DNA from: Pelagibacteraceae bacterium AG-390-L03
GTDB taxonomy: Bacteria > Pseudomonadota > Alphaproteobacteria > Pelagibacterales > Pelagibacteraceae
Length of the DNA stretch: 64,000 bases
Direction of reading: 5' to 3'
Assembly: GCA_003279685.1 (NCBI GenBank)
Contig: QCHA01000001.1
Span: forward strand, 248,001-312,000
In this document: piece after piece, positions 1 through 64,000 of the stretch
Layout of the letters: every line of letters starts with the position of its first letter
How positions within the stretch are numbered: the stretch's first letter is position 1
Notes under the pieces: model-generated
Databases searched by the model: none
The model's input: the letters and a program-made list of their open reading frames with translations, nothing else
What the model was told of the DNA's origin: nothing
Translations under genes and position numbers: made by a program

Positions 1-84
1 GTAACCACTTTCATGAATTTGGATAGCTAATTTCTCTACTGTCTTATTATATTCTTCCCAACTGATAATTAATTTATCTGACAT
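1..84 (-). CDS. Phosphoribosyltransferase (purine type), N-terminal fragment
   Basis: Only the first 28 codons are in the window; the gene runs off the left edge. The translation begins MSDKLIISWEEYNKTVEKL, which resembles the start of xanthine/guanine-type phosphoribosyltransferases (nucleobase + PRPP to nucleotide). The catalytic PRPP loop lies outside the window, so the family call rests on the N-terminus and on context. It follows puuD by 15 bases on the same strand and is probably the next gene of the purine operon, letting the cell salvage guanine or xanthine instead of degrading it. Confidence 0.6.
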   Translation of the reverse strand, partial: MSDKLIISWEEYNKTVEKLAIQIHESGY

Positions 85-99
85 AATTTCTATATCTAC

Positions 100-1008
100 T
101 TATTTAAATAATAAAACCAAAACTGCAAGAACGATAAGTGCAATTATTGAAGAGATTAAAATATACAACTTGTGAATGTTTCTTCCTCTTAAATTAAAAT
201 AATGTCTTGCTGCCCCAGAAATAATTGCAATCGCACATAATATTAACCAATTATATTGGTGATAAACTAAAAAGCTAGAATGCCCAGAAAGCATTATAAA
301 CAATACTAAAAAGGTTGAATAATTGTTGTGAATTGACCGTTGTTTAGCTGCTAAGGATAAGCTCATATCAAATTTTTCACCTCTTTCGCTACTACTAATT
401 ATGTTCATTTGATTAGGTATAATTACTGTAAAGACATTGCCAAACATATTAGTGCCAATGATTAATCCAACACTCAAAATTGCAAATTTAGGTCCAAATA
501 ATTTTGTTAGACCAAAAGATACAAGCGTTAACAAAATTATTCCTATACATATAAATAAAATATTACTCTCAATTAATTTTGATTTACATAAAAGATCATA
601 GACAAACCAAGCAACAATCAATGATAAAAGTGAGATAATAATGGCATAACTTGGGGGCATTAATAAAACGCGCTTATCAACCATCAAAACGCCAGCGTTA
701 TAGTAATAAATTACAACCAAGAGCAACATTCCGGTTACAAAAGTTAAATAACTTTGCCATTTGAAGATTACTAATCTATTTAAATAATCCTGAGGTGGAG
801 ATGTTTTTAATCTTGAAAGTTTATAAAAAAAACCAGAATGCATCAGATATCCTTCACCATCGATATCATCACTTGTTACATTTTTATTTAAATTATTATC
901 TAAGTAATTAAATAAAAAACTATTACCTACCCATAATATTGCAAATAATACATGGCCCCATCTTAGAATAACTTCTAACCATTTTATCGTATAAGGTAAA
1001 AATTCCAT
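100..1008 (-). CDS. puuD: Urate hydroxylase PuuD, membrane domain only
   Basis: Predicted to oxidise urate to 5-hydroxyisourate in the inner membrane. The protein (302 residues) is hydrophobic throughout, with about eight membrane segments, and opens with EFLPYTIKWLEVILRWGHV, typical of the Urate_ox_N domain. Many bacterial PuuD proteins are about 400 residues because a cytochrome c domain follows; that domain is absent here, and a free cytochrome c is encoded at 8481-8804. The ORF track starts at a TTG at 1011; I prefer the ATG at 1008, which overlaps the guaD stop by one base (TGATG). Flanked by guaD and a phosphoribosyltransferase, so the purine role is well supported. Confidence 0.85.
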   Translation of the reverse strand: MEFLPYTIKWLEVILRWGHVLFAILWVGNSFLFNYLDNNLNKNVTSDDIDGEGYLMHSGFFYKLSRLKTSPPQDYLNRLVIFKWQSYLTFVTGMLLLVVIYYYNAGVLMVDKRVLLMPPSYAIIISLLSLIVAWFVYDLLCKSKLIESNILFICIGIILLTLVSFGLTKLFGPKFAILSVGLIIGTNMFGNVFTVIIPNQMNIISSSERGEKFDMSLSLAAKQRSIHNNYSTFLVLFIMLSGHSSFLVYHQYNWLILCAIAIISGAARHYFNLRGRNIHKLYILISSIIALIVLAVLVLLFK

Positions 1009-1478
1009 CAATATTTTATTTTATCTACTTTTTTATCCCAAATTTCAAATGCTTTTAAAGCATCATTTCTGAGCATTTGTGTCATTTTAATTTTTCTATC
1101 ATCTATTTTTTTTGGAATCTCCAAATATATAAATGAGTCATCAAAATCTATATTTTTTGCATCTTCTCTTGTATTTGCATAATATATTTTATCTAATCTT
1201 GACCAATAAATTGCCGAAAGACACATTGGACAAGGTTCACAAGATGTATAAATCTCACAACCAGACAAATCAAAAGTATTTAATTTTTTACAAGCCTCTC
1301 GAATTGCTACAACTTCTCCATGGGCAGTAGGGTCATTTGAAGAAGTTACTTTATTTGAACCTTCTGATATAATCTTATTATCTTTAACAATCACACTACC
1401 AAAAGGTCCACCAACAGTGTTTGCACTATTAATTGAAAGTTCAATGGCTTTTGCCATAAATTTTTTTTTATCTTCCAT
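1008..1478 (-). CDS. guaD: Guanine deaminase (cytidine-deaminase-fold type)
   Basis: Predicted to deaminate guanine to xanthine. The protein has 156 residues, the length of the Bacillus GuaD type, with the zinc site of the family: His53-Gly-Glu55 (proton shuttle) and the PCPMC motif giving Cys83 and Cys86. The usual HAE is HGE here, a mild change. The C-terminal part, with FDDSFIYLEI and a terminal Tyr, matches GuaD rather than tRNA adenosine deaminase TadA. It overlaps the end of xdhB by 11 bases and puuD by one, so it is translated within the purine operon and feeds xanthine to XdhAB. Confidence 0.88.
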   Translation of the reverse strand: MEDKKKFMAKAIELSINSANTVGGPFGSVIVKDNKIISEGSNKVTSSNDPTAHGEVVAIREACKKLNTFDLSGCEIYTSCEPCPMCLSAIYWSRLDKIYYANTREDAKNIDFDDSFIYLEIPKKIDDRKIKMTQMLRNDALKAFEIWDKKVDKIKY

Positions 1479-3771
1479 TTTGATTTTTAATTTTATTAAT
1501 ACTCATTAAAATTCTTTCTGGAGTTGCTGGTGCATTGAGTTCTGGTGTAATCTGATAGTTTCCAATTGAAGCAACTGCGTCCTTGATTGCATAAAAAACA
1601 CTCATTGCTAACATCAAAGGCGGTTCTCCAGTAGTTTTTGCTTTATTAACAACTTTTTCTTTATTTAATCCTTCTTTAAAAATTTCCACATTGAATTTTT
1701 TTGGGATATCACTTACTGCTGGTATTTTATAAGTCGATGGAGAAAAAGTTGTAATCTGTCCGTTTGATTTCCAATTAAGCTCTTCAATAGTCAGCCAACC
1801 TTGTCCTTGAATAAAACCCCCTTCAATCTGACCTAGTTCAAGTGCAGGATTTATTGGTTTTCCAGCATCATGTAAAATATCAACTCTTTCTAAAATATTT
1901 TCACCAGTCAATGTGTCTATGGTTACTTCTGAAACAGCTGCACCATAACAAAAGTAATAAAAGGGTCTTCCTTTAAATTTTTTTTTATCGAAATTGATTT
2001 TTGGTGTTGAATAAAAACCTGACGATGAAAGAGAAATTCTATTTAAATATGCCTCTTGAATAATGCTTTTAAATTCAAATTGTCTATTTCCAAATATTAT
2101 ATATTGATCTTTATAAACTGCTTCTTGATTGTAGATCTTATATTTTTTCTTGATAAATTTTTCTAGATTTAATTTAATTTTTGCTACTGCATTTAAAGCT
2201 GCGGCTCCATTAAGATCTGTCGTTGATGAAGCAGCACTAGCCGATGTATTAGGAACTTTAGATGTATTCGTGGATGAGATATGAACTAAATTATACGGTA
2301 ATCCAAAAGAATTTGCCACTAATTGAGCTATTTTTGTATGAGTTCCTTGGCCCATTTCTATGCCCCCATGATTTAAATATATACTTCCATCAGTATAAAT
2401 ATGGACCAAAGCCCCAGCTTGATTTAAATGAATTGTTGTAAATGAAACACCAAATTTTAATGGTGTAATAGCTATACCTTTCTTTTTAAATTTATTTTTT
2501 TCATTAAATTTTCTTATATTAGAATATCTTATCTTATAATTAGATTTATTTTCTAAATTTTTAAATATTTCATTAATTACATTATCTTGAATTTTCATCC
2601 CATAATGAGTTACATTTTTTTTATCTTTTTGATAAAAATTTTTCTTTCTAACTTCTATCGGATCCTTTTTTAGGTACCTTGAAATATTATCTATAATATT
2701 TTCTATAGCCATCATTCCTTGGTTTCCACCAAAGCCTCTAAATGCAGTTGAAGTTGGAATATTTGTCTTACACAAATTGTTTGTTACCTCAATATCAGAA
2801 ATATAATATGCATTGTCTATATGAAGCAAAGCCCTTTCATTTATTGCTGCTGATAAATCAGGCGACATTCCACAATTTGAAGATAAGTTTATTTTTAATC
2901 CTTTAATAATTCCTTCATCACTAAAACCAACTTCATATTCAGATAAAAATTCATGCCTTTTACCCGTCAATATTATATCGTCATCTCTATCTAATCTTAA
3001 TTTTACAGGCTTACCTGATTTTTTAGCTAACAATGCACAAATACAAGCAGTCATAAAATTTGTTTCTTTTCCCCCAAACCCACCTCCAATTCTTCTTACC
3101 TCAACATTTATTGAATTACTTTTTTGATTGAACATTTTTGCAATTAGTTGTTGTGTCTCTGAAGGATGTTGAGTTGAGCTGTAGACTAAAAAATTATCAT
3201 CTTCTTTGGGAATAACAAAAGCTGCTTGACCTTCTAAATAAAAGTGTTCTTGACCACCTGTTGTAAAATTACCTTTTAAAATATTTTTTGATATTTTTAT
3301 TTTATTTGAAGGATTTCCTTTTTTTATTTTTCTAGGTTTAAATAAGAAGTGTTTTTTATTTAAAGCTTCTTTTATTGTAATAACTGGTTTTAACTCTTTA
3401 TAAGTTATATTAGCTTTTAATACCGCTTTCCTTGCAAGTTCAGTCGTTGTAGCAGCTACTGCAAACAATGGTTGGCCATAAAACTCAACTTTTTTTGTTG
3501 GAAAAATAGGATCACCATCAAAAACAGGACCTACGTCATTTCTACCTATAATATCACTTTGTGTAACGACCGAAATAACACCTTCACTTATTTTTACATC
3601 TGTTAAATCTATTTCTTTAATTAATGCATGTGCTTTTTTGCTTAAACCAATAGCACCATAAATTGTGTTTTTTGGTTCATTAATATCATCAGTATACTCA
3701 GCGTATCCACTTACATGTTTATAGGCACTATCGTGTGGTCTTATTTCCTCAATAAAGTTCTCTTTGCTCAT
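1468..3771 (-). CDS. xdhB: Xanthine dehydrogenase, molybdopterin subunit
   Basis: Large subunit (767 residues) of xanthine dehydrogenase, oxidising hypoxanthine/xanthine to urate. Visible motifs include GGFGGKE near residue 230, TAFRGFGG (the substrate-binding Arg of the xanthine oxidase family), HGGIEMGQGTHTK (the Glu that distinguishes purine-using members), and TGEPPLML near the C-terminus carrying the catalytic Glu. These make purine hydroxylation more likely than CO or aldehyde oxidation. It abuts xdhA with no gap and overlaps guaD. Cofactor insertion is probably assisted by the XdhC-like proteins at 8855-9864. Confidence 0.95.
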   Translation of the reverse strand: MSKENFIEEIRPHDSAYKHVSGYAEYTDDINEPKNTIYGAIGLSKKAHALIKEIDLTDVKISEGVISVVTQSDIIGRNDVGPVFDGDPIFPTKKVEFYGQPLFAVAATTTELARKAVLKANITYKELKPVITIKEALNKKHFLFKPRKIKKGNPSNKIKISKNILKGNFTTGGQEHFYLEGQAAFVIPKEDDNFLVYSSTQHPSETQQLIAKMFNQKSNSINVEVRRIGGGFGGKETNFMTACICALLAKKSGKPVKLRLDRDDDIILTGKRHEFLSEYEVGFSDEGIIKGLKINLSSNCGMSPDLSAAINERALLHIDNAYYISDIEVTNNLCKTNIPTSTAFRGFGGNQGMMAIENIIDNISRYLKKDPIEVRKKNFYQKDKKNVTHYGMKIQDNVINEIFKNLENKSNYKIRYSNIRKFNEKNKFKKKGIAITPLKFGVSFTTIHLNQAGALVHIYTDGSIYLNHGGIEMGQGTHTKIAQLVANSFGLPYNLVHISSTNTSKVPNTSASAASSTTDLNGAAALNAVAKIKLNLEKFIKKKYKIYNQEAVYKDQYIIFGNRQFEFKSIIQEAYLNRISLSSSGFYSTPKINFDKKKFKGRPFYYFCYGAAVSEVTIDTLTGENILERVDILHDAGKPINPALELGQIEGGFIQGQGWLTIEELNWKSNGQITTFSPSTYKIPAVSDIPKKFNVEIFKEGLNKEKVVNKAKTTGEPPLMLAMSVFYAIKDAVASIGNYQITPELNAPATPERILMSINKIKNQNGR

Positions 3772-5208
3772 TTAATTAACTCTTGATAATTTATTAGAAT
3801 TTATTTCTATAAAACATTTCATTAATAAATTTTTTGCTACCTCTAGTCTGTATTCTTTACTTGCTCTCATATCTCCAATAGGAGTTAAATCTTTTTCTAA
3901 ATAATTTTTTGCTTGATCAAAAGTATTGATATTAAGAGGCTTATTTTTAAGATTTTTTTCACACGCTTTAGCTCTTTTTGGTATAGCTGCCATACCTCCA
4001 TATGCAATATATACCTCTTTGATTTTGTTATTATTAATTTCAAAATTAAAGGAGCCACAAACAGATGAAATATCATCATCAAATCTTTTTGATATTTTAT
4101 ATGCTTTAAATATATTTTTTTTATATAATGGTATTTTTATTGATCGAATAAATTCGGTCTTTTTTAACTTAGTTTTTCTATAATCTATGAAAAAATTATT
4201 TATTGGTAAAACTTTTTTTCCATTATAGCTCTCTAATAAAACTTCAGCATTTAAAGATAGTAAAATTGGTAATGAATCACCTATCGGTGATGCCGTTGCA
4301 ATGTTGCCACCTATAGTGCCAACATTTCTAATCTGAACAGAGCCATATCTCTTAAGAACAGAATAAAAATCTGGATAATATCTTTTAATTTCATTTTCAA
4401 ATTTAATTAATGGTGTGGCAGCTCCAATTTCTAAGTAATTTTTACTTAACTTTATAAAATCTAATTCTTTAACTTCTTTTAAATCAATTATAAATGGAAT
4501 TTCTTTTCTCTCTTTTGTAACTGTTAAAGATAAATCTGTACCACCAGCAAGAAAATTAAAATTTGAATTATTCTTTATTATATTTTTTAAATCATTGATG
4601 TTTTTAGGAGAGAAATAAACTTTATTACCTTTTTTAATATAAATATTTTTTGGCCTAATTGTTTTTAATAATTTAATAATTTTATTTTTATTTTTGCTAA
4701 ATTCATCGTTCTTATTTGACTTATTTAAACTTTTTGCAGCATCGATAATAGGTCTATAACCAGTGCAACGACATAAATTTCCTGATATTGAGTCTGTTAT
4801 TAATTCACTGTTATAACTTTTATTATTTTTAAACATTGAAAACAAAGACATAACAAATCCCGGTGTGCAAAATCCACATTGTGATCCATGAAATTTTACC
4901 ATCGCATCTTGAACTGGGTGGAGTTTCCCATCATTGGAAACTAAATCTTCTACAATCAAAAGTTGCTTACCATTCAAAGATGGTACAAATGAAATACAAG
5001 AATTTATTGAACTATATTTGATTTTGCTGCCAACTAACTCGCCAAAAACAACTGTGCATGCTCCACAACCTCCTTCTGAGCAACCCTCTTTAGTTCCAGT
5101 TTTTTTTAGTTCAGTTCTAATATAATTAAGAATTGTTTGATTTGGATCAGGGTTTTTTATTTCTAGAATCTTATCATTTAATAAAAATTTTACTGAGCTT
5201 GATATCAC
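3772..5208 (-). CDS. xdhA: Xanthine dehydrogenase, FeS/FAD subunit
   Basis: Small subunit (478 residues) with two [2Fe-2S] domains and a FAD domain. The plant-type ferredoxin cysteines are Cys43, Cys48, Cys51 and Cys71; the second cluster uses Cys111, Cys114, Cys146 and Cys148 (CGFC and CRC). FAD-binding motifs FLAGGTDLS and TIGGNIATASPIGD follow in the second half. The start is a GTG directly after the hiuH stop (TAAGTG); an AGAGG seven bases upstream, inside hiuH, supports it as the ribosome site. Passes electrons from the molybdenum centre of XdhB through FeS and FAD to NAD+. Confidence 0.95.
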   Translation of the reverse strand: MISSSVKFLLNDKILEIKNPDPNQTILNYIRTELKKTGTKEGCSEGGCGACTVVFGELVGSKIKYSSINSCISFVPSLNGKQLLIVEDLVSNDGKLHPVQDAMVKFHGSQCGFCTPGFVMSLFSMFKNNKSYNSELITDSISGNLCRCTGYRPIIDAAKSLNKSNKNDEFSKNKNKIIKLLKTIRPKNIYIKKGNKVYFSPKNINDLKNIIKNNSNFNFLAGGTDLSLTVTKERKEIPFIIDLKEVKELDFIKLSKNYLEIGAATPLIKFENEIKRYYPDFYSVLKRYGSVQIRNVGTIGGNIATASPIGDSLPILLSLNAEVLLESYNGKKVLPINNFFIDYRKTKLKKTEFIRSIKIPLYKKNIFKAYKISKRFDDDISSVCGSFNFEINNNKIKEVYIAYGGMAAIPKRAKACEKNLKNKPLNINTFDQAKNYLEKDLTPIGDMRASKEYRLEVAKNLLMKCFIEINSNKLSRVN

Positions 5209-5559
5209 TTAACTGCCTCTATAAGTAGAATAACTCCATGGTGAAACTAGTAAAGGTACATGATAATGCTGCGAGGGATCTGAAATACCAAATCTTATTA
5301 CTACATCGTCCAAGAATGGCATATCGTTTATTGATGATATATTTTTAAAATAATCACCAATGTAAAAAACTAATTCATATTTACCTTTAACAAAAATTTC
5401 TCCCTCTGCTAATGGTGAACTTGCTCTTCCATCATCATTAAGTTTTATTGAAGTTATTTTTTTTCTTTGAGAATTATTTAAATAAAATAACTCAACCAAG
5501 ATACCCTTGCCAGGTTTACCTGAATATACATCCAAAACATGAGTTGTGAGCTTTGTCAT
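5209..5559 (-). CDS. hiuH: 5-hydroxyisourate hydrolase
   Basis: Hydrolyses 5-hydroxyisourate, the PuuD product, to OHCU. The 116-residue protein has the transthyretin-like fold signatures: N-terminal LTTHVLDVYSGKPG and the C-terminal tetrapeptide YRGS that marks true HIU hydrolases. A HYHVPLLVSPWSYSTYRGS tail completes the active site. First gene of the minus-strand purine arm; 48 bases separate it from the divergent uraD, so both arms are probably controlled from this gap. Confidence 0.93.
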   Translation of the reverse strand: MTKLTTHVLDVYSGKPGKGILVELFYLNNSQRKKITSIKLNDDGRASSPLAEGEIFVKGKYELVFYIGDYFKNISSINDMPFLDDVVIRFGISDPSQHYHVPLLVSPWSYSTYRGS

Positions 5560-5607
5560 AAAATTATAGTATCATTTTAATTTTAAACTTAATTTATTTA
5601 AAGTTAT

Positions 5608-6105
5608 ATGAGAACAATAGATAACATTAACGATCTTAACAAGTCTGATTTTTTATCAGTATTTGGTAATGTTTTTGAAAAAACTGAATCAGTAGCCTTG
5701 GAAGCTTTTAATTCCAAGCCATTTAAAAATTTCGAAGATGTTGTGTTTAAAATGCTGAATATTTACGAAAATTATGAAAAAAAAAAAATTTTAGAAATTT
5801 TAAATGCTCATCCTGAGCTTGCTGTGTCAAAAAAAATGACTACGGAGTCTATATTAGAACAAGCTTCTGCAAAATTAAACGAATGTTCTTATGAGGAATA
5901 TGAGGAATTTATAAGATTAAATTCAGAATATAAAAAAAAATTTAATTTTCCGTTTATAATTGCTGTAAAAGGAAAAAATAAAAATGAAATATTAAATAAT
6001 TTTAGACAAAGAATACAAAGTGATTTAGAAAGTGAATTCCTAGAAGCAAAAAAACAAGTAAAGAAAATTGCAACCTTTCGTCTTAAAGAAATAAATAAAA
6101 AATGA
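5608..6105 (+). CDS. uraD: OHCU decarboxylase
   Basis: Converts 2-oxo-4-hydroxy-4-carboxy-5-ureidoimidazoline to S-allantoin, the step after HiuH. The 165-residue protein has the family HPELA motif with the catalytic His, and the second conserved block KFNFPFIIAVKGKNKNEIL followed by a Gln/Arg helix. First gene of the plus-strand arm; its TGA overlaps the alc start in an ATGA, indicating translational coupling. Confidence 0.93.
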   Translation: MRTIDNINDLNKSDFLSVFGNVFEKTESVALEAFNSKPFKNFEDVVFKMLNIYENYEKKKILEILNAHPELAVSKKMTTESILEQASAKLNECSYEEYEEFIRLNSEYKKKFNFPFIIAVKGKNKNEILNNFRQRIQSDLESEFLEAKKQVKKIATFRLKEINKK

Positions 6106-7088
6106 AAAAATTTATAAGTGCAAAAATGATCAATCTAGCCGATCCTAGAGTCGGATCTAAAATTATATTTAAAACTGATGATTTTTTTGCAGCTGCTAAT
6201 AGAATTTTAAATACAGATACTCCAGTTTTTAAATATGGGCTATTTGATAAACATGGTAAATGGATGGATGGATGGGAAACTAGAAGAAGAAGATCAAAAG
6301 GCTTTGATTATCTAATTTTGAAACTAGGAAAACCTGGAAAGATCTTTGATATAGACATTGACACAACATACTTTAATGGAAATCAACCAACTCACGCATC
6401 TTTAGAAGGTTGCTTTAGTAAATCTAAACCTAGTAAAAAAACAAAATGGGTATCCTTATTAGGTAAAAAAAAGCTTGGACCAAACAAAAATCATATCTTT
6501 AAATCAAAAAACAAATCTGTTTTTAATTATATAAGACTGAATATCTTTCCTGATGGTGGAGTTGCAAGACTTAGACTTTATGGAGAAATTGAAATGGGAA
6601 AAAACATTTTTAATAATAAAAATGTAAATTTAACCTCTGTTTTAAATGGTGCTTCAATTATTGGTTGTAATAATGAGCATTTTGGAAAGGCTGAAAATAT
6701 AATAGCTCCTGGTAAGGGAAAAAATATGGGAGATGGCTGGGAAACAAGAAGAAGTAGAGGAAAAAACTTTGATTGGCTAATAATAAAATTTGGAAAACCA
6801 GGTTTGATAAAAAAATTAGAGATAGATACTCATCATTTTAAAGGAAATTACCCTGATGCTTGCTCTATTCAAACTGCAAATATTACAAAAAATCTATCAA
6901 ATAAATCAATTGTTAATAATTCAAAGAATTGGAAATTTATTTTAAATAAATCTAAGCTATGTGCACACAAAAAACATATATTTAAAAAATTTTTAATTAA
7001 AAGAAATAAGGAAAATTATCTTAAAATAAATATCCATCCAGATGGAGGAATTTCTAGAATAAGAGCATTTGGAAATTTTGTAAAATGA
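6102..7088 (+). CDS. alc: Allantoicase
   Basis: Hydrolyses allantoate to ureidoglycolate and urea. The 328-residue protein consists of two homologous halves, as usual for the family: the first has DGWETRRRRSKGFDYLILKLGKPG and the second DGWETRRSRGKNFDWLII, each followed by an IDT..F.GN.P block and an HIFK strand. Coupled to uraD and allA by ATGA overlaps on both sides. It releases urea; no urease is visible in the window. Confidence 0.93.
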   Translation: MKKFISAKMINLADPRVGSKIIFKTDDFFAAANRILNTDTPVFKYGLFDKHGKWMDGWETRRRRSKGFDYLILKLGKPGKIFDIDIDTTYFNGNQPTHASLEGCFSKSKPSKKTKWVSLLGKKKLGPNKNHIFKSKNKSVFNYIRLNIFPDGGVARLRLYGEIEMGKNIFNNKNVNLTSVLNGASIIGCNNEHFGKAENIIAPGKGKNMGDGWETRRSRGKNFDWLIIKFGKPGLIKKLEIDTHHFKGNYPDACSIQTANITKNLSNKSIVNNSKNWKFILNKSKLCAHKKHIFKKFLIKRNKENYLKINIHPDGGISRIRAFGNFVK

Positions 7089-7576
7089 AAGTAATAAAAG
7101 CAAAAAATATAACTAAAAAAAAATTTTCTAAGTTTGGACAATTAATAGACACATCCAAAAAAAATCCAATAAGTATTAATAATGGATATGCAAAAAGATT
7201 TGATGATTTAATAAATATAGATACTTCTAAAAAAAAAGGTAAAGCAATAATTAGTATTTTTAAAGCCAAAAAAAGGAGATTTCCAATGAAAATTGATATG
7301 ATGGAAAAACATCCTTTAGGAAGCCAAGCCTTTATACCAATGGAAGATACAAAATTTTTAGTATTTGTAGCTCCTAGAGGAGATAAACCAGATATAGACA
7401 AAATCCAATCCTTTTTAGTTCCTAAACAAACAGGAGTAAATTACAAGGCTGGTATTTGGCACTTTCCACTTATTTCTTTGAAAAACATGAATTATCTAAT
7501 TGTTGATAGAAAAGGAAAAGGAAACAATCTTGTTATTTATAAATTTAAAAAAGATAAAATTATTTTAAAAAAATGA
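7085..7576 (+). CDS. allA: Ureidoglycolate lyase
   Basis: Splits ureidoglycolate into glyoxylate and urea, the last step of the pathway. The 163-residue protein shows family features MEKHPLGSQAFIPMED in the middle and GVNYKAGIWHFPLISL towards the end, a cupin-like fold. Coupled to alc and puuE by ATGA overlaps. Its product glyoxylate would enter central carbon metabolism; the urea would be lost or used elsewhere. Confidence 0.88.
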   Translation: MKVIKAKNITKKKFSKFGQLIDTSKKNPISINNGYAKRFDDLINIDTSKKKGKAIISIFKAKKRRFPMKIDMMEKHPLGSQAFIPMEDTKFLVFVAPRGDKPDIDKIQSFLVPKQTGVNYKAGIWHFPLISLKNMNYLIVDRKGKGNNLVIYKFKKDKIILKK

Positions 7577-8472
7577 AAAAAAAATATCCAAGGGATTTAG
7601 TAGGATATGGTTCCAAAAAAATTAAGGTAAAGTGGCCTAGAAATGCCAAGTTGGCTTTACAATTTGTACTCAATTATGAAGAAGGAGCAGAGAATTGTAT
7701 TCTTCATGGTGATAAAACTTCAGAGGTATTTTTATCGGAAATTATAGGAGCAAAACCAATTAAAGGTCGACATTTAAATATGGAATCAATTTATGAATAT
7801 GGATCAAGAAGAGGATTTTGGAGAGTTCATGATTTATTTACCAAGAAAAAAATCCCACTAACTATTTTTGGAGTTGGAATGGCATTAGAAAGAAATAAAG
7901 ATGTTTGTTCGGCTATTAAAAAAGCTAATTATGAAGTTGCTAGTCACGGGTGGAGATGGATTGATTATCAAAATGTGCCAAAAAAAAAAGAAAAGAATGA
8001 TATGAAACTTGCTATAAAATCTATTAAAAAAAATTTTGGTACTCACCCTGCAGGCTGGTACACTGGTAGGTGCAGTTCGAATACATTAAATTTAGTGATA
8101 GATAATGGTAACTTTTTATACTGTAGCGATACATACAGTGATGATCTTCCATATTGGGTAAAAAAAGGTAATAAAAAACAGTTAATGATACCTTACACAC
8201 TCGATAACAATGATATGAGATTTGCTACTAACCAAGGATTTAATTCTGGTGAACAATTTTACAATTATTTAAAAGATAGTTTTGATGCTCTTTATGAAGA
8301 GGGAAAAACTTCACCAAAAATGATGTCTGTTGGTTTACATTGTAGATTAATTGGAAGACCTGGAAGAATACAGTCACTCAAAAAATTTTTAAATTATATT
8401 TCAAAATTTAATGATATTTGGATCTGTAAAAGAATAGACATAGCAAAACATTGGATTAAAAATTATAGTTAA
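7573..8472 (+). CDS. puuE: Allantoinase PuuE (polysaccharide-deacetylase fold)
   Basis: Predicted to open the allantoin ring to allantoate. The 299-residue protein is of the cofactor-light PuuE type rather than the amidohydrolase AllB type: it carries YGSRRGFWRVHDLF, ASHGWRWIDY (metal/active-site His) and HPAGWYTGRCS, and a late SVGLHCRLIGRPGR block. It is last in the uraD-alc-allA-puuE arm and ends eight bases before the convergent cytochrome gene. Although its reaction precedes Alc, gene order does not follow reaction order. Confidence 0.92.
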   Translation: MKKKYPRDLVGYGSKKIKVKWPRNAKLALQFVLNYEEGAENCILHGDKTSEVFLSEIIGAKPIKGRHLNMESIYEYGSRRGFWRVHDLFTKKKIPLTIFGVGMALERNKDVCSAIKKANYEVASHGWRWIDYQNVPKKKEKNDMKLAIKSIKKNFGTHPAGWYTGRCSSNTLNLVIDNGNFLYCSDTYSDDLPYWVKKGNKKQLMIPYTLDNNDMRFATNQGFNSGEQFYNYLKDSFDALYEEGKTSPKMMSVGLHCRLIGRPGRIQSLKKFLNYISKFNDIWICKRIDIAKHWIKNYS

Positions 8473-8480
8473 AATCTTTA

Positions 8481-8804
8481 TTATTGTTCAGCACTTAAAG
8501 AAACATAGTAGGCCACTGCCTCTATTTCTTCGTCGGATAATATACCTTCCATAGCAGGCATCACTCCTATACCATTTCTAACAGCCATTAAGATTCTCTG
8601 AATATCAGGTCTGATTTCGTTTAAATTTGGACCAATATTTACGTTTGAACCCGCATCTGAAAGAGTGTGACATGCAGCACAATTTCCAGCCTCAAGAAAA
8701 ACTTCTTTTCCTTTAATAAATATTTCATCAGCATTAACATGTATAATTGATGAAAATAATATTATGAAGAAAGCTTTTGAGGAATTTAAAAATAATTTTT
8801 TCAT
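8481..8804 (-). CDS. Periplasmic class I cytochrome c
   Basis: A 107-residue c-type cytochrome. I start at the ATG at 8804 (MKKLFLNSSKAFFII), which gives a normal signal peptide ending near VNA; the longer track ORF begins inside the divergent xdhC gene. The haem motif is CAACH (Cys42, Cys45, His46) and the Met ligand lies in GIGVMPAMEG near residues 82-85. It sits alone between puuE and xdhC. Since PuuD here lacks its usual cytochrome domain, this protein is the obvious candidate electron acceptor for urate oxidation; that link is inference. Confidence 0.85.
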   Translation of the reverse strand: MKKLFLNSSKAFFIILFSSIIHVNADEIFIKGKEVFLEAGNCAACHTLSDAGSNVNIGPNLNEIRPDIQRILMAVRNGIGVMPAMEGILSDEEIEAVAYYVSLSAEQ

Positions 8805-8854
8805 TGTAAATTTGGTATCATAATTAAAAAAAACTAAAAAGATAAATCTGTTGT

Positions 8855-9187
8855 ATGAAAAAACAATTGAAGAGAACAATTTTGGAACAGGCTAATGTCT
8901 GGATTGAATCTAACCAAAAAGTAGTACTTGCAAGAGTAATTCATACTTGGGGTTCCTCTCCTTGTCCCACAGGGAGTAGTATGATTATTAATGAAAAAGG
9001 AGACTTTTTTGGATCAGTTTCAGGTGGTTGTGTAGAGTCAAATGTAATAGCTGAATGTTTAGAATTAATAAAAAATAATAATTTATTTAAGCAAATAAAA
9101 TTTAATGTTTCTGATGAGAATGCATGGGATGTAGGTCTGGCCTGTGGAGGTGAAATAAAAATTTTTATTGAACAAATTAATTCATGA
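8855..9187 (+). CDS. xdhC: XdhC/CoxI family protein, N-terminal-domain ORF
   Basis: A 110-residue protein that is just the XdhC_CoxI domain: VVLARVIHTWGSSPCPTGS, then GSVSGGCVESNV and a closing LACGGEIKIFIE. XdhC binds molybdenum cofactor and assists its sulfuration and insertion into XdhB. The usual second Rossmann domain is on the next ORF, joined by an ATGA overlap at 9184-9187. Divergent from the cytochrome c gene with a 50-base gap that must hold both promoters. Confidence 0.85.
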   Translation: MKKQLKRTILEQANVWIESNQKVVLARVIHTWGSSPCPTGSSMIINEKGDFFGSVSGGCVESNVIAECLELIKNNNLFKQIKFNVSDENAWDVGLACGGEIKIFIEQINS

Positions 9188-9864
9188 AAATACAAATACT
9201 CAAAGAGATAATTCAAAAAAAATCTTCTAAAGAAAAATTTGCTGTATTAACAAATTTGATTAATGGTAATAGTGAAATATTTGAATTTGGAAAATTCTTA
9301 AGTAAAGATTTTGAAAGTTCTAAAAAAGAAATAGAAAATTATCATTATCTTAAAAAAAATGGCGTTATTGATGGAACTCAAATATTTATTCAGAACTACA
9401 TAAAGCCAATTGAGGTTATTATTGTAGGAGCTGTTCATATTTCTCAATATTTGGTTGATTTATTTAAAAATCTTGATTTCGAAGTTAAAATTATTGATCC
9501 AAGAAAATATTTTATCACTACAGAAAGATTTCCAAATATAGAAATTATAAATGGGTGGCCAGAGAAAATTTTAAAGAAATTACAAACAAACTCTAATAAT
9601 GCATTAATCACACTCACCCATGATCCAAAAATAGATGATCCAGCATTAAGGTATGCATTGAAAAATAAGTTTTTTTATATTGGTGCTCTTGGAAGTAAAA
9701 AAACGCACATTAAAAGATGTGAAAGATTAAAAGAGGCTGGATTTAGTGAGGAAGAAATTGACTCAATACATGGACCCATAGGTATTAAACTTGGAGGAAA
9801 ATCTGCTCCTGAAATTGCTTTATCAATTGTTGCACAGCTTGTCTCAGAAACTCACAAATTATAA
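9184..9864 (+). CDS. XdhC/CoxI family protein, Rossmann-domain ORF
   Basis: A 226-residue partner of the preceding gene. The C-terminal two thirds is the XdhC Rossmann domain: VIIVGAVHISQYLVDLF, then FKNLDFEVKIIDPRKYF and the late block FYIGALGSKKTHIKR with GPIGIKLGGKSAPEIALSI. The N-terminal about 70 residues look like a weak second copy of an XdhC-like strand region. Coupled by ATGA to the upstream ORF, so both are made together; expected role is maturation of xanthine dehydrogenase. There is no sign of a frameshift, since each ORF has its own start and stop. Confidence 0.82.
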   Translation: MKIQILKEIIQKKSSKEKFAVLTNLINGNSEIFEFGKFLSKDFESSKKEIENYHYLKKNGVIDGTQIFIQNYIKPIEVIIVGAVHISQYLVDLFKNLDFEVKIIDPRKYFITTERFPNIEIINGWPEKILKKLQTNSNNALITLTHDPKIDDPALRYALKNKFFYIGALGSKKTHIKRCERLKEAGFSEEEIDSIHGPIGIKLGGKSAPEIALSIVAQLVSETHKL

Positions 9865-9899
9865 TTGAACTATAAAAATTAAAGAAATAAGTTAATTAA

Positions 9900-10199
9900 A
9901 TGAAAAAAGGTTACTGGATAAGCTTATATTTAAAAGTTGAAAACCAAGAAAACTTAAAAAAATATGCTGAAGCAGTGACACCTGTTATAAAAGGTTTTGG
10001 AGGTGTACCTCTTGTGAGAGGTGGAAAACATGAAACATTTGAGGGAGATGATTTTGTTAGAACAGTTGTTTGGGAATTTCCAAGCTATGAAAAAGCTATT
10101 GAATGCCATAATTCAAAAGAATATTTGGCTGGTTGGGATCTAGCAAAAGATACAACTGTTAGACACATGCAAGTAATTGAGGGTTTTAGTACTGAATAG
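9900..10199 (+). CDS. DUF1330 family protein
   Basis: A 99-residue soluble protein of the DUF1330 family (ferredoxin-like dimeric alpha/beta barrel): KGYWISLYLKVENQENLKKYAEAV at the start, then GGVPLVRGGKHETFEG, VVWEFPSYEKAIECHNSKEY. The function of the family is not established. It begins 35 bases after the XdhC pair on the same strand and could be cotranscribed with it. Its last 14 bases overlap the convergent glycosylase gene. Confidence 0.8.
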   Translation: MKKGYWISLYLKVENQENLKKYAEAVTPVIKGFGGVPLVRGGKHETFEGDDFVRTVVWEFPSYEKAIECHNSKEYLAGWDLAKDTTVRHMQVIEGFSTE

Positions 10200-10821
10200 G
10201 TTCTGGATCTATACTTCTCCATAAATACCAGGTTGCTACTGAACAGTATGGAGTAAATCTTTTTTTCAATAAATTCACGTAACTCTCAGGTGGTAAATAT
10301 TTTTTTTTATAATTTTTAGAAATAGCTCTTAACAACCCTATATCTTGAACTGGCCAAATATTAGATCGATTATAAGTAAATAACAAAATCATTTCAGCAG
10401 ACCATCTTCCTATCTGTCTTAATTCAGAAAGATATAAAATAGCTTCTTCATCTGACATCTTAGATATTAGTCTTGGATTAAAAGTTTTATTTAGAATTTG
10501 TCTCGATAGGCTTTGAATACCTTTAACTTTTTGTTTACTAAGTCCGCATGATTTCAATTGAGAAAACGATAAGGCGTTAACAGTTTTAGCATTAATTTTA
10601 TTTTTACATTTTTTTTTGAATCGTAAAAAAACAGAATTGGCTGCTGCAACACTAATTTGTTGTCCTATAATGCTTTTACAAAGTGAAAAAAAAACATCTT
10701 TTCTAGAGGTTAATATTTTTTCTGATGGAGATTTATATTTGTTAATCAAAGATGCCATAACTTTATCTTTTTTAGATAAATATTTTTTAGCATTATTCCA
10801 ATATTTAGGTGTATTACTCAT
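10186..10821 (-). CDS. alkA: DNA-3-methyladenine glycosylase (AlkA-like, HhH-GPD)
   Basis: Base-excision repair glycosylase removing alkylated purines. I start at the ATG at 10821 (MSNTPKYW); the track's upstream start lies deeper in the neighbouring gene. The 211-residue protein has the AlkA-type block SLCKSIIGQQISVAAANSVF, the helix-hairpin-helix LSELRQIGRWSAEMILLF and the catalytic Asp in WPVQDIGLLRAI. It lacks the N-terminal domain of E. coli AlkA, like many compact bacterial homologues. Overlaps the upstream EamA gene by eight bases, implying an operon. Confidence 0.85.
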   Translation of the reverse strand: MSNTPKYWNNAKKYLSKKDKVMASLINKYKSPSEKILTSRKDVFFSLCKSIIGQQISVAAANSVFLRFKKKCKNKINAKTVNALSFSQLKSCGLSKQKVKGIQSLSRQILNKTFNPRLISKMSDEEAILYLSELRQIGRWSAEMILLFTYNRSNIWPVQDIGLLRAISKNYKKKYLPPESYVNLLKKRFTPYCSVATWYLWRSIDPEPIQY

Positions 10822-11695
10822 GCCTAGTGACCGATACACGCTTCTTAAGAGTCATTTCTCTTTTAAATATTATGAATGACGAAATAATAACCAATGAAGC
10901 TCCTGCTAAAGTTTTTGTTGTTGGCACTTCGTTCCAAATAAAATAACCAAATAAGATTGCAAACACTAATGCTAAATATTTTAATGGAGTTACTAAGCTA
11001 ACTTCAGAAAACTTATATGATTGAGTTAACCATAAATTTGCAAGACCTCCCAATATACCTACCATTGATAACAAAAATAAATCTTTTAAACTTGGCATTA
11101 TCCAATTTTGATAAAAAGTAAAAAAACTTAAAATCATAATTGAAAAAGAAAAGAAGAAACCAATAAGCCAAACGGGTTCGGTTGATGATAATTTTCTAAT
11201 TGCTATTGCCACATAAGACAAACCTAAACAAAAAATTATTGGATAAATATAATAAAAATTTAACGAACTAAATCCTGGTTCAGAAATAACAATAATTCCA
11301 ATAAAACCAACCAAAACTGCTAACCATCTATAAAAGCCAACTTTTTCATTTAATAAAAATATTGAAAAGATAGTTGTAAATATTGGGGCAGCGAATGAAA
11401 TACTAACAACTGTTGCTAGAGGTAAATTCCTTAAAGCAATGAATATAGCTATTAACGCTATTAAACCAGCTAAGCATCTTTTTATATGAAGAAAACTTCG
11501 GTCTGTTTTATAAAAATCTAAATACCTATCTTTTGGAATAAGAAATAAAATAGGTATTATGCCACAAAACCCTCTAAAAAATAGAACTTGCCCTATTGGA
11601 TAATCATCAGACCATTTAACAATTACATCCATAAGTGAAAATGCGCACACAGAAATGAACATGTAAAAAAAGCCCAATTGATTTTTAGATAACAT
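10814..11695 (-). CDS. EamA/DMT-family transporter
   Basis: A 293-residue membrane protein with about ten hydrophobic segments in two repeated EamA halves. The first begins FYMFISVCAFSLMDVIVKW; the boundary of the halves is near IYPIIFCLGLSYVAIAIRK. Drug/metabolite transporter superfamily; substrate cannot be told from sequence. It shares a short operon with the glycosylase and is divergent from msrA with a 34-base gap. Confidence 0.85.
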   Translation of the reverse strand: MLSKNQLGFFYMFISVCAFSLMDVIVKWSDDYPIGQVLFFRGFCGIIPILFLIPKDRYLDFYKTDRSFLHIKRCLAGLIALIAIFIALRNLPLATVVSISFAAPIFTTIFSIFLLNEKVGFYRWLAVLVGFIGIIVISEPGFSSLNFYYIYPIIFCLGLSYVAIAIRKLSSTEPVWLIGFFFSFSIMILSFFTFYQNWIMPSLKDLFLLSMVGILGGLANLWLTQSYKFSEVSLVTPLKYLALVFAILFGYFIWNEVPTTKTLAGASLVIISSFIIFKREMTLKKRVSVTRHE

Positions 11696-11729
11696 TTGAT
11701 TAACTTTAAATTAAATAAGTAATTTATCA

Positions 11730-12173
11730 ATGGAAATAGCAATTTTAGGATTAGGATGTTTTTGGGGACCAGAAATTAAGTTTAGTAAACTTGATGGAGT
11801 TATTAAAACTGAAGTTGGTTATTGTGGGGGCCTTAGTAGTGAAACTAATTATAAAGAAGTATGTACTGGCACAACCAATCATGCTGAAGTAGTAAAATTA
11901 GATTTTGATCCTAAAATTATATCTTATGAAAAAATTCTTAAATTTTTTTTTGAAATTCATGATCCAACAACCTTAAATTCTCAAGGACCAGATTTTGGTA
12001 CCCAATATAGAAGTGAAATATTTTATTTAAATGACCAACAAAAAGAGATTTCTGAAAAAATAATTAAAGAAGAAAATATTAGATTTTTAGGAGAAATTGT
12101 AACCAAAATTTCTTTAGCAAAAAATTACTGTCCTGCAGAAGAATATCATCAAAAATATTTGGATAAAAGATAA
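11730..12173 (+). CDS. msrA: Peptide methionine sulfoxide reductase A
   Basis: Reduces methionine-S-sulfoxide in proteins. The catalytic motif GCFWGPE places the nucleophile at Cys10; the substrate block FEIHDPTTLNSQGPDFGTQYRSEIF is present, and a late Cys in YCPAEEYHQKY may be the recycling residue. At 147 residues it is a compact member. One base separates it from the sulfurtransferase gene. Confidence 0.95.
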   Translation: MEIAILGLGCFWGPEIKFSKLDGVIKTEVGYCGGLSSETNYKEVCTGTTNHAEVVKLDFDPKIISYEKILKFFFEIHDPTTLNSQGPDFGTQYRSEIFYLNDQQKEISEKIIKEENIRFLGEIVTKISLAKNYCPAEEYHQKYLDKR

Positions 12174-12174
12174 G

Positions 12175-12987
12175 ATGTCTTTAGTAAAGACAAATTGGTT
12201 GGAACAAAATATTAACAACGTAAAGATTATTGATTGCTCCTGGCATATGCCACAAACAAAAAGAAATGGTTTTGAGGAATATACAAAAGAACATATCCCA
12301 AACGCAATTTTTTTTGATTTAGATAAAAATTCAAAAATAAATACGGACCTCCCTCACATGCTAACTGATATTGGATCTTGGGAAAAAATTATAGCGGATA
12401 TGGGAATTGAAAATAAAGATGAAATTGTAGTCTATGATAATTCAGATGTAATAAGTTCATGTAGGTGTTGGTATAATTTAATTTATTTTGGTCATGATCC
12501 TAAACTAGTTCATGTTCTTGATGGAGGACTTAAAAAATGGAAAAAAGAAAATAAAGCTACAAACAATAAAAAAGTTATCACTGAAACTTCTATATATTCA
12601 TGTAAGGAAAATACAGAGCTGGTAAAAAATAAAGAACAGATAGATAAAAATATTGATAAAAATTATTTTAATGTTGTTGATGCAAGAAGCAGAGAAAGGT
12701 TTGAAGGCAAAGTTGTTGAACCAAGAAAAGGTTTAAGAAGTGGATCAATAAAAAATTCTTTTTGCTTACCTTTTGGAGAGCTAATAAATGATGACCATAC
12801 ATTTATCAACAAAGATAAAATCTCAGAAAAATTTAAATCATATAATTTTGACCAGGATAAAAATCTAGTATTTTCATGTGGTTCAGGAGTAACTGCAAGT
12901 GTATTGGCTCTAGCTTATTCCTTAATAAATGATAAATATAAGCCGACAATTTACGATGGCTCATGGTCAGAGTATGGTAAGAATTAA
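12175..12987 (+). CDS. sseA: 3-mercaptopyruvate/thiosulfate sulfurtransferase
   Basis: Two-domain rhodanese of 270 residues. The N-terminal inactive domain contains IIDCSWHMP and GIENKDEIVVYDNSD; the C-terminal domain carries the active Cys in SCGSGVTA, the loop type usual for mercaptopyruvate sulfurtransferases rather than the CRKGV loop of thiosulfate rhodaneses. It directly follows msrA and precedes the efflux genes by three bases, so all four plus-strand genes may be cotranscribed. Confidence 0.9.
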   Translation: MSLVKTNWLEQNINNVKIIDCSWHMPQTKRNGFEEYTKEHIPNAIFFDLDKNSKINTDLPHMLTDIGSWEKIIADMGIENKDEIVVYDNSDVISSCRCWYNLIYFGHDPKLVHVLDGGLKKWKKENKATNNKKVITETSIYSCKENTELVKNKEQIDKNIDKNYFNVVDARSRERFEGKVVEPRKGLRSGSIKNSFCLPFGELINDDHTFINKDKISEKFKSYNFDQDKNLVFSCGSGVTASVLALAYSLINDKYKPTIYDGSWSEYGKN

Positions 12988-12990
12988 TTT

Positions 12991-13986
12991 ATGAAAACAT
13001 CTACAAAAATCACAAGTATAGTAATTATATTTTTTTTAATCGTTGCAACTATCATCATTGGAAGAACAATGATTGGAAACCACTTTAAAAAAAAATTTAG
13101 TAAAAGACCTCCACCAGGAATAATAGTAACTTATACTAAAGAAAGAGTTTTTGAAAATGTTATAAGTACATATGGAACTGCTGTCCCAATCCAAACTCAA
13201 TCATTTAAAATAGAAAAATATGAAATACTAAATCCAATAAATTTTAATAAAAAAGTTAAAAAAGGAGATGTGATTGCTAATCTTAAAAACAGAAAAATAA
13301 TTGCACAATTTGATGGGGTTATCGGAAAAAGAGAATTTTCTGAAGATTTAGAAGTTTCAAAATCTTCTATATTAGTTAATCTTGAGGATACCAGTTCAAT
13401 ATATTGTGATGTTGATATACCTGAAATTTTTGTGCCTTTTATTAAGGTAGGTTTGCCAGTCGATATAAAGTTTTCTGGTTATAAAAATAAAATTTACAAA
13501 GGAGAGATTGACTCTTTTGCAAGCAGAATAAGTCAAGATACTAGAGCTTTAGCTACCAGAATAAAGATAGATAATATGGCTGGAGAAATACTTCCTGGAT
13601 CATTCTTAGAGATTTCAATTAAGCATGACATTAGAGATGGTTTAAGTGCACCTGATACAAGCACTATAGTCGAAGGTGAAAATGTATTTATTTATAAAGT
13701 CGGTGAAAAAAACAAAGTAATGAAAACAAAAGTAACTATCGGTGATAGATATTTGGGATTCGTCGAAATCTTAGATGGATTAAATAATGGTGATAAAATT
13801 GTTGCTGAAGGAACCAAAAAAGTAAGACCAAATTTAACAATAAGACCAATTGAAAAAGGATCTAAAAAAAAACAAGGAAACTCTGGTTGGGGGAAAAAAA
13901 AGAAATCAAAAAAAACTGAAGAAAAAAAAGGTAAATTTGATTGGTTAAAAAATATTTTCAAAAAATCTGAAAAAGAAAAAAAATAA
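12991..13986 (+). CDS. RND efflux periplasmic adaptor, hairpin-less
   Basis: Membrane-fusion protein (331 residues) for the RND pump that follows four bases later. An N-terminal membrane anchor (SIVIIFFLIVATIIIG) is followed by two half-lipoyl motifs that run straight into each other: VKKGDVIANLKNRKIIAQFDGVIG. The coiled-coil hairpin that normally separates them and contacts a TolC-type channel is missing. A beta-barrel (VDIPEIFVPFIKVGLPVDI) and membrane-proximal domain follow. The last about 45 residues are strongly Lys-rich. No outer-membrane channel gene is nearby. Confidence 0.88.
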   Translation: MKTSTKITSIVIIFFLIVATIIIGRTMIGNHFKKKFSKRPPPGIIVTYTKERVFENVISTYGTAVPIQTQSFKIEKYEILNPINFNKKVKKGDVIANLKNRKIIAQFDGVIGKREFSEDLEVSKSSILVNLEDTSSIYCDVDIPEIFVPFIKVGLPVDIKFSGYKNKIYKGEIDSFASRISQDTRALATRIKIDNMAGEILPGSFLEISIKHDIRDGLSAPDTSTIVEGENVFIYKVGEKNKVMKTKVTIGDRYLGFVEILDGLNNGDKIVAEGTKKVRPNLTIRPIEKGSKKKQGNSGWGKKKKSKKTEEKKGKFDWLKNIFKKSEKEKK

Positions 13987-13990
13987 TTAA

Positions 13991-16900
13991 ATGTATATAA
14001 CTGAAGTAAGCATCAAACGACCTGTTGTGGCTTGGGTTATGTCTTTAATTTTAATAATTTTTGGAATATTTGTTTTTTCAGAATTATCAGTACGAGAGCT
14101 TCCCGATGGAATTCAGCCCCCAGTTGTTCAGGTTCAAACTGATTATAAATCAGCATCTGCAGAAATTGTTGATGAAGAAATAACTCAAAAACTTGAAGAC
14201 GTAATAGGGGGTGCTGAAGGTATAAAAAATATCGACTCAAGTTCTTTAAATGGAAGAAGCAGAATTAATATTCAATTTAATACAGATATAGACTTAGATG
14301 ATGCTGCAAATGATATAAGAGAAAGAGTGGCACGTGTTGTGGATAATTTGCCAAGTGAAGCAAATCCCCCACAAATTTTGAAACAAGCAGCAGGTTTTAC
14401 AACTACTATGTGGGTAGGACTCTCATCTCCAACTTGGAATGATCTAGATCTTGGAGATTATGCTGAAAGATATCTTATAGATGCATTTTCAAGTGTACCT
14501 AATGTAGGTAGGATTTTAGTGGGTGGATTACGAGAACTTAGTGTGAGAGTTTGGATTGATCCCATAAAATTAGCTGCTAATAATTTAACGATACAGGAAG
14601 TTGAAAGAGCGCTAAGAAATGAAAATATTAATCTTCCTGCTGGGACATTAGAGGCAAATAATAAAGATTTAACTCTAAACATTGATAAATCTTACACTAA
14701 TATAGATACAATAAAGCAGCTTCCCCTTAAAAAAAATAAAAACAAAGTAATAATTCTTTCTGATGTTGCAAATGTTGAGTTTGGGCCTGTTTCAGAAAAA
14801 ACTTTATTTAAAGCACAAAGTAAAAATGCATTGAATTTGAAAACTGTGGGAATAGGGATTTATGCAAAGAGTGGAGCTTCAACAGTAGAACTATCTAACC
14901 AAATAAAAGTTAAAATAAAAGAACTTAACAAATCTTTACCTGATGGATTAAAATTAGAAATAGCATTTAACAGAGCCACTTACATTGGTGCAGCAATCGA
15001 AGAGGTATACAAAAGTTTAATTATTGCTTTTGTATTGGTTGTTTTAATTATTTATTTATTTCTAGGTAATCTTAAAGCAGTAATTGTACCAGCTGTAGCA
15101 CTACCAGTTAGTTTAATTGGTTCTTTTCTTGGGCTATATATGTTTGATCTTTCAATTAATATATTTGTATTGTTGAGTTTTATTTTAGCAATAGGAATAA
15201 TTACTGATGACTCTGTAATTATGACTGATGCTATTTATACAAGGATAGAAAATGGTGAAACACCATTAGTTGCAGCATACAAAGGTTCAAAACAAATTAC
15301 TTTTGCAATCATTGCAACTACTTTAATTTTAATTGCAGTTTTTTTACCATTAATTTTCATTAAAGGAATTTCTGGAACACTATTTAAAGAAACAGCTATA
15401 GCATTATCTTTTTCTATTGTGGTATCTTCTTTTGTAGCATTAACTTTATCTCCGATGCTAGGAAGCAAATTCCTAAATAAAAAAGAAAAAATTAATTTTT
15501 TTGTTAAAAAATTTAATCTAGGATTTAAATCTTTTACTGGATTTTATATAGACTCACTTAAATATTGGATTAATAAGAAAAAAACTATTTCGATATTTAT
15601 AATCTTTATCATTTGTGCTTCCGGATATCTTTTTAACTTTTCAAAAAAAGAATTATTACCGATGGAAGATAGAGGTTCTTATCTAATAATAGGATCAACT
15701 GATGAAGGAAGTTCATTTGAATATACTCAAGAGAAAGCTCAAATTATTGAAGGTAGAATACTAAGGCTATTGCAAGCTGAAAATAGCCCTTATGAAAGAC
15801 TAATAATGAGAGTTCCTGGTTTTGGTAGATCGGCAACAACTTATAATACATTTATTATAATTGCTTTATTAGACGAGTGGAAAAACAGAGAAAAAGGTAG
15901 TCAAACAGTCTTAAGGGAAGCTATTGGGCAAGTTGTTTCAGTTCCTGAAACCTTTGCTTTTCCAATATCTCCTCAAGGAATAAGAGTTTCTAGCTATAAC
16001 AAACCAGTGCAAATGGTTATTTATGGATCTAGTTATGAAGAGCTTGAAGAAATCCAGAGCAGTGTTTTAAGAGAACTCAGAAAAAATAGAAACATGTTTC
16101 GAATAGAGAGTGATTATACAAAAAACAAACCTGAAGTTAAATTAATTACTAATAAAAATCGAGCTAATGATTTAGGTGTGTCTACTGAAAATATAGGAAG
16201 AACCCTTGAGACACTTTATGGTGGAAAAAGAGTAACTTCTTTTAGTAAAGAAGGAAGAGAGTATCCAATTATACTACAACAATATCTAGCTGATAGAAGA
16301 GACAAGGATGGTTTATCAAAAATCTTTGTTAGGTCTGAGACAACAGGAAAATTAGTTTCCGTAGCAAGTCTTGTTGAGTTCAAAGAAAAAGGAACTGCAG
16401 AAGCATTACCAAGATATAATCGCCAAAGAGCCGTTACGATTTCAGCTGCTCTTTCAGAAGATTATACTCTAACAGAGGCAATCAAATATTTAGAAAATGT
16501 AATGATTAAAGTTGCTCCTCAAAACCAGACTACTTGGAAAGGAAAATCTGAGGAACTAAAAGAAACAACTAATGAGATTTATTTAATTTTTGCTCTTGCT
16601 TTATTAACTGCTTATTTGGTTATGGCAGCAACATTTAATTCTTTTATTCACCCGTTTATAATTATATTAACTGTTCCACTTGCAGTCTTTGGTGGATTAG
16701 TTTTTATTTTGCTTTTAAATAGCTCGGTCAATATTTTTTCACAAATTGCATTAATTATACTTATAGGTATATCTACTAAGAATAGTATTTTAATTGTAGA
16801 CTACGCAAATCAATTAAGAACAACTGGCATTAAAATCGAGGAAGCTTTGATTAAAGCGTGTCAGCTTAGAATTCGACCAATAGTCATGACTTCTTTAAGT

Positions 16901-17119
16901 ACTATGATAGCAATGCTTCCTCTTGTGATAGGGAATATTGGCCCTGGAGCTGGTGAAGGTTCAAGATTAGCTGTTGGTTCTACAATTTTAGGAGGGATGA
17001 TAATTTCAACTTTCTTTACTTTATATGTAACTCCCACAATGTATCTTACTCTTGCTAGAAATACTAAAAGAATGGACTCGGTTGATTTAGAATTAGAAAA
17101 AGAATTATCTAAAAAATAA
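13991..17119 (+). CDS. RND efflux transporter (AcrB/MexF type permease)
   Basis: Inner-membrane proton-driven exporter of 1042 residues, the full length for hydrophobe/amphiphile RND pumps. The start MYITEVSIKRPVVAWVMSL is the family N-terminus; the proton-relay acidic pair is in LAIGIITDDSVIMTD, and the second half repeats the topology with LIGISTKNSILIVDYANQLR near residue 925. Two large periplasmic loops are present. Its 3' end overlaps the convergent lipoprotein gene by 11 bases. Substrate unknown. Confidence 0.95.
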   Translation: MYITEVSIKRPVVAWVMSLILIIFGIFVFSELSVRELPDGIQPPVVQVQTDYKSASAEIVDEEITQKLEDVIGGAEGIKNIDSSSLNGRSRINIQFNTDIDLDDAANDIRERVARVVDNLPSEANPPQILKQAAGFTTTMWVGLSSPTWNDLDLGDYAERYLIDAFSSVPNVGRILVGGLRELSVRVWIDPIKLAANNLTIQEVERALRNENINLPAGTLEANNKDLTLNIDKSYTNIDTIKQLPLKKNKNKVIILSDVANVEFGPVSEKTLFKAQSKNALNLKTVGIGIYAKSGASTVELSNQIKVKIKELNKSLPDGLKLEIAFNRATYIGAAIEEVYKSLIIAFVLVVLIIYLFLGNLKAVIVPAVALPVSLIGSFLGLYMFDLSINIFVLLSFILAIGIITDDSVIMTDAIYTRIENGETPLVAAYKGSKQITFAIIATTLILIAVFLPLIFIKGISGTLFKETAIALSFSIVVSSFVALTLSPMLGSKFLNKKEKINFFVKKFNLGFKSFTGFYIDSLKYWINKKKTISIFIIFIICASGYLFNFSKKELLPMEDRGSYLIIGSTDEGSSFEYTQEKAQIIEGRILRLLQAENSPYERLIMRVPGFGRSATTYNTFIIIALLDEWKNREKGSQTVLREAIGQVVSVPETFAFPISPQGIRVSSYNKPVQMVIYGSSYEELEEIQSSVLRELRKNRNMFRIESDYTKNKPEVKLITNKNRANDLGVSTENIGRTLETLYGGKRVTSFSKEGREYPIILQQYLADRRDKDGLSKIFVRSETTGKLVSVASLVEFKEKGTAEALPRYNRQRAVTISAALSEDYTLTEAIKYLENVMIKVAPQNQTTWKGKSEELKETTNEIYLIFALALLTAYLVMAATFNSFIHPFIIILTVPLAVFGGLVFILLLNSSVNIFSQIALIILIGISTKNSILIVDYANQLRTTGIKIEEALIKACQLRIRPIVMTSLSTMIAMLPLVIGNIGPGAGEGSRLAVGSTILGGMIISTFFTLYVTPTMYLTLARNTKRMDSVDLELEKELSKK

Positions 17120-17708
17120 TATATTTATTTTTATTCAATGAATTGCTGCATTCTTTTAGTTGATTTTTATAAACATTGGATTGTCTCTCAACTCTTTTTG
17201 CTAAATTAATTATTTTTTTATTTTTTTTGTAATGTTTATAATTTCCCCATCCTTCATGATAAGCAACATACTGTTTAAAAGCATCAGTTTTAGATATTTT
17301 TAAAATTGTGCTTGATTTATTAGTGTACCATCCGATGAAATCAACACTATCTTTAAACCTAGTTCTTACTGCAAGCTTATTTCCTGTTTCTTTTTTATAT
17401 TGTTCCCAGGTACCATTAATTGCTTGAGAATACCCAAATGAACTTGAGGGTCTTTTATAAGGAATTACTTTAAAAAGTTTTTGTCTAGGAGGTTTTGCAA
17501 GCCAATCAAAATCTGACTCCATTTTTATAATAGCTAGCTGCAAATATACAGGTGTTCCCCATTTATTTTCTGATTTACTAGCATGCTTAAACCATAAATA
17601 TCTTTCATTAAATATTGAACAGCTATTTGATGTGTTTGACGGTATTGAAGAACAAGCTGAAATAAAAAACAATATTACAAATAATAAATAGGCTCTTAAA
17701 ATTTTCAT
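17109..17708 (-). CDS. Lytic-transglycosylase-like lipoprotein
   Basis: Outer-envelope protein of 199 residues with a lipoprotein signal peptide (lipobox FISAC near residue 19). The body fits a lysozyme-like SLT fold: LQLAIIKMESDFDW carries the likely catalytic Glu, SSSFGYSQAINGTWEQY matches the substrate strand region, and YVAYHEGWGNYK the third motif. Expected to cleave peptidoglycan glycan strands. Could fit the wider peptidoglycan-recycling gene set in the window. Confidence 0.78.
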   Translation of the reverse strand: MKILRAYLLFVILFFISACSSIPSNTSNSCSIFNERYLWFKHASKSENKWGTPVYLQLAIIKMESDFDWLAKPPRQKLFKVIPYKRPSSSFGYSQAINGTWEQYKKETGNKLAVRTRFKDSVDFIGWYTNKSSTILKISKTDAFKQYVAYHEGWGNYKHYKKNKKIINLAKRVERQSNVYKNQLKECSNSLNKNKYIIF

Positions 17709-17758
17709 ATAATTTTATTAGTAGTCATATTTTATAAATTAAATTAAAAGATTAACAA

Positions 17759-18472
17759 ATGAGTTATTTAATTTTAGTAAGACATGGTCAAAGTGTATGG
17801 AATCTTGAAAAAAAATTCACAGGCTGGGTTGATGTAGACTTGACTACAAATGGTAAATCAGAGGCCATAAAAGCCGGTGAACTGATAAAAACAAAAAATA
17901 TAAATATTGATATTTATTATTCATCTTTTCAATTAAGAGCAAAAAATACCTTAAAATTAATAAAACAAGAGTTAAAGGATATGAAAGTTTCAAAAGAAGC
18001 TTGGCAACTGAATGAACGACATTATGGAGCTCTTACAGGCTTAAATAAAGATGAAATGAAAATAAAACTTGGTGAAGAAAAAGTTCATCAATTTAGACGA
18101 TCATGGGATTTGCGACCTGACCCGTTGGATAGAGAAAACCCTTATCACCCTATCAATATTGATACTTACAAAGAAATACCAAATAATAAAATTCCTGATA
18201 CAGAGTCTCTTAAAGATACTTATGAAAGAGTATTAGAGTTTTATAAACAAGAAATCGAAAATAAAATTTCAAATAACAATATTTTAATATCTGCACATGG
18301 AAATTCGATAAGAGCATTATGTAAATATTTATTTAAATTAGATGAAAATCAAATATCTAAATTGGAAATACCAACTGGAAATCCACTTGTAATAAAATTA
18401 GATGAAGAGAATAAAATTACTGATTGCAAATACTTAGATAAAGAAAGAGCTAAAGATCTTGTAGTTTTTTAA
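17759..18472 (+). CDS. gpmA: 2,3-bisphosphoglycerate-dependent phosphoglycerate mutase
   Basis: Interconverts 3- and 2-phosphoglycerate. The 237-residue protein has the phosphohistidine motif LVRHGQSVWN (His9), ERHYGALTGLNK with the dPGM-specific Glu, and the second His in SAHGNSIRAL. Single gene on the plus strand; its last 23 bases overlap the convergent nucleotidyltransferase gene, the largest convergent overlap here. Confidence 0.95.
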   Translation: MSYLILVRHGQSVWNLEKKFTGWVDVDLTTNGKSEAIKAGELIKTKNINIDIYYSSFQLRAKNTLKLIKQELKDMKVSKEAWQLNERHYGALTGLNKDEMKIKLGEEKVHQFRRSWDLRPDPLDRENPYHPINIDTYKEIPNNKIPDTESLKDTYERVLEFYKQEIENKISNNNILISAHGNSIRALCKYLFKLDENQISKLEIPTGNPLVIKLDEENKITDCKYLDKERAKDLVVF

Positions 18473-19139
18473 AAGTTTCAAGATCAGTTAAATGATAAAA
18501 ATCATTATCAGTCTCAAATCCATACAGTTCTTTTTTTTCAATTAAATCGTTCCATACATTTGTTATTGAAAAAATTTTATCTTTATAATTTGAAAGAAGT
18601 TTTTTATTAATAATTTGGCAACCTGTATAAATAAATTTAGTCTCATTATTTTTTATAATTAAATTTTCTTTAAGATCAAAATCACCATTTAAATTTTTGT
18701 CAAAACTTAATTCCTTTTTTACCAATAATAGAATATTTTTAAGTTTTTTGGAAAAATACATATTTTCCATTTTAATAATTTCATTAAAATAATTTTTCTT
18801 CCATATTGTATCAGGGTTAAAAATTAAAACATTATCTTCACTTGTATATTTCATCATATTGTTTATTCCACCACCTGTATCAAGAATTTTTTCACCATCT
18901 TCAATAATTGAAATTTTAGATTTAAATTTTTTATTATTTATAAAATCATGAATTTGATTTTTTAAATAAAAGGTATTAATAATAATTTGATGTATACCCA
19001 AACTTTCAATTAGATTAATACAAGTTTCAAGCACTGCAATATTGTTTAATTTGATCAAAGGTTTAGGGGTATCTAGTGTCAGCGGATTTAATCTTTTTCC
19101 AAATCCTGCACATAAAATAAAGGCTGTGTTAATTCTCAT
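18450..19139 (-). CDS. murU: Sugar nucleotidyltransferase, MurU-like
   Basis: 229-residue NTP-transferase: the N-terminal signature AFILCAGFGKRLNPLTLDTPKPL binds the nucleotide and metal, and VLIFNPDTIW supplies a metal-binding Asp. Following an AmgK-like kinase by one base, it most likely acts as MurU, making UDP-MurNAc from MurNAc-1-phosphate in peptidoglycan recycling. Other sugar-1-phosphate uridylyl- or guanylyltransferases cannot be excluded from sequence alone. Confidence 0.75.
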   Translation of the reverse strand: MRINTAFILCAGFGKRLNPLTLDTPKPLIKLNNIAVLETCINLIESLGIHQIIINTFYLKNQIHDFINNKKFKSKISIIEDGEKILDTGGGINNMMKYTSEDNVLIFNPDTIWKKNYFNEIIKMENMYFSKKLKNILLLVKKELSFDKNLNGDFDLKENLIIKNNETKFIYTGCQIINKKLLSNYKDKIFSITNVWNDLIEKKELYGFETDNDFYHLTDLETFKKLQDL

Positions 19140-19140
19140 T

Positions 19141-20091
19141 TTACTTAGTTATAGATTTAGGAAAATTAGTTGCTAATAACAACTTCAAATTAATTAAGTC
19201 ATTATTTTTACTCATCCTGCTATCAATCATATTCCATGAATATGGAATAAGTTTTAAATATTTTCTTTTATTATCTCTTTCTGCCAATCTCATAAATATT
19301 CCAATAATTTTTAAATTTCTAAGAACTGATAAAATATCGAAATCATTTTTAAATTTATTTACATCAATTTTTTTATTAGTGCTTAAATAGTAGTTGTACA
19401 CTTTATCTTTTAATGAATTGGGTGTTTTGTATCTGACATCATCAATTAGGGACGCTAAATCATAGGCTTTGTTTCCAATAAGAGCATCTTGATTATCAAT
19501 TAATCCAATTTGATTTTTGGAGTTTATGATTAAATTTGAAACATGAAAATCTCTATGAACAAAAGTATCATTTTTAAAATTTAGTTTTGATAATACCAAC
19601 TTAATTTCTTTATCAAATTTACTATTAAATGTATTGATTTTTTTTTTATTTAATTTTTTCGGAACATACCATTGACTAAATAACTTTGCTTCATCTAATA
19701 AGATCTTACTTTTGTAATCTTTAATCAGGTAAGATTTATTTCTGAAATTTTTGATTTTTTTATCTTTAATTAATTGAATTTTATTTAAAACATTAATTAC
19801 TTTTTTGAAAATTAAAAATTGATCTTTTTTATTTCTTGAAAATATTTGATAAATAGTTTTTTTTCCCAAATCCTGTATTTCAATATAATTCTCTCTATAA
19901 TTTTGACTTAATAATTTAGGTGCAATTATATTATTTTTAATTAAGATTTTATTAATTGAATCATAAATTAATAAATTTTTAAATTTTTCTCTATTTGCAA
20001 ATACTATAATCGAATTTTTTTTAGTATTTCTATAAAATTTTCTAAAAGAAGCATCTCCTTTAATTTCCTTAAAATCTTTTAAAAGTTTCAT
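19141..20091 (-). CDS. amgK: Aminoglycoside-phosphotransferase-fold kinase, AmgK-like
   Basis: 316-residue APH/choline-kinase fold: FVHRDFHVSNLIINSKNQIGLIDNQDAL holds the catalytic Asp (HRDFH) and the metal-binding D of the IDNQD motif. In proteobacteria this kinase next to tsaE and a MurU-like transferase is the anomeric MurNAc/GlcNAc kinase AmgK. The gene lies between tsaE (nine bases) and murU (one base). The N-terminal lobe begins GDASFRKFYR, typical of these kinases. Confidence 0.78.
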   Translation of the reverse strand: MKLLKDFKEIKGDASFRKFYRNTKKNSIIVFANREKFKNLLIYDSINKILIKNNIIAPKLLSQNYRENYIEIQDLGKKTIYQIFSRNKKDQFLIFKKVINVLNKIQLIKDKKIKNFRNKSYLIKDYKSKILLDEAKLFSQWYVPKKLNKKKINTFNSKFDKEIKLVLSKLNFKNDTFVHRDFHVSNLIINSKNQIGLIDNQDALIGNKAYDLASLIDDVRYKTPNSLKDKVYNYYLSTNKKIDVNKFKNDFDILSVLRNLKIIGIFMRLAERDNKRKYLKLIPYSWNMIDSRMSKNNDLINLKLLLATNFPKSITK

Positions 20092-20100
20092 ACTGAAAGA

Positions 20101-20556
20101 TTAATCTAAACCATCAATTTTAACAGATCTATTATTTAATTCATTTTCATAGTTAAATATTAAATCTATAGTCTTATTTAATTTTTCTTTATTAATTAAT
20201 TGAGGCCACTCTATTAAAGTTATTGTGCTTTTGTTATTTTCAAATATGTCTAAATTTTTTAGTTCACATTTGTCTTTTAATCTAAACAGATCATAATGTT
20301 TAATAGTAAAATCATCTACATCATACTCATTGAGTAAATTAAAAGTTGGACTTGTGACTTCTGTAGTTTGTAATTTTTTTTTTGTTTGAAATTGATTTAT
20401 CAAGTATTTTACAAAAGTAGTTTTACCCACTCCCATCTCTCCATATAAAAAAATTACTTCCCCACCTGTTAGATAATTAGAAAAATTTTTAGCTAATTCT
20501 TTAGTAGTCTCTTCTGAGGATATATCTATTATGCTATTTTTAATAGCGATAGGCAT
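20101..20556 (-). CDS. tsaE: tRNA threonylcarbamoyladenosine biosynthesis ATPase TsaE
   Basis: ATPase of the TsaBDE complex that makes t6A37 on ANN-decoding tRNAs. Starting at the ATG at 20556 gives 151 residues with the P-loop GEMGVGKT at 39-46, then [11 protein letters not shown] and HYDLFRL, all family landmarks, and a late IEWPQ. The ORF-track start lies inside ahcY. Overlaps the ahcY end by 17 bases, so it is translated from the ahcY transcript. Confidence 0.92.
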
Positions 20557-21826
20557 CTGGTTTAAATGGACCCTCTGTCCCAACACTTATATAATCTGCT
20601 TGTTCTTTGGATAGTTTAGTAAGTTTGGCTCCAACTTTTTTTAAATGAAGAGTGGCAACTTTTTCATCCAAATGTTTAGGAAGTACATAAACTTTATTTT
20701 CATAATTTTTATAATTATTCCAAAGCTCAATCTGCGCAATTACTTGATTTGTAAATGAAGCACTCATAACAAAACTTGGGTGTCCAGTTGCACAGCCTAA
20801 ATTAACTAATCTTCCCTCTGCTAATAGGATAATTCTTTTTTTACTCGGTAATTCTATTTCGTGAACTTGCGGTTTAACTTCACTCCATTTGTAATTTTTA
20901 AGGGCTTCAACTTGGATTTCATTATCAAAGTGACCAATATTACATAAAATTGCTCTATCTTTCATATCTCTCATATGATCAGCGGTAACAATATCTTTAT
21001 TTCCTGTAGCTGTTACAACTATATCGGCTCTACTAATAGCCTCTTCCATCAGAACGACCTCGTACCCTTCCATTGCAGCTTGTAATGCGCAGATTGGATC
21101 TGCTTCAGTAACTAAAACTCTCGCTCCACTTTGTCTAAGTGATGCTGCACTTCCCTTACCTACATCTCCAAAACCAGCTACGATTGCAATTTTTCCTGAC
21201 ATCATTACATCTGTTGCTCTTCTAATTCCGTCAACCAAACTTTCTCTACAACCATACAAATTATCAAATTTTGATTTAGTAACTGAGTCGTTAACGTTAA
21301 TGGCTGGTACTAGAAGAGAATTATCCTTTTCCATCTTATTCAAAGCTTTTATTCCAGTCGTAGTCTCCTCAGAAACTCCTTTTATGTCTTTCATTAAATC
21401 TTTATATTCATTATGCATAATTGCAGTTAAATCACCTCCATCGTCTAAAAGCATATTTGGTTTCCAATCAGCTTTGCCAACAATAGTTTGTTTAATACAC
21501 CAAAGATATTCTTCCTCTGTTTCACCTTTCCAGGCGTAAACAGGTATTCCAGCTTTTGCAATCGCTGCAGCTGCGTGATCTTGAGTTGAAAAGATGTTGC
21601 ATGAAGACCATCTTACTTCTGCACCTAAAGCAACCAAAGTTTCTATTAATACTGCTGTTTGAATAGTCATATGTAAACAACCAATAATTCTTGCGCCTTT
21701 TAGAGGTTTAATTTCTGAATACTCTTCTCTTAATGCCATTAATCCTGGCATTTCACTCTCTGCGATCGAGATCTCTTTTCTACCAAATTCAGCTGATGAT
21801 ATATCTTTAACTTTATAATCTTCCAT
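20540..21826 (-). CDS. ahcY: S-adenosylhomocysteine hydrolase
   Basis: Cleaves S-adenosylhomocysteine to adenosine and homocysteine, closing the methyl cycle; NAD+-dependent. The 428-residue protein carries [23 protein letters not shown], the Rossmann motif [11 protein letters not shown], and ends in FKPDAYRY as this family does. A promoter-like TTGATT-N16-TATAAA stands nine bases upstream of the ATG, which would make the leader almost nil. First of an ahcY-tsaE-amgK-murU run. Confidence 0.97.
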
Positions 21827-21835
21827 GAAAAAAGT

Positions 21836-21863
21836 TTTATACAGTTAAAGAGAGACAAATCAA
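21836..21863 (-). promoter_or_regulatory. Predicted ahcY promoter
   Basis: On the minus strand TTGATT is followed 16 bases later by TATAAA, both close to the housekeeping consensus, inside the 44-base gap between chvG and ahcY. Only nine bases lie between TATAAA and the ATG, so the start of transcription would fall two or three bases before the start codon. Predicted only. Confidence 0.5.
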
Positions 21864-21870
21864 GTTAAGA

Positions 21871-23418
21871 TTAAACACTTGGAAACTTTATTTCTACAAT
21901 TGCGCCATCTCTATCTAAGCGATTTGAAGCTACAATTTCACCATCATGAAGATTAACTAAATTTTTAACAATATTAAGTCCTAGACCTGAATGTTCTCCA
22001 AATTTATCAGGTCTATTACTATAAAATCTTTTGAATATTTTTGACGTATCTTTCTCTTTAAATCCTTGCCCATCATCAATAATCTTTACCAAAATTTTTT
22101 TATCAACAGTATTTGATACATACACAAAAATATTTTCACCATCTTTACAAAATGAAATTGAATTATCTAATAGGTTGGCAATTATTTGCTCAATTCTGTT
22201 CTCAATACCATTAATAGTATATTTTTCATTACCATCATTTTCATAATTGATTTTGATATTTTTTTTGACCTTTTGGATATTATTATAATCTTCAACAACA
22301 GACTGAATAATAGGCTCTATATTAATTTTTTTCATTTTTTCTTTGCTAAGAGCTACTTCATCTTTTAGCATCTGAGAATAATCAGTTATTAGTCTTTCAA
22401 TTCTCAAAACATCATGGCTAAGAATATTTAATAATTTTAATCTTTGTTCTGAGTTATTGGAGTCTTGCAGTATCTCTGAAGCACTTTTAAGAGATGCCAA
22501 TGGGTTTCTTATCTCATGAACTAGATCTGTGGAAAAATTCTCAGCATGAGCAACTCTCTTTTGAAGTTCAGTGGTCATATCCTCCAGTGAATTTGATAAA
22601 AGACCCAATTCATCGTTACGACTTTTTAAACTTTCAATATTTGTTTTGGTTTGACTTTTGTCTTTAATAACTTTTGTATAACTTACAAGATTTTGAATCG
22701 GTTTAATAAAATATCTGCTCAAAACAAAAGAAAAAATTAGGATTACAAAACCCACAGCAATCGCCGTTCTAAGAACAAAAGCTTTCCTCTCATCAGTAGC
22801 TATTTTTATATCATTAGCATTTTCTGTAATAGCAATGTATCCAATATTTGAATTATTTTTAATTACATTTTTAATTGTAATTAATCTAAATTGATTGAGA
22901 TCTTCCTGTATGAATGTGTAAGAATTTCCGTAAGCATCAGAATTTAAATATTTTTTTAAAATATTTTTAAAAGAAAAGTTTTTATTTTCAGTTATATCTA
23001 GATTATTATTTTTATCATTTTTATCATTTTCATTTTCATTTTCATTTAAACTTTCAAATTCAATTTCATCTAACCTTGTAGAAAAAGACCTTGGATCAAG
23101 ATCTAAGGTATCTGTATCACCTACTATATTTGAGTCATTGTCAAAAAATATTACTCTATCCAAATTTTGAAAAATAAATCTAGTTGAAAATAAAAACTTT
23201 CTTATATCATCAACATTGAATTTAACATCTAATCTTATAAGAGTATTAATTGTATTATCTATTACATTTAAATGTTTTACTGATTTCTTTTTAATTAGAT
23301 TGGGTTGGACATTATTTAGATAAACAAAGGTGAATAAGCTAATAATTGTAAAGATTATAAAATTTATAAATAAAAATTTTTTTAATATAGATAGACTTTT
23401 TAAGTATTTACTAAACAT
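21871..23418 (-). CDS. chvG: Sensor histidine kinase ChvG-like
   Basis: 515-residue inner-membrane sensor. Membrane segment near residues 15-32, a periplasmic domain to about 200, a second segment (AVGFVILIFSFVLSRYF), HAMP, HisKA with DLVHEIRNPLASLKSA, and an HATPase domain with N-box IIANLLDNSISFC and G-box SGLGLNIVKNL. In alphaproteobacteria the ChvG/ChvI (ExoS/ChvI) system senses envelope or acid stress. The periplasmic part contains a Glu/Asn/Asp/Lys low-complexity run (ENENENDKND) encoded by hexamer repeats. One-base overlap with chvI upstream. Confidence 0.9.
   Translation of the reverse strand: MFSKYLKSLSILKKFLFINFIIFTIISLFTFVYLNNVQPNLIKKKSVKHLNVIDNTINTLIRLDVKFNVDDIRKFLFSTRFIFQNLDRVIFFDNDSNIVGDTDTLDLDPRSFSTRLDEIEFESLNENENENDKNDKNNNLDITENKNFSFKNILKKYLNSDAYGNSYTFIQEDLNQFRLITIKNVIKNNSNIGYIAITENANDIKIATDERKAFVLRTAIAVGFVILIFSFVLSRYFIKPIQNLVSYTKVIKDKSQTKTNIESLKSRNDELGLLSNSLEDMTTELQKRVAHAENFSTDLVHEIRNPLASLKSASEILQDSNNSEQRLKLLNILSHDVLRIERLITDYSQMLKDEVALSKEKMKKINIEPIIQSVVEDYNNIQKVKKNIKINYENDGNEKYTINGIENRIEQIIANLLDNSISFCKDGENIFVYVSNTVDKKILVKIIDDGQGFKEKDTSKIFKRFYSNRPDKFGEHSGLGLNIVKNLVNLHDGEIVASNRLDRDGAIVEIKFPSV
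23014..23047. repeat. Short tandem repeat inside chvG (CATTTT units)
   Basis: Plus-strand CATTTT is repeated almost four times (23025-23047) and preceded by a related ATCATTTTT/ATCATTTT pair. On the coding strand it reads GAAAAT repeats, giving ENENEND in the periplasmic loop of ChvG. Gain or loss of a unit would keep the frame and change the loop by two residues. Confidence 0.85.
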
Positions 23419-24125
23419 TAGCTAACATTCCATCTATATCCACTACCATATCTAGTTTCAATAGCTGAAAAATCAGGGTCTACTTTTTTAAATTTTTTAC
23501 GAATTCTTTTAACATGACTATCAATAGTTCTATCCTCAATATCAGTATCTTCTCTATAAGCAATGTCCATTAATTGAGCTCGTTCTTTAATAATTCCTGG
23601 TCTTTTTGCCAATTCTTTAACAATTAAAAATTCTGTTGTGGTCAGTTTATCTGGAAGCTGTTTATTATTCCATTCACATTCGAGTTGAGATGGATCTAAT
23701 TTTAGTCTTCCGTGTGATATTAAACTTTTATTTTCCTCTAAAATATTATTAGAGTCTTTTTTTCTTAGCTGAACTCTAATTCTTTCTATCAAAACTTTAA
23801 TAGAAAAACCTCCAGATTTTTTTACAAAATCATCTGCTCCTAGTTTCAATCCTAATAATTCATCAATCTCATCATCTTTAGATGTCAAAAAAATTACTGG
23901 TAGTGATGTTTTTTTTCTAAGCTTTTTAAGTAGCTCCTCACCATCCATTTTAGGCATCTTTATATCAACTACTGCTAAATCAGGAGGCATTCTAGTTAAA
24001 CCAATTAATGCACTTTCACCATCAATATAAGTTTGAACTTTAAAGCCTTCTTTCTCTAAGGCAATACTCAAACTCGTCAGAATATTTCTATCATCATCTA
24101 TTAAAGCTATAGTTTGTTTGTGCAT
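23418..24125 (-). CDS. chvI: Response regulator ChvI-like (OmpR family)
   Basis: 235-residue OmpR-type regulator. The receiver has the acidic pocket at residues 10-12, phosphoacceptor Asp54 (VVDIKMPKMDG) and LTSKDDEIDELLGLKLGADDF. The switch Lys-Pro that normally follows is replaced: the sequence reads KKSGGFS (102-108) where ChvI proteins have TKPFS. The C-terminal winged helix ends ETRYGSGYRW. Overlaps chvG by one base. Targets cannot be seen here. Confidence 0.92.
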   Translation of the reverse strand: MHKQTIALIDDDRNILTSLSIALEKEGFKVQTYIDGESALIGLTRMPPDLAVVDIKMPKMDGEELLKKLRKKTSLPVIFLTSKDDEIDELLGLKLGADDFVKKSGGFSIKVLIERIRVQLRKKDSNNILEENKSLISHGRLKLDPSQLECEWNNKQLPDKLTTTEFLIVKELAKRPGIIKERAQLMDIAYREDTDIEDRTIDSHVKRIRKKFKKVDPDFSAIETRYGSGYRWNVS

Positions 24126-24174
24126 TCCTTATATAAAAATACTAAATTGTTCTAAATTGGGCAATCTAATTAAA

Positions 24175-26949
24175 TTAATGAAGCACTCCCCAATTATCTC
24201 CAACATTAACGTCAACTGTTAATGGGGTTGAAAATGAATGATAGTCACTTTTAGCAACACTAGTCATTTCATCTTTTACTAATTTGACCATCATTTTTTC
24301 ATCTTTTTTTGGTACTTCAAATATTAACTCATCATGAATCTGTAAAAGCATTTTAGATTTAATATTTTTTTGTTCTAATAATTTTTTATCCAATCTAATC
24401 ATAGCTAAACGCATAATTTCTGCTGCTGATCCTTGTATAGGGGCATTAATTGCAGCTCGCTCTTGAAAATTTCTTATATTAAAATTTTTGTCATTAATTC
24501 CATTGAAATGGGATCTTCTCCCAAAAATATTATTAACGTAACCGCTTTTTCTACAAAAATTAATTGTACTGTCCATATAAACTTTTATTTCAGGAAATTT
24601 TGCAAAATATGCATCCAGAAATTCTTCTGCTTCATAATTTGAAACGTTAATCTGTTTTGCTAAACCATACTGTGAAATTCCATAAATAATTCCAAAATTA
24701 ATTGCTTTTGCTTTTCTTCGATGATCTTGATTTACTTTTTTAATATCTATATTAAAAATCTGACTAGCTGTTAATGAGTGAATATCTTCATTATTTTTAA
24801 AAGCTTTTTTAAGCTCTTTAACATCTGCTAGATCTGCTAAGATTCTCATTTCAATTTGATTATAATCTGCCGAAATTAAAAGATGATCTTTTTTGGCTGC
24901 AAAAGCTTTTCTTATATCTTTTCCATCTTCTGATTTTATTGGGATATTCTGTAAATTTGGATCACTAGATGCCAATCTGCCAGTTGTAGTTGCTGCCAAC
25001 AAGAATGAAGTATGCACTCTTTTTGTTGATGGATTAATATGTTCTGGTAGGGAATCTGAATAAGTATTTTTAAGCTTTGATACTTGCCTCCAATCTAGAA
25101 TTAATTGAGGAAATTCATGACCTTTAAAAGCTAAATCTTCCAAAACACTCGCACTTGTAGCAAAACTTCCTTTTTTGGTCTTTTTTAAACCTGCAATCTT
25201 AAGTTCATTATAAATTATTTCACCTAATTGCTTTGGTGAGGCAATATTAAATTCTTTTTTCGAAATTTTAAAAACTTTTTTTTCTAAGTTATTTATTTTT
25301 TTTTCAAATTTTAAAGAGAGAGATTTTAAGAATTTACTATCAACTTCAATTCCTTCCATCTCCATAAAAGCAAGAATTTTAATTAACGGTTTTTCAAATA
25401 TTTCATAAATATTTACCATTTTTTCTAACTTCAAATTTTTGATAAATTTTTTATATAATCTAAAAGTTATGTCTGCATCTTCAGCTGCATAATCTTTAGC
25501 TTTATCAATCTCTACATCGCTAAAATTTATTTCTTTTTTACCAGTTCCAACAATCTCTTTGAAAGAAATTGTTTTATGGCCTAGATGAATTTCAGATAGT
25601 ATATCCATATTGTGTCTATTTTTTCCAGCATCCAACACATAAGACATGAGCATTGTATCTTCCATTGATGAAATTGTTATTCCATGTTTATATAAAACTA
25701 TAAAATCAAACTTAATATTTTGACCAATCTTTTTTACACTAGGATCTTCTAATAAAGGTTTTAATTTTTTTATGACAACATTTTTATCAATACATTTTGA
25801 TGATTTGTGTCCAATTGGAATATAACAAGCCTTACCAATTTTAGAGCATAGAGAAATACCAACTAAATCCGCTTGATGAGCATCTAAAGAATTTGTTTCA
25901 GTATCTACCGCAACCTCTCCTACTTCCTCAGCCTCTTTTATCCATTCATCTATTTCATTGGGATTTTTAATTAGATGATAATTCTTATTATTAACTGGTT
26001 GTTGTTTAACTGAGAAATCTTTTTCAATTGTTTTATCTGATAATTTTGGTTCACCATATGCAGATATGACAGAACTCAGAAGTCGATTAAATTCCATTTC
26101 TCTCAAAAATGTATAAAGCTTATCTTTATCTATTTCTTTTAACTTAAACTCTCCCAATTCTTTATTAATCGGGGCATCTTTCATTAAAGTCACAAGCTGT
26201 TTACTAATCAATGCTTTATCTTTATTTTCAATTAATGTTTCTCTTCTTTTGTTTTGTTTTATTTCACTTGCTGATTTTAAGAGCTTTTCTAAAGTTCCAT
26301 ATTTATTAATTAGTTCTGCGGCCGTTTTTACTCCTATGCCTGGAACTCCAGGAACATTATCACTACTATCTCCCGCTAGAGATTGCACATCTATTACTTT
26401 TGAAGCATCAACTCCAAACTTTGTATGAATATCCTCTTCTGTGATAAATTTATTTTTCATAGGGTCAAAAATACGAACTCCTTTTTTAAACAATTGCATC
26501 AGATCTTTATCCGATGAAACAATTGTAACCTTGGCTCCTTTCTTAAGAATTTTTTCAACATAAGTTGCAATTAAGTCATCTGCTTCATAATTAAGGAGAT
26601 CAACTGAAGGTAAATTAAAAGCTAGCACTGACTTTCTGATATATTCAAATTGAGGAGCCAAATCATCAGGTGCTTCTGAACGGTTAGCCTTATATTCACT
26701 ATAAATATCGTTTCTAAATGTCTTTCTAGCTGAGTCGAAAATTACAGCAAAGTGACTGGGTTTTTGTAAATTTTGTTCTGATTTTGAGTCTTCAAGAAGT
26801 TTGAAAAGCATACTACAGAAACCACTAACTGCACCTGTTGGCAATCCATCACTCTTTCTAGTTAATGGTGGTAGCGCATAATAAGCTCTAAAAATATATC
26901 CAGAACCATCAATAAGGTAAAAATGATCTGTTTTTTGAATTTTATCCAT
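24175..26949 (-). CDS. polA: DNA polymerase I
   Basis: 924 residues with all three domains: 5' nuclease (FYLIDGSGYIFRAYYALPP, SSDKDLMQL), an intact 3'-5' exonuclease (VDTETNSLDA, GQNIKFDF, YAAEDADITF), and polymerase (SADYNQIEMRILA, RRKAKAINFGIIYG, LQIHDELIFEV). The ORF track starts at a TTG at 27015, but that TTG is the first half of a promoter-like -35 element, so I use the ATG at 26949 (MDKIQKTDHF). Role: Okazaki fragment processing and repair synthesis. Confidence 0.96.
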   Translation of the reverse strand: MDKIQKTDHFYLIDGSGYIFRAYYALPPLTRKSDGLPTGAVSGFCSMLFKLLEDSKSEQNLQKPSHFAVIFDSARKTFRNDIYSEYKANRSEAPDDLAPQFEYIRKSVLAFNLPSVDLLNYEADDLIATYVEKILKKGAKVTIVSSDKDLMQLFKKGVRIFDPMKNKFITEEDIHTKFGVDASKVIDVQSLAGDSSDNVPGVPGIGVKTAAELINKYGTLEKLLKSASEIKQNKRRETLIENKDKALISKQLVTLMKDAPINKELGEFKLKEIDKDKLYTFLREMEFNRLLSSVISAYGEPKLSDKTIEKDFSVKQQPVNNKNYHLIKNPNEIDEWIKEAEEVGEVAVDTETNSLDAHQADLVGISLCSKIGKACYIPIGHKSSKCIDKNVVIKKLKPLLEDPSVKKIGQNIKFDFIVLYKHGITISSMEDTMLMSYVLDAGKNRHNMDILSEIHLGHKTISFKEIVGTGKKEINFSDVEIDKAKDYAAEDADITFRLYKKFIKNLKLEKMVNIYEIFEKPLIKILAFMEMEGIEVDSKFLKSLSLKFEKKINNLEKKVFKISKKEFNIASPKQLGEIIYNELKIAGLKKTKKGSFATSASVLEDLAFKGHEFPQLILDWRQVSKLKNTYSDSLPEHINPSTKRVHTSFLLAATTTGRLASSDPNLQNIPIKSEDGKDIRKAFAAKKDHLLISADYNQIEMRILADLADVKELKKAFKNNEDIHSLTASQIFNIDIKKVNQDHRRKAKAINFGIIYGISQYGLAKQINVSNYEAEEFLDAYFAKFPEIKVYMDSTINFCRKSGYVNNIFGRRSHFNGINDKNFNIRNFQERAAINAPIQGSAAEIMRLAMIRLDKKLLEQKNIKSKMLLQIHDELIFEVPKKDEKMMVKLVKDEMTSVAKSDYHSFSTPLTVDVNVGDNWGVLH

Positions 26950-26987
26950 TAAAATATCACTAAATATTACAGTGGTAATTAAATCTG

Positions 26988-27015
26988 TATATAAAAAACT
27001 TACTTTTCTTAACAA
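26988..27015 (-). promoter_or_regulatory. Predicted polA promoter
   Basis: Minus strand TTGTTA, 16-base spacer, TATATA, leaving about 40 bases of leader before the ATG at 26949. Its position inside the extended ORF argues against the longer polA reading. Predicted from consensus only. Confidence 0.5.
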
Positions 27016-27067
27016 GCTTTATTATTATATCTAGATTATTTTAATTTTTAATAGTAATAATTAATTT

Positions 27068-27619
27068 ATGGAGCTAACAAAAAATATATCTCAAACAAAG
27101 ATAATTAAATCATTACTAGCAATAATCCTTGGGTCTATAGCATTGACTATATCTGCTAAAATTAAAATACCTTTCTATCCGGTACCTATGACTATGCAAA
27201 CATTTGTAGTTTTATTTTTAGGAGTAAGCCTTGGCTATAAAATTGGATTAGCAAGTGTTGGCCTATATTTGCTCGAAGGAATTGTTGGATTGCCTGTTTT
27301 TTCAAACTCTCCTGAAAAAGGTGTTGGTTTAATTTATTTTACAGGTCCTACAATGGGATATTTAATTGGTTTTTTAACAGCAAGCTATTTGGCATCTAAA
27401 ATAAATAATAGTGATAATTTTATATTAGTTTTAACTAAACTTATAGTTGCAACAACAACAATTTATATACTGGGATTATTGTGGCTTGGAACTCTTATAG
27501 GTTGGGATAAACCAATTTTTGCTTTAGGAGCTAAACCTTTTTTACTAGCTGAAACTTTTAAAGTTATACTATTAGCCTTGATTACAAAAAAAATTATTAA
27601 AATAAGAAATTTTATCTAG
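27068..27619 (+). CDS. bioY: Biotin transporter substrate-binding subunit BioY
   Basis: 183-residue S-component of an ECF-type biotin importer, six membrane segments. Family landmarks: KIKIPFYPVPMTMQTFVV, LGYKIGLASVGLYLLEGIVGLPVF, GPTMGYLIGF. No biotin synthesis genes or ECF ATPase genes are nearby; solitary BioY is known to work in some bacteria. Suggests biotin uptake from seawater. Its last eight bases overlap the convergent regA. Confidence 0.92.
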   Translation: MELTKNISQTKIIKSLLAIILGSIALTISAKIKIPFYPVPMTMQTFVVLFLGVSLGYKIGLASVGLYLLEGIVGLPVFSNSPEKGVGLIYFTGPTMGYLIGFLTASYLASKINNSDNFILVLTKLIVATTTIYILGLLWLGTLIGWDKPIFALGAKPFLLAETFKVILLALITKKIIKIRNFI

Positions 27620-28184
27620 GAGATCTTTTAGACAGAATTCTTTGAAGAGTTCTTCTATGCATTTTTAGTCTTCTTGCAGTTTCTGAAACATTTCTATTAC
27701 ATAGCTCAAATACTCTATGGATATGTTCCCATTTTACTCTATCTGCTGACATTGGATTTTCTGGAGGAGCCGCTTTTTTTGCAGGATCTGCAAGTAAAGC
27801 TTTTTCAACATCCTCTGCATCAGCTGGTTTTGCAAGATAATCAATAGCACCCTCTTTAATAGCTGCAACTGCAGTTGGAATATTTCCATAACCAGTTAAC
27901 ATAATTATTCTGCTTTCACTGTTTGTAGTTTGAATTTCTTTTACAACCTCTAGTCCGTTACCATCTCCTAGTCTTAAGTCTACCACTGCAAAACCAGGTT
28001 TCTTTGCTTTAACCGATTCTACACCTTTTTGTACACTCTCTGCTTGAGAAACTTCAAAACCTTTTTTCTCCATTGCTCTGGCTAATCTCTCTCTAAAAGG
28101 ATTGTCATCATCAACTATAAGTAGAGATTTATTCTCAAAATCGTTGATATTTTTAAGGACTACTTGTTCTTTCATAACCTTCAT
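27612..28184 (-). CDS. regA: RegA/ActR/PrrA-type redox response regulator
   Basis: 190-residue regulator: receiver with phosphoacceptor Asp69 (VVDLRLGDGNG) and the K-P switch KPADAEDV, an Ala/Pro linker (DPAKKAAPPENP), and a Fis-like helix-turn-helix RNVSETARRLKMHRRTLQRIL. This architecture is specific to RegA, a global regulator of energy metabolism in alphaproteobacteria. The cognate kinase RegB is not in the window. Divergent from the polyamine cluster. Confidence 0.93.
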   Translation of the reverse strand: MKVMKEQVVLKNINDFENKSLLIVDDDNPFRERLARAMEKKGFEVSQAESVQKGVESVKAKKPGFAVVDLRLGDGNGLEVVKEIQTTNSESRIIMLTGYGNIPTAVAAIKEGAIDYLAKPADAEDVEKALLADPAKKAAPPENPMSADRVKWEHIHRVFELCNRNVSETARRLKMHRRTLQRILSKRSPR

Positions 28185-28321
28185 ATGGTGATTAGCTCAC
28201 ATAATTCAATACCTATTATTTACTTTACATTATTAATCTATGGGCTTAATAGGAGGAAATTTTAAAGTTTTTTAGCAATAAAAAGCTTTTTTTTATTAAA
28301 TTTTTTTTGGAGGCATTTTAA

Positions 28322-29506
28322 ATGCAAAAATTTAAATCAGTTGAGCAATTAATAAGTCAACTGAAACCTGAAAAACCGATTTATTGTATAAGAAAGAATT
28401 CTATTCGATCTGCAGTAAAATATTTCAACAAAAACTTTCCAGGTAAAATCTTATACGCAGTAAAGACAAATCCACATCCTACAGTAATTCAATCAATTAT
28501 AGATAGTGGTGTAGAGCAATTTGATGTTGCCTCAATAGAGGAAATTAAAAGTATTAGAAATTTTAGCCAAACAGCTAAATGTTCTTATATGCATACAGTA
28601 AAAAGTAGAGAAAGTATTAAAGATGCTTATTTTAATTATGGAGTTAAAACATTCTCATTAGATACTAAAGATGAGTTAATAAAAATAATTGAAAGCACAA
28701 ATAACGCAAAAGATTTAGAATTATTTGTAAGAGTTGCGGTCTCGAACGAACATGCTGAAATAGATTTATCGAAGAAATTTGGTGCATTAAACTCTGAAGC
28801 AGCAGGACTGTTAAGGTTAGTTAAACAGCATGCAAAAAAAATTGGTCTAAGCTTTCATGTTGGTTCACAATGTATGCATCCTATTTCATATTCAAAAGGT
28901 ATTAATGAAATTGGAAATATAATCAAAAAAACAAAAATTTTACCTGATTACATTAATGTTGGTGGAGGATTTCCAACAATTTATCCAGACTTAATACCTC
29001 AATCTATGGATAGCTATTTTAAAGAAATTAAAAAAGGATTGGAAAACTTAAAGCTTGAAAAGTTACCTGAAATTATTTGTGAACCAGGAAGAGCTATGGT
29101 AGCAGAAAGTGGCTCTACAATTGTAAGAGTAAATTTAAGAAAAAAACAAAAACTTTATATAAATGATGGTACTTACGGAACTCTGTTTGATGCAGGAACG
29201 CCTAATATAGTTTTTCCATCTAAAATGATTAAAGACAATACAAATAAAATAATATCAAAAAAATTAACTGCTTTTGATTTTTTTGGACCAACATGCGATA
29301 GCATGGATTATATGAAAGGTCCTTTTCTTCTTCCTAATAATATTAAGGAAAATGATTATATTGAGCTCGGCCAACTAGGTGCATATGGTTTAACATTTAG
29401 AACTCAATTTAATGGGTATTATTCCGATGAAATATTTGAAGTTGAAGATAAACCAATCATGACAATGTATGACAAAGACACTAACAAAGCTACTTTGGTT
29501 GCTTAA
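28322..29506 (+). CDS. Ornithine/lysine decarboxylase-like (fold III PLP)
   Basis: 394-residue alanine-racemase-fold decarboxylase of the eukaryotic-ODC type. PLP Lys48 in YAVKTN, LSFHVGSQC, CEPGRAMVAESG for phosphate binding, and FFGPTCDSMDYM carrying the active-site Cys. Expected to make putrescine from ornithine, possibly cadaverine from lysine; specificity is not decidable by eye. A strong GGAGG (28309-28313) precedes the ATG. One-base overlap (TAATG) with the next gene. Confidence 0.88.
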   Translation: MQKFKSVEQLISQLKPEKPIYCIRKNSIRSAVKYFNKNFPGKILYAVKTNPHPTVIQSIIDSGVEQFDVASIEEIKSIRNFSQTAKCSYMHTVKSRESIKDAYFNYGVKTFSLDTKDELIKIIESTNNAKDLELFVRVAVSNEHAEIDLSKKFGALNSEAAGLLRLVKQHAKKIGLSFHVGSQCMHPISYSKGINEIGNIIKKTKILPDYINVGGGFPTIYPDLIPQSMDSYFKEIKKGLENLKLEKLPEIICEPGRAMVAESGSTIVRVNLRKKQKLYINDGTYGTLFDAGTPNIVFPSKMIKDNTNKIISKKLTAFDFFGPTCDSMDYMKGPFLLPNNIKENDYIELGQLGAYGLTFRTQFNGYYSDEIFEVEDKPIMTMYDKDTNKATLVA

Positions 29507-30549
29507 TGTCAAATCATAAAAACCCAGGTCATAATAGTAAAAAAGATTTTTTAAAAAATCCTGTTGAACATATCGATATCACTTCATTTGACTCTCGAAA
29601 AATAATTTCTTCAATGGAAAAAATGTCTTTTGTTTCAAGGGAAACTGCCAATGCTGCAAACATTTATAATGACATGCTTAAAGATAAAGATTGTACTATA
29701 TTTTTAACTTTAGCCGGCTCTACATCAGCTGCTGGATGTATGAATATTTACAAAGATTTAGTCAAATATAATATGGTTGATGCAATTGTTGCAACTGGAG
29801 CTTCTATAGTAGATATGGATTTTTTTGAGGCACTAGGATTTAGACATTATCAAGGTTCACAATTTCAAGATGATACTGAGCTTAGAAATAATTATATAGA
29901 CAGAATATATGACACATACATTGATGAAGAGGAGCTTCAGATGTGTGATAAAATTATATGTGATATAGCTGATAGTTTGGAACCAAAAAGTTACACATCT
30001 AGAGAATTTATTTATGAAATGGGAAAATATTTAAAGAAAAATTCAAAAAAGAAAGATTCTTTAATCGAAACAGCCTTTGATAATAATGTGCCAATTTTTT
30101 GTCCAGCTTTTACAGATTCGAGCGCTGGTTTTGGCTTGGTGATTCATCAAGAAAAAAATCCAAAACAACACATGACTATAGATTCTGTTAGAGAATTTAG
30201 AGAACTGACAGAAATTAAAATTAAATCTAAAGGGTCAGGTTTATTTATGATTGGTGGTGGTGTCCCAAAAAATTTTATACAAGATACTGTAATTTGTGCT
30301 GAATTATTAGGTAAAGAAGTTGATATGCATAAATACGCAGTTCAAATTACTGTGGCCGATTCAAGAGATGGTGCTTGTAGTAGCTCAACTTTAAAAGAAG
30401 CAAGTTCTTGGGGTAAAGTTGATATTACAAAAGAACAAATGGTATTTGCAGAAGCAACAAGTGTATTGCCTTTAATTGCAAGTGATGCTTATCATAAGGG
30501 TGAGTGGAAAAGTAGAGTTAGAAAAAACTTCACAAAAATTTTTGAGTAA
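29506..30549 (+). CDS. Deoxyhypusine-synthase-like protein
   Basis: 347 residues of the deoxyhypusine synthase fold: LTLAGSTSAAGCM near the N-terminus, NAD-binding blocks, and ADSRDGACSSSTLKEASSWGK with the catalytic Lys304 (WGK). Bacteria have no hypusine-carrying eIF5A, so in this setting such enzymes transfer the aminobutyl group to a free amine; homospermidine synthase activity is the best-known alternative. Sits between a decarboxylase and an agmatinase-like gene, supporting a polyamine role. Confidence 0.85.
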   Translation: MSNHKNPGHNSKKDFLKNPVEHIDITSFDSRKIISSMEKMSFVSRETANAANIYNDMLKDKDCTIFLTLAGSTSAAGCMNIYKDLVKYNMVDAIVATGASIVDMDFFEALGFRHYQGSQFQDDTELRNNYIDRIYDTYIDEEELQMCDKIICDIADSLEPKSYTSREFIYEMGKYLKKNSKKKDSLIETAFDNNVPIFCPAFTDSSAGFGLVIHQEKNPKQHMTIDSVREFRELTEIKIKSKGSGLFMIGGGVPKNFIQDTVICAELLGKEVDMHKYAVQITVADSRDGACSSSTLKEASSWGKVDITKEQMVFAEATSVLPLIASDAYHKGEWKSRVRKNFTKIFE

Positions 30550-30552
30550 AAA

Positions 30553-31428
30553 TTGAGATATCTTTCAAATAAAAATGGATTTCTTGGAGTTGATAATAAA
30601 GTTGATTTCAAAGAAAAAGTTGTAGTAGTTCCTTTTGGACTTGAAAAAACTGTCAGTTATGGTGGGGGAACTAAAAATGGACCTAAAGAAATTATCAAAG
30701 CTTCTCATCAAGTAGAGCTATATGATGAAGAATTAAACTGTGAACCATACAAAAAAATAGGTATCAAAACTTTAAGACCTTTTAAGATAGACAGAAATAT
30801 TAGAAAGGCCCTTTCTAAAATGTCTAACATTAATAAAGAAATTTTAGATAAAAAACTTTTCCCTATGACCTTAGGTGGTGAGCACTCAATTACACCAGGA
30901 TGTATCGCTCCTTTTGTAAAAAAATATAAAGATATTTGTCTTTTACATTTTGATGCTCACGCAGATTTGCGTGAAAGCTATAATGGAGAAAAATTTTCTC
31001 ATGCATCTGCAATAAAAAGATGTTTAGATTTTGCAAATGTTTCTCTAATTTCTTTTGGCATAAGAAATATATCTGAAAGTGAAATCCCTTTTTTGAGGAA
31101 AAACTCATCAAGAATTAATATATTTTGGGCGAAAGATAAGAAAAAATGGAATCTTAATAAATTTAAGAAATTAATAAAGAACAAAACAGTTTATCTGACA
31201 TTTGACGTTGATGGTCTAGACTCTAGTATAATGCCTGCAACTGGAACTCCAGAACCAGGTGGATTATTATGGGATGAGACTCTAGATATTATAAGAATTG
31301 CTGCAAAAAATTCTAAAATTGTTGGTGCTGATATTAATGAATTGTCACCTATAAAAGGATTTAATTCTTATAATTTTCTTGTGGCTAAATTAGCTTATAA
31401 AATTTTATCTTATAAATTTTTATATTAA
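30553..31428 (+). CDS. Agmatinase-family ureohydrolase
   Basis: 291-residue arginase/agmatinase fold with the full dimanganese site: GGEHSI, HFDAHADLRE, and TFDVDGLDSSIMPATGTPEPGG. Start codon appears to be TTG (30553), three bases after the upstream stop; no in-frame ATG is near. Hydrolyses a guanidino group to urea and amine; agmatine or a guanidino-polyamine made by its neighbours are the likely substrates. Its TAA shares the TTAA of the convergent gene's stop. Confidence 0.85.
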   Translation: MRYLSNKNGFLGVDNKVDFKEKVVVVPFGLEKTVSYGGGTKNGPKEIIKASHQVELYDEELNCEPYKKIGIKTLRPFKIDRNIRKALSKMSNINKEILDKKLFPMTLGGEHSITPGCIAPFVKKYKDICLLHFDAHADLRESYNGEKFSHASAIKRCLDFANVSLISFGIRNISESEIPFLRKNSSRINIFWAKDKKKWNLNKFKKLIKNKTVYLTFDVDGLDSSIMPATGTPEPGGLLWDETLDIIRIAAKNSKIVGADINELSPIKGFNSYNFLVAKLAYKILSYKFLY

Positions 31429-31979
31429 GCTTTAACAGATTTTAGAGTATCTAGTAATAATCTAAAAGGTATTAACATTACTATAGCCACAAATATCTTA
31501 ACCGCTAAGTCACCTAAAGATAATGTAACCCAAGGTATCCCTGTTGCATAAAAAGATATCGAAAAAAATAAAAAAGTATCAACTGTAGACCCAATAAATG
31601 AAGAAGTTAAGGGTGCTACAAACCATTTTTTTTTTCTTAATTGATCAAAAATTTGAACATCTAACAATTGAGCAACTAAAAAAGCAGTTCCAGATCCAAT
31701 CGCAATTCTCACTGAAATTAAATCTGTAAAATTAGTTGAAAATAAAAGAGTGAAACTTATACCTATTGCAAATCCAATATAAACAATCTTTCTTGCAATC
31801 GTCTTGCCATAGGTTTTATTTGCTAAATCAGTAATTAAAAATGCGATTGGATAACTAAAAGCACCGTAAGTGAGTATTTCTTCAAGACCATAATATTTAA
31901 TTGGAAATTGAACTAAGTAATTTGATGATAAAACCACAACTCCCATTAGAAATGAGAGGAGTAAAAACAATTTATTCAT
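31425..31979 (-). CDS. yhhQ: Queuosine precursor transporter (YhhQ/VUT family)
   Basis: 184-residue membrane protein with six segments and the family blocks FPIKYYGLEEILTYGAFSYPIAFLITDLANKTYG and VRIAIGSGTAFLVAQLLDVQIFD. YhhQ proteins import preQ0/preQ1, the precursors of the tRNA base queuosine. One-base overlap with rpmB upstream, so probably cotranscribed from the rpmB promoter. The plus-strand neighbour overlaps its stop by four bases. Confidence 0.9.
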   Translation of the reverse strand: MNKLFLLLSFLMGVVVLSSNYLVQFPIKYYGLEEILTYGAFSYPIAFLITDLANKTYGKTIARKIVYIGFAIGISFTLLFSTNFTDLISVRIAIGSGTAFLVAQLLDVQIFDQLRKKKWFVAPLTSSFIGSTVDTFLFFSISFYATGIPWVTLSLGDLAVKIFVAIVMLIPFRLLLDTLKSVKA

Positions 31980-32290
31980 TATGCAGATTTAGCTATGGGC
32001 TTTTTCTTAAAAGGGGATTTTATTAATATGTTTTTTTTTAATTTTTTTAGTCTTGGTGATAAGTTTTTATTTTTAACAGCCTTAAGAAATTCATCAAAGC
32101 TACCTTTTTTATCAACTGATCTAACACCAGAATTGCTAACAGTTAATTTTAAACTTCTCTTCATTAATTCACTTGTGAATTTTACTTTTTTTAAATTAGG
32201 TAAAAACCTTCTTTTAGTCTTGTTATTAGCATGACTAACATTATGTCCCTTCATTGGGATTTTACCGGTTAATTCACATTTTTTTGACAT
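31979..32290 (-). CDS. rpmB: Ribosomal protein bL28
   Basis: 103 residues, the usual length for alphaproteobacterial L28, with the N-terminal signature [23 protein letters not shown] and a basic C-terminus. Part of the large subunit exit region. No Shine-Dalgarno is visible before the ATG, and the promoter-like element ends only 12 bases upstream, suggesting a very short or absent leader. Confidence 0.96.
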
Positions 32291-32302
32291 AATAATAGTG
32301 CC

Positions 32303-32331
32303 TATATAAGGGGAGAAGCGTAAAGCGTCAA
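32303..32331 (-). promoter_or_regulatory. Predicted rpmB promoter
   Basis: Minus strand TTGACG, exactly 17 bases, TATATA. It is the best consensus match among the promoters I found. The ATG lies 12 bases beyond TATATA, so transcription should begin about six bases before it. Confidence 0.65.
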
Positions 32332-32342
32332 GTTTAATACAT

Positions 32343-33395
32343 TTAAGATAGAGTTTTATTTCCTACAATTTCAGTATAATTTTTAACTCCATCTCTAATT
32401 AATAATTCTTTTAGGTCCTTTTTAATAATTCCAGCAATATTTGGACCTTTAAAAACCATCCCCGTATAAAGCTGAACAAAATCTGCTCCAGCTATAAATT
32501 TATCATAAGCAGCTTGACCAGAGTCAACCCCACCAACACCAATTATTTTAATTTTACCTTTTAACAATTTATAAAATTTATTTATCAAAATATTAGATTT
32601 TTCTTCGATTGGTTTTCCAGATAAACCACCTTTTTGATGCCTTTGAATGTTACTAAGCTTATCTCTTGTTGCTTCTGATGTATTTGAAACAATTATTGCT
32701 TCTATTTCATATTGTAAAAGAATTTCAGAAATCTTACTAACTTGATCTTCACTTAGGTCTGGCGAAACTTTAACAACAATAGGAATATTTGATTTCAAAT
32801 TTTTTTTTTCTTCCATAATAGATTTGAGTAAATTTTGCAATTTATCACTCTCATGAAATGTTCTTAAATTTTCAGTGTTAGGTGAAGAAATATTAATAGT
32901 TATATAATCTGCTTCATCATAAAAAGTCTTTAATCCAATTAGATAATCATTCAATCTATCACTAGAGTCTTTATTGGGACCAACATTAATACCTAGTAAG
33001 CCTAATTTTTTGTTACGTTTAATGCGTTCTTTAATGATTTTAGTACCATGATTATTAAAACCTAGTCTATTAATTAATGCTTCATCCTCTACTAATCTAA
33101 AAACTCTAGGTTTGGGATTGCCGTACTGTTTTAAAGGAGTAATTGTTCCAACTTCTACAAACCCAAATCCTAATTTAAATAATGAGTTATATACCTCGGC
33201 ATTTTTATCAAAGCCAGCTGCCATTCCAATTGGATTATCCAAATCTTTATCAAAAATTTTTGTTTGAAATATAGGGTCATTTTTATTTTCATCAAATACA
33301 TTTGGAACTAAATTAAATTTTAACGACTTTATTGCTAGAGTATGTGCTTTTTCTGGATCTACTTTGAATATTAGCGATCTTAGTTTAGAAAACAT
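32343..33395 (-). CDS. pyrD: Dihydroorotate dehydrogenase (quinone), class 2
   Basis: 350-residue FMN enzyme of pyrimidine synthesis, attached to the membrane and reducing quinone. Motifs: [37 protein letters not shown], the catalytic Ser in [14 protein letters not shown], and [15 protein letters not shown] near the end. The N-terminal helical extension (residues 1-40) marks class 2. Shares one base with the lysS stop. Confidence 0.96.
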
Positions 33396-34957
33396 TATTT
33401 TAGTTTATTTATTAACAGCTCAGTGGTTTCTTTTACACCAAAAAAACTTATAAAAAATCCCATTCGAGGTCCATTTTCATCTCCAAAAACTACCTCATAT
33501 ATTAATTTAAACCAATCTCTTAGATTATCTGCATAACCATTTTCTTTTCCCGTGGAATAAATCAAAGTTTGAATATCTTCTGGCGACATTTCATCTGTAC
33601 ACTTTTCAAGAGTTTTAACCAGTGCCTCAAGAGCTAATTTTTCTGAACTATTTGGTGTTTTATATTTTTTCTGAGCTTTAATTACATCATTAAAATATTT
33701 TATTGCGTAACCAACTAGACCATCAAATATCGGAAAATTTGATTCTGAAATATCTGATTTATATTTCTTTACAAACTTCCACAACAAATCTTTACTATTA
33801 GCATTGCTAGTTTCTACTAAATTTAGCAACATTGAAAATGTCATAATCATTTCCTCTGTTGGAATTTTGCCATCATGAACGTGCCAAACTGGGTTCATTA
33901 ATAATTGAAGTTCATCTTGTTTTTTTGATTTTTCAATACAATCTAAATATTCATCAACAGCCTTAGGTACTATTTCTTTATATAATTTTTTTGCTCTTTT
34001 TGGATTTTGATACATATATAAAGATAAACTTTCTGGCGATGCATACTCCAACCATTGGTCAATTGTAATTCCATTTCCTTTTGATTTAGAAATTTTTTCA
34101 CCTTTTTCATCTAAAAACAACTCATAAGCAAAGCCAGATGGATTTTTCTTTCCCAATAGATTTATTATCTTGGTAGATAAAATTGCACTTTCTATCAAAT
34201 CCTTTCCATACATTTCAAAGTCTATATCTAAAGCGTACCATCTCATTGCCCAATCTACTTTCCATTGTAATTTACAATTCCCATCCAAGATACTTGACTC
34301 TAATTTTTTTCCATTATTATTGAAAATAATATTTGATTTTTGTTTATTAATTTCAACGACAGGAATTTCTAAAACATGCCCTGTCTCAGGACAAATAGGC
34401 AAAAAAGGACTGTAGGTTTGTTGGCGTTCTTTGCCTAATGTGGGAATGATAATATTCATAATCCCTTCATAATTTTCTAAAATAATTTTAAGTGTTGGGT
34501 TAAAAAATCCATTTTTATAAAGTGATGTAGAGCTCTGAAAATTATAATTAAATTTGAAACTGTCTAAAAAATTTTTTAACATTTCATTGTTATGCTCACC
34601 AAAGCTAGCATATTTTGCAAATGGGTCAGGAACTTGAGTTAGTGGCTTGTGAAGATTATTTGTTAATAATTCTTGATTAGGGACATTATCTGGAACCTTT
34701 CTTAAACCATCCATATCATCAGAAAATGTAATTATTTCAGTTGGAAAATCTGATAACTGTTTTAAGGCATTTACCATCATTGAAGTTCTTGCAACTTCGC
34801 CAAACGTTCCTATATGTGGAAGACCACTAGGACCATAACCTGTTTGAAGTGTAATTTTACCTTTTTTTTCTATGAAAGATTTTCTCTCTCTAAGTAATTT
34901 TTTTGCTTCAACAAAAGGCCAAGCACTAGTTTTGTCTAAATTTTCTTTTTTAATCAT
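33395..34957 (-). CDS. lysS: Lysyl-tRNA synthetase, class I
   Basis: 520-residue class I LysRS, the archaeal-type enzyme also found in alphaproteobacteria. The HIGH-like motif is PHIG at 47-50 (GYGPSGLPHIGTFGE) and the KMSKS-like motif is KISKSKGNG near residue 290. Unrelated in fold to the class II LysRS of most bacteria; no class II copy is in the window. Operon with pyrD. Confidence 0.95.
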   Translation of the reverse strand: MIKKENLDKTSAWPFVEAKKLLRERKSFIEKKGKITLQTGYGPSGLPHIGTFGEVARTSMMVNALKQLSDFPTEIITFSDDMDGLRKVPDNVPNQELLTNNLHKPLTQVPDPFAKYASFGEHNNEMLKNFLDSFKFNYNFQSSTSLYKNGFFNPTLKIILENYEGIMNIIIPTLGKERQQTYSPFLPICPETGHVLEIPVVEINKQKSNIIFNNNGKKLESSILDGNCKLQWKVDWAMRWYALDIDFEMYGKDLIESAILSTKIINLLGKKNPSGFAYELFLDEKGEKISKSKGNGITIDQWLEYASPESLSLYMYQNPKRAKKLYKEIVPKAVDEYLDCIEKSKKQDELQLLMNPVWHVHDGKIPTEEMIMTFSMLLNLVETSNANSKDLLWKFVKKYKSDISESNFPIFDGLVGYAIKYFNDVIKAQKKYKTPNSSEKLALEALVKTLEKCTDEMSPEDIQTLIYSTGKENGYADNLRDWFKLIYEVVFGDENGPRMGFFISFFGVKETTELLINKLK

Positions 34958-35046
34958 GAATTATGCTTCTAAAAATCTTAAATCAGTGGTTTTACTAATT
35001 CTTATAGAGTTGAAATTTATTTACCATAAAATAATGTTCTTTCAAA

Positions 35047-36486
35047 ATGTCTAATTATAAAACTGTTTTTTTTACACTAGGAATTTTGCAAATAATACTT
35101 GGGGTATCAATGTTCATACCTATTATAGCTCAAATTGCTTACTCTGAAATAGACACTTCATTTTTTGGAGCATCAATTGTCACAATAGTTTTTGGAACTT
35201 TATTTTTTTTGTCAAACTTGGATCATGATAAAAAATTAAATTTACAACAAGCATTTCTTCTCACTGCACTTTCTTGGCTAAGTATAGCAATTTTTGGATC
35301 TCTTCCATTTATATTTTCGACAATAGAACTATCAGTGACTGATGCATTTTTTGAAAGCATGTCAGGAATTACAACCACTGGATCTACAATTATTCCAAAT
35401 CTAGAGTTTACACCTAAAGGAATTTTGTTATGGAGGGCCATATTGCAATGGTTGGGTGGTATAGGTATTATTGTTATGGCTATCACTTTAATGCCGATAA
35501 TGAATGTTGGTGGAATGCAATTATTCAAAATTTCAAGCAATGATTCATCAGAAAAAATACTTCCAAAATCTAAACAGATAGCCCTAAGACTAATCTATAT
35601 TTATTCAGGCTTAACCATATTGTGTGGAATAACTTATTGGTTATTTGGGATGAGTAAATTTGATAGCTTAACTCATTCTATGACTACAATAGCTACAGGT
35701 GGTTTTTCAAACTATAACCAATCTATTGGATATTTCAATAGTATTCCAATTGAGATAGCTTCTATGACATTCATCATATTAGGGAGTATACCATTTATAG
35801 CTTACATCAAATTTATAAGTGGAAATAAAAAAATTTTTTTAACAGATGTTCAAATTAAAACTTTTTTTAAAATTATTATTACAGCAATTTTATTATTATC
35901 TGCATACTTATTATTTAATAATTATGAAAATTTTAATTTAAGGTCAGTTTTTTTTAATAGTATTTCTATATTAACAGGAACTGGTTATGTAAATTCTGAA
36001 TATGATAGTTGGGGAAGTTTTCCAATCACTTTATTTTTAGCTTTAATGTTTATAGGTGGATGTGCTGGATCGACAACTTGTGGTATTAAAATTTTTAGAA
36101 TTCAAATTCTTTATTCATTTATAGCAACACAACTTAAAAAAATTATCTATCCAAAAGGTGTATTTGTAATTAAATATGATCAAAGCTCAGTTGATGATAA
36201 ATTTATTGCATCAATAATTTCTTTTATTTATTTTTATTTTGTTATTTTCTTTATTCTTGCTGCGTTACTATCTTTAACAGGTCTTGATTTTATTACCGCA
36301 ATTTCAGGAGCTGCTACCTCAATTTCTAATGTTGGACCAGGATTAGGTCCAATTATTGGTCCTAATGGAGATTTTTCATCTTTACCTGACATTTCTAAAT
36401 GGATTTTAACAATTGGTATGATTTTAGGTAGACTTGAACTGTTTGCAATATTAGTATTGTTCTTACCATCTTTTTGGAGAAATTAA
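35047..36486 (+). CDS. trkH: Trk-type potassium transporter TrkH
   Basis: 479-residue polytopic membrane protein with the four selectivity-loop regions of the SKT family: SMSGITTTGSTI, MTTIATGGFSNYN, ISILTGTGYVNSEY and AATSISNVGPGLGPIIGP. Forms the potassium-conducting subunit; the NAD-binding regulator TrkA is not nearby. Divergent from lysS across 89 bases and followed two bases later by the permease gene. Confidence 0.93.
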   Translation: MSNYKTVFFTLGILQIILGVSMFIPIIAQIAYSEIDTSFFGASIVTIVFGTLFFLSNLDHDKKLNLQQAFLLTALSWLSIAIFGSLPFIFSTIELSVTDAFFESMSGITTTGSTIIPNLEFTPKGILLWRAILQWLGGIGIIVMAITLMPIMNVGGMQLFKISSNDSSEKILPKSKQIALRLIYIYSGLTILCGITYWLFGMSKFDSLTHSMTTIATGGFSNYNQSIGYFNSIPIEIASMTFIILGSIPFIAYIKFISGNKKIFLTDVQIKTFFKIIITAILLLSAYLLFNNYENFNLRSVFFNSISILTGTGYVNSEYDSWGSFPITLFLALMFIGGCAGSTTCGIKIFRIQILYSFIATQLKKIIYPKGVFVIKYDQSSVDDKFIASIISFIYFYFVIFFILAALLSLTGLDFITAISGAATSISNVGPGLGPIIGPNGDFSSLPDISKWILTIGMILGRLELFAILVLFLPSFWRN

Positions 36487-36488
36487 TT

Positions 36489-37865
36489 ATGTCTGAAAAA
36501 ACAAAACAATCTTGGCTAGATTCTCTCTCGGTATACAAAGATATTCGAATGGTAAGAATTCTTTTATTAGGAGCAATTAGTGGATTTCCTTGGGTATTAA
36601 TTGCAAGCAGTTTGAGTTTGTGGCTTAAAGAAGAAGGGTTGAGTAGATCTACAATAGGATGGGCAGGTTTAATTTTTGGAGTATATGCTTTTAATTATTT
36701 GTGGGCACCAATCATTGATAGAATTCAAATTCCAATACTTACAAAAAAACTAGGTCATAGAAGGGGCTGGATAGTTTTGATGCAGTCAATTATTTTATTA
36801 AGCTTATTAGTTTGGAGTGTAATAAATCCTACAGAAAATTTAGCATTATTAATTACTGTTGGATTAATTATTGCTATAGCATCCGCGACTCAAGATATAA
36901 CTGTAGATGCTTTAAGAATTGAGCAAATAAATGAAAATGAAGGAAAATCTATGGCTGCTGGTGCGGCTATGGCTGTTGTTGGATGGTGGACAGGCTACAA
37001 ATTAGGAGGAGTTGTTGCTTTATTCACAGCAGAATATTTTGAAAATCTAGGTATTGTTGATTATTGGCAAGCTACTTTTTTAATTTTAGGAGTTTTAATT
37101 ATTTTAATGAATATAGGGTTGATGTTTGTTCATGAGCCAATAGAAACAGACAGACAATCAAAACAAAAGGAGACAGACAAATTAATTGAGGGAAAACTTG
37201 GTTCTAGCAATATTATAACAAACTTTATTGCTTATATTACAGGAACTTTAGGTGGGCCTATTATTAGTTTTTTTAAAAAAAATGGTTTTGCAATTGCTGT
37301 AGGAATTTTAGGATTTGTCTTTTTGTTTAAAATAGGTGAAGCTTTCATGGGACGAATGTCTATTGTCTTCTATAAAGAAATTGGATTTTCCAAAGGTCAA
37401 ATTGCAATTTATTCGAAGGGACTTGGTTGGATAACAACAGTTGTATTTACTTTATTAGGTGGAATAATGGCCATGAGAGCTGGAACAATTAAAACAATGT
37501 TTTTTGCTGGAGGACTAATGGCTCTAACAAATCTTTTATTTGCAGTTTTAGCATGGACAGGAAAATCTGAGATTTTATTTGCAATTGCGGTGATAGCTGA
37601 CGATATTACTGCTGCATTTGCAACTGTAGCATTTGTTGCATTTATATCATTATTAGTTGATAGAACGTATACAGCTACACAATATGCATTACTTGCTTCA
37701 ATTGGCACCGCTGGTAGAACTACACTGGCTTCTTCTTCTGGAGCACTAGTTGATTGGTTAAATGGAGATTGGGGAACATTTTTTGTTTTAACTACTATTA
37801 TGGTTATACCATCTTTAATTTGTTTATGGTTAATAAAAAACAAGATTAAAATTGGTGCAAAATAA
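36489..37865 (+). CDS. ampG: AmpG-like MFS permease (muropeptide transporter type)
   Basis: 458 residues from the ATG at 36489, which has a GGAGAA ahead of it; the track start lies inside trkH. Twelve-segment MFS protein of the AmpG/PAT type: FPWVLIASSLSLWLKEEGL, FNYLWAPIIDRI, GHRRGWIVLMQ, SATQDITVDALRI. AmpG imports anhydro-muropeptides from the periplasm. The next, overlapping gene is an NlpC/P60 peptidase, which supports a cell-wall recycling role. Other PAT-family substrates remain possible. Confidence 0.8.
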   Translation: MSEKTKQSWLDSLSVYKDIRMVRILLLGAISGFPWVLIASSLSLWLKEEGLSRSTIGWAGLIFGVYAFNYLWAPIIDRIQIPILTKKLGHRRGWIVLMQSIILLSLLVWSVINPTENLALLITVGLIIAIASATQDITVDALRIEQINENEGKSMAAGAAMAVVGWWTGYKLGGVVALFTAEYFENLGIVDYWQATFLILGVLIILMNIGLMFVHEPIETDRQSKQKETDKLIEGKLGSSNIITNFIAYITGTLGGPIISFFKKNGFAIAVGILGFVFLFKIGEAFMGRMSIVFYKEIGFSKGQIAIYSKGLGWITTVVFTLLGGIMAMRAGTIKTMFFAGGLMALTNLLFAVLAWTGKSEILFAIAVIADDITAAFATVAFVAFISLLVDRTYTATQYALLASIGTAGRTTLASSSGALVDWLNGDWGTFFVLTTIMVIPSLICLWLIKNKIKIGAK

Positions 37866-38601
37866 TTTTTATTTCAAAGGTAATTTTTCAAATATTTATA
37901 AAAAACCTTCAAAAAAATCTGAAGTAACTTCACAAATTATATATGGTGAGGAATTCAAAATTTTATCAAAAAATAAAAGTTGGATTAAAATTAAAACTTT
38001 ATTCGATAATTATAAAGGATTTATTAGAAATACAAAATATGTAGAAAATTTTAGCCCTAATTATAAAGTTAGTTCTATAAAGGCAAAAATTTATAAAAAA
38101 CCTGGAATTAAAACAAACAGTTGGCTTCCACTTGCATCTAGATTATCTGTATTAGAACAAAAAAAAAATTATATACAAATCGAGAAAAGTAAATGGATTA
38201 AAAAAATAGATATTAAAAAATTAAATCATAAAGATAATAATTATATAAAAATATTTAAAAAATTTTTAAATGTAAAATATGTTTGGGGTGGAAAAACATT
38301 TAAAGGTATTGACTGTTCAGCTTTATTACAAATATTTTTCAGTTATAATAATTCATTTTATCCCAGAGATACAAGAGATCAGATCAAGTATACTAAAAAG
38401 AATTTAAAAAAAAGAAAATTCAAAAAAGGAGATATTATATTTTGGAAAGGTCATGTTGCTATATGTTTAAATTCCAAACAATTAATTCATGCTTACGGAC
38501 CAGAAAAAAAAGTAATTATTATGCCAATTATAGAAACAATTAACAGAATCGAAAGGACTGCAAAACTTAAAGTAAAAAAAATATCTAGAATAAAATATTA
38601 A
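37852..38601 (+). CDS. NlpC/P60 peptidase with SH3-like domains, apparently cytosolic
   Basis: 249 residues: two SH3-like repeats (IYKKPSKKSEV and KIYKKPGIKTNSW starts) followed by an NlpC/P60 domain with catalytic Cys in FKGIDCSALL, His in WKGHVAICL and a third polar residue in LIHAYG. No signal peptide is seen, so it is probably cytoplasmic and cleaves imported murein peptides, like YkfC-type gamma-D-Glu-L-diamino acid endopeptidases. The start is uncertain: TTG at 37852 or GTG at 37855, both inside the permease gene. Confidence 0.82.
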   Translation: MVQNNFYFKGNFSNIYKKPSKKSEVTSQIIYGEEFKILSKNKSWIKIKTLFDNYKGFIRNTKYVENFSPNYKVSSIKAKIYKKPGIKTNSWLPLASRLSVLEQKKNYIQIEKSKWIKKIDIKKLNHKDNNYIKIFKKFLNVKYVWGGKTFKGIDCSALLQIFFSYNNSFYPRDTRDQIKYTKKNLKKRKFKKGDIIFWKGHVAICLNSKQLIHAYGPEKKVIIMPIIETINRIERTAKLKVKKISRIKY

Positions 38602-39494
38602 TTTCTTCCAAAATCAGGTCTATCAATATCTTGTTTCAATTTAATAATTTTTGATCTTACTTTTTTAGTTTGAATAAGTTTTTTAATAATGGATTTATTA
38701 TTTTTTAAATTAATATCTTTTTTAAATTGATTTAAATTTTTTACAAATAAATCAATCGCTTTAGAAATGTTGTTTCTGTTATTAAAAAAAATATCTCTCC
38801 ACATGATTTCATTTGATGCTGCAATTCTAGAAAAATCTCTTAATCCACCAGCACTATACTTGATTAGCTCATAACTTTGTTTTTTTTCAAAATCTTGCGC
38901 AGACTTCACCAGATTATAAGCAATTAAGTGTGGTAAATGACTAGTTATTGAAAAAATTTTATCATGTTTTTTAGGATTCATTACAACTACTTTTGATCCA
39001 ATTTTTTTCCAAAACTTGGTTAAAATTTTTATATTATTTTTTTTAGTATTTTTTTCTTTAATGATTATACACCACCTATCAGTAAACATATTTTCTTTTC
39101 CATGCTCTGGTCCACTTACCTCTGAACCAGCTATTGGGTGACTTTGAGTCCAGTGAACACCTTTCTTTAAGAATTTTTTAATAATTTTAGAGGTTTCAAT
39201 TTTTGAAGAACCAATATCAGTAATCAATGTTTTTGATGAAATAAAATTATTAATTTTTAAAATAATATCTTTGTATTCACTCATTGGAGTACAAAAAATA
39301 ATTAGATCTGAATTAGTTACACCTTCTTTTAATGATTTAATAATTGTTCCAGATAACTTTAAATTTTTTATTTTACTGATATTCAATTTTGATTTTTCGT
39401 AAATGAATATTTTCTTAGCTATTTTTTTTTTACTAATACGTCTTAATAAAGATGAACCTAATAATCCACAGCCAATAATTAAAATATTTTTCAT
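38598..39494 (-). CDS. tyrA: Prephenate/arogenate dehydrogenase
   Basis: 298-residue Rossmann protein: ILIIGCGLLGSSLLRRI at the N-terminus, LIIFCTPMSEY, then HWTQSHPIAGSEVSGPEHG, the prephenate dehydrogenase signature with catalytic His. Makes the tyrosine precursor. Overlaps hisC by four bases; HisC-type aminotransferases often also serve the aromatic pathway, which explains the pairing. Confidence 0.93.
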   Translation of the reverse strand: MKNILIIGCGLLGSSLLRRISKKKIAKKIFIYEKSKLNISKIKNLKLSGTIIKSLKEGVTNSDLIIFCTPMSEYKDIILKINNFISSKTLITDIGSSKIETSKIIKKFLKKGVHWTQSHPIAGSEVSGPEHGKENMFTDRWCIIIKEKNTKKNNIKILTKFWKKIGSKVVVMNPKKHDKIFSITSHLPHLIAYNLVKSAQDFEKKQSYELIKYSAGGLRDFSRIAASNEIMWRDIFFNNRNNISKAIDLFVKNLNQFKKDINLKNNKSIIKKLIQTKKVRSKIIKLKQDIDRPDFGRN

Positions 39495-40576
39495 TTTTTT
39501 AATACTTGTTTAATAGTACTCATAAATTTTAAATTTTCTTTTTTAGATCCAATAGTTAATCTTAATTTATTCTTTATATGATAACCATCTTCAGTTGATC
39601 TTAATATGATTCCCTTATCTTTAAGTTTTTCATACAAAAATTTTGCTGAATAATTGCATTTTTCAAAATTAAGTAACAAAAAGTTTGCTGAAACTGAATT
39701 TGAATAAATATTATATTTTTCAAGAAACTTTTTAATGTTTCTCGCATGAAATAAATTATGTTTAATTGATTTGTTAATAAATGCTTTATCTTTAAGTGAC
39801 TCGACTGCAACTAATTGGGCAATACCATTTACATTAAATGGGGGTTTTATAACATTTAGTGCATCTACTATTTTTTTTGAACCATACCCCCAACCTACTC
39901 TCAAAGATGCTAATCCAAACATTTTAGAAAAAGTTCTTAGAATGAAAACATTATCCTTATTTCTAAATAAATCTAAGCCTGATGAATAATCTTTATTTTT
40001 CATATATTCAGCATAGGCATCATCAATAACTAATAAAATTTTTTTATCTAATTTTTTTCTTAAATCCATTACCTCTTTTTTAGTTATGTAGGTTCCCGTT
40101 GGATTATTTGGGTTAGCTATAAAAACAATTTTAGTTTTCTTTGTAATTTTTCTTAAAATTTCTTTAACAGAAACTTTAAAATTACTTTCCTTAGCAAATA
40201 CAACTTTTGCACCAACAATTTTTGAGTAAATTCTGTACATTAAAAAGCTATATTCTGGAATTACAACCTCATCTTTTGGATTTAAAAATAATTGACAGAT
40301 CATTTGAATAACTTCATCTGATCCTGCTCCACAAATAATTTTATCTAAATTACATTTGTAAGCTTTGGATATTGCTTTTCTTAAATTTTGAGATTTTCCG
40401 TCAGGATATTTATCTAAAATTAGATTTTTGTTTGATATAATTTTCTTAGCTTTAGGACTCATGCCTAAAGCAGATTCATTCGCAGACAGCTTAATTACCT
40501 TTTTAAATTTATTAACTTTTGATTTACCAGGCTTATAAGCTTCGATATTAAATTTTTTGAAATTTGGAGTTATCAT
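39491..40576 (-). CDS. hisC: Histidinol-phosphate aminotransferase
   Basis: 361-residue class I/II PLP aminotransferase. NPNNPTGTYI, VIDDAYAEY and the PLP Lys in RTFSKMFGLASLRVGWG are intact. Expected to act in histidine synthesis and, by its coupling to tyrA, probably also on aromatic keto acids. Divergent from the metX leader across about 190 bases. Confidence 0.93.
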   Translation of the reverse strand: MITPNFKKFNIEAYKPGKSKVNKFKKVIKLSANESALGMSPKAKKIISNKNLILDKYPDGKSQNLRKAISKAYKCNLDKIICGAGSDEVIQMICQLFLNPKDEVVIPEYSFLMYRIYSKIVGAKVVFAKESNFKVSVKEILRKITKKTKIVFIANPNNPTGTYITKKEVMDLRKKLDKKILLVIDDAYAEYMKNKDYSSGLDLFRNKDNVFILRTFSKMFGLASLRVGWGYGSKKIVDALNVIKPPFNVNGIAQLVAVESLKDKAFINKSIKHNLFHARNIKKFLEKYNIYSNSVSANFLLLNFEKCNYSAKFLYEKLKDKGIILRSTEDGYHIKNKLRLTIGSKKENLKFMSTIKQVLKK

Positions 40577-40649
40577 TTTTTTAATTTATGAGCTCTTTAT
40601 AGATAAAATTACAAATTTTTATAGAGAATAAGAGAATTTTTTAAAAAAA

Positions 40650-40678
40650 TTGACATAATAAATAAGTTCTAGTAAAAA
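40650..40678 (+). promoter_or_regulatory. Predicted metX promoter
   Basis: TTGACA, a 17-base spacer and TAAAAA. The predicted first transcribed base is near 40685, exactly where the first stem of the riboswitch begins, which makes this promoter more credible than the weak -10 alone. Confidence 0.55.
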
Positions 40679-40684
40679 AATTAT

Positions 40685-40736
40685 GCGCTGATTTAACTGA
40701 ATTGCGAGCGCTTAAAAAAAACCGCTAAAATAGTTT
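40685..40736 (+). promoter_or_regulatory. SAM-II riboswitch upstream of metX
   Basis: The leader reads GCGCTGATTTAACT, then ATTGCGAGCGC, an A-run and CCGCTAAAATAGTT. This follows the SAM-II consensus GCGCUGAUUUAAC...UUGC.AGCGC...GCUAAA closely. Stem P1 pairs GCGCT (40685-40689) with AGCGC (40707-40711). The pseudoknot can pair AACT (40695-40698) with AGTT (40732-40735), where known examples use different bases, consistent with covariation. SAM binding is expected to lower metX expression. ATG is 32 bases further on. Confidence 0.93.
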
Positions 40737-40767
40737 TTTTTCTCACAATTCAAATAAGGCCTAAAAT

Positions 40768-41886
40768 ATGAATACTGAGAAAAATATAAAAACTTTATTG
40801 GTAAAAAAACCACTTAAGTTAGACTGCGGAAAGACAATTAATAATTTCCCTATAGCCTATGAAACTTATGGATCTTTAAACGAAAAAAAAGATAATGCCA
40901 TTTTAGTTTTTCATGCTTTAACAGGTGATCAATTTGTTACCGGCTTAAACCCAATTACTAATAAAGATGGGTGGTGGTCGTATGCTGTAGGGCCTAATAA
41001 ATCAATTGATACAAATAAATATTTTGTAATATGCTCGAATGTAATCGGAGGATGTCTAGGCTCGTTTGGGCCAAGTCACAAAGATCCTGAAACCCAAAAA
41101 GTTTTTGGAACTAATTTTCCTGTAATTACTATTAATGACATGGTCAATGCTCAATATAATTTGATTGAACACTTTGGCATAGACAAACTTTTTTCAATTG
41201 TTGGTGGATCAATGGGTGGTATGCAAGTACTTCAATTTATTAGTAATTTCCCTGATAAAGCAAAAACTGTGATACCTATAGCATGCACATCCAGTCACTC
41301 TGCACAAAATATTGCATTTAATGAGCTTGGAAGACAAGCGATTGCCGCAGATAGTAATTGGAATGAAGGAAATTATAATTCCAAAGATACTATACCCGAT
41401 AAAGGTTTGGCAGTTGCAAGAATGGCTGCTCATATCACATATCTTTCAAAAAAAGGTCTTCAAGAAAAATTTGGAAGAAAATTACAAGAAAGAGAAGATC
41501 TTAAATTTGGATTTGACGCAGATTTTCAAATTGAAAGTTACTTGAGATATCAAGGATCAGTTTTTGTAGATAGATTTGATGCAAATAGTTACCTTTATAT
41601 TACGAGGGCTATGGATTACTTTGATTTAAGTAAACAATTTAACGGAAATTTGTCAGATGCTTTTAAAGAAACCAGGGCTAAATTTTTCATAATATCTTTT
41701 ACATCAGATTGGCTTTATCCTACTCAGGAAAATAAAGATATCGTAATTGCTTTAAATGCTATTGGTGCTGATGTAGGTTTTGTTGAAATTGAGTCAGATA
41801 AAGGACATGACTCTTTCTTACTTGATGTTCCAGACTTTCTAAGTGCTCTTAAAAATTTTTTAGATAAATCTTATATTGAAAATTAA
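40768..41886 (+). CDS. metX: Homoserine O-acetyltransferase
   Basis: 372-residue alpha/beta hydrolase that activates homoserine for methionine synthesis. Nucleophile Ser in VGGSMGGMQVL, Asp in FTSDWLYP and His in ESDKGHDSFLLD form the triad; HALTGDQFV and GGCLGSFGPSH are family blocks. Controlled by the SAM-II element upstream. Two bases separate it from metW. Some MetX-like enzymes use succinyl-CoA; the acyl donor is not decided here. Confidence 0.95.
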   Translation: MNTEKNIKTLLVKKPLKLDCGKTINNFPIAYETYGSLNEKKDNAILVFHALTGDQFVTGLNPITNKDGWWSYAVGPNKSIDTNKYFVICSNVIGGCLGSFGPSHKDPETQKVFGTNFPVITINDMVNAQYNLIEHFGIDKLFSIVGGSMGGMQVLQFISNFPDKAKTVIPIACTSSHSAQNIAFNELGRQAIAADSNWNEGNYNSKDTIPDKGLAVARMAAHITYLSKKGLQEKFGRKLQEREDLKFGFDADFQIESYLRYQGSVFVDRFDANSYLYITRAMDYFDLSKQFNGNLSDAFKETRAKFFIISFTSDWLYPTQENKDIVIALNAIGADVGFVEIESDKGHDSFLLDVPDFLSALKNFLDKSYIEN

Positions 41887-41888
41887 TT

Positions 41889-42485
41889 ATGAAAAATGAA
41901 TTTAAAGTTATTGCTGAATTAATTGAACAAGATAAAAAAGTTTTAGATGTTGGGTGTGCTGATGGAACTTTGATGAAATTTTTAAAAGATAACAAAAATA
42001 TTAACATTAGAGGATTAGAAATCTCAAAAGATAAAGTGCAAAAATGTATAGCTAAAGGTTTAACAGTAATTGAGGGAAATGCTGAAAAAGATTTAATACA
42101 ATTTCCTGATAAATCTTTTGATTATGTTGTTTTAAGTCAAACACTTCAGGCATTTTTAAATCCTGAAAAAGTAATAAATGAATTATTAAGAGTTGGAAAA
42201 AAAGCGATAGTTACGATACCTAATTTCGGTTATTGGAAAATTAGACTTCATTTGTTAACTAAAGGAACAATGCCTATAACCAAAACATTACCTGATGAAT
42301 GGTATAACACTCCAAATTTACACATGTGTACAATTAAAGATTTTGTTCATTTTGTAAAATCTAGAAATATTAAAATTTTTAAATCAATAGCTCTTAACAA
42401 TGAAAACGTGTCATCAATTAATGATACTAATCTGGGTGTTAAAAATTTATATGCTGATTTGGGTATATTTTTAATTGAAAAATAA
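41889..42485 (+). CDS. metW: Methionine biosynthesis protein MetW
   Basis: 198-residue methyltransferase-fold protein: VLDVGCADGTLMKFL, GLEISKDKVQKCIAKG, DYVVLSQTLQAFLNPEKV, TIPNFGYWKIRLHLL, all typical of MetW. It works with MetX, probably stimulating its activity, rather than as an independent methyltransferase. Cotranscribed with metX. Confidence 0.95.
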   Translation: MKNEFKVIAELIEQDKKVLDVGCADGTLMKFLKDNKNINIRGLEISKDKVQKCIAKGLTVIEGNAEKDLIQFPDKSFDYVVLSQTLQAFLNPEKVINELLRVGKKAIVTIPNFGYWKIRLHLLTKGTMPITKTLPDEWYNTPNLHMCTIKDFVHFVKSRNIKIFKSIALNNENVSSINDTNLGVKNLYADLGIFLIEK

Positions 42486-42486
42486 T

Positions 42487-43206
42487 ATGAGAATAGAAAT
42501 AATTCCATGCTTAAAAGATAACTACAGTTATTTGATAATTGATGAATCTAATAATAATGCATGCGTTGTTGACCCAAGTGAAGCTGGGCCAGTTATTAAT
42601 TTTATTGAAAAAGAAAATATTTCCCTAAAATATATACTAAATACACATCATCATTTTGATCATGTTGGAGGGAACATGGATCTAAAAAATAGATACAATT
42701 CAATTGTAGTTGGCTATAAGGATGATGCTAATAGAATTCCAGAAATTGAGGTTTTAGTTGAAGATGGTCAAATTTGGAAAGCTGATAATTTTGAGGCAAA
42801 AATTATTCATGTGCCTGGTCATACAATAGGTCATATTAGTTTTTATTTTTTTAAAGAAAAACTAATCTTTACCGGTGACACATTATTTTCTCTTGGTTGT
42901 GGAAAAATTTTTGAAGGCACTTATCAAGAAATGTTTAGCTCTTTAGATAAGATTAAAAGCCTTCCTGATGACACTAAAATTTATTGTGGACATGAATATA
43001 CACTTCAAAATTCCCAGTTTTGTATCAAGTATGAGCCTGAGAATTTAAATTTACAAAATAAAATATCAAAAATTAATGAAAAAATTAAAAAAAAACTGCC
43101 TACTATCCCTTCCAGCATCAAAGATGAAAAAGAATGTAATATATTTTTAAGAGCAAAAAACGTTGAATCCTTTTCAAAATTGAGAGATTTAAAGGATAAT
43201 TTCTAA
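42487..43206 (+). CDS. gloB: Hydroxyacylglutathione hydrolase (glyoxalase II)
   Basis: Start set at the ATG at 42487 (MRIEIIPCL), one base after the metW stop; the track start is a TTG within metW. The 239-residue protein has the metallo-beta-lactamase motif THHHFDHVGG, VPGHTIGHI, FTGDTLFSLGCGKIFEG and CGHEYTLQNSQF. Hydrolyses S-lactoylglutathione in methylglyoxal detoxification. Probably the third gene on the metX transcript. Confidence 0.93.
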   Translation: MRIEIIPCLKDNYSYLIIDESNNNACVVDPSEAGPVINFIEKENISLKYILNTHHHFDHVGGNMDLKNRYNSIVVGYKDDANRIPEIEVLVEDGQIWKADNFEAKIIHVPGHTIGHISFYFFKEKLIFTGDTLFSLGCGKIFEGTYQEMFSSLDKIKSLPDDTKIYCGHEYTLQNSQFCIKYEPENLNLQNKISKINEKIKKKLPTIPSSIKDEKECNIFLRAKNVESFSKLRDLKDNF

Positions 43207-43216
43207 TTAATTCGAC

Positions 43217-43244
43217 TTGACTAAAACCTTGCTACAACTATATT
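43217..43244 (+). promoter_or_regulatory. Predicted rplU promoter
   Basis: TTGACT, 16 bases, TATATT, in the 65-base gap between gloB and rplU, with about 20 bases of leader to the ATG. Both hexamers are near consensus, as expected for a ribosomal operon. Confidence 0.6.
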
Positions 43245-43271
43245 GCGGTAACTTAAATTTAAATTCTTGCT

Positions 43272-43685
43272 ATGTCATACGCTATAATAAAAACAGGTGG
43301 AAAGCAGTACAAAGTAAAAGCTGGTGAAATCCTTAAAATTGAAAAATTACCAGATTCAAAACCTGAGTCTAAAGTAGAATTCAACGAAGTACTTGCATAT
43401 GGAGATGATAAATCTATAGAAATAGGTACCCCACATGTTGAAGGTGCTAAAGTAGAAGCTGATTTAATTAAAAATGGTAAAGATAGAACAATTTTAATCT
43501 TCAAAAAAAGAAGAAGACATAATTCAAGAAGAAAAAATGGTCATAGACAAGAACACACGATGATTAGAATTAACAAAATTTTTTCTAAAGATGGTAAAGT
43601 TTTATCTGAAGCAGAAAAAATGGTTAAACCAACTAAAAAAATTGAAGCTGAAGTTAAACCAAAAACAGAAGTGGTAAATAAATAA
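43272..43685 (+). CDS. rplU: Ribosomal protein bL21
   Basis: 137 residues: the standard L21 domain (MSYAIIKTGGKQYKVKAGE, FKKRRRHNSRRKNGHRQEHTMIRI) followed by an extra Lys/Glu-rich tail of about 30 residues (MVKPTKKIEAEVKPKTEV). The core L21 is about 103 residues, and such tails are common in alphaproteobacteria. Head of a rplU-rpmA-obgE run. Confidence 0.96.
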   Translation: MSYAIIKTGGKQYKVKAGEILKIEKLPDSKPESKVEFNEVLAYGDDKSIEIGTPHVEGAKVEADLIKNGKDRTILIFKKRRRHNSRRKNGHRQEHTMIRINKIFSKDGKVLSEAEKMVKPTKKIEAEVKPKTEVVNK

Positions 43686-43697
43686 ATTAGGTAAGTT

Positions 43698-43952
43698 ATG
43701 GCAACAAAAAAAGCAGGTGGATCATCGAGAAACGGACGAGATAGTGCTGGGCGAAGACTTGGTGTTAAAAAGTATGGTGGTGAAACGGTAATACCTGGAA
43801 ATATTATTGTAAGACAAAGAGGAACTAAAATTTTTCCTGGTGAAAATGTAGGAATGGGTAAAGATCATTCTATTTTTTCGGTAGCAAGAGGTAAAGTTGT
43901 ATTCAAAAAATCAAAAGCAGATAGAACTTTCGTTTCAGTAAAACCCAATTAA
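43698..43952 (+). CDS. rpmA: Ribosomal protein bL27
   Basis: 84 residues beginning [20 protein letters not shown], the classic L27 N-terminus that reaches the peptidyl-transferase centre; [21 protein letters not shown] follows. No Firmicutes-type leader extension. 12 bases after rplU. Confidence 0.97.
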
Positions 43953-43955
43953 TAG

Positions 43956-46059
<2,104 letters not shown>

Positions 46060-46060
46060 A

Positions 46061-47311
46061 ATGATTAAAAAAATGAACTTAATAGGTATTAAAAGTAGAA
46101 GAGCTTCTGAAAAAAAAGTTAATATAGATACCAAAAATAAAGTTTTAAATCTTTATGCTAAATTACTCGATAAAGAAAAAAAATTGATTTTAAGAGAAAA
46201 CTTAAAAGATATTAAGTTTGCCAAAAATAAAGGAATTAAAGAAAATCTAATTAAAAGACTACAAATCGATAAAGTAAAACTCAAAAATATCCAAGACTCA
46301 GTCATTAAAATTTCAAAACTAAAAGATCCTGTAAATGTAACTCTTAAAAAATGGAGTAGACCAAATGGATTAAATATAAAAAGAGTAACTATACCTATTG
46401 GCGTAATTGGTGTTATTTTTGAAAGTAGACCTAATGTAACATCTGATGTAGCAGGTCTATGCTTCAAATCTGGTAATGCTGTAATTTTAAAAGGTGGATC
46501 AGAGGCTATAAATACCAATAGAATACTTGCAAAATTATTTAGACAAGCTCTTAGAAAAAATAATGTTGATGAAAATTATATCCAATTTGTAGACTCTAAA
46601 GATAGAAAAATGGTCGACATCATGCTTTCTAAAATGAAAAAATACATTGATGTGATAATTCCTAGAGGTGGAAAAAATTTAGTAAAAAGAGTTCAGGATT
46701 TTTCAACAGTTCCTATAATTGGTCATCTGGAAGGTATTTGTCACACATTTATTGATAAAGATGCTGAATTTAATATGGCATCAAAAATCATTTATAATGC
46801 AAAATTAAGAAATACAGCTATTTGCGGTGCAACTGAAACTATTTTACTTCATGAGAAAATAGTTAAAAAATTTTGTAATCCAATTTTAAAAAGACTTGAG
46901 GATCAGAATTGCAAAATATATGGGGATAATATCGTGAGAAAATATTATAAAGGTAAAATATATCCAGCCAAAGAGAAAGATTGGTCTACGGAATATTTAA
47001 CAGCTGCTGTTTCGGTTAAAGTTGTTAAAAGTTATGATGAAGCTATCAATCATATCAATAAATATGGAACTATGCATACCGATTCAATTGTTACTAAAAA
47101 TAAAAAAACAGCTAATAAGTTTTTAAAGAATGTTAAAAGCTCTATTGCAATGCATAACACCTCAACTCAATTTGCTGATGGTGGTGAATTTGGCTTTGGT
47201 GGAGAAGTGGGTATATCTACAAATACACTTCCCCCAAGAGGTCCTGTTGGTTTAGAGCAATTAGTTTCATACAAATATGAAATCTCAAGTAAAGGAAAAA
47301 TAAGAAAATAA
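46061..47311 (+). CDS. proA: Glutamate-5-semialdehyde dehydrogenase
   Basis: 416 residues, the aldehyde-dehydrogenase-fold gamma-glutamyl phosphate reductase. Landmarks: IPIGVIGVIFESRPNVTSDVAG, the catalytic Cys in NTAICGATETILLH, and GEVGISTNTLPPRGPVGLEQL at the C-terminus. Second step of proline synthesis. Confidence 0.96.
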   Translation: MIKKMNLIGIKSRRASEKKVNIDTKNKVLNLYAKLLDKEKKLILRENLKDIKFAKNKGIKENLIKRLQIDKVKLKNIQDSVIKISKLKDPVNVTLKKWSRPNGLNIKRVTIPIGVIGVIFESRPNVTSDVAGLCFKSGNAVILKGGSEAINTNRILAKLFRQALRKNNVDENYIQFVDSKDRKMVDIMLSKMKKYIDVIIPRGGKNLVKRVQDFSTVPIIGHLEGICHTFIDKDAEFNMASKIIYNAKLRNTAICGATETILLHEKIVKKFCNPILKRLEDQNCKIYGDNIVRKYYKGKIYPAKEKDWSTEYLTAAVSVKVVKSYDEAINHINKYGTMHTDSIVTKNKKTANKFLKNVKSSIAMHNTSTQFADGGEFGFGGEVGISTNTLPPRGPVGLEQLVSYKYEISSKGKIRK

Positions 47312-47326
47312 ATTTAATATAAAAAA

Positions 47327-47833
47327 ATGAAAATTGGAATTTTAGGAGGTTCATTTGATCCAGCTCATAAAGGTCATTTGGTAATATCCAAGGAAGCTAA
47401 AAGAAGATTTAAACTTGAAAAAATTATTTGGGCAGTAACTAAAAAAAATCCTCTCAAAGCTGAAAGTAAAACATCAATATCTAAAAAAATAAAAGATTGT
47501 AAAAAAATAATTGGATTGAATTCTTTTATAAAAGTGAAATTTTATGAAAGTATCATAAAGTCTAATAAAACTATTGATTTAATCAACCATCTTAAAAAAA
47601 ATAAAAACTTTGAAATTTATTTTTTAATGGGAGCTGATAACCTAATTAACTTTCATAAATGGTTTAAATCTAAATTAATTTCAGAAAAATGTAATATCAT
47701 CGTATTTGATCGTCACGGATATAAAAAAAATTCTTTAAAATCAAAGACATTTAAAAGACTTAACAATAAAACTCTTACATTTGTAGAGTTTAAAAAAGTC
47801 AACATTTCATCTTCTCAATTAAGAAAAATTTGA
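47327..47833 (+). CDS. nadD: Nicotinate-nucleotide adenylyltransferase
   Basis: 168 residues. GGSFDPAHKGHL contains the HxGH nucleotidyl-transfer motif, FLMGADNLINFHKW is the substrate block, and NISSSQLRKI the C-terminal SSTxIR-like motif. NAD synthesis. The conserved order obgE-proBA-nadD-rsfS supports it. Slightly short for the family. Confidence 0.93.
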   Translation: MKIGILGGSFDPAHKGHLVISKEAKRRFKLEKIIWAVTKKNPLKAESKTSISKKIKDCKKIIGLNSFIKVKFYESIIKSNKTIDLINHLKKNKNFEIYFLMGADNLINFHKWFKSKLISEKCNIIVFDRHGYKKNSLKSKTFKRLNNKTLTFVEFKKVNISSSQLRKI

Positions 47834-47850
47834 TAGTCTAATCTTAATTA

Positions 47851-48201
47851 ATGGATAAAATTTCAGATCTAAAATCAGTTGTAATAGACACACTGGATCT
47901 TAATAAAGCCCAAGATATTGTCACTATTGACCTTAAAGATAAAAGTTCAATGGCAGATTATATGATTATTGCAAGTGGCACTTCTTCAAGACATATACAA
48001 TCTCTATCAGAGCAGGTTTTAGAAAAGTTAAAAGATAATGGAATTAAAAATTCAAAAATAGAGGGTAAAGAAAGTAGTGAGTGGAAACTTGTTGATGGAA
48101 TTGATTTGATTGTACATATATTCCATCCTGATAAAAGAAAGTTTTACGAGCTTGAAAAAATTTGGTCAGAACTAATTCCAAAGGAAAAGCTTATTATATG
48201 A
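47851..48201 (+). CDS. rsfS: Ribosome silencing factor RsfS
   Basis: 116 residues with SSMADYMIIASGTSSRHIQSLSE and WKLVDGIDLIVHIFHPDKRKFYELE. Binds uL14 to block subunit joining in slow growth. In many proteobacteria rlmH follows; here the ATGA overlap leads directly to ctpA. Confidence 0.94.
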   Translation: MDKISDLKSVVIDTLDLNKAQDIVTIDLKDKSSMADYMIIASGTSSRHIQSLSEQVLEKLKDNGIKNSKIEGKESSEWKLVDGIDLIVHIFHPDKRKFYELEKIWSELIPKEKLII

Positions 48202-49337
48202 AAAAAATTCAACTTTATTTCATAACTTTTTTATCATCTTTTTTTCTCTCACATTCAATAAATTCAGCTGAAATAGATATTTATAAAAAAATTGATTTAT
48301 TTGGAGAAGTTCTTGAAAAAATAAATAAAGAATATGTAGATGAAATTAATCAATCTGAAAGTATGGACTCAGCAATTAATGGTCTTCTTCAATCACTTGA
48401 TCCTTATTCCGCTTATATGTCACCAGAAATATTTCAAGAGATGCAAACAGAAACTAGTGGGGAATTTGGTGGTCTTGGAATTGAAGTTAGTATGGAGGCT
48501 GGTGTTGTAAAAGTTATTACTCCTATAGATGATACTCCTGCTTCGAAAGCAGGGATTAAAGCTGGAGATTATATAGTAAAAATTAATAACACTCAGGTAC
48601 AAGGAAAATCATTAAGTGAAGCAGTTGATCTAATGAGAGGTCTGGTAGGTACTGATATTGAGCTTACAGTAAGACGTCGTGGAGTAAAAAAAGCTCTTAC
48701 ATTCATAATAACAAGAGAAATAATTGAAGTACAATCTGTTAAATCAGATCTTTTGGAAAATAATATTGGTTATATTCGATTAACTTCTTTCAATGACAAT
48801 AGTAGCCAGCAAATTAAAAAAAGAATTAAAAAATTAAAAGAAAATGAAAACTTGAAGGCTTTTATATTGGACCTTAGAAATAATCCTGGTGGTCTATTAT
48901 CTCAAGCAATAAAAATTTCTGACTTTTTTTTAGAAGATGGTGAAATAGTATCAACAAAAAGTAGAAAAAAATCAGAAAATAGAAAATGGTTTGCAAGAAA
49001 GGGAGATATTACAGATGGCAAAACTTTATTAGTATTAATAAACTACGGTTCTGCATCTGCATCTGAAATTGTTGCAGGCGCTCTTAAAGACCATAAAAGA
49101 GCTATTATACTTGGCGAAAGAAGTTATGGAAAAGGATCTGTACAATCAATAATTCCATTAAAGAATAAAGGAGCTATAAGACTTACAGTGTCTAAATATT
49201 ATCTTCCATCTGGAAAATCTATATCTGAAGTTGGTGTAAGACCTGATATTGAAGTGAATGAAGAAGGTGATAATTTTAGAATTAAAACTGATACTGATAA
49301 TCAATTAAATTACGCAATAAAGTTACTAAACGGATAA
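48198..49337 (+). CDS. ctpA: Carboxy-terminal processing protease (S41)
   Basis: 379 residues from the ATG at 48198 (MKKIQLYFITF), giving a clean signal peptide; the track start is within rsfS. An N-terminal helix region, a PDZ domain (GGLGIEVSMEAGVVKVITPIDDTPASKAGI) and the S41 domain with nucleophile Ser in NYGSASASEIVAGAL and Lys in SYGKGSVQSI. A periplasmic protease that probably processes envelope or cell-wall proteins. Confidence 0.94.
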   Translation: MKKIQLYFITFLSSFFLSHSINSAEIDIYKKIDLFGEVLEKINKEYVDEINQSESMDSAINGLLQSLDPYSAYMSPEIFQEMQTETSGEFGGLGIEVSMEAGVVKVITPIDDTPASKAGIKAGDYIVKINNTQVQGKSLSEAVDLMRGLVGTDIELTVRRRGVKKALTFIITREIIEVQSVKSDLLENNIGYIRLTSFNDNSSQQIKKRIKKLKENENLKAFILDLRNNPGGLLSQAIKISDFFLEDGEIVSTKSRKKSENRKWFARKGDITDGKTLLVLINYGSASASEIVAGALKDHKRAIILGERSYGKGSVQSIIPLKNKGAIRLTVSKYYLPSGKSISEVGVRPDIEVNEEGDNFRIKTDTDNQLNYAIKLLNG

Positions 49338-49338
49338 T

Positions 49339-49815
49339 ATGAATAAGAACTTTAGCGAACTCCCGCTAAGAACTGGGGTAGGAATAATCTTATTAAATCA
49401 TGAAAACAAAGTTTTTGTTGCAAGAAGAATAGATAATGCAAAAAAATTTTGGCAAATGCCGCAAGGTGGAGTTGATGATGGTGAAGATTTTTTAAAAGCT
49501 GCATATAGAGAGCTAGAAGAAGAAACTAGTGTTAAAAGTGTTGAATTGATAAAAGAATTAGATGGTACAATTACATATGAACTTCCTGATCGTTTATTGG
49601 GAATTATTTGGAAAGGTAAATACAAAGGCCAAAAACAAAAATGGTTTTTAATGAAATTTATTGGGGATGAAAAAGAAATTGATATTAAAACTAAAAATCC
49701 AGAATTTTTAGATTGGAAATGGATAGATCTTGATCAAATTACAGAAGTAGTGGTTGACTTTAAATTACACGTTTATAAAGAACTTCAAGAAAAAGTTAGA
49801 AAAATTATTAATTAA
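49339..49815 (+). CDS. rppH: RNA pyrophosphohydrolase (Nudix)
   Basis: 158 residues beginning LPLRTGVGIILLNHENKVFVARR, with the Nudix box GVDDGEDFLKAAYRELEEET. Removes pyrophosphate from mRNA 5' ends to start decay. One base after ctpA; its last eight bases overlap the convergent atpC. Confidence 0.93.
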   Translation: MNKNFSELPLRTGVGIILLNHENKVFVARRIDNAKKFWQMPQGGVDDGEDFLKAAYRELEEETSVKSVELIKELDGTITYELPDRLLGIIWKGKYKGQKQKWFLMKFIGDEKEIDIKTKNPEFLDWKWIDLDQITEVVVDFKLHVYKELQEKVRKIIN

Positions 49816-50199
49816 GAGATCTTAATACTTCAATTTTTTGATCAACTAAATATTTTGATTGATCATTAATATCAGGCTTACCTGCTTCCTCTTCAGCTAA
49901 TTTAAGTAAATCTTGCTGTTTAGCCTTATCTAAATCTGTAAGATTAAAAATTGAGCTAGTTAGAATTGATAAATTATTATTTTTAAATTCAACAATCCCG
50001 TCCTCAACATAATAGTTTTCATCTCCAGATTTAGATAAAATTTTGATAATCCCAGGTTTTAAAAATGAAATAATAGAAATGTGATCCTTAAGTATACCCA
50101 TTTCACCTTCAAAAGCAGGTACAACAACTTCTGAAACATCATCTTTAACTAAAAAAGATTTTTCTGGGTTTACGATCTCAATCTTAAACTCTTCACTCA

Positions 50200-50200
<1 letters not shown>
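49808..50200 (-). CDS. atpC: ATP synthase epsilon subunit
   Basis: 130 residues: the beta-sandwich domain (FKIEIVNPEKSFLVKDDVSEVVVPAFEGEMGIL) plus a helical C-terminus. Central stalk subunit. Last gene of atpHAGDC, overlapping the atpD stop by one base. Confidence 0.94.
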
Positions 50201-52496
<2,296 letters not shown>

Positions 52497-52502
52497 ACTA
52501 AA

Positions 52503-54038
52503 TTAAGATTTAAAGTTTTCCTTTAACTGAGTAATTACTTCAATTAGTAATTTTTCTTTATCATCATCAAGTTTACCTAGGCTTTGAATTGACTCAATTA
52601 TTTCAGGTTTATCGGACTTACATTTTTCAATGATTTTGTTTTCAAATTCAGCAATATCTTTTAATTCAATATCATCCAAATATCCCTTTACTCCGCAGAA
52701 GACCGAAATAACTTGTTCAGCTACTGTCATAGGTGAATATTGTTTTTGTTTAAGAAGTTCAGTTAATTTTGATCCTCTATTTAAAAGTTGCTGCGTTGAA
52801 GCATCTAAATCAGAACCAAATTGAGCAAAAGCAGCCATTTCTCTGTACTGTGCTAATTCTAATTTCATTGATCCAGAAACTTTTTTCATCGCTTTAGTTT
52901 GTGCTGAAGAACCAACTCTAGAAACAGATAGTCCAACATTAATTGCTGGTCTGATCCCTTGGTTAAAAAGTTCAGTTTCTAAGAAAATTTGACCATCAGT
53001 AATTGAAATCACGTTAGTTGGAATAAACGCTGATACATCACCACCTTGTGTTTCAATAATTGGCAGTGCTGTTAAAGATCCTCCACCATGTTCATCACTC
53101 AATTTAGCTGCTCTTTCTAACAATCTACTATGTAGATAGAATACATCGCCAGGATAAGCTTCACGTCCTGGAGGTCTTCTTAAAAGTAGAGACATCTGTC
53201 TATAAGCAACTGCCTGCTTAGATAAATCATCATAAATAATTAATCCGTGCATTCCGTTATCTCTAAAATATTCACCCATTGCACACCCTGTATAAGGCGC
53301 TAAAAATTGAAGTGGCGCAGAGTCAGATGCTGTTGCTGCAACAATTGTTGTGTACTCCATTGCTCCAGCTTCTTCTAATGTTTTTTGAATTTGTCTTACA
53401 GTTGATCTTTTTTGTCCAATCGCAACATAAATACAATAAAGTTTTTGTTTCTCATCACCAGACTCATTAATTTTCTTTTGGTTAATAATGGCATCAATTG
53501 CAACTGCAGTTTTACCTGTTTGTCTGTCGCCAATAATTAATTCACGTTGACCTCTTCCAACTGGAACCAAACTATCAATAGATTTTAAACCAGTTTGCAT
53601 AGGCTCGCTAACTGACTGTCTTGGAATAATTCCAGGAGCTTTAACTTCAACTCTGCTTTTTTGAACACTTTTATCTAAAGGTCCTTTACCATCAATTGGA
53701 TTTCCTAATCCATCAACAACTCTACCTAACAATTCTTTTCCAACTGGAGTGTCAACAATGTTTCCAGTTCTTTTAACTGTATCACCTTCTTTAATATTTC
53801 TGTCATCTCCAAAAATTACAACACCAACATTTTCGCTTTCTAGGTTTAGAGCCATACCTTTTGAGCCATCAGCAAACTCTACCATTTCTCCAGCCTGAAC
53901 ATTATCAAGACCATAAATTCTAGCGATACCATCTCCTACTGATAATACTTGCCCAACTTCGGTTACTTCTGCTTTATTACCAAAATTTTTTATTTGTTCT
54001 TTTAGTATCTTTGTTACTTCTGAAGGATTTATTTCCAT
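52503..54038 (-). CDS. atpA: ATP synthase alpha subunit
   Basis: 511 residues. P-loop [25 protein letters not shown] signature and [15 protein letters not shown]. Non-catalytic F1 subunit. One base separates the reading frames of atpH and atpA at the plus-strand boundary, with no gap between genes. Confidence 0.98.
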
Positions 54039-54596
54039 TTATGCCTCTATCATTCTGTTTTCGATTTGTTGTAATTTATTTTTAATTGAAGTGTCCACCA
54101 TAGTACTTCCAACTTGCACTACTAAGCCTCCTATTAAACTTTGATCATGTTTGTAGTTTAATTTTATTTTTGAGCTAAAGTTTTTCGTTAGCTCATCTGT
54201 AATTTTAGAAATTTCGTCACCAGATAATTCTTTTGCAGATTTTAATTCTGCTTTTAATTCTCCTCTTTTTTTCGAACAAGTTTCAATAAAACTCTTTAAA
54301 ATTTGTTCTACATAAAAAAAACGTCTTTTTGTAACTAAAAAACTTAAGAAACTTTTTAATAAACTCTCAAATTTATTATTATCAGAAATACCCTTGATAA
54401 CTTTTAAAAGATCATTTTGGTTATTTGTTGGATCCTTAATTAAATTTGAAAAATCTTTGCTTGATGAAATCAAATTTAAGATGGATGAGGATTGTCCTTC
54501 TACTCGTGAAAGAACATTGTTTTCGCTCGCGAGTTCATATAAAGCTAAAGAATATCTTTCAGCTGAAGTTATTGAAAATCCCTTATTTTTACTCAA
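54039..54596 (-). CDS. atpH: ATP synthase delta subunit
   Basis: 185 residues: SAERYSLALYELASENN near the N-terminus and SLIGGLVVQVGSTMVDTSIKNKLQQI at the C-terminus. Links F1 to the peripheral stalk. The start codon is TTG, supported by an AGAGGTG six bases upstream. First gene of the F1 operon; F0 genes (atpB, E, F) are not in the window, as usual in alphaproteobacteria. Confidence 0.95.
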   Translation of the reverse strand: MSKNKGFSITSAERYSLALYELASENNVLSRVEGQSSSILNLISSSKDFSNLIKDPTNNQNDLLKVIKGISDNNKFESLLKSFLSFLVTKRRFFYVEQILKSFIETCSKKRGELKAELKSAKELSGDEISKITDELTKNFSSKIKLNYKHDQSLIGGLVVQVGSTMVDTSIKNKLQQIENRMIEA

Positions 54597-54601
54597 CTTA
54601 G

Positions 54602-54608
54602 CACCTCT
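54602..54608 (-). promoter_or_regulatory. Ribosome binding site fixing the TTG start of atpH
   Basis: Minus strand AGAGGTG followed by CTAAG and TTG. Most genes here lack such a good Shine-Dalgarno; it decides in favour of the TTG. Confidence 0.7.
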
Positions 54609-54704
54609 GTTATGTTGAAAATTATTTTAAAATCACGCTCTAATTAGCATATGACCATTATGTCTTCAAGTAGCACATTCGGTAAAAAGTCCTTTTTTGT
54701 AAGG

Positions 54705-56660
54705 TTAATTGAAGTTTATTGGATCAACATCAACTGAAAGTTTTATTCCTGATGAAAATTTGTAATTTGGAATAATCTCAGCAATTGAATTCTGTAATTT
54801 GAGAGATTTTGAGCCCCTGATTAACATTCTTATTCTAAATTTTCTTTTTAATCTAAAAATTGGTGCACTAACTGGTCCCAACACTATTCCCTCAATTTTG
54901 TTTTCAATAAAGTTTTTAAAATGAAAAGCTTCTTTTTCTAATTTTGCTTCATTATTACCTGTTAATATTAATGAGATAAATCTTTGAAATGGTGGAAGCT
55001 TGTTTAGTCTTCTAATATCTAATTCTCTATCAAGAAAAATATCAGGATTACTATTTGTTAAATCAGAAATCATTTTAGTATTAGTATTATAAGTTTGAAA
55101 ATACACAGTTGCAGGTTTCCCTGTTCTTCCTGCTCGTCCAGAAAGTTGATGATACAACTGTAAATTTTTTTCAGCTCCTCTTAAATCATGTCCTTGTAAA
55201 GAAAGATCAATATCAACTACCACAATACAGTTAAGGCTTGGAAAATGAAAACCTTTTGAAATTAGCTGAGTTCCAACTAAAATTTGAACTTCATTATTGA
55301 TTATTTTTTCTAATTTATCACTAGAACTTTTTTTATTCATAGTATCACTTGAAAAAATTTCAATTTTTTTAGATGGAAAGTTTTTTTTAACTTCCTCAGA
55401 TATTCTTTCGACACCAGGACCACTAAAAATAAATTCACAGTCCCCATATTTTGCACAAATTCTTTTTAAAGAGGATTTAAAACCACAATAATGGCATAAT
55501 AAATTATTTTTTTTTTTATGATAAACTAAATTAATTGAACAATTAGGACATGAATAACTATTGAAGCATTTGTTACAAATTACATGTGGAGAAAACCCTC
55601 GTCTATTTAAAAAAAATAATACTTGATTATTTTTATCAAGATGAAAATTTACTTTCTCAATTATTTTTTTTGAGAGCCAAGATTGTTTTTCTAATTTTGT
55701 TTCATTAAGATTAATTATTTCATAATTCGGCAATGATGCGTTTTGGTAACGTTTTTCCAATTTAGAAATACTATATTTTTTTTTTCTAATATTTTCATAA
55801 GTTTCAATTGAGGGAACAGCAGTTATTAAATTGATAGGGATATTTTCAAATGACGCTCTTGAAATAGCCATGTCTCTTGCATTATAAGTAACACCTTCAT
55901 CTTGCTTGTAAGATTGATCATGCTCTTCATCAACAATAATTAAACCTAGATTTTTAAATGGTAAAAATAATGATGATCTGGCACCTATAACAACTTTAAT
56001 TTCTCCATTTGCAATTCCGCTCCAAATAATTTCCTTCTTTTTTTTTGTAATACCAGAATGCCAAACTCCTGGCGTAAAGCCAAAAAATTCTATAAATTTT
56101 TTTTGAAATTGACTAGTTAAGCCAATCTCTGGTAATAAAATTAATCCCTGGAAACCCTTATTTATTATATTTTTAAGAGCTTCAAAATACACCATAGTTT
56201 TTCCTGAGCCAGTTGTACCTTGAAGAACATGAACTCTAAATTTTTGATTACTAGCATTCATTTTTTTAAGGGATTTTTTTTGTTCTTCAGAGAGCTTTAT
56301 TGAATTTTTTTTTATATTGGTTTCAAAAATTTTGTAAGTATCTTTTTGAAATTTTTCAACCGCATTACTACTTAATAAAACCAGTTTTAAAGCCATTCCT
56401 TTTGGAATTATATTGTATTGTGAAAACCAGTTGAGAAATTTAATGGTTGTTTTTTTTAATGGTGTAACGTCTAATTTTTTTAAAACATTCTTAATCTTAA
56501 AATTTTTATTATTTTTTTTTTCAAACTCATCCCAAACTACTCCAGTAATTTTAGATTTACCAAAAGGCACCACCACATAGTCGCCTACTTTTAAACTAAT
56601 ATCACTATCATAAGTAAAAGGATGATTAAATATATTTGGTAAAAGAATCGGTACTTTCAT
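54705..56660 (-). CDS. priA: Primosomal replication protein N' (PriA helicase)
   Basis: 651 residues, restarting stalled forks. A 3'-DNA-binding domain, helicase motifs (LQGTTGSGKTMVYFEAL, VDEEHDQSYKQDEG, SGRAGRTGKP) and the zinc insert with eight Cys: CNKC, CPNC, CHYC and a last pair CAKYGDC. The last pair is normally CxxC; here it is C-x5-C. Somewhat shorter than the about 730 residues of E. coli PriA, mainly at the N-terminus. Confidence 0.94.
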   Translation of the reverse strand: MKVPILLPNIFNHPFTYDSDISLKVGDYVVVPFGKSKITGVVWDEFEKKNNKNFKIKNVLKKLDVTPLKKTTIKFLNWFSQYNIIPKGMALKLVLLSSNAVEKFQKDTYKIFETNIKKNSIKLSEEQKKSLKKMNASNQKFRVHVLQGTTGSGKTMVYFEALKNIINKGFQGLILLPEIGLTSQFQKKFIEFFGFTPGVWHSGITKKKKEIIWSGIANGEIKVVIGARSSLFLPFKNLGLIIVDEEHDQSYKQDEGVTYNARDMAISRASFENIPINLITAVPSIETYENIRKKKYSISKLEKRYQNASLPNYEIINLNETKLEKQSWLSKKIIEKVNFHLDKNNQVLFFLNRRGFSPHVICNKCFNSYSCPNCSINLVYHKKKNNLLCHYCGFKSSLKRICAKYGDCEFIFSGPGVERISEEVKKNFPSKKIEIFSSDTMNKKSSSDKLEKIINNEVQILVGTQLISKGFHFPSLNCIVVVDIDLSLQGHDLRGAEKNLQLYHQLSGRAGRTGKPATVYFQTYNTNTKMISDLTNSNPDIFLDRELDIRRLNKLPPFQRFISLILTGNNEAKLEKEAFHFKNFIENKIEGIVLGPVSAPIFRLKRKFRIRMLIRGSKSLKLQNSIAEIIPNYKFSSGIKLSVDVDPINFN

Positions 56661-56710
56661 ATCTTAATAATATGGAAAAATATTAGGTATGGAATGGTTA
56701 TTTTATAACT

Positions 56711-56739
56711 ATTTTAGATCTGATAACCATATTGGGCAA
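56711..56739 (-). promoter_or_regulatory. Predicted priA promoter with an inverted repeat
   Basis: Minus strand TTGCCC, 17 bases, TAAAAT, about 45 bases before the priA ATG. CTGATA (56720-56725) and TATCAG (56743-56748) form an inverted repeat across the -35 region, a possible operator. The whole 169-base gap (56661-56829) otherwise shows nothing recognisable. Confidence 0.45.
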
Positions 56740-56829
56740 GAATATCAGAATCCAAGGCATCTATGTTATTTGAATTAATTAAAATAAAGTAAATTAAATG
56801 AAAAAATTATATTTATAGATATTAATATT

Positions 56830-57528
56830 TTAATTCATATGTTTTTTAAGAAAATGAGAAATATCATTAAGTTGTCTCTTTTTTCCATGATTAACTTCTA
56901 CAAATTTATTATTCACATTTTCAAAATTAGTATCAAAATTATTTTTAAAAATATATTTTCTAAAACTTTGTAAATGAATACTTATAAACTCAGTAACAAC
57001 TAATTGAATTGAAATTTTTTTATCTCTTATCCTCTGAATTTTTCTTGATAGTGACATATATACTTTCTCAATAATTAATATTTTATAAATTGGATCTTTA
57101 ATAAATTTAATGTCATTGTTAACATATAATCCTTCAAAAATAATCAACCTATTTTTTGAATATTTAAATTTTAGATTAAGATTATTTTTTCCAGTTTTTC
57201 TATTATAAAGATTTTTTAATATTAAAATTTTATTATTAGATTTTCCTAATAAAAAGTTTAACAACTTCTTTAGTTTGAAACTATCATAATGTAAAATATT
57301 TTGATTAATCTTAAATTTATTAATCCTTTTTGTAATACTTATTCTTTTTGATCTTGAAAAAAGAAACAAATCTTTACTTAAAATATAAATATTTGAATAA
57401 TCCTTCTGTAAATTTTTTTTTAATAAACTTGCAAAAAGACTTTTTCCAGAGCATGTAATTCCATCAATAGTAATTAAATTAATATTTTTTTTTTTAAAAT
57501 CTCTGAAAATTTTTTTATTTAATTTCAT
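56830..57528 (-). CDS. P-loop kinase, uridine-kinase/PRK-like
   Basis: 232 residues. Walker A GITCSGKS near residue 27, HYDSFKLKKLLNFLLGKSN corresponding to the substrate block of uridine kinases, IIFEGLYVN as Walker-B-like strand, and RKIQRIRDK resembling the R-R-RD lid. A phosphotransferase of that superfamily on a small hydroxyl substrate is likely; the substrate is unknown. Last gene of the minus-strand island arm, strongly Lys/Asn/Ile-rich. Confidence 0.6.
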   Translation of the reverse strand: MKLNKKIFRDFKKKNINLITIDGITCSGKSLFASLLKKNLQKDYSNIYILSKDLFLFSRSKRISITKRINKFKINQNILHYDSFKLKKLLNFLLGKSNNKILILKNLYNRKTGKNNLNLKFKYSKNRLIIFEGLYVNNDIKFIKDPIYKILIIEKVYMSLSRKIQRIRDKKISIQLVVTEFISIHLQSFRKYIFKNNFDTNFENVNNKFVEVNHGKKRQLNDISHFLKKHMN

Positions 57529-57537
57529 AATCTTTGT

Positions 57538-58128
57538 TTAAAAATATTTTAACCAAATTTTAGGTTGTTTTGTACAAATAGCATCAATTTTGATATCATT
57601 TTTTCTTAGCTTTGAGATGATGTTTTTAATCTCTTTAATTCTATCTTTTTTAACTAATTCTGGAGAAACAATACAAATTTTTACTTTTTGTTTTTTTAAG
57701 AAGAAATAAAATTTTTTATTTAGACTAATTTTTGTAAAATTATCTACCCATAGCCATTTAATTTTATTGAATAGTGTATTTTTTTTTTTTAAATCTTCAT
57801 ACTCAGAATATCTAACTGATACTTTGGTATGATTCATATTCTTTAAAATAGTGGAAAAAGTCTGATCATGAAAAAAATAATTCTTTATTTTATTTTTGTT
57901 TAAAATTTTTAAAATTTGATCTTCTAAACCTTCTTCTTTAACATTTAAAACAAGTAATTTATGATTATAATATTTAATCCACTTAGAAAATAATTCACCT
58001 TTTACATAAGGATCATGGTGAAGATATATATTTTTATTCTTTGATCTTAAATCAATTTCAACTCCATATTCATTATCAAGTATTTTTAATTCTTTTGAAG
58101 AATTGACCCTATGTTTGATTAAAATCAT
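57538..58128 (-). CDS. Glycerophosphodiester-phosphodiesterase-like protein
   Basis: 196 residues with a compact GDPD-like pattern: IKHRVNSSKEL at the start, YGVEIDLRSKN and IYLHHDPYVKGE, which supply the two His and the Glu/Asp of the catalytic site. The remaining TIM-barrel strands (LLVLNVKEEG, YFFHDQTF, WLWVDNF) are recognisable, though the protein is shorter than usual. No signal peptide. Might cleave or make a glycerophospho linkage in the glycan made by this island; function not established. Confidence 0.6.
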   Translation of the reverse strand: MILIKHRVNSSKELKILDNEYGVEIDLRSKNKNIYLHHDPYVKGELFSKWIKYYNHKLLVLNVKEEGLEDQILKILNKNKIKNYFFHDQTFSTILKNMNHTKVSVRYSEYEDLKKKNTLFNKIKWLWVDNFTKISLNKKFYFFLKKQKVKICIVSPELVKKDRIKEIKNIISKLRKNDIKIDAICTKQPKIWLKYF

Positions 58129-58920
58129 TTAGATATAACTTAAATATTTTGTATGTATAAAAAAAATATTAAATACTTTTTGATTATTAAACTTTTCAAG
58201 CTTTTTTTCAAATTTATTATAAATGTACATATTATATTTTTGTTTTTTTAATATATGGTCAATTTTTTCACAAATTTTTTTATCATACTCAACCATTAGT
58301 ATTGGATTAAATTTTTTTATTGTTCTTATTGCGCCCTTAATACATTCTAGTTCATGACCTTCAATATCAATTTTAATAAAGCAAGGCTTATATTTAAAAT
58401 CATCTAATTTTTTTGTTCTAATAATTTCTTTTTTTAAAGAAATAATTTTAAATATTTTTTTTATAAATAATGAACTTTTGAGCCTTTTTTTAACACCAGA
58501 CTTACTTATGCCAGCCATCTGGGTAATTGCATATTTTTTAAAGTAGGGTGTATAGAAATGTTTTTTTTGATTGAAATTACTTAAAGCTACATTTTTACAT
58601 TTTAAAAATTTATCTTTTTGTTCAATTTTTTTTAGTTTATTAAAATTATAAATATTAGGCTCAAAAGAAATAATTTTTGTTTTTTTGGTAAATTTTCTAA
58701 TAATATTATAGCTCATACCATCATTAGCTCCCACATCTAAAATTATTTTTTTTTGATTAAAGAAATTTTTTTTTTCTAAAATTTTGATAATTTTAAAATC
58801 ACTATCATAAATAAACTTTGAAAAATATTTCCCGATTATGAATCTAGAGATTAAAAAAAGATAAATATTAGAGCGTAAAACTCTTTCAAGATAATTTAAA
58901 ACAATGTTATCTTGGGTCAT
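58129..58920 (-). CDS. FkbM family methyltransferase
   Basis: 263 residues. SAM site IILDVGANDGMSYNII, ISFEPNIYNF, and the family block CFIKIDIEGHELECIKGA. These enzymes O-methylate sugars and other metabolites and are frequent in surface-polysaccharide loci. One codon after its minus-strand neighbour and three bases from the glycosyltransferase. Confidence 0.85.
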   Translation of the reverse strand: MTQDNIVLNYLERVLRSNIYLFLISRFIIGKYFSKFIYDSDFKIIKILEKKNFFNQKKIILDVGANDGMSYNIIRKFTKKTKIISFEPNIYNFNKLKKIEQKDKFLKCKNVALSNFNQKKHFYTPYFKKYAITQMAGISKSGVKKRLKSSLFIKKIFKIISLKKEIIRTKKLDDFKYKPCFIKIDIEGHELECIKGAIRTIKKFNPILMVEYDKKICEKIDHILKKQKYNMYIYNKFEKKLEKFNNQKVFNIFFIHTKYLSYI

Positions 58921-58923
58921 TTT

Positions 58924-59637
58924 CTATTTAAAAAATCTTAATTTAAATAAATATAAAAAATTAAACAAAATATGACTTATAAAATTTATAAAATTATTTT
59001 TCCATTTGGAGTGTCCATATTTTCGTGTATTAAAGATGACTTCAATAGTTTTAATTTCTATTCTATTTTTTAAGCAAATATACATAATGTAGGTATCTAT
59101 TGTTGTCCATTTATATGGAATATTTGAAAATAATTGTAACAATTCTTTATTAAATATCTTTGGCTGAGCATTAATCTCTTTCATTGGATAACCTAAAATA
59201 ATTGAAGAAAGTTTTTCATGAAGAGTACTAATAATACCGTCAAATCCTCTGTTGTTTACTCTAAATCCCTTTCCTAATATATTTTTTTTATCTTTAATAA
59301 GTAAATAAAGTTTAAAAAAATCAATCATAGGCGTTTGTAAATCTGCATGTGCCCAACCAATATAATCTCCTTTGGCAATCTTTAGTCCCTCGGCGATTCC
59401 TCCTCCATAACCTTGATTATTCTCAAGATTAATTAATTTAATCAAAACATTTTTAGAATTATTTTTTTTTATAGCTTTTTCAGCTACACTTTTAGTATCA
59501 TCATCTGAGCCGTTGTTAACTAATATCAATTCAGCACTATATTCTTGTAATGGTAATTCTAAAAATTCATCACAAATTAATGGAATGTTTTTTTCTTCGT
59601 TATAACATGGTAGAACTAAACTAATGTTAATAGACAT
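58924..59637 (-). CDS. Family 2 glycosyltransferase
   Basis: 237 residues of the GT-A fold: ISLVLPCYNEEKNI, ELILVNNGSDDDT, GYGGGIAEGLKIAKGDYIGWAHADLQTP with the DxD-like motif. Resembles dolichol-phosphate-mannose-synthase-like enzymes that load lipid carriers. No C-terminal membrane segments of the GtrB type are clear. First gene of the minus-strand island arm. Confidence 0.88.
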   Translation of the reverse strand: MSINISLVLPCYNEEKNIPLICDEFLELPLQEYSAELILVNNGSDDDTKSVAEKAIKKNNSKNVLIKLINLENNQGYGGGIAEGLKIAKGDYIGWAHADLQTPMIDFFKLYLLIKDKKNILGKGFRVNNRGFDGIISTLHEKLSSIILGYPMKEINAQPKIFNKELLQLFSNIPYKWTTIDTYIMYICLKNRIEIKTIEVIFNTRKYGHSKWKNNFINFISHILFNFLYLFKLRFFK

Positions 59638-59684
59638 GACTTTTAAATATTATAAATACTCTATATATAGAACTTAAACTATAT

Positions 59685-61178
59685 ATGAAACATTTTTTAA
59701 TTATACCTTTAGGTGGTCTTGGAATTAGATTTGTAAACTCAGGTTACAAAACCTATAAACCATTTCTAAAAACATCAACCAAATCAAGAGTTATTGATAA
59801 TATAGCTAATAATTTTCCTAAAAAAAATACTCATATAATTATTATAGGAAATACCAAAAGATATAGAAATATTGTTTTTAATTTCAAAAGGAAAAATACC
59901 TCTTTTATAAAAATCAGAGATCATAAATCTGGACCATTGTACTCTCTTTTTTTAGCAAAAAAAAAATTAAAAGAAATTATTAATAATGACAAATTTTTTA
60001 TTTCATATTCAGATATCAACTGGAAGTGGGATTTTAATTCTGTAGAAAAAAATCTCTCCAAAAAAAATATAGTTGTATATAGTCATATTGGCTTCCACCC
60101 CCATCTAGAAATAAATTCAAAATCAGATTTTTTTTTATGTAATAAAAAAGATGAAGTAGATTATGTATCTGAAAAAAAATCAATCCTTGCAGACTATAAA
60201 AAAAACTATCTTGCGATTGGATGTTATTATTTTAAAAACTTTCAATATTTTGAAAATTTTTTCAATGAAAATGAATTCAAAAAACAAATTAATAAAAAAG
60301 AAATATATATAATTAATTTATTAAATTACTGCTTAAAAAATAAAATTAAAATAAATCATTTTACTATAAATCGATTTGTTCATTTAGGGATACCTAATCA
60401 ATATGAAGATTTCTTAAATTGGAAAGATATTTTAATTAAAAACTTTAAAAAAAGTATAAGTTTAAGTTATCCAAGTATTATGTTGATGGCTGGAAAAGGT
60501 GAAAGAGTTAAAAATTTAAAAGAAAAAAAACCTTTTTTAAATATTAGAGATTATAAAATATACGAGTATATTTTTAAAAAATATGGTTCAAAAAAAAACC
60601 ATATAATTACTAATGATAATTATTTAAAATCTATAAATAAAAAATACAAGATTTTTAAGATTAATAATTCAAAATCAATGCTTCAAACAGTTGAAAAATC
60701 GATTGATTTGTTAAAAAATAAAAAAAATTTTTTTATACTATCTTGTGATTGTTTTGGGTTGTTTGAAAAAATAAAATTTGAAAAATTCATTGAAAAAGAA
60801 AAACCAGATGTAGTTCTTTTTGGTTTTAATATTTCAGAATTACAGAAATCACTTTTTAACGCACATTCTTCAATTAAATTAAAACATAACAATATAGACT
60901 CTATAAAAATTAAGAAATCTCTAGATAAATCAAATGAATTAGGTCATGCAGGGTTTTTTTGGGTAAAAAATAGCAATATATTTAATAATTTAAAAAAGTT
61001 TAGGTTAACCAATAAATTAAAAAGAGAAATTTTACTTGATGATTATTTTAAATTTCTATTTGATAAAAAGTTAGGCAAAATTAATTGTTATAAATTGAAG
61101 AGTTATGTGCATATAGGGTCAATTAATGAATATGAAGAATTGAAATATTGGGAAAACTATTTGAAAAATGAAAATTGA
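59685..61178 (+). CDS. Tandem two-domain nucleotidyltransferase-like protein
   Basis: 497 residues made of two homologous halves. Half one (1 to about 258) opens IIPLGGLGIRFVNSGYKTYKPFL, has the metal Asp in ISYSDINWKWD, and closes VHLGIPNQYEDFLNWKDIL. Half two (from about 261) opens IMLMAGKGERVKNLKEKKPFL, has ILSCDCFGLF, and closes VHIGSINEYEELKYWENYL. Each matches a sugar-phosphate nucleotidyltransferase. Its end overlaps the GatZ-like gene by 11 bases. The substrate and whether both halves are active are unknown. Confidence 0.75.
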   Translation: MKHFLIIPLGGLGIRFVNSGYKTYKPFLKTSTKSRVIDNIANNFPKKNTHIIIIGNTKRYRNIVFNFKRKNTSFIKIRDHKSGPLYSLFLAKKKLKEIINNDKFFISYSDINWKWDFNSVEKNLSKKNIVVYSHIGFHPHLEINSKSDFFLCNKKDEVDYVSEKKSILADYKKNYLAIGCYYFKNFQYFENFFNENEFKKQINKKEIYIINLLNYCLKNKIKINHFTINRFVHLGIPNQYEDFLNWKDILIKNFKKSISLSYPSIMLMAGKGERVKNLKEKKPFLNIRDYKIYEYIFKKYGSKKNHIITNDNYLKSINKKYKIFKINNSKSMLQTVEKSIDLLKNKKNFFILSCDCFGLFEKIKFEKFIEKEKPDVVLFGFNISELQKSLFNAHSSIKLKHNNIDSIKIKKSLDKSNELGHAGFFWVKNSNIFNNLKKFRLTNKLKREILLDDYFKFLFDKKLGKINCYKLKSYVHIGSINEYEELKYWENYLKNEN

Positions 61179-62388
61179 TAAAATTATAAAAAAGAAAGCA
61201 TTACCATCATTCTGTACCTCAAATATTGAAGTTATAAAATCAATTCTATTTTTTTGTCATAATAAAAAATTACCTTGCTTAATTGAATGCACTTCGAATC
61301 AAGTTAACCAACATGGTGGTTATACCAATAAAACACCAAAAAAATTTATAAAAGAAATTTTTAATTTAAGTAAAAAGATTAAATTTAACTCAAAAAAATT
61401 ATTTTTAGGGGGAGATCATTTGGGTCCACTACCATGGAAAAAAAAGAACAAAACTATCGCTATCAAAAATTCAATTTCATTAATAAATGATTATTTAAAA
61501 CAAAATTTTTGTAAGATTCATGTCGACACTTCAATAAAATGTAGAGATGACAAGTATATTGATAGTGACATCATCTTTGAGAGAACTAGTGATATTTTAA
61601 ATAATCCTAGTATCAAAAAAAAAATAAAAGATAAATTCTTAATAGTAGGAACAGAAGTCCCTCTATCTGGAAGTGGTGATGATAAAAAAATTGTTAAAAC
61701 TAACAAGAAACAAATTGAAACGGAAGTTTTCAAATTTAAACAAATATTAGATAAATTAAGTCTAAAAAATAAATCTTTTGGTTTAGTAATTGAACCTGGA
61801 ATGAAATATATGCACTTCTCTATTACAAAACCTAACTTTTCAGACTTTTCGAATAAAAAAAATATAAGTAAAAAAAATAAATTTGTTTATGAGGCTCACT
61901 CTACGGATTATCAGCCAGAAAAAATTTTAAAACAATTAGTAAAAAATAATTTTAAATTTTTAAAAGTTGGCCCAGAATTAACTTATAATTATTCGAAGTC
62001 ATTATTCTTTATGGAAAATGTAGAAAAAAAAAATAAGCTTAAAAGTTCAAAAATAAAAAAAGTTATTTTTTCTTCGATGTTGAAAAATCCAAAATATTGG
62101 AAAAGCTACTATGAAACAAAAAATCCTAAATTACTTTTAAATAGTAAATTAGATAGAATGAGATATTATTTTGATACTAAACCCGTAATTAATTCAATCA
62201 AAAATTTAAAAAAAAATATTAATCTACTTCATGAAAAAAATATAGTTTACTTAATGAATACTTCTGAAAAAAAAGAATTTTTAAATTTTAAAAAAGATAA
62301 GTTATCAAATTTCGATGTAATTAAACTAATCTTTATTTCAAAAACATTAAAAAGATACTTTGGTGCTTGTAAACACAAATTAAATTAA
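61168..62388 (+). CDS. GatZ/KbaZ-type tagatose-bisphosphate aldolase subunit homologue
   Basis: 406 residues, close in length to GatZ and KbaZ. Strong landmarks: ECTSNQVNQHGGYTNKTP, LFLGGDHLGPLPW, CKIHVDTSIKCRDD, IVGTEVPLSG, VYEAHSTDYQPEKI, LKVGPELTYN and RMRYYFD. In E. coli these proteins assist the catalytic class II aldolase GatY/KbaY, which is absent here. Conservation of the metal-site-like His and Asp suggests its own activity. Coupled to the nucleotidyltransferase, not to galactitol genes. Confidence 0.85.
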   Translation: MKIDKIIKKKALPSFCTSNIEVIKSILFFCHNKKLPCLIECTSNQVNQHGGYTNKTPKKFIKEIFNLSKKIKFNSKKLFLGGDHLGPLPWKKKNKTIAIKNSISLINDYLKQNFCKIHVDTSIKCRDDKYIDSDIIFERTSDILNNPSIKKKIKDKFLIVGTEVPLSGSGDDKKIVKTNKKQIETEVFKFKQILDKLSLKNKSFGLVIEPGMKYMHFSITKPNFSDFSNKKNISKKNKFVYEAHSTDYQPEKILKQLVKNNFKFLKVGPELTYNYSKSLFFMENVEKKNKLKSSKIKKVIFSSMLKNPKYWKSYYETKNPKLLLNSKLDRMRYYFDTKPVINSIKNLKKNINLLHEKNIVYLMNTSEKKEFLNFKKDKLSNFDVIKLIFISKTLKRYFGACKHKLN

Positions 62389-63395
62389 ATATTTTTTATA
62401 TTTCGTAAATTAAACGATAGAATTATCAGTGGTAAAATTATTAATTTTTCTGACATTTGATATACTGGAGTTGCAAACAAAAAAACAATTGAATAAATAA
62501 TTGCCATTATTATTAGCATTTTATTTTTAGCTTCACTTTTAAAAACATTGTAAAAAATTAATCCAATAGGAAGAATAAAATTAATCGTGACTATTAATAT
62601 ACTTGAAAATATATTTATAGAACCTAGTTCACTTAAAATTATTTGGCCTTCTTGTTTTTGAAGAGGAACAAAAAATTTTGGGTTAATCATGCAATTTATT
62701 GACTCATAATTAATAATTACAAATATAGTAAGTATAATAGCACTTAATATTATAATTTTTTTAAATTCTAAATTAAAAATTAACCAAGTTAAAATTATAA
62801 TAAATCCACTTTCCCGATTAAGTGTTGCCATCAAAATTATCAAAAAAAATAAAATAATATTTCTTTTTTTACTTGCATATATTGCTGCACTCATAAAAAA
62901 CATCTCAAATATAGAATAAGAATATTCTCCGAGATGAAATTGAAAAATAAAGGTTACGTAAAAAAGAAAAAAAATAATATGAATTTTTTCTAATTGAAAA
63001 ACATTATTCAAAAAAACAAGAGATAAAAATATTAAAGAACAATGTAATATAATATTAATATAATATGGAAAATTAGAATTCAATTCTTCAGACAACTGAT
63101 AGATATTTTTTAAAAATAACGATTTAACCCATCTTACTTTATGTCTATCATGCATATCACCTGTTATATTGCATTTTTTTGATAGAATTTCTTCATATGA
63201 TAAATCTGAAGTTAGTTGTTGATTAATATTTTTTTTGATTTCGGCTCTTGTTAATTTTATAAATGTTTTGTCATTTGTAATCTCATTGATTGCAAAACGT
63301 TCATGTGTAAAATTTATGAAAACATAAAAAATCAAAAAAAATGATATAAAAAATAATAAATTTTTTTCATTAAGACTTTTTGATATAAAATTCAT
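62385..63395 (-). CDS. Polytopic membrane protein, possible GT-C-like transferase or polymerase
   Basis: 336 residues with about eight to nine membrane segments. An extracytoplasmic stretch near residues 40-110 follows the first segment (CNITGDMHDRHKVRW), and a loop motif LNRESGF resembles the 'RE' motif seen in GT-C and EpsG-type proteins. I do not recognise a family with confidence. Its stop shares TTAA with the GatZ-like gene. Closes the island on the right. Confidence 0.5.
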   Translation of the reverse strand: MNFISKSLNEKNLLFFISFFLIFYVFINFTHERFAINEITNDKTFIKLTRAEIKKNINQQLTSDLSYEEILSKKCNITGDMHDRHKVRWVKSLFLKNIYQLSEELNSNFPYYINIILHCSLIFLSLVFLNNVFQLEKIHIIFFLFYVTFIFQFHLGEYSYSIFEMFFMSAAIYASKKRNIILFFLIILMATLNRESGFIIILTWLIFNLEFKKIIILSAIILTIFVIINYESINCMINPKFFVPLQKQEGQIILSELGSINIFSSILIVTINFILPIGLIFYNVFKSEAKNKMLIIMAIIYSIVFLFATPVYQMSEKLIILPLIILSFNLRNIKNI

Positions 63396-63446
63396 ATTTT
63401 AATTTAATATAAAGATAATTTAAAAATATTATAGGATAATGTGGGA

Positions 63447-64000
63447 TTAAGAGTGTATTGCTCTTTTATCTACTGATAATGCTGCTTCTTTAACAGCTTC
63501 TGAAAATGTTGGATGAGCGTGACAGGTTCTAGCAATATCTTCAGAGCTTGCACCAAATTCCATTGCTACACCTATTTCTGCAATAAGTTCTCCCGCATGA
63601 GGGCCTATTATGTGAGCACCTAAAACTTTATCAGTAGTTTCATCCGCTAAAATTTTAACAAACCCTTCTGCATCATCTATGGCTTTTGCTCTAGAGTTTG
63701 CCATGAATGAAAACTTACCAATTTTATATTTTGTGTTTAATTCTTTTAATTGTTCTTCTGTCTTACCAATTGATGCTACTTCAGGGGTAGTATAAACTAC
63801 ACCAGGTATTGTATCGTAATTCACATGGCCTGATTGACCCGCAATATTTTCTGCAACTGCAATTCCTTCATCTTCTGCTTTATGGGCAAGCATTGGTCCA
63901 CTTATAACATCGCCTATTGCATAAATATTATTAATATTAGTTTTAAACGTATTGTCTGTTTTAACTCTTTGTCTTTCATCTAATTCAACACCAGCAGCTT
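63447..64000 (-). CDS. lpdA: Dihydrolipoyl dehydrogenase, C-terminal part
   Basis: The reading frame continues through the right window edge; the track ORF starts only at an internal Met. Visible are [16 protein letters not shown], the second FAD block [13 protein letters not shown], and the dimer domain with the catalytic His-Glu pair near [16 protein letters not shown]3 subunit of the 2-oxoacid dehydrogenase complexes. The N-terminal FAD and disulfide regions are outside. Confidence 0.95.

Follow-up and report, generated by a model that had tools for sequence, protein, structure and literature searches.

A horizontally moving SAR11 gene cassette with a GatZ-like protein and a double nucleotidyltransferase, predicted to supply a ketose-derived surface-glycan unit

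SAR11 bacteria are abundant in the ocean. The window analysed here, a 64-kb stretch of DNA placed in SAR11/Pelagibacteraceae by its relatedness to named contigs, contains an insert between the housekeeping genes priA and lpdA. All seven open reading frames (ORFs) that a sequence-only reading had placed in this interval were located at the same coordinates:

54705–56660, minus strand: priA, with PriA domains; one flank of the insert
56675–63445, no strand: extent of the insert, by flank comparison with the empty site of G813 (L112)
56830–57528, minus strand: core gene 1, P-loop kinase of the PRK/uridine-kinase family (PF00485)
57538–58128, minus strand: core gene 2, small, cytosolic-looking GDPD-like TIM barrel of 196 aa (AF2 and Foldseek)
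58129–58920, minus strand: core gene 3, FkbM-type methyltransferase (PF05050, TIGR01444)
58924–59637, minus strand: core gene 4, DPM-synthase-like GT2 glycosyltransferase (PF00535)
59685–61178, plus strand: core gene 5, double nucleotidyltransferase (NTase; AF2 and Foldseek)
61168–62388, plus strand: core gene 6, GatZ/KbaZ-like protein, predicted ketose-phosphate C4-epimerase (PF08013)
62385–63395, minus strand: optional polytopic membrane protein, in five of six cassettes (weak NCBIfam match)
63447–63998, minus strand: 3′ end of lpdA, with Pyr_redox_dim; the other flank

The earlier description of seven genes of unusual composition between two housekeeping genes holds, with both flanks identified by their domains and a GC content of 20.4% in 56661–63446 versus 27.8% for the window. 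Its family calls also stand, by profile for the kinase, FkbM, GT2 and GatZ-like proteins and by fold for the NTase and the GDPD-like protein. The GatZ-like and NTase genes overlap by 11 bp. A tRNA-linked insertion was considered and rejected, as the 64-kb window contains no tRNA.

The kinase matches PF00485 at 24.7 bits, above the Pfam gathering cut-off of 22, but misses the uridine kinase equivalog (29.7 versus 180 bits); it conserves a P-loop GK, E132-G133 and R166-D169. The GDPD-like protein has no match to the Pfam GDPD profile at E ≤ 1. The best Foldseek matches of its AF2 model (pLDDT 85) are GDPD crystal structures (1o1z, 7e0v, 4oec and 1zcc), and H6, E24, D26 and H38 are invariant across six relatives, so that both fold and catalytic residues place it in the GDPD family. 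The FkbM protein matches PF05050 at 65.6 bits, as well as TIGR01444. The GT2 protein (PF00535, 75.7 bits) aligns with the DPMS structure 5mlz (E = 6e-21) and has a HADLQ motif, but lacks a C-terminal membrane domain. The membrane protein weakly matches an NCBIfam cell-surface glycopolymer family (E = 0.0014) and has homologues in L015, L087–L089 and, beside a different cassette, L016.

The double NTase comprises two domains (residues about 1–250 and 262–497), both of which fold as nucleotidyltransferases, with Foldseek matches to 4evw, KdsB, IPCT and HddC. Its Pfam match to PF00483 is weak (14.4 bits, below the cut-off). Both domains keep GxGxR, a lysine and one aspartate in all six copies, consistent, together with the fold, with sugar nucleotidyltransferases. 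Known fructose-6-P cytidylyltransferases belong to PF01128, and CDP-6-D-fructose sets a precedent for joining an NTP to a ketose-6-P (PMC10918830). Pfam finds neither a PF01128 NTase nor a PF01370 reductase beside it among the cassette proteins. We tentatively suggest that the NTase links its nucleotide straight to a ketose (or alditol) phosphate and not to an aldose-1-phosphate.

Co-occurrence of these genes, set beforehand as the test that could refute the sequence-only reading, is complete. Among 397 genomes of the family, six have a genuine GatZ (PF08013) homologue; each of these has the kinase, GDPD-like, FkbM and GT2 genes on one side and the double NTase and GatZ-like genes on the other, in identical order and orientation. 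Weak PF08013 matches (18–35 bits) in other glycan loci form a separate clade and were left out of this count. The proposed seven-gene island therefore stands as a conserved six-gene cassette, with the membrane protein as a loosely associated extra. In a sample of 197 genomes, kinase orthologues appear only in the two that have GatZ (380 and 362 bits), all others scoring ≤32 bits.

The cassette occupies three different sites among the six genomes, including the housekeeping junctions priA-lpdA and nadA-ygfZ. Comparison of the priA-lpdA interval across relatives, as proposed earlier, shows it occupied in the window and empty in the near-identical G813 (LpdA 99%). The concatenated cassette core of the window is 67.5% identical to that of G215, from another genus, versus 49.7% to that of G318, from the same genus, whereas the housekeeping protein NadA shows 77% and 95.4%, respectively. 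The cassette tree groups the window, G297 and G215 with 100/100 support, in strong conflict with the housekeeping gene, which indicates that the block was transferred between genera. No NTase homologue was found in viral contigs, and GatZ in phages is limited to three records, all enterobacterial. One copy (L039/L086) lies in a heptose/GDP-fucose-type surface-glycan region, where neighbours read from the sequence resemble GDP-fucose synthase, sugar kinase, GmhA and heptose-type NTase-HAD genes. This recurrent linkage to a glycosyltransferase and other glycan genes makes it very probable that the block is a surface-glycan precursor cassette.

The GatZ-like protein matches PF08013 over its full length (286 bits, residues 7–402) but misses the NCBIfam equivalog TIGR02810 (252.7 bits versus a cut-off of 568.8). 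E. coli GatZ and KbaZ epimerise F6P/T6P and lacked aldolase activity as tested; their Cys20, Glu44, His88, Glu171, His257 and Lys279 (PMC11907403) correspond to C16, E40, H84, E163, H244 and K266 here. These six residues, covering the metal ligands and active-site Cys/Glu/Lys of PF08013 C4-epimerases, are invariant in all six cassette proteins. A class II aldolase (GatY, PF01116) was found in none of the six genomes, although the same search was positive in 11 of 14 controls; because the assemblies are 71–93% complete, this absence is strong only in sum. A partnership with a resident GatY was thus rejected, and the earlier label 'aldolase-like' gives way to 'epimerase-like'. Given the missing partner, the retained residues and the E. 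coli precedent, the protein is, judged by its sequence, probably a ketose-phosphate C4-epimerase rather than an aldolase subunit. More broadly, we think it fairly likely that it acts on a ketose phosphate without GatY, as an epimerase or aldol former. The SAR11 proteins form a single clade (100/100) whose branch is long (2.97 changes per column), and they differ at 39 of 91 columns invariant among 30 sampled GatZ sequences, so their substrate may differ; Fru-6-P/Tag-6-P is a plausible but uncertain candidate.

The NTase(s), GT2 and GDPD recur in related cassettes of SAR11 and other Proteobacteria, with GatZ replaced by other enzymes that reshape ketose phosphates. These are a class II FBA-RPE (L019, L132), an AraD-type aldolase, in some cases with RPE (L020, L021, L040, L041, L133, L134, L136), an FGGY kinase with HAD and transketolase-like halves (L017), and RPE with dehydrogenases (L016). 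In L132, kinase, FBA and RPE are apparently joined in a single 1293-aa protein. FbaA, AraD, FucA and RhaD likewise catalyse 4-epimerisation (PMC5434028). These loci may represent a modular, so far undescribed class of glycan-precursor cassettes in several proteobacterial families, a proposal we hold provisionally. A fixed NTase (usually tandem), DPM-like GT2 and GDPD-like hydrolase, in many cases joined by a PRK-type kinase, would be combined with an exchangeable slot (GatZ, FBA-RPE, AraD/RhaD, RPE or transketolase) that edits ketose phosphates at C3/C4 or in their carbon chain. If so, the nucleotide-activated ketose or alditol phosphate made would differ from version to version, and the GatZ version would give PF08013 its first biosynthetic, non-catabolic role known to us.

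The reading we favour on balance is a surface-glycan cassette, spread by horizontal transfer, whose enzymes would synthesise an unusual unit derived from a ketose, activate it and transfer it. The GatZ-like enzyme would reset C4 of a ketose phosphate by metal-dependent retro-aldol/aldol chemistry, most simply converting D-fructose-6-P to D-tagatose-6-P, and the PRK-type kinase would phosphorylate this product or a companion sugar or polyol. The double NTase would then join an NTP to the phosphate(s) to form an NDP-linked ketose or a derivative of it. Finally, the DPM-like GT2 would transfer the unit, FkbM would O-methylate it, and the cytosolic GDPD-like enzyme would hydrolyse a phosphodiester intermediate or by-product. 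The earlier proposal that kinase, aldolase-like protein and NTase make an unusual sugar phosphate and activate it is consistent with all findings and supported by the swapped cassettes; we infer all substrates, the nucleotide and the product, as well as the step order and the kinase and GDPD roles. Two points that count against this reading are that the window cassette has no alditol-forming oxidoreductase and that a route from F6P through T6P to NDP-6-tagatose needs no kinase.

In a rival route, the kinase would form a ketose 1,6- or 1,5-bisphosphate on which GatZ would perform aldol chemistry, building a new carbon chain rather than just inverting C4. The phosphoribulokinase family of the kinase, the pairing of PRK-type kinases with AraD/RhaD-type aldolases in L133, L134 and L136, and a HAD in L134 that scores best against the ribulose-1,5-bisphosphate 5-phosphatase profile (171 bits, below the 330 cut-off) point this way, but the E. 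coli enzymes are epimerase-active and lacked aldolase activity as tested (PMC11907403) and the window cassette has no HAD, leaving this route rather improbable. We also judge it unlikely that the two NTase domains take different substrates, one the GatZ ketose phosphate and the other an alcohol released from a phosphodiester by GDPD and rephosphorylated by the kinase. Choline decoration of Haemophilus by GlpQ-LicA-LicC is an analogue; the motifs kept by both domains, the tandem separate NTases of L016 and the intact, cytosolic-looking GDPD agree with such a division. However, GDPD persists in four SAR11 loci (L020, L021, L040, L041) that have just one NTase and lack a PRK kinase, the motif is missing from the first NTase domain of L017, as it is in regulatory partners, and a LicD-type transferase is absent.

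Tailoring of a phosphonate or other non-sugar headgroup, with the NTase as a PntC-like cytidylyltransferase, draws on phosphonate production among marine bacterioplankton (PMC8931226) and the capacity of NTases to activate phosphonates (PMC6697681). It is very unlikely, as no PEP mutase or phosphonate enzyme was seen among the cassettes read and the GatZ, RPE and AraD slots indicate ketose phosphates. Even less credible is a decayed or imported catabolic GatZ beside glycan genes by chance. PF08013 is familiar from galactitol, GalNAc and tagatose breakdown, but no catabolic partner was found, the active site is intact in a single clade, and linkage in six of six genomes over three sites rules out a chance neighbourhood.

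The ketose-derived reading would mean that an enzyme family so far known for sugar breakdown is here most likely used to make a surface-coat sugar, and the cassette informs GatZ/KbaZ function when the aldolase partner is absent. The six-gene block is a defined target for expression in one piece, and a fixed activation/transfer core with a swapped ketose-phosphate enzyme provides a rule to predict unusual surface sugars in other genomes.

We found no description of this gene set in the literature searched, whose scope excluded most subscription journals. The closest pathways, to CDP-6-D-fructose/CDP-6-D-glucitol in C. jejuni HS:5 and CDP-mannitol in S. pneumoniae (Mnp1/2), resemble the one proposed here in concept, with an NTase that uses a ketose-6-phosphate to supply a surface polymer (PMC10918830). 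In contrast, the cassette has a double NTase from another branch, remote from PF01128, lacks the PF01370 reductase, and adds a C4-epimerase-type enzyme, a kinase and a GDPD. The cassette GatZ shares the fold family, H/E/H metal ligands and Cys/Glu/Lys signature of E. coli GatZ/KbaZ and PF08013 4-epimerases, but scores 275–294 bits versus 419–678 for the remaining full-length members sampled from Proteobacteria. It also differs in its own long-branched clade, its biosynthetic glycan neighbourhood, and the absence of detected GatY/KbaY and of adjoining catabolic genes. The GDPD-like protein shares the TIM barrel and catalytic His/Glu/Asp pattern of glycerophosphodiester phosphodiesterases (1o1z, 7e0v, 1zcc), yet is short, lies below Pfam detection and is tied to a GT2 and an NTase. 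Finally, the cassette resembles the hypervariable surface-glycan islands of SAR11 in low GC and in content that varies between relatives, and one copy sits inside such an island; unlike them, it is a block complete in itself, with insertions at housekeeping junctions as well.

The seven open reading frames that the sequence-only reading placed between priA and lpdA are all present exactly where it put them, in a SAR11/Pelagibacteraceae-type genome that is 1.35 Mb long and 93% complete (the window spans 248001-312000 of its contig 1), and their reported unusual composition is borne out by a GC content of 20.4% in the insert versus 27.8% overall. Pfam and NCBIfam assign four of the proteins: a PRK/uridine-kinase-type P-loop protein, an FkbM methyltransferase, a GT2 and a GatZ/KbaZ protein. 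Neither the double nucleotidyltransferase nor the GDPD-like protein reaches Pfam cut-offs; both are too divergent. Modelled with AF2 (pLDDT 85.1), the GDPD-like protein most closely resembles GDPD crystal structures, which take the first seven places among its PDB matches, and H6, E24, D26 and H38 are invariant among its relatives. The nucleotidyltransferase model (AF2, pLDDT 78.6) contains the nucleotidyltransferase fold twice, with 4evw as the top match and KdsB, IPCT and HddC among the others; each half retains GxGxR, Lys and one Asp in all six orthologues. Elsewhere in the window (18450-20091), a 229-aa nucleotidyltransferase is paired with a 316-aa kinase, together a putative MurU/AmgK set (peptidoglycan recycling). 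A second HAD-nucleotidyltransferase-type gene, 72% identical to that of locus L018, is cut by the end of contig 12 of the same genome (L137:8465-9214).

The GatZ family PF08013 exceeds its cut-off in six of 397 family genomes (275–294 bits: the window, G089, G318, G297, G215 and G197). The co-occurrence of GatZ and the double nucleotidyltransferase, which the sequence-only reading proposed to look for, holds in all six, where both are linked within the same six-gene order, with kinase-GDPD-FkbM-GT2 and nucleotidyltransferase-GatZ on opposite strands. In a set of 197 family genomes, PF08013 is found in two; in these the double nucleotidyltransferase, too, has its close, full-length homologues, which no other genome of the set carries, and kinase orthologues score 380 and 362 bits in these two and ≤32 in the rest. 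The membrane protein adjoins GatZ in five of the six cassettes. G089 has one additional membrane-protein gene (DUF6044) separating kinase and GDPD, and the GDPD frame of G215 is shorter (145 aa). The G318 records L086 and L039 are the same contig stretch. A scan of genome contigs independently recovered G089 (AH-287-C13) and AG-447-L03; judged from the sequence, the latter cassette sits in a surface-glycan region, with neighbours of the GDP-fucose-synthase, sugar-kinase, GmhA and NTase-HAD types.

The cassette is mobile and occupies three sites: priA-lpdA in the window, nadA to a ygfZ-like gene in four genomes of another genus, and a glycan region in G318. NadA of the window is 95.4% identical to that of G318, versus 75–77% for G297, G215 and G197 and 73% for G089. 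Concatenated core proteins of the window are 49.7% identical to those of G318 versus 66.6–67.5% for G297 and G215, and the core tree groups the window with these last two (support 100/100). The proposed comparison of the priA-lpdA interval found an empty site in G813, whose LpdA and AtpA are 99.4% and 99.2% identical to the window's and whose lpdA-priA gap is ∼22 bp. Other relatives carry different inserts, two of them with glycan-type genes. The junction is variable (L112-L125), and several relatives are empty or nearly so. Inserts include a 1531-aa ORF (L113), a cupin-like protein (L116), a TPR protein (L125) and, in opposite orientations, DegT/epimerase/GT4-like genes (L117, L118). The window contains no tRNA, and no integrase-like gene was seen among the seven ORFs.

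GatZ and KbaZ were formerly named non-catalytic aldolase subunits; the E. coli proteins C4-epimerise F6P/T6P, with predicted metal ligands His88, His257 and Glu171 and family signatures Cys20, Glu44 and Lys279 (PMC11907403). The aligned residues of the window protein (H84, H244 and E163; C16, E40 and K266) are invariant across the six SAR11 GatZ and 30 other proteobacterial GatZ, assumed to be catabolic. No PF01116 protein was found in the six cassette genomes, by a search positive in 11 of 14 control genomes. With no member of the partner family found and the active-site residues retained, GatZ more probably works as an enzyme in its own right than as a chaperone of GatY, which is unlikely. 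A single clade (100/100) on a long branch unites the six SAR11 proteins, which alter 39 of 91 otherwise invariant columns and so may well have shifted in substrate. A second, remote GatZ-like family (∼390 aa, 18–35 bits to PF08013) forms its own clade, retains the H/E/H metal ligands and has lost the Lys. Its genes occur in glycan loci of both SAR11 and other Proteobacteria, where they neighbour a KdsC-like HAD, a GT2-like protein, a cupin and a ∼526-aa nucleotidyltransferase whose C-terminus is APH-kinase-like:

L090:3874-8312, remote GatZ-like locus
L091:2306-7423, remote GatZ-like locus
L092:5304-7812, remote GatZ-like locus
L093:3018-6996, remote GatZ-like locus
L094:2568-7049, remote GatZ-like locus

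The GDPD-like profile matches 15 of 197 family genomes. Near these genes and related nucleotidyltransferases, GT2 and GDPD recur and the sugar enzyme varies. G024 encodes a class II FBA-RPE fusion, GT2 and nucleotidyltransferases (L019), with GDPD adjoining nadA on a separate contig (L043). G135 encodes two dehydrogenases, RPE, a xylose-isomerase-like barrel and two separate nucleotidyltransferases (L016); its GDPD and GT2 adjoin nadA at the end of a separate contig (L042), pointing to the site used in G089. G058 (L017) has an FGGY-type kinase, a double nucleotidyltransferase and HAD, with transketolase-like halves alongside. Its first nucleotidyltransferase domain lacks the motif, so in some cassettes one of the two may have a regulatory role. 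G087, G101, G141 and G169 (L020, L021, L040, L041) have an AraD-type aldolase, a GtrA-RPE fusion and a single nucleotidyltransferase, and five more genomes a short GDPD and a HAD-nucleotidyltransferase fusion. The L020-type cluster (L020:4406-10673; also L021, L040, L041) comprises seven SAR11 genes: AraD-type aldolase, GtrA-like-RPE fusion, nucleotidyltransferase-like-histidine-phosphatase fusion, 2H phosphoesterase, NTase, GT2 and GDPD. We know of no described pathway for it.

Across the phylum (369 genomes), five more genomes carry a relative of the double nucleotidyltransferase. G410 combines it with GT2, GDPD and a 1293-aa protein, apparently a kinase-aldolase-epimerase fusion, whose N-terminal domain is weakly similar to the window kinase. 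In G471, G398 and G406 (L133, L134 and L136), an AraD/RhaD-type aldolase is joined by a nucleotidyltransferase of the double or a related type, by GT2, GDPD or both, by a HAD and by a large protein that ends in a PRK-type kinase; the L134 copy has a weak GT87-like N-terminus. The nucleotidyltransferase of G453 (L135) lacks such neighbours.

L132:5775-9656, 1293-aa protein of G410 with apparent class II aldolase and RPE domains and an N-terminal P-loop kinase-like domain
L133:1808-3889, large PRK-type-kinase protein beside AraD-type aldolase and double nucleotidyltransferase
L134:3202-5313, the same
L136:10788-12917, the same

The class II aldolases FbaA, AraD, FucA and RhaD also 4-epimerise suitable sugar phosphates (PMC5434028). 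The exchangeable slot is thus mostly taken up by enzymes that reshape ketose phosphates at C3/C4 or in the chain. From this comes the main case for a ketose-phosphate origin of the nucleotidyltransferase product. GatZ would edit C4 of a ketose phosphate, the kinase would supply a further phosphate, the double nucleotidyltransferase would activate the product, GT2 would transfer it, FkbM would methylate, and GDPD would hydrolyse a cytosolic phosphodiester. The glycan-precursor interpretation of the sequence-only reading is supported in part and sharpened; we infer the step order, the nucleotide, and the kinase and GDPD targets. The individual protein families are already known. The literature searched contained no description of the gene set, its linkage or its modular swaps. 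A known precedent for activating a ketose phosphate is the conversion of F6P and CTP to CDP-6-D-fructose, by an enzyme of a Pfam family other than that of the cassette nucleotidyltransferase (PMC10918830).
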